Shown piece after piece: positions 1-33,655 of a DNA stretch of 33,655 nucleotides; the first letter of the stretch is position 1, and each line of letters starts with the position of its first letter. Source of the stretch: Comamonadaceae bacterium (GTDB lineage Bacteria > Pseudomonadota > Gammaproteobacteria > Burkholderiales > Burkholderiaceae_C). The position numbers and the translations under genes are program-made. The notes under the pieces are model-generated. The model was not told the origin of the DNA and did no database searches. It saw nothing but the letters and a program-made list of their open reading frames with translations. The stretch covers positions 65,447-99,101 of the forward strand of contig CANFWI010000006.1 in NCBI GenBank assembly GCA_947450675.1, given 5' to 3'.

Positions 1-711
1 ACCAGCTTGACGCGCGTGCTCGCGCAAGGCTGCTGGAGTGAGCAAGTGCTCTTCGGCGCCAGCCCGTCAAACCTAGCTGGCTTCACGGCCATGGGTGAAC
101 CGCAAGCCTTTCAAGTGCTGAAAGCGGGCCAGCCTATAGCTGAGGTGCACTGGGCGATCAGCGGTGTGCACAACCAGTTGAATGCGCTGGCCGCCATCGC
201 TGCGGCTGAGCATGTTGGCGTCAGTCCAAGCACCGCAGCCCAAGCGCTGAGCACCTTTGAAAACGTCAAACGGCGCATGGAAGTGCGCGGCGTGGTGCAA
301 CGCCCGGGCGGCGACATCACGGTGTATGACGACTTTGCCCACCACCCGACCGCCATCCACACCACTGTCGACGGCTTGCGCCGGCAACTGAACGCGCAAG
401 GCCACACGGCAGCACGCATCTTGGCGATTTTCGAGCCGCGCAGCAACACCATGAAGTTAGGCACCATGACGGCACAGCTGCCGTGGAGCTTGGAGCAAGC
501 CGATCTGGCGTTTTGCCACGCCGGCGGTCTGGACTGGGATGCCAGAGCTGCCCTCGCCACTATGGGTGCGCGGGCCCAGGTGGCCGACACACTCGAAGCG
601 CTGCTGGCCCAAGTCAAAGCCGCCGCCTTGCCCGGCGACCATTTGCTGTGCATGAGCAATGGCGGCTTTGGCGGCATTCACGCCAAATTGCTGGCCGCGC
701 TGGCGACCTGA
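1..711 (+). CDS. mpl: Mpl, UDP-MurNAc:L-Ala-gamma-D-Glu-mDAP ligase, 3' part
   Basis: This is the C-terminal 236 codons of a Mur-ligase-family protein; the start lies before the window and the reading frame is open from base 1. Mpl attaches the tripeptide recovered from old wall to UDP-MurNAc in the cytoplasm, bypassing MurC, MurD and MurE. Visible are the HNQLNALAAIAAA segment ending the central ATPase domain, then VYDDFAHHPTAI and the IFEPRSNTMK motif of the C-terminal Mur ligase domain. The run FCHAGGLDWD and the lack of a MurC-like end favour Mpl over MurC, and a separate complete murC lies at 21830-23239. The gene ends 4 nt from the stop of the convergent DAHP synthase gene, with no terminator visible between them. 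Confidence 0.9.
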   Translation, partial: TSLTRVLAQGCWSEQVLFGASPSNLAGFTAMGEPQAFQVLKAGQPIAEVHWAISGVHNQLNALAAIAAAEHVGVSPSTAAQALSTFENVKRRMEVRGVVQRPGGDITVYDDFAHHPTAIHTTVDGLRRQLNAQGHTAARILAIFEPRSNTMKLGTMTAQLPWSLEQADLAFCHAGGLDWDARAALATMGARAQVADTLEALLAQVKAAALPGDHLLCMSNGGFGGIHAKLLAALAT

Positions 712-715
712 AAGT

Positions 716-1840
716 TCAGCGGGCGCGCCTGGCCTTCACGGACTGCGACAAGCCTTCCAGCAGATCCAGCGAATCGCCCCAGCTCAGGCAGGCGTCGGTG
801 ATGCTCTGGCCGTATGCCAGAGCTTTCGGGTCGTCCTTGCCGGGCGTGAACTTCTGCGCGCCGGGGTTCAAATGACTCTCCACCATCAGGCCGAAGACCT
901 GGCGTGAGCCACCCGCCACTTGGGCCCCGATGTCACGCGCCACTTCCAGCTGCTTTTCATGCTGTTTGGAGCTGTTGGCGTGACTGCAATCGACCATCAA
1001 GGTGGCCGGCAATTTGGCGGCCTCGAGGTCTTTGCAGGCAGCGTTGACGCTGGCGGCGTCGTAGTTAGGTGCTTTGCCGCCGCGCAAAATCACATGACAG
1101 TCCGGGTTGCCATTGGTTTGCACAATCGCCACTTGGCCGTTTTTGTGCACCGACAAAAAGTGGTGACCGCGCGCCGCTGCTTGAATCGCGTCGGTAGCGA
1201 TGCGGATGTTGCCATCCGTGCCATTCTTGAAGCCAATCGGGGCTGAAATACCTGACGCCAATTCGCGGTGCACCTGACTTTCGGTGGTGCGCGCACCGAT
1301 CGCGCCCCAGGCGATCAAATCACCGATGTATTGCGGTGAAATCACGTCCAGAAACTCGCTCCCAGCGGGCAAGCCAATCCGGTTGATGTCGATCAGCAAC
1401 TGACGCGCAATCCGCAGACCTTCATCGATGCGGTAGCTTTCATCCAAGTACGGGTCATTGATGAGGCCCTTCCAGCCGACCGTGGTGCGCGGCTTTTCGA
1501 AGTACACACGCATCACAATTTCCAACGTATCGGCGTATTTGTGGCGCTGCTCGACCAGCTTGCGGGCGTATTCCAAAGCCGCCATCGGGTCATGAATCGA
1601 GCAAGGGCCGATGACCACCAACAGGCGGTCGTCGGTGCCGGCCATGATGTTGTGAATATTGTGGCGGGTCTGGGTGATCAGACTCTCAACCGGCGTGCCG
1701 TCGATCGGGAAGAAGCGAATTAAATGCTCGGGCGGTGGAAGCACGGTGATGTCCTTGATGCGTTCGTCGTCGGTCTGGCTGGTTTTGTCGACGGGACGCA
1801 CATAGCGGGCTTCGCTGGTGGTTTGGACTGACGCATTCAT
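716..1840 (-). CDS. aroG: Class I 3-deoxy-7-phosphoheptulonate (DAHP) synthase
   Basis: DAHP synthase condenses phosphoenolpyruvate with erythrose 4-phosphate, the first step of the shikimate pathway to Phe, Tyr and Trp. The 374-residue protein has the AroF/G/H family features: VVIGPCSIHD near residue 77, the FEKPRTTVGWKG phosphate-binding segment, GARTTESQVHRE, GFKNGTDG and VDCSHANSSK. Length is normal for the family. Whether it is inhibited by Phe, Tyr or Trp cannot be read reliably, so the aroG symbol is a family label. The start has a good Shine-Dalgarno (AAGGA, 8 nt before the ATG). It lies 40 nt downstream of a terminator preceded by an aromatic-rich leader peptide, so expression is probably attenuated by aromatic aminoacyl-tRNA supply. 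Confidence 0.95.
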   Translation of the reverse strand: MNASVQTTSEARYVRPVDKTSQTDDERIKDITVLPPPEHLIRFFPIDGTPVESLITQTRHNIHNIMAGTDDRLLVVIGPCSIHDPMAALEYARKLVEQRHKYADTLEIVMRVYFEKPRTTVGWKGLINDPYLDESYRIDEGLRIARQLLIDINRIGLPAGSEFLDVISPQYIGDLIAWGAIGARTTESQVHRELASGISAPIGFKNGTDGNIRIATDAIQAAARGHHFLSVHKNGQVAIVQTNGNPDCHVILRGGKAPNYDAASVNAACKDLEAAKLPATLMVDCSHANSSKQHEKQLEVARDIGAQVAGGSRQVFGLMVESHLNPGAQKFTPGKDDPKALAYGQSITDACLSWGDSLDLLEGLSQSVKARRAR

Positions 1841-1879
1841 GACGGGCTTCCTTCTGGGTTAACGGGGAAATTCAGATGC

Positions 1880-1911
1880 AAAAAAAAACCGCCGGGGGTC
1901 CGGCGGTTTTT
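1880..1911 (-). terminator. Attenuator: intrinsic terminator before the DAHP synthase gene
   Basis: On the minus strand a 7-bp GC stem (CCGCCGG paired with CCGGCGG, + coordinates 1900-1906 and 1889-1895) closes a 4-nt loop. It can be lengthened by A-T pairs and is followed by about 9 T residues (1880-1888). It lies between the leader peptide stop and the DAHP synthase Shine-Dalgarno, so it must be read through for the gene to be expressed. Directly visible; the regulatory role is inferred from its position. Confidence 0.9.
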
Positions 1912-1961
1912 GAGATTCAGCTGCGTTTTTTAGACTTACGCAAGGATCTCTCTACCGCCGG
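1900..1961 (-). promoter_or_regulatory. Antiterminator pairing of the aromatic attenuator
   Basis: Within the leader peptide reading frame the minus strand reads CCGGCGG (+ coordinates 1955-1961). This is a perfect 7-nt complement of the CCGCCGG that forms the 5' arm of the terminator (1900-1906), so the two structures exclude each other. A ribosome stalled on the aromatic codons at 1978-1995 would leave CCGGCGG free and allow antitermination. A ribosome that reaches the stop at 1936 would cover it and let the terminator form. Confidence 0.82.
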
Positions 1962-2010
1962 AGGCGCTTGAGAACCAAAAGTAAGAAAAATAAAAAGCTG
2001 CTGAATGCAT
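1936..2010 (-). CDS. Aromatic-rich attenuation leader peptide (24 aa)
   Basis: A 24-codon frame runs from ATG at 2008-2010 to TAA at 1936-1938. Residues 6-13 read FYFSYFWF, seven aromatic residues out of eight, covering Phe (4), Tyr (2) and Trp (1). The Ser-Gly-Gly codons at 17-19 carry the antiterminator sequence. It precedes a terminator and then DAHP synthase, the committed enzyme for all three amino acids, which is the classical arrangement for transcription attenuation by translating ribosomes. There is no Shine-Dalgarno; instead a -10-like TACATT ends 6 nt before the ATG, so the transcript may begin at the start codon. The peptide itself probably has no further function. Confidence 0.88.
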   Translation of the reverse strand: MHSAAFYFSYFWFSSASGGREILA

Positions 2011-2016
2011 GGGTTC

Positions 2017-2022
2017 AATGTA
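2017..2022 (-). promoter_or_regulatory. Putative -10 box (TACATT) of the attenuator transcript
   Basis: TACATT, preceded by TGC (extended -10 form), ends exactly 6 nt before the leader peptide ATG. No good -35 is visible 16-18 nt upstream, where the sequence is a T-run. If used, transcription would begin at or next to the ATG. Support comes from the same spacing at four other starts in this window. Confidence 0.5.
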
Positions 2023-2047
2023 GCACAGGTGGTTGACGCGAAAAAAA

Positions 2048-3583
2048 TCAAGCGGTGCCGCCGACCGTCAGGCCGTCGATGCGCAAGGTCGGCTGGCCCA
2101 CGCCCACGGGCACGCTCTGGCCTTCTTTGCCGCAGGTGCCGACACCGCTGTCGAGCGCCATGTCATTGCCCATCATGGTCACGCGTGTCAGCGCATCAGG
2201 GCCGTTGCCGACAATCGTCGCGCCCTTGACGGGGTAGAGAATCTTGCCGTTTTCAACCCAGAAGGCTTCGCTGGCTGAGAAGACGAATTTGCCGGAAGTG
2301 ATGTCGACCTGACCGCCGCCAAAGTTGGTGGCGTAAAGCCCCTTCTTGATGCTCGCCACGATCTCTTCGGGAGCCTTGTCACCGCCCAGCATGTAGGTGT
2401 TGGTCATGCGCGGCATCGGCGTGTGCGCGTAGCTTTCGCGGCGGCCGTTGCCGGTCGGTTTGACCTTCATCAAGCGCGCATTCATCGAGTCTTGGATGTA
2501 GCCCTTCAAGATACCGTCCTCGATCAACACATTGCGCTGGCTGGCATTGCCTTCATCGTCCACGTTGAGGGAACCGCGGCGGTCGGCCAAGGTGCCGTCA
2601 TCCAGCACCGTCACGCCTTTGGCCGCTACGCGCTCGCCAATGCGGCCGGCGAAAGCGCTCGAGCCCTTGCGATTGAAGTCACCCTCCAATCCGTGGCCAA
2701 TCGCTTCGTGCAACAAAATACCGGGCCAGCCAGAGCCCAACACCACAGTCATCTGACCGGCGGGCGCTGGGCGAGCTTCGAGATTGGTCAGCGCGGCTTT
2801 GACCGCCGCATCGACATATTCATTGATCTGGTCTTCGCCGAAATACGCCAAGCCAAAGCGACCGCCGCCGCCGCCTGAACCGACTTCGCGCCGGCTCACG
2901 CCCGCGATTTTTTGCTCGGCAATCACCGTCACGCTCAAGCGCACCAAAGGCCGTACATCGGCCGCCAGCGTGCCGTCGGCGCGCGCCACCATGATCACGT
3001 CATATTCGCTGGCCAAGCCGGCCATGACTTGCACCACGCGCGGGTCTTTGGCTTTGGCGAGTTTTTCAACGCGCTCCAGCAACTTGACTTTGGCCGTGCT
3101 GTCGAGCGAGGCAATCGGGTCGATGTCGCTGTACAGCGAACGGCTACCCGCCACTTTGCGGGCGCTTGTCTTGACTCGGCCTGCCTTGGTGGCGGCTGAA
3201 ATGGTGCGGACGGTGCGGGCCGCGTCGAGCAGAGAGGCTTCAGAAATATCGTCTGAGTACGCAAAAGCGGTTTTCTCGCCGCTGACAGCGCGCACGCCAA
3301 CACCTTGGTCAATGCTGAAGGAGCCGGTTTTGACAATGCCTTCTTCCAAGCTCCAGCCTTCGCTGCGGGTGTACTGGAAATACAGGTCAGCGTCATCCAC
3401 GCCGTACGACGTGATCTCGCCCAAGGCCCGGCGCAAATGCGCTTCAGTCAGCCCAAAGGGTGCCAGCAGCAACTTTTCAGCGATGGCCAGCCGCTCAGAC
3501 GTCGCATCGGCGTGGGGCCGGGCGCTGGGCGCAAAGAAGTCTGTTTTACGAGCCGAACCGGGGGAGGATTTGAGTGACACCAT
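2048..3583 (-). CDS. tldD: TldD metalloprotease component
   Basis: TldD forms a heterodimeric zinc protease with TldE/PmbA that trims unfolded or modified peptides in the cytoplasm. The 511-residue protein carries the TldD zinc motif HEAIGHGLEGD near residue 290, the conserved DDGTLADRRGSLNVDDEG run after it, and the family C-terminus GTCGKEGQSVPVG. It has about 30 more N-terminal residues than I expect for the family. The chosen ATG at 3583 has no Shine-Dalgarno, but TACAAT ends 6 nt upstream, which supports this start on a leaderless transcript. The partner tldE is not in the window. It lies 54 nt downstream of rodA and upstream of the aromatic attenuator. Confidence 0.95.
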   Translation of the reverse strand: MVSLKSSPGSARKTDFFAPSARPHADATSERLAIAEKLLLAPFGLTEAHLRRALGEITSYGVDDADLYFQYTRSEGWSLEEGIVKTGSFSIDQGVGVRAVSGEKTAFAYSDDISEASLLDAARTVRTISAATKAGRVKTSARKVAGSRSLYSDIDPIASLDSTAKVKLLERVEKLAKAKDPRVVQVMAGLASEYDVIMVARADGTLAADVRPLVRLSVTVIAEQKIAGVSRREVGSGGGGGRFGLAYFGEDQINEYVDAAVKAALTNLEARPAPAGQMTVVLGSGWPGILLHEAIGHGLEGDFNRKGSSAFAGRIGERVAAKGVTVLDDGTLADRRGSLNVDDEGNASQRNVLIEDGILKGYIQDSMNARLMKVKPTGNGRRESYAHTPMPRMTNTYMLGGDKAPEEIVASIKKGLYATNFGGGQVDITSGKFVFSASEAFWVENGKILYPVKGATIVGNGPDALTRVTMMGNDMALDSGVGTCGKEGQSVPVGVGQPTLRIDGLTVGGTA

Positions 3584-3589
3584 GAAGTC

Positions 3590-3595
3590 ATTGTA
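3590..3595 (-). promoter_or_regulatory. Putative -10 box (TACAAT) of tldD
   Basis: TACAAT matches five of six positions of the sigma-70 -10 consensus and ends exactly 6 nt before the tldD ATG, where no Shine-Dalgarno is present. No convincing -35 is seen in the GC-rich stretch upstream. Probable leaderless start; tldD could also be read from rodA. Confidence 0.5.
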
Positions 3596-3637
3596 GGCAG
3601 TCTGCCTGAGCCGCGCGGCCGGGAGGGGTTCTACCTT

Positions 3638-4792
3638 TCAAGACTGAATCAGCCGTTTCGACTTGGCAATTGACATCAAAATCCCGACCGCCAGCCCCAG
3701 CGTGACCATCGCCGTGCCGCCGTAGCTGATGAAGGGCAATGGCACGCCGACCACCGGCAAAATGCCGCTGACCATGCCCATGTTGACGAACGCATAGGTG
3801 AAGAAAATCATGGTTACCGCGCCCGCCAACAGTCGGGCAAACAGCGTCGGTGCATCCAGCGCAATAGCCAGCCCGCGCAAGATCAGGAAAATAAAACCGC
3901 CGATCAGCATCAGATTGCCCAGCAGTCCAAACTCTTCCGAAAAGGCGGCAAAAATGAAGTCAGTCGTGCGCTCTGGAATGAACTCCAGATGGGTTTGCGT
4001 GCCGGCCATGAAGCCTTTGCCAAAAATACCGCCAGAGCCAATGGCGATCATCCCCTGAATGATGTGAAAGCCCCGGCCCAGTGGGTCACGCGAAGGGTCG
4101 AGCAGCGTGCAAATGCGCTGCTGCTGGTAGTCATGCAGAATTGGCCAACGCATGCCGTCGGCGCACAACTGCGGTTCAAACCACACCACCAAAGTGATGC
4201 ACACCAAGCCCAGCAGCACTGGCGGCACAATCAGTCGCCAGCTCAGGCCAGCGAAAAAAATCACCGCCAGCCCGGCCGCCAACACCAGCAGCGAGGTACC
4301 CAGATCCGGCTGCTTCATGATGAGACCCACCGGCACCACCAGCAGCAGTCCCGCCGCCAGAAAATCAAGCGGCCGCAATTGCCCTTCGCGCTTTTGGAAC
4401 CACCAAGCCAGCATCAGCGGCATGGCGATTTTCAGGATTTCGCTGGGTTGAATAACCACCCCCAGATTGATCCAGCGTTTAGCGCCTTTTTTGGTCACGC
4501 CGAACACCGCAACGGCCACCAACAGCGCCACACCCAACACATAAATAGGCACGGCAAACGCCATCAGCCGCTGCGGTGGAATCTGCGCCACCACAAACAT
4601 GATGGCCCCGGCAATCAGCATGTTGCGGCCATGGTCGACAAAACGCGTGCCGTGGTCATAACCAGACGAATACATGATCAGTAGCCCGGCACACGCCAGC
4701 AAGAAAACCGCAAAAGCCAAGGGCCCGTCAAACCCTTGAAACAGGGGCGCGATGCGACGCAATAAAGTGGGTTTTTCAAAAGTGACGGCCAT
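3638..4792 (-). CDS. rodA: RodA, SEDS peptidoglycan glycosyltransferase (elongasome)
   Basis: RodA polymerises lipid II into glycan strands for lateral wall growth, working with PBP2. The 384-residue protein is an integral inner-membrane protein with about ten hydrophobic segments. It shows SEDS family hallmarks: GAKRWINLG with QPSEILKIAMPL in the first half, KQPDLGTSLL in the middle, and a C-terminal PLPFISYGGTAM run. Motif details and length fit RodA rather than FtsW, and ftsW is at 24315-25559. The usual partners mreBCD and the PBP2 gene are not adjacent: the next gene upstream is divergent yqiA, 32 nt away. The start lacks a Shine-Dalgarno and has GATAAT ending 6 nt before ATG. Confidence 0.94.
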   Translation of the reverse strand: MAVTFEKPTLLRRIAPLFQGFDGPLAFAVFLLACAGLLIMYSSGYDHGTRFVDHGRNMLIAGAIMFVVAQIPPQRLMAFAVPIYVLGVALLVAVAVFGVTKKGAKRWINLGVVIQPSEILKIAMPLMLAWWFQKREGQLRPLDFLAAGLLLVVPVGLIMKQPDLGTSLLVLAAGLAVIFFAGLSWRLIVPPVLLGLVCITLVVWFEPQLCADGMRWPILHDYQQQRICTLLDPSRDPLGRGFHIIQGMIAIGSGGIFGKGFMAGTQTHLEFIPERTTDFIFAAFSEEFGLLGNLMLIGGFIFLILRGLAIALDAPTLFARLLAGAVTMIFFTYAFVNMGMVSGILPVVGVPLPFISYGGTAMVTLGLAVGILMSIAKSKRLIQS

Positions 4793-4798
4793 ACCCTA

Positions 4799-4804
4799 AT
4801 TATC
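4799..4804 (-). promoter_or_regulatory. Putative -10 box (GATAAT) of rodA
   Basis: GATAAT, five of six consensus positions, ends exactly 6 nt before the rodA ATG. It sits in the 32-nt divergent gap shared with yqiA. The -35 region at 16-18 nt spacing is not consensus-like. Confidence 0.45.
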
Positions 4805-4812
4805 CGTCAAGC

Positions 4813-4818
4813 TACCAT
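4813..4818 (+). promoter_or_regulatory. Putative -10 box (TACCAT) of yqiA
   Basis: TACCAT fits the TANNNT pattern and ends exactly 6 nt before the yqiA ATG, which has no Shine-Dalgarno. It lies back to back with the rodA -10 candidate, the two boxes being 8 nt apart. A -35 is not evident. Confidence 0.4.
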
Positions 4819-4824
4819 CGTCGA

Positions 4825-5409
4825 ATGTCCACGACTCATCTGCTTTACCTGCACGGTTTTCGCTCTTCGCCGCGCTCCATGAAGGCCATGAAAATGGCCG
4901 ACGCTGTCCAATCCCGCCACCCACAAGTGCATTGGTGGTGCCCACAGTTACCGCCGTCACCTCGCGAAGCCATGACGCTGCTGATGGCCGGTGTGGCGCA
5001 ATGGCCAGCCCACAACATGGCCGTGGTCGGTTCGTCGCTGGGCGGCTTTTACGCCACTTGGATCGCTGCGCAAACCGGCTGCAAAGCCGTTTTACTGAAT
5101 CCAGCGATTGACCCGGCGCGCGACTTGAGCCGTTACATTGGCGAACAAACAAATTGGCATGACCCGCTGGAGACTTTTTTCTTCAAACCCGAGTTTGTGC
5201 AGGAACTGCAAGACCTCCAAGCCGGCCCCTTGGCGCAGCCCGAGCGCTTGCTGGCCATCATCGCCAAGGGCGACGAAGTGCTGGACTGGCGCGAGATGAG
5301 CACTCGCTACGCCGCCGCCCACCAGAAGCTGCTGGAAGGCGGCGACCACGCCCTCAGCGATTTCGACGCCCACTTGGACGAAGTTCTGGCCTTTTTAGAC
5401 TTGGCCTGA
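4825..5409 (+). CDS. yqiA: YqiA/YcfP-family alpha/beta hydrolase (esterase)
   Basis: The protein is 194 residues and lines up along its length with my recollection of E. coli YqiA, including the opening LLYLHGFRSSPRSMKA. The nucleophile elbow GSSLGGFYATW (Ser near residue 73), an Asp in AKGDEVLDWREM and a His in EGGDHALSDF give a complete catalytic triad. E. coli YqiA is known as an esterase on short-chain esters; the physiological substrate is unclear. No signal peptide, so probably cytoplasmic. The homologous N-terminus supports the ATG at 4825 even though it has no Shine-Dalgarno. A 41-nt gap separates it from the ribonuclease gene. Confidence 0.9.
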   Translation: MSTTHLLYLHGFRSSPRSMKAMKMADAVQSRHPQVHWWCPQLPPSPREAMTLLMAGVAQWPAHNMAVVGSSLGGFYATWIAAQTGCKAVLLNPAIDPARDLSRYIGEQTNWHDPLETFFFKPEFVQELQDLQAGPLAQPERLLAIIAKGDEVLDWREMSTRYAAAHQKLLEGGDHALSDFDAHLDEVLAFLDLA

Positions 5410-5437
5410 AACCGCTGCGCCGGGCCGGTGCCCATGG

Positions 5438-5443
5438 GACAAT
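5438..5443 (+). promoter_or_regulatory. Possible -10 box (GACAAT) of the RNB gene
   Basis: GACAAT, four of six consensus positions, ends 7 nt before the ATG at 5451, which has no clear Shine-Dalgarno. Weaker than the other candidates and 1 nt off their spacing. Confidence 0.3.
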
Positions 5444-5450
5444 TCGGCGC

Positions 5451-7535
5451 ATGCACACATTGTTTGAAGAAGCCGGCAAATTTCTGGCCGGCCGCATCCT
5501 GTCGGAATCCGACGCCTCGCTGCAGGTCGAACTGGACTCCGGTAAACGGGTCAAGGTCAAAGCCGCCCACGCCCTGCTGAAATTTGAAAAACCGGCGCCC
5601 GCCGAATTGGTCGCCAAAGGCCAGCTGCTCAGTCTGGAGATTGACCTCGACTTGGCTTGGGAGTTCGCCAGCGACGAAGAGTTCGGTTTTGCCGATCTGG
5701 CGCGCGACTATTTCAGCGCCGACCCGAGCCAGGCGCCCAGCATTGAGCAACAAGCCGCGGCCTTGTTCCGGCTGTTTGAGTCGCCGCACTACTTTCGCCG
5801 CGCCGGCAAAGGTCGCTTCAAAAAAGCCCCGGCCGACATCTTGCAACTGGCGCTCGCCGGTATCGAGAAGAAAAAACAGCTCGCAGCGCAAATCACCGCT
5901 TGGGCCGAAGAACTGGCGCAAGGCCAATGCCCAGACCCGGTGCGCGAGCAGCTTTACAAGATTCTCTTCAAGCCCGACAAAAACAGCGCCGAATACAAAG
6001 CCGTGGTCGAAGCGGCGCGTGCCACGCATCTGCAACCGCTGGACTTGCTGCAGCGCGCCGGCGCGATCGCCTCGGCCTACCAGTTCCACTGGAAGCGCTT
6101 TTTGTTCGAGAATTTCCCCAAAGGCACGGGCTTTCCGGCCTTGCAAGCGCCGGCTGCACCGGACGAATTGCCCCTGGCCGATGTGCGGGCCTTTTCCATC
6201 GACGACTCCAGCACCACCGAGATTGACGACGCGCTGTCGGTGCAAGGCTTTGGCAGCGGCACTATCACGCTGGGCATTCACATTGCAGCGCCCGGACTCG
6301 CAGTGCTGCCCGGCAGCGCCATCGACGCGCTCGGCCGAGCGCGCCTGTCGACGGTCTACATGCCTGGCTACAAGCTGACCATGCTGCCCGACGAAGTGGT
6401 GCAAAACTACACGCTGCAAGAGGGTCGCAACTGCCCGGCCTTGTCGCTTTATGTCACGCTCGACGAAGCCACGCTGGAAATTCGCGAGACCGTCACGCGG
6501 CTCGACTTGGTGCCGATCATCAGCAACCTGCGCCACGACAAACTCGACACCACCTTCACCGAAGCATTTTTTGAAACCGCACTGACCAGCGCGCCACCGG
6601 CCGATGTCGCCTGGGGCGTGGAACTGTGCTTTTTGCACCGGCTGGCGCGGCACCTCAAGGCGCAGCGCGAAGTGGTCCGCGGCAAGCCCGAAAACTTCAA
6701 CCGGCCCGACTACAACTTCAAGCTCGACAACCCTTCAGGCGGCGAACCGCAGGGTGACGAGACCGTCAGCATCAGCATTCGCCAGCGCGGCGCACCGCTT
6801 GATTTGATCGTCGCCGAGGCCATGATTTTGGCCAACAGCACTTGGGGCGAATGGCTGGCCGAGCATGGCGTGCCGGGCATTTACCGCAGCCAAGCCAGCA
6901 TGGCGCCGGGTGTCAAAGTTCGCATGGGCACCAAGGCCTTGCCGCACGCCGGCATTGGCGTCAAAAGCTACGCTTGGAGCACCTCACCGCTACGCCGTTA
7001 TGTCGACTTGGTGAACCAGTGGCAAATCATTTCATGCGTGCGGCATGGCCGCACTGCCGCACTGGCCGCACCGTTCAAACAACGCGACACCGAACTCTTC
7101 GCCATCATCTCGGGCTTCGACGCGGCCTACAGCGCGTACAACGGTTTTCAGTCGGGCATCGAGCGTTACTGGACACTCAAATACCTGCAGCAAAACGGCA
7201 TCACCGAGCTCACCGCGACCTTCTTCAAAGACAACTTGGTGCGCGCCGATGACTTGCCGCTGGTGCTGCCGGCAGCGGGTGCGCAAGGCTTGCCACGCGG
7301 TGCACGGGTGCGCGTCAAGCTGGGCGAGATTGACGAGATCACGCTGGACATCCACAGCACCGTGATCGAGCGGCTCGACACCGAACCCGAAGACGCCGCA
7401 GCGGCCACAGACGAGGACTTGGATTCCGAAGAATCCGAATTCGCCGTCGGCCCGATCTCGATCGCCGTGGACCTCAGCGAAAACGACAGCGATACAGCCA
7501 GCGCGGTCAACACCGTCAGTGCGCCCGCCGCTTAA
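5451..7535 (+). CDS. RNB-domain exoribonuclease (RNase II family)
   Basis: This 694-residue protein is a 3'-to-5' exoribonuclease of the RNase II/RNase R superfamily. The RNB catalytic signature AFSIDDSSTTEIDDALSVQ near residues 246-264 contains the acidic residues that bind the metal ions, and the later SPLRRYVDLVNQWQ segment is also characteristic. The first 230 residues are OB-fold or related sequence typical of the Burkholderiales version rather than of E. coli rnb. The C-terminal 50 residues after the S1-like part are acidic and low-complexity (EPEDAAAATDEDLDSEESEF). It is separated by 30 nt from the TonB-like gene, probably in one operon. I give no symbol because RNase II and R paralogues are easily confused. 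Confidence 0.92.
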   Translation: MHTLFEEAGKFLAGRILSESDASLQVELDSGKRVKVKAAHALLKFEKPAPAELVAKGQLLSLEIDLDLAWEFASDEEFGFADLARDYFSADPSQAPSIEQQAAALFRLFESPHYFRRAGKGRFKKAPADILQLALAGIEKKKQLAAQITAWAEELAQGQCPDPVREQLYKILFKPDKNSAEYKAVVEAARATHLQPLDLLQRAGAIASAYQFHWKRFLFENFPKGTGFPALQAPAAPDELPLADVRAFSIDDSSTTEIDDALSVQGFGSGTITLGIHIAAPGLAVLPGSAIDALGRARLSTVYMPGYKLTMLPDEVVQNYTLQEGRNCPALSLYVTLDEATLEIRETVTRLDLVPIISNLRHDKLDTTFTEAFFETALTSAPPADVAWGVELCFLHRLARHLKAQREVVRGKPENFNRPDYNFKLDNPSGGEPQGDETVSISIRQRGAPLDLIVAEAMILANSTWGEWLAEHGVPGIYRSQASMAPGVKVRMGTKALPHAGIGVKSYAWSTSPLRRYVDLVNQWQIISCVRHGRTAALAAPFKQRDTELFAIISGFDAAYSAYNGFQSGIERYWTLKYLQQNGITELTATFFKDNLVRADDLPLVLPAAGAQGLPRGARVRVKLGEIDEITLDIHSTVIERLDTEPEDAAAATDEDLDSEESEFAVGPISIAVDLSENDSDTASAVNTVSAPAA

Positions 7536-7565
7536 AACGCGGCGCCTCACCACAGCAGCCAACCC

Positions 7566-8423
7566 GTGAAACTGCCCGGCACCTTGCAACTGGCCTTGGG
7601 CGTTTCAGTGCTGCTGCACGCCCTGCTGCTGGCGGTGCGCTGGGTCGACCCGGCGCAATTTGACCGGATTTTTCAGGACACGCCACTGGAAGTGATCTTG
7701 GTCAACAGCAAAGCCAACGAACGGCCTGACAAAGCCAAAGCGATTGCGCAGTTTTCACTGGCTGGCGGCGGCGACTTGGACAAAGGCCGCGCGTCATCGC
7801 CTGTACCGCCTTTATCGCCTTCGGCATTGACCGATGTGGCCGATCCTGCAGACGACGTCCAGCGCAAGATCGCCTCGATGCAAGCGCAGCAAATGCAGCT
7901 GCTGACGCAGATTAAAAAGCAGCTTGCCGAGATGCCGCCGCCGATGGTGGCGCGCATGGCGCCAGACCCCGCGCAGGCCGAGCGTGAAGAAAAACGCCGG
8001 CAACTGATGAACATCCTGGCCGAGATCGAAAAACGCATCAGCGCCGAAAACGAGCGGCCCAAAAAACGCTATATCAGCCCGGCCACGCGCGAAGAGGTCT
8101 ACGCGCTGTATTACGACCGCTTGCGACGCAAAATTGAAAGCCAAGGCACGACCGCCTTTCCGGCGCTGGCCGGCCAAAAACTTTATGGCGAACTGACGAT
8201 GGCCCTGACGGTGAACGTCAATGGTCAACTGCTGGCCACCGAAGTCATGCAAAGCTCGGGTAACCTCACGTTAGACCGGCAGGCGCAAAGCATCGCCTTG
8301 CGCTCTGCACCATTCGGAGGTTTCACGCCAGACATGCGACGCCAGGCCGACCAAATTGTGGTGGTCTCGCGCTTCACGTTCACGCGTGACGACACCTTGC
8401 AAACCCAGCTCAGTACGCGCTGA
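7566..8423 (+). CDS. TonB-family C-terminal domain protein
   Basis: A 285-residue protein with one N-terminal membrane segment (about residues 7-25) and the rest presumably in the periplasm. The middle is charged and Gln-rich (about 85-160), and a TonB-type C-terminal domain begins at YYDRLRRKIESQG and runs to the end. TonB proteins pass proton-motive-force energy from ExbB/ExbD to outer-membrane receptors; related proteins instead act in envelope assembly, so the role here is uncertain. ExbB and ExbD are absent nearby. The start is GTG at 7566 with no clear Shine-Dalgarno. No in-frame ATG lies between it and the RNB stop. Confidence 0.8.
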   Translation: MKLPGTLQLALGVSVLLHALLLAVRWVDPAQFDRIFQDTPLEVILVNSKANERPDKAKAIAQFSLAGGGDLDKGRASSPVPPLSPSALTDVADPADDVQRKIASMQAQQMQLLTQIKKQLAEMPPPMVARMAPDPAQAEREEKRRQLMNILAEIEKRISAENERPKKRYISPATREEVYALYYDRLRRKIESQGTTAFPALAGQKLYGELTMALTVNVNGQLLATEVMQSSGNLTLDRQAQSIALRSAPFGGFTPDMRRQADQIVVVSRFTFTRDDTLQTQLSTR

Positions 8424-8467
8424 GCTATGCACCAAGCGTCAGCCCAAAAATATATTCTTATGCAGTC

Positions 8468-9298
8468 ATGAGCCAGCCCATCACCCCCAGAAAATCAGCG
8501 CTGTTACGGCCGCTGTTCAAGCTGCTGATGCTGCTGCTTGTGGCAGTGCTGACATTGCAGCTTTATTTTGTTGGCCGTATCGCGCTGATGGCGATTCTCG
8601 TACCTGAATCCACCGCTTTTCAGCGCTCTGAAATCTTCCGCGTGGTGAACACCACTGGAGCGCTCAATTGGCGGCAAAACTGGGTCCCTTATGCGGAGAT
8701 CTCCGTGAACCTGAAGCGCGCCGTCATCACCTCCGAAGACGCCAGCTTCACCGAGCATGACGGGCTGGATCTGGAAGCCCTGGAAAAGGCTTGGGGCAAA
8801 AACGCCGCGGCTGAACAGCGCGCCCAAAAAATAGCCGATCGGCTTGCCGCGGATGCAGCCAAACGCCAGTCCAACAAAAAAACCGGCAACTCAACGCCAG
8901 CACCTTTGAAGCCGGCCGTCAAAGCACCCAAAATTGTTGGCGGCTCGACCATCACCCAGCAGCTCGCCAAGAATCTTTTTCTGTCGGGTGAACGCACCCT
9001 CCTGCGCAAAGGTGAAGAGTTGGTGCTAACGCTACTGCTGGAGGCGCTGTTGAACAAGCAACGCATTTTGGAGATTTACCTCAACAACGTCGAGTGGGGT
9101 GAAGGCATTTTTGGGGCCGAGGCCGCGGCCCAGCACTACTTTCGCAAACCCGCTGCCCGCCTCAGCCCCTACGAAGCAGCCCGGCTGGCGGTGATGCTAC
9201 CGCGCCCACGTTATTTTGAAACTCGGCCCAACTCCGAGTACTTGGCCTCACGCGCCAACACCATCGTCGCGCGCATGGGCGGCGTGGTCGTGCCCTGA
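8468..9298 (+). CDS. mtgA: Monofunctional biosynthetic peptidoglycan transglycosylase
   Basis: MtgA polymerises lipid II at the periplasmic face of the inner membrane. The 276-residue protein has an N-terminal membrane anchor (about 20-44) and the GT51 motifs in order: [13 protein letters not shown] with catalytic Glu near residue 90, [16 protein letters not shown] near 158, [13 protein letters not shown], and [15 protein letters not shown] followed by [10 protein letters not shown]. Between the first two motifs lies an extra stretch of about 40 residues (roughly 112-157), rich in Ala, Lys and Pro, which makes the protein longer than typical MtgA (about 230-240). The stop codon overlaps the ruvC start (TGATG). 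An aroE gene often sits before mtgA in relatives, to my recollection, but is absent here. Confidence 0.93.
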
Positions 9299-9846
9299 TG
9301 CGTATCTTAGGCATTGACCCCGGGCTTCAAATTGCCGGTTTTGGCGTCATCGACGTCGATGGCCAAACGCTGACTTACGTCGCCAGCGGCACCATCAAAA
9401 CCACACACATGGTGGGCGGCCCGTTGCCGGCGCGGCTCAAGGTTTTGTTTGACGGCGTGCGCGAAGTGGTGGCCCGCTACCAGCCCGATCAAGCCTCCGT
9501 TGAAATCGTTTTTGTCAACGTCAACCCGCAAGCCACCTTGCTGCTGGGACAAGCCCGCGGCGCCTGCATCACAGCGCTGGTGGCGAGTGACTTACCGGTG
9601 AGTGAATACACCGCCTTGCAAATGAAAAAAGCTGTGGCCGGCTACGGCAAAGCCGGCAAAGCCGAGGTGCAAGAAATGGTCATGCGACTGCTCAAACTGC
9701 CATCATTGCCCGGCAAAGACGCCGCCGACGCCTTGGGCTTGGCCATCACGCATGCGCACGTCGGGCCCGCCATGGCCAGACTGGCAAAAGCCAGCGGTCT
9801 GGGCGCGGCGATGGATGGAGCGTACAGGGATGGGCGCAGCCGGTAA
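9298..9846 (+). CDS. ruvC: RuvC, Holliday junction endonuclease
   Basis: RuvC cuts Holliday junctions symmetrically, normally with the RuvAB branch-migration motor. The 182-residue protein has the four acidic catalytic residues in context: Asp in [12 protein letters not shown] near residue 7, Glu in QASVEIVF, and two Asp in [17 protein letters not shown]. The [11 protein letters not shown] and [14 protein letters not shown] segments are typical. The start overlaps the mtgA stop (TGATG). ruvA and ruvB, often downstream, are not found; the hydrolase/ABC cassette begins here instead. The last residues ([14 protein letters not shown]) are probably variable tail. Confidence 0.96.
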
Positions 9847-9870
9847 CGTCATGCTGACCAAAGACATCGT

Positions 9871-9899
9871 GATCCCAGCCCGTCTCGGCAGTTGGGATC
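9871..9899. terminator. Hairpin between convergent ruvC and marR, possible terminator
   Basis: A perfect 7-bp inverted repeat (GATCCCA at 9871-9877, TGGGATC at 9893-9899) encloses 15 nt and lies in the 58-nt gap between the ruvC stop and the marR-type gene stop. There is no T-run on either side, so it is at best a weak or factor-assisted terminator. Confidence 0.35.
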
Positions 9900-9904
9900 A
9901 AATC

Positions 9905-10399
9905 TCATGTGGATAAGTTCACGCTGGGTTCAAATGGCAGCGAGTTCCAATTTGGAGCATTGGCACACAGCTTTCGAAGCAACTTTTCGAACTGTTCGCA
10001 CTCTTTATCAGTCAAACAAGCCATCATGTCGTGCTCCCTTTTGATCAGACTTGGCATGAAAAGATCGTGCAGGTTGCGCCCCTTTTTAGTGATGTGCAAC
10101 AGTTGCCTGCGCTGATCATCAGCGTGAGGCTTCCTCCGAATGAGTTCCTTTTTTTCAAGTGCCGTCACTGCGCGACTTATGTTTGTTTTCAAGTGGCCTG
10201 AAAAGTCGCAGATATCCGCCGCTGCAATGCCATCTTTGTAGCAAAGAAAAATGAGAGAAAGAATTTCTGGTCTTGTCAGGCCGTAAGTGGCCTCGATCGC
10301 TCGGAAAGAAGGCTCACGATAACTGTTGATCATGTAGCCTAATTTATAGGCCATCGGGATGGAGACCCCGTCAAGAATGTCACTCAAAGAATGCTTCAT
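9905..10399 (-). CDS. MarR-family transcriptional regulator
   Basis: A 164-residue winged-helix protein. The helix-turn-helix and wing region runs from about residue 50 to 112: TRPEILSLIFL, AADICDFSGHLKTNISRAVTALEKKELI as helix and recognition helix, and HADDQRRQLLHITKKGR as the wing with the conserved DxRR core. MarR proteins are usually homodimeric repressors released by small aromatic or phenolic ligands. It is transcribed away from the hydrolase and importer genes, so it most likely controls them and itself through the palindrome at 10475-10496. Its DNA is noticeably AT-richer than the flanking housekeeping genes (26 of 60 G+C at 9961-10020). Ligand unknown. Confidence 0.9.
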   Translation of the reverse strand: MKHSLSDILDGVSIPMAYKLGYMINSYREPSFRAIEATYGLTRPEILSLIFLCYKDGIAAADICDFSGHLKTNISRAVTALEKKELIRRKPHADDQRRQLLHITKKGRNLHDLFMPSLIKREHDMMACLTDKECEQFEKLLRKLCANAPNWNSLPFEPSVNLST

Positions 10400-10469
10400 T
10401 GGATTTTTTTCTAGCTTGAAATACGGTTTCTTTTTTGCATTGTCGCTGCGCCTCCATGTTTACCACTAG

Positions 10470-10475
10470 ATTTTA
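10470..10475 (-). promoter_or_regulatory. Putative -10 box (TAAAAT) of the marR-type gene
   Basis: TAAAAT on the minus strand, five of six consensus positions, faces the regulator gene and abuts the palindrome at 10475-10496. The matching -35 region would lie under the palindrome and is weak. Confidence 0.4.
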
Positions 10476-10496
10476 TTGGTTGCATATGAGACTAAT
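10475..10496. promoter_or_regulatory. Candidate MarR operator, 22-bp imperfect palindrome
   Basis: Sixteen of 22 positions are symmetric around a central CATATG, with outer half-sites ATTGGT and ACTAAT. It sits midway between the two divergent -10 boxes and overlaps the -35 hexamer (10480-10485) of the hydrolase promoter. Size, symmetry and position fit a dimeric MarR-type operator that would block both promoters. Binding is inferred. Confidence 0.6.
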
Positions 10497-10507
10497 ACAG
10501 ATAAAAT
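10480..10507 (+). promoter_or_regulatory. Sigma-70-like promoter of the hydrolase/ABC operon
   Basis: TTGCAT at 10480-10485, a 16-nt spacer, and TAAAAT at 10502-10507. The -35 matches four and the -10 five of six consensus positions. It is the best conventional promoter seen in the window, and its -35 lies inside the candidate operator. Confidence 0.6.
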
Positions 10508-10551
10508 AAGGTTCGTTCGCCGGTTTGGCGGCATACAGAAGAGTCAGAGGC

Positions 10552-11502
10552 ATGCAAGTTGAATCGGTCGGCACATCTGGGGGAAATAGCGGTCAGGGCG
10601 GAGACGTACGCGGCTGCTTTTATTCTGGTACCGATGAAAATCCCATCTACGTGGATTACATTGCGCCGTCAAAGAAGATCCCTAAAAAATGGCCTATTGT
10701 CATGTTGCACGGCGCGTTCCATACAGGTGCGGCTTACCTGACAACCCCAGATGGTCGCCAAGGCTGGGCGCCTGATTTTGCGGCTAGAGGTTACCCGGTC
10801 TATGTGGTTGATTGGCCCGGCCATGGACGCTCCCCTGCAAATGCAGGATTTGCAAACCTCACCACTTTTGAAATCGCATCGTCAGTTTCTGTTCTCGTGG
10901 ATCAAATCGGGCCTGCGATCATCCTTGCCCACTCTGCGGGCGGTCCAGTAGCGTGGTGGTTGGCTGAAAATTTACCCGACAAGGTTGCGGCCGTTGTCGG
11001 CATCGCCCCCGGTCCTCCCGCCAATATACAAACCCTCTTGCCCGATGATCCAGTGATCATCGATGCGCTGAAATTTGACCAGAGCAAAGGCTGCCCGGTT
11101 TACTCAAGGGTTGGTGAAACGGTCTATGTGGACCTCAACTTCATCCAGAGTTTTTGGGCCAATGGCCCGAGGTTCCCCAAGGGGGCCGTTAAGGAATACG
11201 CCAAGTCAATCGTTGGCGAAAGTGCCAAGGTGCTGAACGAACGGTTCAACATTGGAACCGGTGGATTGAAGCTATCAGCTCCTGAGGTAGTTGCAGGGCG
11301 CCCCATTCTTATCGTGACAGGTGATCGTGACCTCCGACATCCGAAGGAGGTTGACGGTGCCGTTGCCAGTTATCTTCACGCTGAAACGCTGTGGCTTGCT
11401 GATGTCGGAATTATTGGAAACGGACACATGCTGATGATTGAAGACAACAGCGACGAAATTGCCGCATTGATTGCCGCATGGCTGAGCAAAAAGGGGCTGT
11501 GA
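10552..11502 (+). CDS. Alpha/beta hydrolase (esterase-like), first gene of the ABC operon
   Basis: A 316-residue hydrolase without a clear signal peptide, probably cytoplasmic. It has the HGAF oxyanion loop near residue 53, TTPDGRQGW, VVDWPGHGRS, the nucleophile elbow AHSAGG (Ser near 128), TGDRDLRHP (candidate acid near 258) and a C-terminal GNGHMLM (His near 292). The TTPDGRxGW and PGHGRS pattern recalls the Esterase 713 group of Alcaligenes, from memory. I chose ATG at 10552 because AGAAGAG lies 8 nt upstream; an in-frame TTG at 10525 has less support. Its stop overlaps the next start (TGATG), so it is coupled to the importer. It probably cleaves an ester or related bond in the imported compound; the substrate cannot be read. 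Confidence 0.83.
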   Translation: MQVESVGTSGGNSGQGGDVRGCFYSGTDENPIYVDYIAPSKKIPKKWPIVMLHGAFHTGAAYLTTPDGRQGWAPDFAARGYPVYVVDWPGHGRSPANAGFANLTTFEIASSVSVLVDQIGPAIILAHSAGGPVAWWLAENLPDKVAAVVGIAPGPPANIQTLLPDDPVIIDALKFDQSKGCPVYSRVGETVYVDLNFIQSFWANGPRFPKGAVKEYAKSIVGESAKVLNERFNIGTGGLKLSAPEVVAGRPILIVTGDRDLRHPKEVDGAVASYLHAETLWLADVGIIGNGHMLMIEDNSDEIAALIAAWLSKKGL

Positions 11503-12243
11503 TGAACAACGTGTTGCGCACGGAGGGGCTGACTAAAACGTTCTCCGGATTCACGGCCGTTAAAAATCTTGATTTGACAATCAAGCGTGGCTCAGTTCAC
11601 GCACTGATCGGCCCAAACGGCGCGGGCAAGACGACGGTCTTCAATCTCCTGACGAACTTCATCAACCCGACGGCAGGGAAGATCTATTTCAACGATCAGA
11701 ACATCACTGCCATGGCACCCGCAGAGGTGGCTAGGCTAGGACTGGTCAGGTCATTCCAGATCTCTGCAGTTTTCCCTGGCCTGACCGTTCTCGACAACGT
11801 GCGTATTGCGCTCCAGCGCCCACAAGGGCTGGCCACGCAATGTTGGCGGTCGGACAAGATTCTCAGCAGGTTGGATGAACGTTGTATGCAGCTGATCGAT
11901 TCTGTCGGCTTGAGCAGTGACAGACATTCCGTTGCAGGCGAACTTTCTTACGGCCGAAAGCGTGCACTCGAACTCGCCACAACGCTGGCGCTAGACCCCG
12001 AAGTGCTTTTACTTGACGAGCCCATGGCGGGCATGGGTCGGGAAGATATTGGCCGAATTTCATCCTTAATCAAGGCTGTCTCTCAAGGGCGAACCGTGGT
12101 CATGGTGGAACACAACCTTTCTGTTGTTGCAGACCTGTGTGACCGCGTCACAGTGCTTCAGCGCGGAGAGATTCTGGCTGAGGGGTCCTATCAAGAAGTC
12201 AGCGGTAATCCAGCTGTTCGAGAAGCTTATTTAGGAACTGACG

Positions 12244-12251
<8 letters not shown>
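11502..12251 (+). CDS. livG: HAAT-family ABC importer ATPase, LivG-type
   Basis: A 249-residue ATPase of a branched-chain-amino-acid-type importer, acting at the cytoplasmic face of the permeases. Walker A is GPNGAGKTT near residue 40, the signature is the LivG-type LSYGRKRALELA, Walker B is VLLLDEPMAGM, and the switch His lies in VMVEHNLSVV. The start at 11502 overlaps the hydrolase stop, and the 8 codons open upstream are not needed. The end overlaps livF by 8 nt. The liv symbols name the family only; linkage to a MarR regulator and a hydrolase argues against leucine as substrate. Confidence 0.9.
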
Positions 12252-12947
<696 letters not shown>

Positions 12948-12948
<1 letters not shown>

Positions 12949-13832
12949 TGGATTCATTTCTAGGCATTTCTTACCCCGCATTGTTCGGTCAGCTGATGAT
13001 CGGCTTGATCAATGGGTCGTTTTACGCCTTGCTCAGTCTGGGTCTGGCCGTTATTTTTGGCATGCTGCATGTAGTGAATTTCGCCCATGGCGCGCAGTAC
13101 ATGCTAGGTGCTTTTGTAGCTTGGTTTTTACTGAACAAGCTCGACATCGGTTACTGGCCTGCATTGCTGATTGCGCCCGTAACGGTCGCCATTTTTGGCG
13201 CCCTCATTGAGCGATTTTTGCTGTCAAGGTTGAGGGGTAAGGATCCCATCTATGGGCTGCTATTGACCTTTGGTCTTGCCATGACACTTGAAGGCACCTT
13301 TCAGTACCTCTATGGTTCATCGGGGCGCACCTACGGTGTGCCTTCAGCACTGACGGGCGGCCTTAATCTTGGCTTCATGTACTTGCCCATCTATCGAGGT
13401 TGGGTCATCGTTGCATCGCTGATTGTTTGCGTTGCGACATGGTGTTTGATCGAAAAGACAAAGGTTGGTATGTATTTGAGAGCTGCCACCGAGAAATCGC
13501 TGCAGACACAGTCCTTCGGCATCAATGTACCGTTGCTCATCACCCTCACGTATGCCGTGGGTGCCGGCCTCGCTGCATTCGCCGGCGTTCTTGCCGCACC
13601 TATTTACCAAGTGGGTGCGCTGATGGGGCAGAACATCATCATCGTGGTCTTTGCGATTGTTGTCATCGGCGGGATGGGGTCGATTTTTGGCGCAGTTGCA
13701 ACGGCCTACTTGTTAGGACTGGTTGAGGCCATCACCAAAATTTACTATCCGCAAGGTTCAAGCATTGCGGTCTTTGTGGTTATGGCGGTTGTCCTCATGA
13801 TTCGGCCTGCCGGGTTGTTTGGAAAGGAATGA
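12948..13832 (+). CDS. livH: HAAT-family ABC importer permease, LivH-type
   Basis: A 294-residue inner-membrane permease with about eight hydrophobic segments. LivH marks are LINGSFYALLSLGLAVIFGMLHVVNFAHG near the start, the cytoplasmic loop LRAATEKSLQTQSFGIN for ATPase contact, and the C-terminal VIGGMGSIFGAVATAYLLGL. The ATG at 12948 overlaps the livF stop. Its stop lies next to the livM start. Paired with LivM it forms the translocation path for the substrate handed over by the binding protein. Confidence 0.92.
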
Positions 13833-13834
13833 GA

Positions 13835-14806
13835 ATGACTGATTCGTCTTCGGTCAAAAGCCCGTGGCTGGTGTCAACAGCCGTGACCGTTGTCTGCATT
13901 GCCGGCCTAGTGCTTGCGCCCTTTTTTCTGTACCCCATACTGCTGGCCAAACTGCTGTGTTTTGCCTTGTTTGCCTGTGCATTTAACCTGCTGATTGGCT
14001 ATGTGGGGCTTCTTTCTTTTGGCCATGCTGCCTTTTTTGGAATCGCGGCATATAGCACTGCACATGCGTTGAAGGAATGGGGACTCTCTGCGGAATTTGG
14101 ATTGTTGTTTGCCGTTTTGGTGTCTGCGGTAATTGGATTTTTTATGGGTCTACTGGCCATACGGCGGCAGGGAATTTACTTCTCCATGATCACGCTGGCA
14201 CTGGCTCAGCTGGTGTACTTCTTTTGCCTCCAAGCACCATTCACGCATGGTGAAGACGGTATCCAAAACGTCCCCCGAGGACTTTGGTTTGGCTTCATTG
14301 ATCTCAACAACTTAACCGCACTTTATTACGTCGTCGCCACTTTATGTGTCTTGGGCTATCTTGTGATCTGGCGGGTTGTTAACTCGCCGTTCGGCAACAT
14401 TCTCAAAGCCATCCGTGAAAACGAACCTCGTGCCATATCACTCGGCTACCGCGTGCAGCGCTACAAGCTGGGTGCCTTTGTTATTTCCGCATCCCTTGCC
14501 GGACTGGCCGGTGGGCTGAAAGCGTTGGTCTTTCAGTTGGCCACACTCAATGACGTGTCGTGGTCCTTGTCGGGCGAAGTGGTGCTGATGACATTGTTGG
14601 GCGGGATCGGAACCCTTTTCGGGCCCGTCGTCGGAGCCTCACTCATCATTTCGCTCGAAAGCATGTTGGCCGGTTCTGAATTTCCACTTCAAGTCATTCT
14701 CGGTTTGATTTTTGTGGTGTGTGTTTTGTCTTTCAGCCGTGGAATTGTGGGCGAGGCCAGCAGAATTATCAAGCGCAAAAAGAGCGTTCTGCATTCATTG
14801 CGTTGA
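13835..14806 (+). CDS. livM: HAAT-family ABC importer permease, LivM-type
   Basis: A 323-residue permease with several membrane segments. LivM features include FNLLIGYVGLLSFGHAAFFGIAAY, AIRRQGIYFSMITLALAQL and the ATPase-contact loop LKAIRENEPRAISLGY. I prefer the ATG at 13835 because AAAGGA lies 6 nt upstream; the in-frame ATG at 13829 would overlap the livH stop but has its ribosome site too close. GGIGTLFGPVVGASLI near the C-terminus is the usual conserved end of this permease family. A 63-nt gap follows before the binding-protein gene. Confidence 0.9.
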   Translation: MTDSSSVKSPWLVSTAVTVVCIAGLVLAPFFLYPILLAKLLCFALFACAFNLLIGYVGLLSFGHAAFFGIAAYSTAHALKEWGLSAEFGLLFAVLVSAVIGFFMGLLAIRRQGIYFSMITLALAQLVYFFCLQAPFTHGEDGIQNVPRGLWFGFIDLNNLTALYYVVATLCVLGYLVIWRVVNSPFGNILKAIRENEPRAISLGYRVQRYKLGAFVISASLAGLAGGLKALVFQLATLNDVSWSLSGEVVLMTLLGGIGTLFGPVVGASLIISLESMLAGSEFPLQVILGLIFVVCVLSFSRGIVGEASRIIKRKKSVLHSLR

Positions 14807-14869
14807 GTTGATTTAAGCAGCGTTAGTTAAAGTTTTCAGTTGAATTTATAACCAAACCAGGAGACATGC

Positions 14870-16081
14870 ATGTTCAGGAAAATTAATTTAATAGCCGCAG
14901 CTTGTGCAACCTTTGTGGCCATGCAGGCCAGTGCACAAGTGACTGACAACGTCGTGAAAATCGGTGTGCTGACCGACATGGCAGGTGTGACTGCGGACAT
15001 CACTGGCAAGGGCTCACTGGTTGCCGCGCAAATGGCCGTGCAGGAGTTTGGCAGCACCGTTCTTGGCAAGCCCATCCAGGTGATCTCGGGGGATCATCAG
15101 CATAAAACTGACCTGGGCGCGTCTATCGCGCGGCAATGGTACGACACCGACAAGGTAGACGTGATCGTTGATATTCCTAATTCGGCCATTGCATTGGCTG
15201 TACAGGGCATCGCGAAGCAGGCAAAAAAACTTGTCATGTACTCGGGCGCTGGAACCACTGCATTGACCAACGAGCAGTGCTCACCGTATGGCTTCCATTG
15301 GACCTACGACACCTACGCCATGGCACATGGCACCGCATCTGCTGTGGTCAAAGCGGGCGGTAAATCTTGGTTTCTGCTGGCGTCAGACTACGCCTTCGGT
15401 GCCCAACTTGCCAAAGATACATCAGAAGTCGTTGTTGCCGAAGGCGGCAAAATTCTCGGCACCGTCAAGCATCCACTCAATCTGGCTGACTTCTCTTCGC
15501 TGTTGCTGCAAGCACAGTCATCCGGCGCCAACGTGATCGGCATCGCCAACGCGGGCAACGACACCATCAACGCGATCAAGCAGGCAGGTGAATTTGGCAT
15601 CACGCAAAAGGGTCAGAACCTCGCAGCCATGATCTTGATGATCAACGACGTTCACAGCCTTGGACTGCCTGCTGCGCAAGGCACTTACCTCACTACCGCT
15701 TCCTATTGGGACATGAACGCCAAAACCAGAACTTGGTCGAAAGCCTTTATGGAAAAAACAGGCGCCATGCCGTCCATGCTTCAGGCGGGTGTCTACGGCT
15801 CAGTGCTTCACTACCTCAAGGCCGTCAAGGCCGCAGGGACAGATGATGCCGACAAAGTTGCCGCCGCCATGCGTGCCATGCCCATCAATGACGCCTTTAC
15901 TGAAAATGCCGTCATCCGTGCCGATGGCCGTGTGCTGCGCGACATGTATCTTGCTAAAGTTAAAACGCCGTCAGCGTCCAAATATGCTTGGGACTACTTC
16001 GAGATTGTTCGCAAGATTCCCGCCGCGGATTCGGTCATTCCGCTGTCAGCAAGCAAGTGCCCTTTGGTTGCGAAGAAATAA
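14870..16081 (+). CDS. Periplasmic substrate-binding protein of the HAAT ABC importer
   Basis: A 403-residue type I periplasmic binding protein (Peripla_BP_6/LivK-like). A signal peptide covers about residues 1-22 with a plausible cut after ASA. The mature protein begins with VKIGVLTDMAGVTADITGKG, the usual first ligand-binding segment. Two Cys (EQCSPYGF and SKCPLV at the end) may form a disulphide. The start at 14870 has AGGAGA 5 nt upstream; an out-of-frame ATG at 14866 makes only a six-codon frame. A 63-nt gap and its own strong ribosome site suggest higher translation than the membrane genes, as is normal. The ligand is unknown; family members in these bacteria bind amino acids, amides and aromatic acids. 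Confidence 0.9.
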   Translation: MFRKINLIAAACATFVAMQASAQVTDNVVKIGVLTDMAGVTADITGKGSLVAAQMAVQEFGSTVLGKPIQVISGDHQHKTDLGASIARQWYDTDKVDVIVDIPNSAIALAVQGIAKQAKKLVMYSGAGTTALTNEQCSPYGFHWTYDTYAMAHGTASAVVKAGGKSWFLLASDYAFGAQLAKDTSEVVVAEGGKILGTVKHPLNLADFSSLLLQAQSSGANVIGIANAGNDTINAIKQAGEFGITQKGQNLAAMILMINDVHSLGLPAAQGTYLTTASYWDMNAKTRTWSKAFMEKTGAMPSMLQAGVYGSVLHYLKAVKAAGTDDADKVAAAMRAMPINDAFTENAVIRADGRVLRDMYLAKVKTPSASKYAWDYFEIVRKIPAADSVIPLSASKCPLVAKK

Positions 16082-16209
16082 TTTTTTACGTCAATGAGCT
16101 GGCTTTCGACCATCGATTTAGTGTTGAACGTCAGCGCATAAAAATTAGCGGATGCTGTCGTTCATGCCTCTCACTTGAGCAATGGGAAAACCCTTCCCTA
16201 AGCGAACAC
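16082..16209. other. Intergenic region after the ABC cassette
   Basis: These 128 nt lie between the convergent ends of the binding-protein gene and the small membrane ORF. I see no gene or RNA. A short inverted repeat GGGAA/TTCCC near 16186-16200 lacks a T-run, so no confident terminator can be named. It is the right edge of the cassette, and no direct repeat or integrase remnant is evident. Confidence 0.5.
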
Positions 16210-16386
16210 TCAGCGCAATCGCTCAAGCGTCAAGACTGCAAAAAACCCAAAGGCCGAGACCAGCGTCCACTTCAAAATCATCAGGCCGTAGCGCTTGAAG
16301 CGGGCTTGCCCGGTGATGGCGAACAATGCGAAACAAGCGCCGGCCGTCAGCATGAGCAAGATCAGGAGCCAGCGAAAAAGCAGCAT
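16210..16386 (-). CDS. Small two-helix membrane protein downstream of lpxC (58 aa)
   Basis: A 58-codon frame starts with ATG at 16384-16386, 25 nt after the lpxC stop on the same strand, and ends with TGA. Residues 1-24 (MLLFRWLLILLMLTAG...) and about 38-54 (LKWTLVSAFGFFAVLTL) are hydrophobic, joined by a basic loop TGQARFKRYG, so both ends probably face the periplasm if the loop is cytoplasmic. The opening, loop and ending resemble short hypothetical proteins I recall in other Burkholderiales near lpxC. CAGG lies 7-8 nt before the ATG. Position suggests co-transcription with lpxC. Function unknown; it is easily missed because of its size. Confidence 0.75.
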   Translation of the reverse strand: MLLFRWLLILLMLTAGACFALFAITGQARFKRYGLMILKWTLVSAFGFFAVLTLERLR

Positions 16387-16411
16387 GGTGTGGCCTGTTG
16401 ATGAAGCGCGA

Positions 16412-17335
16412 TCACCAAGCTGGCGCTAGTTGCGCCAAGCCTTTGGGGGCAGTCTTGTCGTCGGTGAAGCTGACGATTTCGTAGGCCTCTGGGTGCGCCA
16501 ACAACTCACGCAGCAGCAGGTTGTTCATCGCGTGGCCAGAGCGAAAAGCGCTGTAGGCTGCCAGCAAAGGTTTGCCCAGCAGATACAGATCGCCCATGGC
16601 GTCCAGAATCTTGTGTTTGACGAACTCGTCGTTGTACCGCAGGCCTTCGGTGTTGAGGACTTTGTAGTCGTCCATGACAATGGCATTGTCCAGACCGCCC
16701 CCCATCGCCAAGCCGTTGGCACGCATCATCTCCACGTCTTTGGTGAAGCCGAAGGTGCGGGCACGTGCGATGTCGCGGGTGTACGAATCTGCGCCCATGT
16801 CGAACTCAACGCGCTGGCCAGTGGAGTCCACAGCGGGATGGTCAAAATCAATCTCAAAGCTGAGCTTATAGCCTTCGTAAGGGCTCAGGCGTGCCCACTT
16901 GGTGCTGGCGCCCTCGCCTTCGCGGACTTCGACGGGTTGGATGACTCGCACAAACTTTTTGGGGGTCTGTTGCAAGGTGATGCCGGCCGACTGCAGCAAG
17001 AAGACAAACGAGGCCGCCGAGCCGTCCAAAATAGGCACTTCTTCAGCGGTGATGTCGATGAAAAGATTGTCAATGCCAAGACCGGCGCAAGCCGACATCA
17101 GATGCTCAACCGTGAACACTTTGGCGTTGCCATTGGAAATGGTCGAAGCCATGCGGGTGTCTGTCACCGCCACCGCAGACACCACGATGTCCACCGGCTG
17201 CGGTAAATCAACCCGCCGAAAAACGATGCCCGTGTCGGGCGGCGCAGGGCGCAACGTCAACTCAACGCGTTGGCCACTGTGCAGGCCAACGCCCACCGCT
17301 TTGGTGAGGGATTTGAGGGTTCTTTGGGCCAGCAT
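16412..17335 (-). CDS. lpxC: LpxC, UDP-3-O-acyl-N-acetylglucosamine deacetylase
   Basis: LpxC is the zinc deacetylase that commits UDP-3-O-acyl-GlcNAc to lipid A synthesis, in the cytoplasm. The 307-residue protein has the family start [22 protein letters not shown], the zinc-site His in TVEHLMSA near residue 78, EVPILDGSA, the zinc-site [14 protein letters not shown] (His and Asp), and the catalytic His in [10 protein letters not shown]. Length is normal. The N-terminus fixes the start, yet no Shine-Dalgarno is present: TAAAAT ends 6 nt before the ATG. It lies 111 nt after ftsZ, the usual end of the dcw cluster, and is followed by the 58-residue membrane protein. Confidence 0.97.
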
Positions 17336-17341
17336 TGTGCT

Positions 17342-17347
17342 ATTTTA
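17342..17347 (-). promoter_or_regulatory. Putative -10 box (TAAAAT) of lpxC
   Basis: TAAAAT, five of six consensus positions, ends exactly 6 nt before the lpxC ATG. No Shine-Dalgarno separates them, and the -35 region (TTACCC at 19-nt spacing at best) is weak. Probable leaderless transcript start in addition to read-through from ftsZ. Confidence 0.5.
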
Positions 17348-17446
17348 ATTTGCACCGCGGTTCTGCGGGTAAATAAGGGCTCTGCCCCTTCGCAAAGCTG
17401 CGCCCGCCCCAGACGGGACGAGCGCAAGCGTCGCGAGGTGGTCAGC

Positions 17447-18676
17447 TCAGTCGGCTTGCTTGCGTAAAAAGGCCGGGATTTCGAAGTCGTCCATGCCGCC
17501 CAAGGTCAAAGCGTCAACCTTGGCCGCCGCTTGCGTCCGATTGGTACGCCACACGCTTGGCACGGCCATGTTGCCGTAGTCATGCTGTGTCGTCGGCATG
17601 GGTTGCACATTGCTGCTGAAAGACTGCGCAGCAGTGCCGACGGCCATGTTCAGCACGGGCAGATTGTCGGTACCGGTGCGCAGCACTTGCAACGGCGGCG
17701 CGGTGCGGCGAATCGTCTGACGGCTCAAGCCGGTTGCCACCACCGTGACGCGAATTTCGTCACCGAGTTCGTCGTCGTACGCGGTGCCGTAAATCACGTG
17801 CGCATCGGGCGAAGCATAGGCACGAATGGTGTTCATGGCCAACTTGGATTCGCTCAATTTGAGCGAGCCCTTGGCGGCCGTGATCAGCACCAACACGCCT
17901 TTGGCGCCTGACAGGTCAATGCCTTCTAGCAGCGGGCAAGCCACCGCCTGCTCTGCGGCGATGCGTGCGCGATCAGGACCGCTGGCGACTGCCGTGCCCA
18001 TCATGGCTTTGCCGGGTTCGCCCATGACCGTGCGCACGTCTTCAAAGTCGACGTTGACGTGGCCCGGCACGTTGATAATTTCCGCAATACCGCCGACCGC
18101 ATTTTTCAGCACGTCGTTGGCATGGGCAAAGGCTTCGTCTTGGGTGACGTCATCGCCCAGCACGTCGAGCAGTTTTTCATTCAGCACAACGATCAGCGAA
18201 TCGACATTGGCTTCGAGTTCGGTCAGGCCGCTGTCGGCGTTTGTCATGCGACGGCCGCCTTCCCAGTCGAACGGCTTGGTGACCACGCCGACGGTGAGAA
18301 TGCCCATTTCTTTGGCGATACGGGCGATCACTGGCGCAGCCCCAGTGCCGGTACCGCCGCCCATACCCGCCGTGATGAACAACATGTGCGCGCCAGCGAT
18401 GGCTTCACGAATGTCGTCCACCGCGAGTTCAGCCGCATCGCGACCTTTTTCGGGTTTGCTGCCAGCGCCCAGACCACTGCCACCGAGTTGGATGGTCTTG
18501 TGCGCGGTGCCACGACCGAGCGCTTGCGCGTCGGTGTTGGCGCAGATGAATTCGACGCCTTGCACGCCACTTTCAATCATGTGCTCAACAGCATTGCCGC
18601 CGCCACCGCCCACGCCGATCACCTTGATCAAGGTGCCTTGGTTGAACTCTTCAATCTCGATCATTTCGATGCTCAT
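17447..18676 (-). CDS. ftsZ: FtsZ, tubulin-like cell division GTPase
   Basis: FtsZ assembles the cytoplasmic Z-ring at midcell. The 409-residue protein has IKVIGVGGGGGNAV near residue 17, the tubulin signature GGGTGTG at about 106-112, NVDFEDVRTVM, a variable linker from about 320, and the C-terminal peptide DFEIPAFLRKQ that binds FtsA and ZipA. I start at ATG 18676 because AGGAGG lies 5 nt upstream; the frame is open 8 codons further to a TTG at 18700, but that would place the ribosome site inside the gene. The 138-nt gap after ftsA holds no gene and no clear promoter. Confidence 0.97.
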   Translation of the reverse strand: MSIEMIEIEEFNQGTLIKVIGVGGGGGNAVEHMIESGVQGVEFICANTDAQALGRGTAHKTIQLGGSGLGAGSKPEKGRDAAELAVDDIREAIAGAHMLFITAGMGGGTGTGAAPVIARIAKEMGILTVGVVTKPFDWEGGRRMTNADSGLTELEANVDSLIVVLNEKLLDVLGDDVTQDEAFAHANDVLKNAVGGIAEIINVPGHVNVDFEDVRTVMGEPGKAMMGTAVASGPDRARIAAEQAVACPLLEGIDLSGAKGVLVLITAAKGSLKLSESKLAMNTIRAYASPDAHVIYGTAYDDELGDEIRVTVVATGLSRQTIRRTAPPLQVLRTGTDNLPVLNMAVGTAAQSFSSNVQPMPTTQHDYGNMAVPSVWRTNRTQAAAKVDALTLGGMDDFEIPAFLRKQAD

Positions 18677-18681
18677 GGGAG

Positions 18682-18687
18682 CCTCCT
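18682..18687 (-). promoter_or_regulatory. Strong ribosome binding site (AGGAGG) deciding the ftsZ start
   Basis: A full AGGAGG lies 5 nt before the ATG at 18676. It is the strongest ribosome site in the dcw block, consistent with the need for much more FtsZ than FtsQ or FtsA. Confidence 0.85.
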
Positions 18688-18814
18688 GTTTGTTTTGCAA
18701 TTACTTGGATTCGGTTCATTTTTTGGTTTCAGCATGATTTTTATGACGGCGGGTCAGCCCCTCCCGAATGTGTTGGACAAGATGAGGCCGGACGTTGCAT
18801 TGAAAAATGAATCA

Positions 18815-20044
18815 TCAGAAGTTCCCCACTAACCAGTCTTTGACCTTGCCAAAAGCGTTGTGCATGCTGCCGGCTTTTTGCGACACCTTGTAGCCGCGCA
18901 TGCGTGCCAGCCGGGCTTCTTCCAGCAGGCCCATCACGGTGGAGGCGCGAGCCTGCGCGACCATGTCTGACAGCGCGCTCGAGTAACGCGGCATGCCGCG
19001 CCTGACCGGCTTCAGAAAGATGTCTTCACCCAGTTCGACCATGCCCGGCATGACGGCGCTACCGCCGGTGATGACGATGCCTGAAGACAGGACTTCCTCG
19101 TAGCCTGATTCGCGGATGACCTGCTGCACCAGCGAGTAAATTTCTTCGATGCGGGGCTCGATCACGCCGGCCAGCGCTTGGCGGCTGAGCATGCGCGGTC
19201 CACGGTCGCCCAGACCGGGCACTTCGACTTGCCGCTCTGGGTCGGCCAGCAGTTGCTTGGCGCAACCGTTTTCGACTTTGATGTCTTCAGCGTCTTTGGT
19301 CGGCGTGCGCAGCGCCATGGCGATGTCGCTGGTGATCAAGTCGCCGGCAATTGGGATCACCGCAGTGTGCCGAATCGCACCCCCCGTGAAGATCGCGACA
19401 TCGGTGGTGCCGGCGCCGATGTCGACCATCGCCACGCCCAGTTCGCGTTCGTCTTGCGTCAACACAGCGAGGCTAGAAGCCAGTGGATTCAACATCAACT
19501 GGTCAACTTCAAGACCACAACGACGCACGCACTTGATGATGTTTTCAGCCGCGCTTTGTGCACCGGTGACGATGTGAATTTTGGCTTCCAGACGGATGCC
19601 GCTCATGCCGATCGGTTCGCGCACATCTTGCCCGTCAATCACAAACTCTTGTGGCTCAACCAACAACAAGCGCTGGTCGGTTGAGATGTTGATGGCCTTG
19701 GCGGTTTCAATCACCCGGGCGACGTCGGCCTGGCTGACTTCCTTGTCTTTGACGGCGACCATGCCGCTGGAGTTGATGCCGCGGATATGGCTACCGGTGA
19801 TGCCGGTGTAGACGCGGCCAATCTTGCAATCCGCCATCAGCTCAGCTTCTTTGAGCGCCTGCTGAATGCTTTGCACGGTGGCGTCAATATTGACCACCAC
19901 ACCGCGCTTGAGCCCACTGCTGGCTGCGATGCCGAGGCCCGCCAATTTGAGCTCGCCATTGAGCAATATTTCAGCTACCACCACCATCACTTTACTGGTG
20001 CCGATGTCGAGTCCGACAACCAGATCTTTGTATTCTTTGGCCAT
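18815..20044 (-). CDS. ftsA: FtsA, actin-like Z-ring membrane anchor
   Basis: FtsA tethers FtsZ to the inner membrane and recruits later division proteins. The 409-residue protein has the actin-family phosphate 1 motif VVGLDIGTSKVMVVVAE, phosphate 2 MVDIGAGTTDVAIFTGG, the adenosine motif GIVITGGSAVMPGM, and the 1C/SHS2 region in the first third. The C-terminus ends in GKVKDWLVGNF, a short amphipathic helix fit for membrane binding. AAGGA lies just upstream of the ATG. It starts 12 nt after ftsQ and is the only clear break before ftsZ. Confidence 0.97.
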   Translation of the reverse strand: MAKEYKDLVVGLDIGTSKVMVVVAEILLNGELKLAGLGIAASSGLKRGVVVNIDATVQSIQQALKEAELMADCKIGRVYTGITGSHIRGINSSGMVAVKDKEVSQADVARVIETAKAINISTDQRLLLVEPQEFVIDGQDVREPIGMSGIRLEAKIHIVTGAQSAAENIIKCVRRCGLEVDQLMLNPLASSLAVLTQDERELGVAMVDIGAGTTDVAIFTGGAIRHTAVIPIAGDLITSDIAMALRTPTKDAEDIKVENGCAKQLLADPERQVEVPGLGDRGPRMLSRQALAGVIEPRIEEIYSLVQQVIRESGYEEVLSSGIVITGGSAVMPGMVELGEDIFLKPVRRGMPRYSSALSDMVAQARASTVMGLLEEARLARMRGYKVSQKAGSMHNAFGKVKDWLVGNF

Positions 20045-20056
20045 AGTCCTTAAACC

Positions 20057-20857
20057 TTATTTCTTTATCTGTTTGCCGTCGACGCCAACCGTCGTGACGC
20101 CGCTCAACTTGATCGCATACCCGTTGCCATAACGCAAGTCGGCCGACTGCAGATTGCGCCCGAATTTAGACGAGGTCTGGGCCACTGTGTCGACAAAACG
20201 TTGAACCCTGGCTTGAATATCGGCCGGGCTTCCCAACCCCATTTCAATCACGCCACCACCCTCTAACATGACGCGCCAGCTGCCGCGATGGGTCAACTCC
20301 AACTCGACCAAATTGATGTCGAGTTTGGCCAGCAACGGCGCGACCGCCTGATAGCCTTGCAGCACCAAAGCGGCTTGCCCATCGGGACCCGTCAGCAATG
20401 GCAGGTCTTCCGCCTCGACGTCGCCCTGATTGACTTCAAAGACTTCGCCGAAACTATTCACCAATCGCACGTCAGCCTCAGGACCCCAAAACGCCACGGC
20501 TTGATGCTCTTGCAATGCCACCCGAAGGCGATCCGGAAACTCGCGTCGGACAACGGCCCGACGAATCCAAGGCACGCCCTCGAACGCATTGCGGGTTCGC
20601 GCCAGATCCAGCGTGAAGAAATTGCCATTGAGCTTCGGTGCCACATTGGCTCTCAGGGTCGCCGCGTTGTTGTGAGCCAAATCGTTGTCAATCCGGATGG
20701 CCTTCAAGCTGAACACCGGTTGCTTGGCCAGCCAGCCGAGTGCCGCCACCAACAACATGGCGGAAAACACCACACCGAAAGCGACCGCGGCATTGTTCAT
20801 CAGTCGGATGTCGAGCGGCAAGGCTTTGATGAAGGGTGCGGGCGCTGCGCGACTCAT
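20057..20857 (-). CDS. ftsQ: FtsQ, divisome scaffold
   Basis: FtsQ is a bitopic inner-membrane protein that links FtsA-side early division proteins to FtsL, FtsB and FtsI. The 266-residue protein has a basic N-terminal tail, one membrane helix at about 24-44 ([19 protein letters not shown]), a POTRA domain ([14 protein letters not shown] to about residue 115), then the beta domain containing [17 protein letters not shown] and GEVFEVN. The start overlaps the ddlB stop by ATGA. Length matches the betaproteobacterial form. Confidence 0.94.
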
Positions 20858-21840
20858 ACGCTGACTCCCGCATTCAATGGAACGGACTGCTGATCAAGCG
20901 ATGCACTTTGCAGCACCGCCAAGCAGAGCGACTCATAGGACATGCCCGTCGCCCGCGCCGACATCGGCACTAATGAATGGCTCGTCATGCCGGGTGAGGT
21001 GTTCAGCTCTAGCAAATAGGGCTGGCGTGTTGCCGCGTCAATCATCACGTCGGCGCGCGCCCAGCCACGGCAGTTCAAAGTTTGGTAGGCCGCCAGCACC
21101 AGTTGTTGAATGGCGGCCTCTTCGCCCGCCGGCAAACCGCAGGGCACGATGTACTGCGTGGTGTCGGTGAAGTATTTATTTTGGTAGTCGTAGTTGCCTT
21201 CAGGCGCAACGATGCGGATGACCGGTAACGCCTGCGCTTCAGCGCCAGTGCCCAGCACCGGACAAGTGACTTCATCGCCACTGATGAACTGCTCGCACAA
21301 GATGTCGGCATCGAGCTGTTCGGCTTGGGCCACGGCGTCGGCCATTTGATGAGCGCTGGTGACTTTGCTCAAGCCGATCGACGAGCCCTCGCGGGCGGGT
21401 TTGACGATCAGCGGCAGACCCAGTGCGTCAGGCACAGCCATGACATCGGCAGCGCTGTAAACACCACGCCGCAATAAAACATAGCGCGGCGTGCTCAAGC
21501 CATCGGCCAGCCAGATCCGCTTGGTCATGACTTTGTCGATGCAGATGCTCGACGCCATCACACCGGAGCCGGTGTACGGAATACCCAACAATTCGAGCGC
21601 GCCCTGCACAGTGCCGTCTTCGCCAAAGCGGCCGTGCAAGGCAATGAAGCAGCGCGTGAAACCCTCTGTCTTGAGCTCGTTCAGCGGCCGCTCGGCGGGG
21701 TCAAAAGCGTGGGCGTCGACGCCTTGCGATCGCAAAGCCGCCAGCACGCCCTGACCCGACATGAGCGAGATGGCACGCTCCGCCGAGTGCCCGCCCATGA
21801 GCACGGCAACTTTTCCGAAACTGGCAGGATCAGTGCGCAT
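20854..21840 (-). CDS. ddlB: DdlB, D-alanine--D-alanine ligase
   Basis: DdlB makes the D-Ala-D-Ala dipeptide used by MurF. The 328-residue ATP-grasp enzyme shows [16 protein letters not shown] at the N-terminus, [27 protein letters not shown], the ATP-binding [14 protein letters not shown], and metal-binding [16 protein letters not shown] set the start at ATG 21840, which has GGAGG 5 nt upstream and fits the family N-terminus; the frame extends 43 codons further into murC but that stretch reads as non-protein sequence. It overlaps murC by 11 nt and ftsQ by 4 nt. Confidence 0.96.
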
Positions 21841-23239
21841 GCACACCTCCCAAGGCAACCACCTTGCCGGGCACCAGACCGATCGAGCCTGCACCCATGC
21901 AAACCACCACGTCGCCGGCTTGCGCCAGATCCAGAATCGCTTGCGGCATGGCGTCGATCGCGTCGACAAACACAGGCTCTAATTTGCCGGCGATGCGCAA
22001 TGCGCGCGTCAGGGCACGACCGTCCGCCGCCACGATGGGCGCTTCACCCGCGGCATACACCTCGGCCAACAGCACGGCATCGGCTTGGCCAATGACTTTG
22101 ACGAAATCTTCAAAACAATCTCGGGTGCGGCTGAAACGGTGTGGCTGAAAAGACAGCACGAGTCGTCGACCCGGAAATGCACCGCGCGCAGCAGCCAGTG
22201 TGGCGGCCATCTCGACCGGGTGATGACCGTAGTCGTCAATCAATGTGAAGTGACCGCCTGCAGCGACAGGCACATCGCCGTAGCGTTGAAAACGCCGGCC
22301 CACGCCGTTGAATTCAGCCAGCGCTTTTTGCACGGCTGCATCCGGAATATCAAGCTCGACCGCCACCGCAATGGCCGACAGCGCATTCAACACGTTGTGC
22401 TCGCCGGGCAGGTTCAGCACCACCGCCATGTCTGGCATCGTGACACCGTTGCGGCGCTGCACCGTGAAATGCATTTGGCCATTCACGTGGCGCACATCAA
22501 CAGCGCGCACTTGGGCGCCTTCATGGAAGCCGTAGCTGGTGACCGGGCAGGAGACCTGCGCGGTGATGTCGCGCACAGCCGCATCGTCCGTGCACAAAAT
22601 CGCGGTGCCATAAAAAGGCATGCGGTGCAGAAAGTCGACAAAGGCAGCCTTCAGCTTTTCAAAGTCGTGGCCATAGGTTTCCATGTGGTCGGCGTCGATA
22701 TTGGTGACCACCGCCATCACCGGCAGCAGGTTCAAAAACGAGGCGTCGGATTCGTCAGCCTCGACCACGATGTAGTCGCCAGAACCTAATTTAGCGTTGG
22801 TGCCCGCACTGTTGAGACGACCGCCAATCACGTAGGTCGGATCTAACCCGGCTTCGGCCAAAACACTGGCGACCAGGCTGGTGGTGGTGGTTTTTCCGTG
22901 TGTGCCTGCAATCGCGATGCCGCGTTTGAGGCGCATCAATTCAGCCAACATGAGGGCGCGCGGCACCACTGGAATGTGTTTTTCTCGTGCTGCGACGACT
23001 TCCGGATTGTCTGATTTCACCGCCGTCGACGTAACCACGGCGTCGACCGTGGCCAGGTTGCTGGCCGTGTGGCCGACATAGGTTTTGATGCCCAAGCCAG
23101 CCAATCGACGCAGCGTTGCGCTGTCGGCCAAGTCTGAGCCGGAAATCACATAGCCGAGGTTGTGCAGCACTTCCGCAATGCCGGACATGCCGGAGCCACC
23201 GATGCCGATGAAGTGAATATTCTTGACAGCGTGCTTCAT
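21830..23239 (-). CDS. murC: MurC, UDP-MurNAc--L-alanine ligase
   Basis: MurC adds L-Ala to UDP-MurNAc, the first residue of the stem peptide. The 469-residue protein begins with the N-terminal UDP-binding [20 protein letters not shown], has the ATP loop [11 protein letters not shown] near residue 115, [10 protein letters not shown] in the central domain, and [10 protein letters not shown] plus FQPHRFSRT in the C-terminal domain, all MurC-specific forms. ATG overlaps the murG stop by 4 nt. Length matches the family. Confidence 0.97.
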
Positions 23240-24318
23240 CGAGCCAATTCCTCACAGGCCGCGACGACACTCGCCGTGGCATTGATTTTTTTCATTTGAT
23301 GCGCGGCCTCAGCACGCTCTAAGAGATTGGCCCGCGTCATGGTTTGCAGCAAGCCAGCCAAGCCTTCTGCCGTCAAGTCGGACTGCTGGACCAACCAGCC
23401 ACCGCCGGCCTCGACCAGAAAGCGGGCATTCAGCGTTTGGTGGTCATCTACGGCAGAGGGGAATGGCACAAACAGAGCTGCGGCCCCCACTGCGGCAATT
23501 TCAGTCACGGTGCTGGCGCCAGCGCGGCCAATGATGAGGTCGACTTCGGCAAAGGCTTTCGCCGTGTCGTCAATGAAGGGCGTCAATTCGGCCAACACGC
23601 CAGCTTGCGCATAGTTGTTGCGCAGCGCTTCAATTTGTTGGGTGCCACTCTGATGAAGCACCAGCGGCCGACTGGCTTCGCTCATCAGCGCCAGTGCTTT
23701 GGGCACCAATTCATTCAAAGCCCGCGCACCCAGACTGCCGCCCACCACCAACAATTTGAGTGAGCCACTGCGACCAGCAAAACGGGCAGCGGGTTCAGCT
23801 TGTTGCGTGAAGGCTGTGCGCAATGGATTACCCACCCACTCGGCTTTTTTGAAGACATTCGGAAAGGCCGTGAAGATGCGATCCGCCACACCCGCCAGCA
23901 CACGGTTGGCCATGCCGGCGACTGAATTTTGCTCATGCAAAATGAGCGGCTTGCCCAGCAGAACAGCCATCATGCCGCCCGGGAAACTGACGTAACCGCC
24001 CAAGCCGATGACCACATCGGGCTTGACCCGGCGCAGCACCTGAAAGCTTTGCCAGAAAGCTTGCAGCAGACGCAGCGGCAACAAAGCCAGCGTCACCAGA
24101 CCCTTGCCGCGCACGCCTGAGAAATCAATCGCCTCAAAGGCAAAGCCGCTGGCCGGCACCCACTGGCTTTCCATGCTCGGCTGACCGACGCGGCCCTTGC
24201 CGCCCAACCAATGCACCTGCCAACCGCGCTCGCGCAAGGCTTCAGCCACTGCCAGACCTGGGAAGATATGCCCGCCTGTACCACCGGCCATGACGAGGGC
24301 TGTCAGAGGACGCTTCAC
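23236..24318 (-). CDS. murG: MurG, lipid II synthase (GlcNAc transferase)
   Basis: MurG transfers GlcNAc from UDP-GlcNAc to lipid I at the inner face of the membrane. The 360-residue GT28 enzyme has the first G-loop [42 protein letters not shown], the second G-loop [13 protein letters not shown], and the UDP-GlcNAc site [26 protein letters not shown] overlaps join it to ftsW before and murC after, so the three are likely translated together. Confidence 0.97.
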
Positions 24319-25559
24319 AGTCGGCCTCCCCGCATCAGCACGCGATTTTCGTAATCAATACGCAGCACCACGGCCAGCGCCACCAAGTTCATCAGAATGG
24401 CCGATCCGCCATAACTCATCAGCGGCAAGGTCAGGCCCTTGGTTGGCAAAGCACCCAGGTTCACGCCCATGTTGATGAAGGTCTGAAAGCCCATCCAAAT
24501 ACCCACCCCTTGCGCCACCAGTCCAGCAAACAAGCGGTCCAGTGCAATCGACTGGCGACCGATGTGGATGAGCCGACGGGTCAGCCACAGGAACAGGCCC
24601 AACAAGGTCAGTACGCCCACCAAGCCGAACTCTTCTCCAATCACTGCCAACAAAAAGTCGGTGTGCGCTTCCGGCAACCAGTTCAGTTTTTCGACACTGC
24701 CGCCCAGCCCAACGCCAAAAAATTCGCCCCGCCCAAAAGCAATCAAGGAGTGCGTTAACTGGTAACCCTTGCCGAGCGCATGCTTGGCATCCCACGGATC
24801 CAGGTACGCAAAAATCCGCTCGCGCCGCCATTCGCTCATGGCAACCATCAGTCCAAAGGCGATCACGACGACAGCTGAAATAACAAAGAACATGCGCGCG
24901 TTGACGCCACCCAAAAATAGGATCCCCATGGCAATGACCGAGATCACCATGAAGGCCCCCATGTCGGGTTCGGCCAGCAGCAAAACCCCGACCACCGCCA
25001 CGGCCGCAGCCATCGGCAGGACAGCGCGAAAGAAGCGCTCCTTGACCTCCATCTTGCGCACCATGTAGTCAGACGCGTAGATCAAGACCGCGAACTTGGC
25101 CAACTCAGACGGCTGGAAATTCATGAAGCCTAGCGAGATCCAGCGTCGTGAGCCATTCACGCCCTTGCCGACAAAAGGCAGTAAGACCAAGCCCAACATG
25201 ACGATGGAGCCAATGAACAGCCACGGGGCAAATTTTTCCCAAACTGACAGCGGTATTTGAAAAGTGATCAGCGCGACGGTGATGGCCAAACTCAAGGACA
25301 CCAGGTGTCGGATCAAAAAGTGGGTGTGCTCGTAGCGCGCGAACCTTGGGTTGTCCGGCATCGCGATCGAGGCCGAATAAACCATGATCAAACCCCACAG
25401 CAGGAGCGCCAACGTCACACCGACCAGCGCCTGGTCAAAGCCAAGCAGACGCACCGGCGCCGAGTTGCTGACACGGTCTAGGCTGGTGCGAACGGGCAAG
25501 GTCTCATTACCGCCCTGCGGTGCACCCACCCAGCCGATCAGTCGTGCGCTGATGCTCAT
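24315..25559 (-). CDS. ftsW: FtsW, SEDS septal peptidoglycan glycosyltransferase
   Basis: FtsW polymerises lipid II at the septum together with FtsI. The 414-residue protein has about ten membrane segments and SEDS motifs [48 protein letters not shown] and [17 protein letters not shown]. The N-terminal 40 residues are cytoplasmic and variable. Position between murD and murG in the dcw cluster separates it from RodA (3638-4792). It overlaps both neighbours by 4 nt. Confidence 0.96.
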
Positions 25560-27145
25560 ATGGAAACTCCTGCGTCCAGCGCCAGCGTCTGCACCGCGTC
25601 GCAGAACACCTGAGCGCGATGCCCGTAGTTGTCAAACATGTCGAAGCTGGCGCAGGCTGGTGACAACAGCACGGCGTCGCCGGGCTGCGCCAAACTGGCG
25701 GCGAGATCCACAGCGACCGGCATTGAATCGGCCACATGCATGTCAACACCCGATGCTTCAATCGCAGTTTGAATCAAAGGCGCGTCGCGCCCGATCAACA
25801 CCACGGCGCGTGCATAACGCGCCACCGGCTCAGCCAGCGGCGCAAAGTCTTGTCCCTTGCCTTCACCACCCAAAATCAACACCAGACGACGGTCGGGACC
25901 CAAACCATTCAGAGCCGCAACAGTGGCGCCCACGTTGGTGCCTTTGCTGTCGTCAAAATATTCGACTTCATTCACCACCGCAACCGACTCGAGCCGGTGC
26001 GGCTCGCCGCGGTAGTCGCGCAGACCATGCAACAGCGGTGCCATGGTGCAGCCGATAGCGTTCGCAAGACCCAAGGCGGCCAAGGCGTTGGTGGCGTTGT
26101 GACGACCGCGAATGCGCAAGGCATCAACCGGCATCAAGCGCTGCACATAAATGGGAATCTCTTCATCGCGCCGGCGTTTGATGGTTTCATCGGCCTCGGC
26201 CGCACGCACCAACCAAGCCATGCCGTTGACGGTTTCAATGCCGTAGTCACCCGGGCACTGCGGCACATCGGCGCCAAACGTTTGCACGTTGCGCAACTGC
26301 TTGCCTTTGACCAGCGCCGGCACAACCGCCATGACCTGTGGGTCATCGCGGTTCAGCAGCATGACGCCGGTGTGGCCGTAAATGGCAGATTTTGCTCGCA
26401 CATAAGCGGCCATGGAGCCATGCCAGTCGAGGTGGTCTTGGCTGATGTTCAGCACCGTTGCCACGCTCGGCTCAAAGCCGGTGACCTCGTCCAACTGAAA
26501 ACTAGACAACTCCAGCACCCACACATCAGGCAAGGATTCGGTGTCGATGCAGGCTTGCAAAGTGTCTAGCAATGTGGGGCCAATATTGCCCGCGACCGCG
26601 ACACTTTTTCCGGCGCGCTGCACCAGCTGCCCGGTCAACGAGGTGACGGTTGTTTTGCCATTGGTGCCGGTGATGGCGATGACCTTAGGACGGTACGGGA
26701 GCTTACGGGCGGGTTCAGCAGGTAGCTCGGCTGGTGACATAGATTCGTCGTCAGTCACGACCTCAGTCGCTTCTGCTTCTGCTTCTGCTTCTGCTTCTGC
26801 TTCGCCCAGCTCTCGCAGCGCCTCAGCGAACAAGGTGAGTTCATTGCCACAAGGCACGCCCTGCTCTTGGGCCGCTTGCAGCACGGGTGCGATCTCAGCG
26901 GGCGACAAACCAGGGCTGCGCAAAATCAAATCGAAGTGCTCGGTGCCCTTCATGAGTTCGGCGAAATCACCGGCTACAAACTTCACGGCTGGCCACTCTT
27001 GCTGCAAGGCGGCCAACTGCGGCGGTTCAGCCCGGGTATCGGCCACCGTCACGCGACTGCCATGGCCTGCGCACCAACGTGCCAAGGCCAAGCCGGACAA
27101 GCCGAGCCCGAGCACCAGAACATGTTGGGTGGCGAGTTTTTTCAT
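25556..27145 (-). CDS. murD: MurD, UDP-MurNAc-L-Ala--D-Glu ligase, with an acidic insert
   Basis: MurD adds D-Glu to UDP-MurNAc-L-Ala. The protein reads [16 protein letters not shown] at the N-terminus, [13 protein letters not shown] near residue 160, LELSSFQLD, and in the C-terminal part [26 protein letters not shown] and [14 protein letters not shown]. At 529 residues it is much longer than E. coli MurD (438). The excess includes an acidic linker (about 115-148) between the UDP-binding and ATPase domains that holds six Glu-Ala pairs. I start at ATG 27145 because it overlaps the mraY stop (ATGA) and gives the family N-terminus; 28 further upstream codons lie in mraY. Confidence 0.95.
26768..26803 (-). 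repeat. In-frame hexanucleotide repeat (GAAGCA)n in murD
   Basis: Six tandem copies of GAAGC(A/G) on the coding strand give (Glu-Ala)6, residues about 115-126 of MurD. Five copies are identical, the last ends in G. The period of 6 keeps the frame whatever the copy number. Such perfect short tandem repeats are prone to slippage. Confidence 0.95.
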
Positions 27146-28320
27146 CGCAGTTTCAGAGTCGACAAACCGACCAAGCAAAGCAACATGGTGATGATCCAGA
27201 AGCGCACCACCACTTGCGTTTCTTTCCAACCGCTTTTCTCAAAATGATGGTGCAGTGGCGCCATCTTCAAGATGCGCCTGCCCGTGCCGTATTTGCGTTT
27301 GGTGTATTTGAAATAAGTCACCTGCAGCATGACCGACAGGGCCTCGACCACGAAGATGCCGCCCATGATGGCCAACACGATTTCTTGCCGCACGATGACT
27401 GCGATGGTGCCGAGTGCAGCGCCCAACGCCAGCGCGCCGACGTCGCCCATGAAGACCTGCGCCGGATGCGTGTTGAACCACAAGAAGGCCAAGCCAGCGC
27501 CCGCCATGGCGGCGCAAAAAATCAGCAATTCGCCAGCTCCCGGAATGTAGGGAAAAAACAGGTAGCGGGAGTACACCGAGCTGCCCGTGACGTAAGCAAA
27601 AATTCCCAAAGCCGATCCGACCATCACCACCGGCATGATGGCCAAACCATCGAGCCCGTCAGTCAAGTTAACGGCATTGCTCGAACCGACAATCACCAAG
27701 TAGGTGAGGATCACAAAACCCAACACGCCCAAGGGGTAGCTGACTTGCTTGAAAAAAGGCAGCAGCAAACCGGCTTTGGGCGGTAAGTTGACATCGAAAC
27801 CTGACTTGACCCAACTCACAACCAACTCGAACACGCGCAGGTTCGAGCTTTCTGAAATGCTGAACACCAAGTACAGCGCAGCGAGCAAGCCGATCAACGA
27901 CTGCCAAAAATACTTGTCGCGTGAACGCATGCCTTCGGGGTCTTTGCTGACCACTTTCTTCCAGTCGTCGGCCCAACCGATGGCGCCAAAACCCAGCATC
28001 ACGACCAGCACAATCCAGACAAAGCGGTTGCTCAAGTCGGCCCACAACAAAGTAGAGATCGCAATCGCCAGCAGGATCAACACACCGCCCATGGTCGGTG
28101 TGCCGCTTTTGCTCAAGTGCGTCTGCATGGCGTACTCGCGGATCGGCTGACCGATCTTCAACTCGGTCAAACGGCGAATCACCATCGGCCCAGCGATCAA
28201 GCCAATCAGCAAGGCCGTGAGTGCGCCCATGACGGCGCGCAATGTCAGGTATTGGAAGACCCGGAAAAACCCGAATTCGGGTGACAGGGTCTGTAGCCAC
28301 TGAGCCAGACTTAAGAACAT
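27142..28320 (-). CDS. mraY: MraY, phospho-MurNAc-pentapeptide transferase
   Basis: MraY moves phospho-MurNAc-pentapeptide onto undecaprenyl phosphate to give lipid I. The 392-residue inner-membrane protein has about ten membrane segments and the catalytic motifs [20 protein letters not shown] and [10 protein letters not shown], and begins [11 protein letters not shown] start at ATG 28320, with AAGGA 7 nt upstream; the frame runs 37 codons further into murF but reads as Arg/Ser-rich nonsense. It overlaps murF by 10 nt and murD by 4 nt. Confidence 0.97.
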
Positions 28321-29711
28321 GCTTTTTCCTTCGCTGCGGCTGAGGCTTGTGTGCCGGCTTGTGCTCCGATGGCTTCGACGACGCGCTCCATCTTCATGAA
28401 GCGCGAGCCTTTGACCAGCACACTGGCGCAATCTGGCAAGGTTTTTTGAACGTCAGCCAACAAGGCCTCAAAAGTAAGGTGGTGACGCGCGCCAGGAAAT
28501 GCCTGTGCGGCGTGGCGCATCAGCTCGCCGGTGCAGAGCAGCTGATCAATGCCGCGTTGCAGCGCGTGTGCGCCTATCTCTGCGTGAAATTCTGGTCCAC
28601 GGTCGCCGACCTCGCCCATGTCACCCAAGACCAGCAAACGCGGCGCCGGTAGTTCCGCCAGCACATCGATGGCGGCGCGGACTGAATCCGGGTTCGCGTT
28701 GTAGCTGTCGTCAATGACGATCAGCGCGCGACCGTCGATCATCAAAGGCAGTGCGCGGGACCGGCCTTTGACCGGCGTAAAGACCGTCAGGCCTTCAGCC
28801 ACCGCGCTCAGCGGTACGCCCGCCGCCAAAGCGCAAGCGGTCGCGGCCAAGGCGTTTTTAACGTTATGGCGGCCGGCCACATTCAATGCAAACATCACGG
28901 GGCCAAGCGGCGTCAGTGCATTCACTTGCCAGCGCGCACCAGTCCATTCGGCGGTCGCCGTCACGTCGGCTTGGCCAGTCAATGCAAAGGTGATGACGCG
29001 GCGCGTTCCAGCCAATGCACGCCACAGCGGCGTGTAGTCATCGTCGGCCGGAAAGACAGCGACACCGTCTGCCGGCAACGCAGTCAGCACCGCACCGTTT
29101 TCACGCGCCACCGCCTCCACACTCGCCATGAATTCGAGGTGCTCGCGCTGCGCGTTGTTGACCAGTGCGACAGTCGGCTGCGCCATGGCGGCCAGACCAG
29201 CGATTTCACCGGGGTGGTTCATGCCTAACTCGGCCACACCGACGGCGTGAGTGCTGCGCAAACGCAGCAAGGTCAGCGGGACGCCGATGTCGTTGTTGAA
29301 ATTACCCTCGGTGGCAAAAGCCTGCTCACCTTTGAAGGCCCGCAGGATAGACGCGATCATTTGCGTCACGGTGGTCTTGCCGTTGCTGCCCGTGACCGCA
29401 ATCAAGGGCAGCGAAAACTGCGCACGCCAGCCAGCCGCCAACTGGCCCAGTGCGGCTTTGGCATCAGGTACTTGCAGACCCGATAAACCTGCGTCAGCCA
29501 AACCATGTTCAGCCAGCGCAGCAACAGCGCCGTGCGACGCCGCTTGGCTTAAGAAGTCATGCGCATCAAAGCGTTCGCCCTTGAGCGCCACAAACAAATC
29601 ACCGACGCGCAGGCTGCGGGTATCGGTGTGCACGCGCGAAAAACGCACAGACGCATCCCCCACCAATGTTGCCATCGGCAGGTGTTGCTGAGCCTGGGCC
29701 AAGGTCATCAT
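28311..29711 (-). CDS. murF: MurF, UDP-MurNAc-tripeptide--D-Ala-D-Ala ligase
   Basis: MurF adds D-Ala-D-Ala to complete the pentapeptide precursor. The 466-residue protein has [24 protein letters not shown] in the N-terminal domain, ATP loop [13 protein letters not shown] near residue 110, [17 protein letters not shown] (typical of MurF), and C-terminal [11 protein letters not shown] and LGDMGEVG. Two adjacent ATGs exist (29711 and 29708); the first overlaps the murE stop as ATGA. Normal length. Confidence 0.97.
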
Positions 29712-31222
29712 GATGTGTGGACTGATCCAGTGCTGGCGGTTGCGGTGTAAGCAGCCAAGGCGAGTTCGGCTTGTTCACGATCCGAGAAAGGCCGGCGAAC
29801 CCCATGAATCTCTTGGTAGCTTTCATGTCCTTTGCCGGCCATCAGCACCACGTCTTGCGGCTGCGCTTGCTGTAAGGCTGCGGCGATGGCCAGCGCCCGG
29901 TCGGGCTGCTGAAGAACGGCGGCAGACGTTGGCATGCCCGCCAGAATTTGCGCCATGATGTCGCCCGGCTTCTCGCTGCGTGGGTTGTCACTGGTCAGCA
30001 CGGTGTAATCTGCATAGCGGCTGGCGACAGCACCCATCAACGCGCGCTTGCTGGCGTCGCGGTCACCACCGCAGCCAAACAGGCACCAGAGTTTTCCACC
30101 GCGACTTTGCGCTTGCGGCTTGAGCGCGAGCAAGGTTTTTTCCAGGGCGTCTGGGGTGTGCGCGTAATCAATCACCACCAGAGGTGCGGCTTCGGCCGTC
30201 AGCGTTTCCATGCGACCCGGCACCGGGCTCAGCTTGGCGCAGACAGCGGCAATCGCCTTCAGCGGCAAACCGAGGCTGCGCAATGCACCGATCACACCCA
30301 AGAGGTTGGAGACGTTGAATTCACCAACGACTGGAGCCGTCACTTGAAAAGCCGTCTCGCCCTCGATCACTTCAAAACTCAGGGAGTCAAGCCCGTATTG
30401 AATCGAACGTGCGGTCAGTCTTGCCGGGCCAGTGCAAGAGACCGTCCAAACATCGAGTTTTTCTGTCGCCAACACGGTGGCCAATTCAGCGCCGTGCTGG
30501 TCGTCAATATTCACCACCGCAGCTTGCAGACCCGGCCAGTAAAAAAGCTGTTCTTTGGCGGCCCAGTAGGCGACCATGGAGCCGTGGTAGTCCAGATGGT
30601 CTTGTGTGAAGTTGGTGAAGATGGCGGTGTGAATCTGTGTCGCATCCAGCCGCCGTTCTTCGATACCAATCGAAGAAGCCTCGACCGCGCAGGCCACAAA
30701 ACCTTCGTCTACCAAACAACGCAGTTGCTCCTGAAACAAGACCGGGTCGGGCGTGGTCAGCCCATTGAAAACCAGCGCGCCAGGCTCACCAATGCCCAAG
30801 GTTCCGACCACAGCGCAGTGCTGTCCGAGTTGGCTCAACGCCTCAGCCATCCACCAAGCGGTGGACGTTTTGCCATTGGTGCCCGTGACGGCCACGACCG
30901 ACAACTCCAGGCTCGGCTCAGAAAAGAAGGCCGCAGCAATCGGCGCGGCGGCACTTTTAAGACCCGCGTAAGTGGCCACGCGCTCATCCACCAGACTTTC
31001 AAGCGGGGCGCCTTCGGCCTCGACGAGACACGCCATGGCGCCTGCCGCCAACACCTGCGGTACAAAACGTCGCGCATCGTTGGCCGCACCGGGCCAAGCC
31101 AGAAAGCCGTCCCCAGGCTTGACGCGCCGGCTGTCCGCCACCAAGGTCCCGCTGACGTTCTGCCGCAACCAGCGTGCAGCCTCTTTGGGTGTGGTGAGTG
31201 CTTTGTGCAGGTGAGTGTTCAA
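29708..31222 (-). CDS. murE: MurE, UDP-MurNAc-L-Ala-D-Glu--mDAP ligase
   Basis: MurE adds the third stem residue. The 504-residue protein has VADSRRVKPGDGFLAWPG, ATP loop VTGTNGKTSTAWWMAE, EASSIGIEERRLD, FTNFTQDHLDYHGSM and VVIDYAHTPDALEKTL. The motif TSDNPRSEKP carries DNPR, the sequence associated with meso-diaminopimelate rather than lysine, so the wall is expected to be mDAP type, as in Gram-negatives. Overlaps of 4 nt join it to ftsI and murF. Confidence 0.97.
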   Translation of the reverse strand: MNTHLHKALTTPKEAARWLRQNVSGTLVADSRRVKPGDGFLAWPGAANDARRFVPQVLAAGAMACLVEAEGAPLESLVDERVATYAGLKSAAAPIAAAFFSEPSLELSVVAVTGTNGKTSTAWWMAEALSQLGQHCAVVGTLGIGEPGALVFNGLTTPDPVLFQEQLRCLVDEGFVACAVEASSIGIEERRLDATQIHTAIFTNFTQDHLDYHGSMVAYWAAKEQLFYWPGLQAAVVNIDDQHGAELATVLATEKLDVWTVSCTGPARLTARSIQYGLDSLSFEVIEGETAFQVTAPVVGEFNVSNLLGVIGALRSLGLPLKAIAAVCAKLSPVPGRMETLTAEAAPLVVIDYAHTPDALEKTLLALKPQAQSRGGKLWCLFGCGGDRDASKRALMGAVASRYADYTVLTSDNPRSEKPGDIMAQILAGMPTSAAVLQQPDRALAIAAALQQAQPQDVVLMAGKGHESYQEIHGVRRPFSDREQAELALAAYTATASTGSVHTS

Positions 31223-32952
31223 AATGACTCCTCGACGGGACTGGTAACGATCTGGGGCTTGACCGCCACATCAGGGGGCAAGCCCATCATGCGCAAGGTC
31301 TGCTGAACTGTTTCACTGAAAACGGGCGCGGCGACGATGCCACCGAAATACTGACCATTGCTGGGCTCATCGATCATCACGGCGACCACGATGCGCGGCG
31401 AGTCGATGGGTGCGATGCCAGTGAACCAAGAGCGGTATTTGTTGCTGGCGTAGCCTTTGCCAACCTGCTTGTGTGCCGTGCCTGATTTGCCGCCCACCGA
31501 GTAACCCACGGTCTGCGCCAACTGACCTGTGCCGCCAGGGGCTGCGGCCATTTGCAGCATGCGGCGTATAGCGTGCGAGTTTTCAGGCGAGAAGACGCGA
31601 ACACCGACAGCGGGTTCGGTGCTCTTGAGCATGGTCAGCGGAATGATCCGACCGTCGTGCGCAAAGGCCGTGTAGGAATGCGCCATTTGAAACAGTGACG
31701 CCGACAAACCGTAGCCGTAGGCCATGGTGGCTTGCTCGATCGGACGCCAAGTCTTCCAAGGCCGCACCCGACCGGTAACAGCACCTGGAAACTGGATCTG
31801 CGGTTTCTGTCCGTAGCCAAGTGCGGTGTAGGTGTCCCACATCTCGTTCGGGCTCATCTTTTGCGCGATCTTGAGCGCCCCCACGTTGCTCGATTTTTGG
31901 ATCACACCCTCGACTGTCAAGGTGCCGTAGTTGTGCGTGTCACTGATTGTGAAGCCGCCCATGGTGAATCGACCTGGCGCGGTTTCGATGGTGGTTTGCG
32001 GCGTCACACGACCGGCCTCCAACGCCATCGCCACCGTGATCGGCTTCATGGTTGAACCAGGCTCGAAGGTGTCAGTCAGCGCCCGGTTGCGCAACTGCTC
32101 GCCATTGAGGTTGACGCGCTTGTCAGGGACATAGCTCGGGTAATTCGCCAACGCCAACACTTCGCCAGTGACCGCATCGAGCACCACCACGCTGCCGGCT
32201 TTGGCCTTGAATGAAATCACCGTGTCGCGCAACTTTTGATAGGCAAAGAACTGCACCCGACTGTCGATCGACAGTTGCAGATCTTTGCCCTCGACGGGCG
32301 GCACTTGCTCGCGCAGGTCTTCGATCACGCGCCCTTGTCGATCCTTGATGACGCGGCGAGATCCAGCACGACCGTTGAGCTCTTTGTTGAAGGTCAACTC
32401 CATGCCTTCCTGGCCCTGGTTTTCAACGTTCGCAAAACCCACCACGTGCGCCGTCGCTTCACCATCGGGATACTGGCGCTTGTATTCTTTGCGCTGATAA
32501 AGGCCCTTGATGTCCAGCTCGGCAATTTGCTTTGCCACCGACTCGTCGACTTGCCGCTTCAACCACACAAAGGTCCGGTCGTCATTGCTCAGCCGCTCCT
32601 CCACAACCGATGCCGGCATGTCAAGCAGGCGCGCCAATTCGGCCAGCTGCACTTTGCTCACCACGACGTCTTCTGGAATGGCCCAGATACTTTGTGCCGG
32701 TATGCTCGAGGCCAGAATCAGACCGTTCCGATCCAAGATGCGGCCACGACTGGCAGGCAACTCCAGCGTGCGTACAAAACGCACTTCGCCTTGGCGTTGG
32801 AAAAAATCATTGCCAAAAATCTGGATGTGCGCAGCACGTGTAGCCAGTCCGGCAAAACCCAAGGCAATGGCCGCCACGATGAATTTGCTGCGCCAGACAG
32901 GCGTCCTGCTGGCCAGCAATGGGCTTGAGCTGTAGCGGATGCTGCGTCTCAT
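31219..32952 (-). CDS. ftsI: FtsI, penicillin-binding protein 3
   Basis: FtsI is the septal transpeptidase that cross-links new glycan made by FtsW. The 577-residue protein has a basic N-terminal tail, one membrane helix at about 24-42, the non-catalytic dimerisation domain from ASRGRILDRNG near 67, and the transpeptidase domain with SxxK in EPGSTMKP (Ser near 300), SSN in QKSSNVGAL, and KSG in GGKSGTAHK. Normal PBP3 size. It overlaps ftsL and murE by 4 nt each. Confidence 0.97.
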   Translation of the reverse strand: MRRSIRYSSSPLLASRTPVWRSKFIVAAIALGFAGLATRAAHIQIFGNDFFQRQGEVRFVRTLELPASRGRILDRNGLILASSIPAQSIWAIPEDVVVSKVQLAELARLLDMPASVVEERLSNDDRTFVWLKRQVDESVAKQIAELDIKGLYQRKEYKRQYPDGEATAHVVGFANVENQGQEGMELTFNKELNGRAGSRRVIKDRQGRVIEDLREQVPPVEGKDLQLSIDSRVQFFAYQKLRDTVISFKAKAGSVVVLDAVTGEVLALANYPSYVPDKRVNLNGEQLRNRALTDTFEPGSTMKPITVAMALEAGRVTPQTTIETAPGRFTMGGFTISDTHNYGTLTVEGVIQKSSNVGALKIAQKMSPNEMWDTYTALGYGQKPQIQFPGAVTGRVRPWKTWRPIEQATMAYGYGLSASLFQMAHSYTAFAHDGRIIPLTMLKSTEPAVGVRVFSPENSHAIRRMLQMAAAPGGTGQLAQTVGYSVGGKSGTAHKQVGKGYASNKYRSWFTGIAPIDSPRIVVAVMIDEPSNGQYFGGIVAAPVFSETVQQTLRMMGLPPDVAVKPQIVTSPVEESF

Positions 32953-33218
32953 GGCTTGCCTACGGACACATATTGGGTGATCGCCGCGGTTGCCGGCAGC
33001 ATCTGTAGTTTGCCTTTGGCCAGTTTATCGACGCGAAGCGGCGTTGCCTGCGAGCGCTTTTCAGCCTGCAGGGTTCGGTTGTCGGTTTCCAACTTGCGCC
33101 CTTGTGCGCTGGCATTTTCGAGTTCAACGAAAATTCGGCGCGATTCGTACTGCGTATGAACCACATACAGCGCCGTCAGCAAGACCGCCACCAACAGCAA
33201 CAGATTGACGCGGGTCAA
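32949..33218 (-). CDS. ftsL: FtsL, divisome bitopic protein
   Basis: FtsL forms a complex with FtsB and FtsQ that activates FtsWI. The 89-residue protein has one N-terminal membrane helix ([19 protein letters not shown], about 4-22) and then a heptad-rich periplasmic segment (about 23-60) suited to a coiled coil. Recognition rests on size, topology and its place between rsmH and ftsI more than on motifs. ATGA overlaps on both sides. Confidence 0.92.
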
Positions 33219-33655
33219 GCGGGCACCTCGGTGCGTTCGGCCACGCGCATCATGGCGCTGCGTGAGCGTGGGTTACCTAAAACTTCAGCCTCAGAGGGCT
33301 TGACCCGACCCAGCGCGTTGAGCTTCATGGCCTTGGGTTCGGCAAACGGCGCACGGCGATCAAACACCTCGCGCGAATGCTCAGCAATGAACTGCTTGAC
33401 GATGCGGTCTTCGAGCGAATGAAAACTGATCACCACCAAACGCCCTCCAGGTTGCAAGACTTTCAACGACGCCACTAGCGCTTGTTGCAGCTCTTCAAGC
33501 TCTGCATTGATGAAAATCCGAAAAGCTTGAAATGTGCGCGTTGCAGGGTCCTTACCCGGCTCGCGGGTTTTGACCGCGCTAGCCACGACTTCGGCCAATT
33601 CAGCGGTGCTCCCAAGTGGGCCCCGTTCGTTGCGCCAACGATCAATCGCCTTTGC
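33215..33655 (-). CDS. rsmH: RsmH, 16S rRNA (C1402-N4) methyltransferase, 3' part
   Basis: The C-terminal 147 codons; the start lies beyond the window end. RsmH (MraW) methylates C1402 of 16S rRNA using S-adenosylmethionine. Visible are the [15 protein letters not shown] stretch, [38 protein letters not shown] and the terminal [13 protein letters not shown], all hallmarks of the family. It is the most upstream dcw gene seen here, and mraZ would be expected beyond the edge. ATGA overlap with ftsL. Confidence 0.96.

Follow-up and report, generated by a model that had tools for sequence, protein, structure and literature searches.

We propose that a ribosome-mediated transcription attenuator upstream of the DAHP synthase gene in the window (the whole stretch of 33,655 nucleotides analyzed here) controls this enzyme of the cell, a reading that the sequence and its comparison with relatives favor and to which we assign a probability of roughly 0.86. 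These two sources establish the leader, its sensor codons, the alternative stems, their co-variation, the spacing of the parts, the position before DAHP synthase, and the lack of a Shine-Dalgarno sequence ahead of the leader. We suggest with more reserve, at somewhat less than even odds, that the element belongs to a large, undescribed family in Proteobacteria in which a leaderless leader mRNA acts as an OR gate for phenylalanine, tyrosine, and tryptophan, a dedicated promoter with an extended -10 fires at the AUG, letting the first ribosome load on the RNA while it emerges, and the leuA attenuator shares this promoter design, even before two types of LeuA. If so, one RNA would read up to three end products and a cell with one DAHP synthase would set aromatic flux at the entry enzyme, making testable both a mixed-codon leader that integrates several amino acids and attenuation on leaderless mRNA beyond trp.

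Leader, terminator, and antiterminator in the window

All elements lie on the minus strand, which the first-pass annotation of this DNA had omitted. The gene upstream of the leader, tldD (3583-2048), ends at 2048, and its stop codon is no more than about 30 nt away from the leader promoter (2017-2048). This promoter is predicted from an extended -10, TGTGCTACATT (2017-2027), located 6 nt before the ATG of a leader ORF of 24 codons (MHSAAFYFSYFWFSSASGGREILA plus TAA, 1936-2010) whose translation is predicted to begin on a leaderless mRNA. Codons 6-13 (1972-1995) are the sensor codons and read TTT TAT TTT TCT TAC TTT TGG TTC, or F Y F S Y F W F. The presumed regulated gene (716-1840) encodes a type I DAHP synthase of the AroG/F/H family, as the window protein matches TIGR00034 at 526.8 bits against a cut-off of 173.2 and also matches PF00793; AAGGAAG at 1847-1853, read from the sequence, is its probable Shine-Dalgarno. 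The draft genome from which the window comes, estimated to be 94% complete, holds one match to a type I DAHP synthase and none to a type II enzyme.

Between leader and gene, a terminator scan places an intrinsic terminator at 1880-1911, consisting of a 12-bp stem with an ACCC loop (AAAAACCGCCGG-ACCC-CCGGCGGTTTTT, hairpin at 1911-1884) and a T run (1888-1880). By itself this terminator is unremarkable, because shuffled sequences yield about as many sites (1.1 +/- 1.1, versus this one site in 901 bases). Its competitor is built from segment 2, TCCGGCGGT (1954-1962), which lies inside the leader frame and forms the antiterminator 5' arm, and segment 3, ACCGCCGGA (1899-1907), which forms the 3' arm with the same bases that serve as the terminator 5' arm. 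The resulting 9-bp pairing (1962-1954 with 1907-1899) encloses two inner stems found by folding (1912-1950), GAGAU (1950-1946) with AUCUC (1916-1912) and UUGCGU (1943-1938) with ACGCAG (1926-1921), and the 73-nt antiterminator piece folds at -27.7 kcal/mol (z = -4.05), a value that none of 200 shuffles equaled. The first-pass annotation was exact in describing a 24-codon leader with FYFSYFWF at residues 6-13 (ORF 2010-1936), and the terminator and T-run that it placed just before the DAHP synthase gene are present (1911-1880, the gene spanning 1840-716). Its perfect 7-nt antiterminator held as a competing stem in the leader frame but not in size, since the structure comprises 9 bp and two inner stems.

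A strong segment-1 hairpin, of the kind that forms the 1:2 pause or anti-antiterminator hairpin of trp, was not found; the local segment-1 hairpin is small (matched -5.81 versus mismatched -5.50 kcal/mol, p = 0.038). The window's minimum-energy fold contains a long-range pairing, UUCAGCAGC with GCAGCUGAA, which we set aside; by eye, it occurs in close relatives only. No Rfam family reached its gathering score in the window, the best weak match being Phe_leader (RF01859) at 23.5 bits against a gathering score of 55, and the same search of 20 loci (58,673 bases) gave 0 matches at gathering score.

Ribosome position and the amino acids sensed

In the mechanism that we envisage, RNA polymerase would start at the leader AUG or 1-2 nt from it, and a ribosome would load on the leaderless mRNA. 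When charged aromatic tRNA is scarce, the ribosome would wait at codons 6-13 with segment 2 free just past its leading edge, allowing segment 2 to pair with segment 3 before segment 4 is made; the two inner stems would assist this 2:3 pairing, and transcription would read through into DAHP synthase. When charged tRNAs are ample, the ribosome would cover segment 2, segments 3 and 4 would pair, and transcription would end.

We modeled the consequences of ribosome position with covered segment 2 excluded by construction. In the window, A-site codons 4-13, a range that takes in every aromatic codon of the leader (6-13), favor the antiterminator in the model (P 0.86-1.00), codon 14 and those after it favor the terminator (P at least 0.99), and an untranslated leader is predicted to adopt the antiterminator fold before segment 4 appears and the terminator fold afterwards. 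At equilibrium with the complete terminator stem, a ribosome stalled at the first aromatic codon leaves the antiterminator ahead in 8 of 60 loci, and one stalled at the last does so in 12 of 60. While segment 4 is still untranscribed, 2:3 pairing forms (P at least 0.5) in 55, 59, and 53 of the 60 loci when the stall is at the first, a middle, or the last aromatic codon, respectively, and in none of them once the modeled ribosome stands four codons later. The switch in most other loci is therefore best taken to be kinetic, because equilibrium favors the terminator even with segment 2 free; classical attenuators are likewise kinetic switches. As segment 3 still pairs upstream at P 0.60 when the segment-2 region is shuffled, versus 0.99 for the real sequence, and as the exclusion is built into the model, it is the comparative evidence that carries the weight.

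Phenylalanine and tyrosine are the conserved core of the sensor cluster: among the 169 leaders compared, both are present in 166, of which 127 contain tryptophan as well and 39 do not, and the other 3 have phenylalanine only. Tryptophan codons occur in 109 of 120 leaders in the window's lineage versus 18 of 49 elsewhere. The main signal is most likely phenylalanine, with tyrosine next and tryptophan lineage-dependent, and joint sensing of all three is plausible in cells whose single DAHP synthase supplies the three products. A serious competitor, which we rate a little short of an even chance, accepts the same attenuator and regards it as in effect a sensor of phenylalanine, or of phenylalanine plus tyrosine, with the single Trp codon and some Tyr codons as passengers. 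Phenylalanine does account for 746 of the 1184 cluster codons (301 are Tyr and 137 Trp), tryptophan is missing in 42 of the 169 leaders, and the Phe-Tyr-Phe leader of Corynebacterium glutamicum aroR is reported, in the portions of PMC11802643 cited here, to respond to phenylalanine and not to tyrosine. Passenger codons would nevertheless have to be reconciled with the retention of mixed codons across lineages in the counts above, and with the ribosome model for the window, in which phenylalanine, tyrosine, and tryptophan are each predicted to have at least one codon in the zone where a stall favors the antiterminator.

Conservation and selection on the RNA

The locus sample comprises 80 named records (Polaromonas, Acidovorax, Variovorax, Hydrogenophaga, Comamonas, Rhodoferax, MAGs, and others) and 30 loci from further relatives, the window's locus among them; the two collections share species, so that not all of the locus counts that follow are independent. 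An aromatic leader lies upstream of DAHP synthase in 105 of these 110 loci, counting the window. Alignment of relatives, proposed in the first-pass annotation as a check on the aromatic codons and on compensatory changes in the stems, thus gave a positive answer on both points, the co-variation being described below. The exceptions are one locus that begins at the gene (L046) and four Polynucleobacter loci (L074, L078, L079, and L081) that have neither leader nor element and are also empty under a second covariance model, an apparent loss or divergence of the element. Altogether the element is missing from 4 of the 6 loci titled Polynucleobacter, the two that carry it (L059 and L064) being MAG records.

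A first covariance model, built from 102 aligned sequences, gave 87 matches in 86 of 399 genomes of the order, and DAHP synthase adjoins all 70 of the matches that we read, one of which is the window. Nearly all of 69 further loci across the order, with DAHP synthases 58-85% identical, have an aromatic leader. The second model, which derives from 69 diverse sequences, detected the element in 105 of the 399 genomes of the order, in 7 of 369 genomes sampled from the class (4 of them outside the order), and in 27 of 249 sampled from the phylum (14 of them in another class), all of which are lower bounds because of stricter filters. DAHP synthase adjoins the match in 36 of 37 more loci read from this search, the sole exception (L244) being a weak partial match, and a filter detected both leader and terminator in 30 of the 37. 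As a control, we took 20 upstream regions of DAHP synthase paralogues from the same genus, 48-56% identical to the window's enzyme, one of these regions being only 167 nt long; none of the 20 had a leader (at least four aromatics in ten residues), the -10 motif, or such a terminator.

Several individual loci depart from the common pattern. In another class of the phylum, L217-L229 carry the element before DAHP synthase with a shorter, FWYF-type cluster. Three distant loci (L235, L241, and L245) still have a TGTTAGCAT box ahead of the ATG, a segment resembling GGCGG, and the beginning of the terminator before DAHP synthase; their leaders have few aromatic codons despite the retained RNA frame, possibly reflecting decay or an altered signal. 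In L015 the terminator breaks off as its first arm begins and runs straight into the DAHP synthase coding sequence, which may be an assembly error or a deletion, and the leader call in L174, with its GTG start, is doubtful.

Because the antiterminator segment of the leader is found in each of the three reading frames and co-variation links the competing segments, selection acts on the RNA and not on the peptide tail. Of 169 loci, 152 have GGCGG past the aromatic cluster, versus 10.8% of mononucleotide shuffles, and this motif falls in leader frames 0, 1, and 2 in 95, 7, and 50 loci, respectively. In 131 of the 152, its start lies 11-15 nt past that of the last aromatic codon, approximately where the leading edge of a ribosome waiting there would lie. 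The distance to the stop codon counts against the mechanism: the stop starts 15-22 nt past the GGCGG start in 106 of the 152 loci, so that a ribosome waiting at the stop may leave segment 2 uncovered. Peptide tails vary by lineage (SVPGGRE, KPLAEEG, RPLADREG, SPTAVKSG), and four Acidovorax leaders (L006, L008, L010, and L011) stop right after two Gly codons while the GAGAGG stem sequence persists.

The co-variation shows at the base beside the core in segments 2, 3, and 4: of 60 diverse loci, 28 have C,G,C there, 11 have T,A,T, and 1 has G,C,G, the remaining 20 not being fully Watson-Crick at this position. Segments from the same locus extend the outer pairing by 1.88 pairs versus 1.35 after swapping between loci (0 of 5000 permutations as high), and the inner arms pair at -6.70 versus -5.69 kcal/mol (p = 0.0002), or p = 0.0014 when swapped only within two similarity groups. 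In three fixed alignments, 61, 19, and 27 cells changed on both sides of a pair, each more than in all 500 shuffles, in tests inflated by the relatedness of the sequences; for the terminator over the 69 diverse sequences, 95.2% of cells are paired and 27 changed on both sides. In the first alignment, 73.6% of cells pair overall; the three inner helices align poorly, do not occur everywhere, and reach only 40, 59, and 73%, and 9 of 10 inner pairs counted show both-side changes. The structure behind these alignment counts was drawn up manually, using the alignment and the fold of the window, so the 61 cells and the 73.6% lean towards the antiterminator, and the swap tests were added as a check; RNAalifold applied to the alignment returned the terminator only and no antiterminator. 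A terminator finder limited to gapless stems missed many terminators, and the 169-locus counts use another finder.

These patterns bear on two further explanations, both of them very improbable. That the leader is a small protein acting in trans, with the hairpins secondary, has a precedent in the Sinorhizobium meliloti peptide peTrpL, reported to act in trans in the cited parts of PMC7298713, but here conservation at the protein level is limited to the aromatic cluster, and the frame, sequence, and length of the tail shift between lineages. Less credible still is that the hairpin is merely the terminator of tldD, which ends on the same strand at 2048, with the DAHP synthase promoter downstream of the hairpin and the leader fortuitous: a lone terminator-like site is indeed near chance, but conservation extends to the leader, to segment 2, and to the way in which these co-vary with the terminator, the extended -10 sits between tldD and the terminator, and only 43 nt separate hairpin and gene in the window.

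Start of the leader and comparison with known systems

In the window's lineage, 103 of 105 loci have TGnTAnAnT within the 20 nt preceding the leader ATG, at spacings of 6 (26 loci), 7 (55), 8 (21), and 9 nt (1), so that 102 of the 103 fall at 6-8 nt; the motif is absent from the 25,955 nt examined farther upstream in the same loci. No -35 is conserved across the loci, and a sigma-70 scanner that requires a -35 found no promoter in 1500-2400 of the window. Ahead of the leader, a Shine-Dalgarno 4-mer is present in 1 of 120 loci of the window's lineage and 6 of 49 others, versus 9% in shuffles; ahead of the first long ORF past the terminator, it is present in 106 of 169. Because the ATG follows the extended -10 by 6-9 nt, usually without a Shine-Dalgarno, the leader mRNA of the window's lineage is probably leaderless. 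A universal leaderless start was rejected, as three loci (L133, L136, and L172) have, by eye, TATAAA about 44 nt upstream. In another class, L217, L218, L219, and others carry a near-consensus promoter, GTGACA-N17-TATATG/C-N6-7-ATG, and these again look like leaderless starts.

The pattern TGTGnTACATT-N5-8-ATG offers a genome-wide search handle for such leaders. In the window's own genome (3.06 Mb) it occurs in two places, at the DAHP synthase leader and at a leuA leader, and in 38 genomes of the genus it has 53 matches, versus 4 for a reversed control pattern. All 53 were read and comprise 28 aromatic leaders, 24 leucine leaders, and 1 other; DAHP synthase motifs lie within 900 nt of all 28 aromatic leaders and LeuA motifs within 900 nt of 22 of the 24 leucine leaders, the other 2 having motifs of neither enzyme. 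The second leader of the own genome, MNFISLALLLSSFGRRR (G000:C41:13632-13766, L251/L141), also looks leaderless and precedes a gene for 2-isopropylmalate synthase (leuA), with a GGGCGG segment, a terminator, and a TGTGnTACATT-N7-ATG promoter; it had appeared as a weak own-genome covariance match (L141, E 0.59) before leuA rather than DAHP synthase. Four LeuA proteins compared with NCBIfam are all 2-isopropylmalate synthases, of two different types.

In the trp attenuator of Escherichia coli, pairing of segments 2:3 competes with 3:4 and the sensor codons lie just upstream of segment 2. The window's element shares this arrangement and differs from it in having no clear 1:2 hairpin, a probably leaderless mRNA, and a long, nested 2:3 antiterminator. 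The pheL-pheA attenuator (RF01859) combines a Phe-rich leader with a terminator/antiterminator switch, as does the element described here, in keeping with the weak Rfam resemblance (23.5 bits versus 55); the target gene, the mixed aromatic codons, and the leader without a Shine-Dalgarno are different.

The nearest tested system in design, by its reported architecture, is the aroR-aroF attenuator of C. glutamicum, reportedly described by Neshat in 2014. According to the parts of PMC11802643 and PMC4046766 cited here, a DAHP synthase gene is controlled there by leader attenuation through the Phe-Tyr-Phe leader, whose response to phenylalanine was noted above. Compared by reported architecture only, both systems place an aromatic leader before DAHP synthase for ribosome-mediated attenuation, whereas that of C. 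glutamicum belongs to another phylum and has a short FYF and the window has seven F/Y/W codons in eight. For the leaderless start, the precedent is S. meliloti trpL, whose leader mRNA starts with the leader AUG in the cited portions of PMC10117765 and PMC7298713. Such a start is predicted here from sequence, and the trpL-type combination of a -10 at 6-8 nt before the AUG with no Shine-Dalgarno recurs (102 of 105 loci for the spacing, 1 of 120 with a Shine-Dalgarno); in those sources, a Trp leader and trpE as target contrast with an aromatic leader and DAHP synthase here.

A comparative candidate resembles the element in placing a leader ORF with Phe codons and a terminator before a DAHP synthase gene: the Acholeplasma uORFC-13-1 motif, a candidate Phe uORF and terminator upstream of aroF with 24 representatives in the cited part of PMC8632094. 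As described there, it is confined to the genus Acholeplasma and has an RBS, unlike the window's lineage, and is a candidate from comparison. Attenuation of E. coli aroF has been suggested, and Shewanella aroF and aroH are candidates, in the cited part of PMC2659441. Apart from these Shewanella candidates, we found no such proteobacterial DAHP synthase leader described in the open-access literature, which is not proof of absence, and a survey of premature terminators (PMC2965389) mentions neither aroG nor DAHP in its main text.

The attenuator design of the first-pass annotation therefore stands, with three additions that it did not mention: the probable leaderless start, the nested antiterminator, and the Corynebacterium precedent. 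As the cited portions of these sources describe them, leader attenuation of DAHP synthase is known from Corynebacterium and a leaderless leader mRNA from Sinorhizobium trpL, and what is probably new here is an extended -10 at 6-9 nt before the leader ATG, with an mRNA that is probably leaderless, in the window's lineage.
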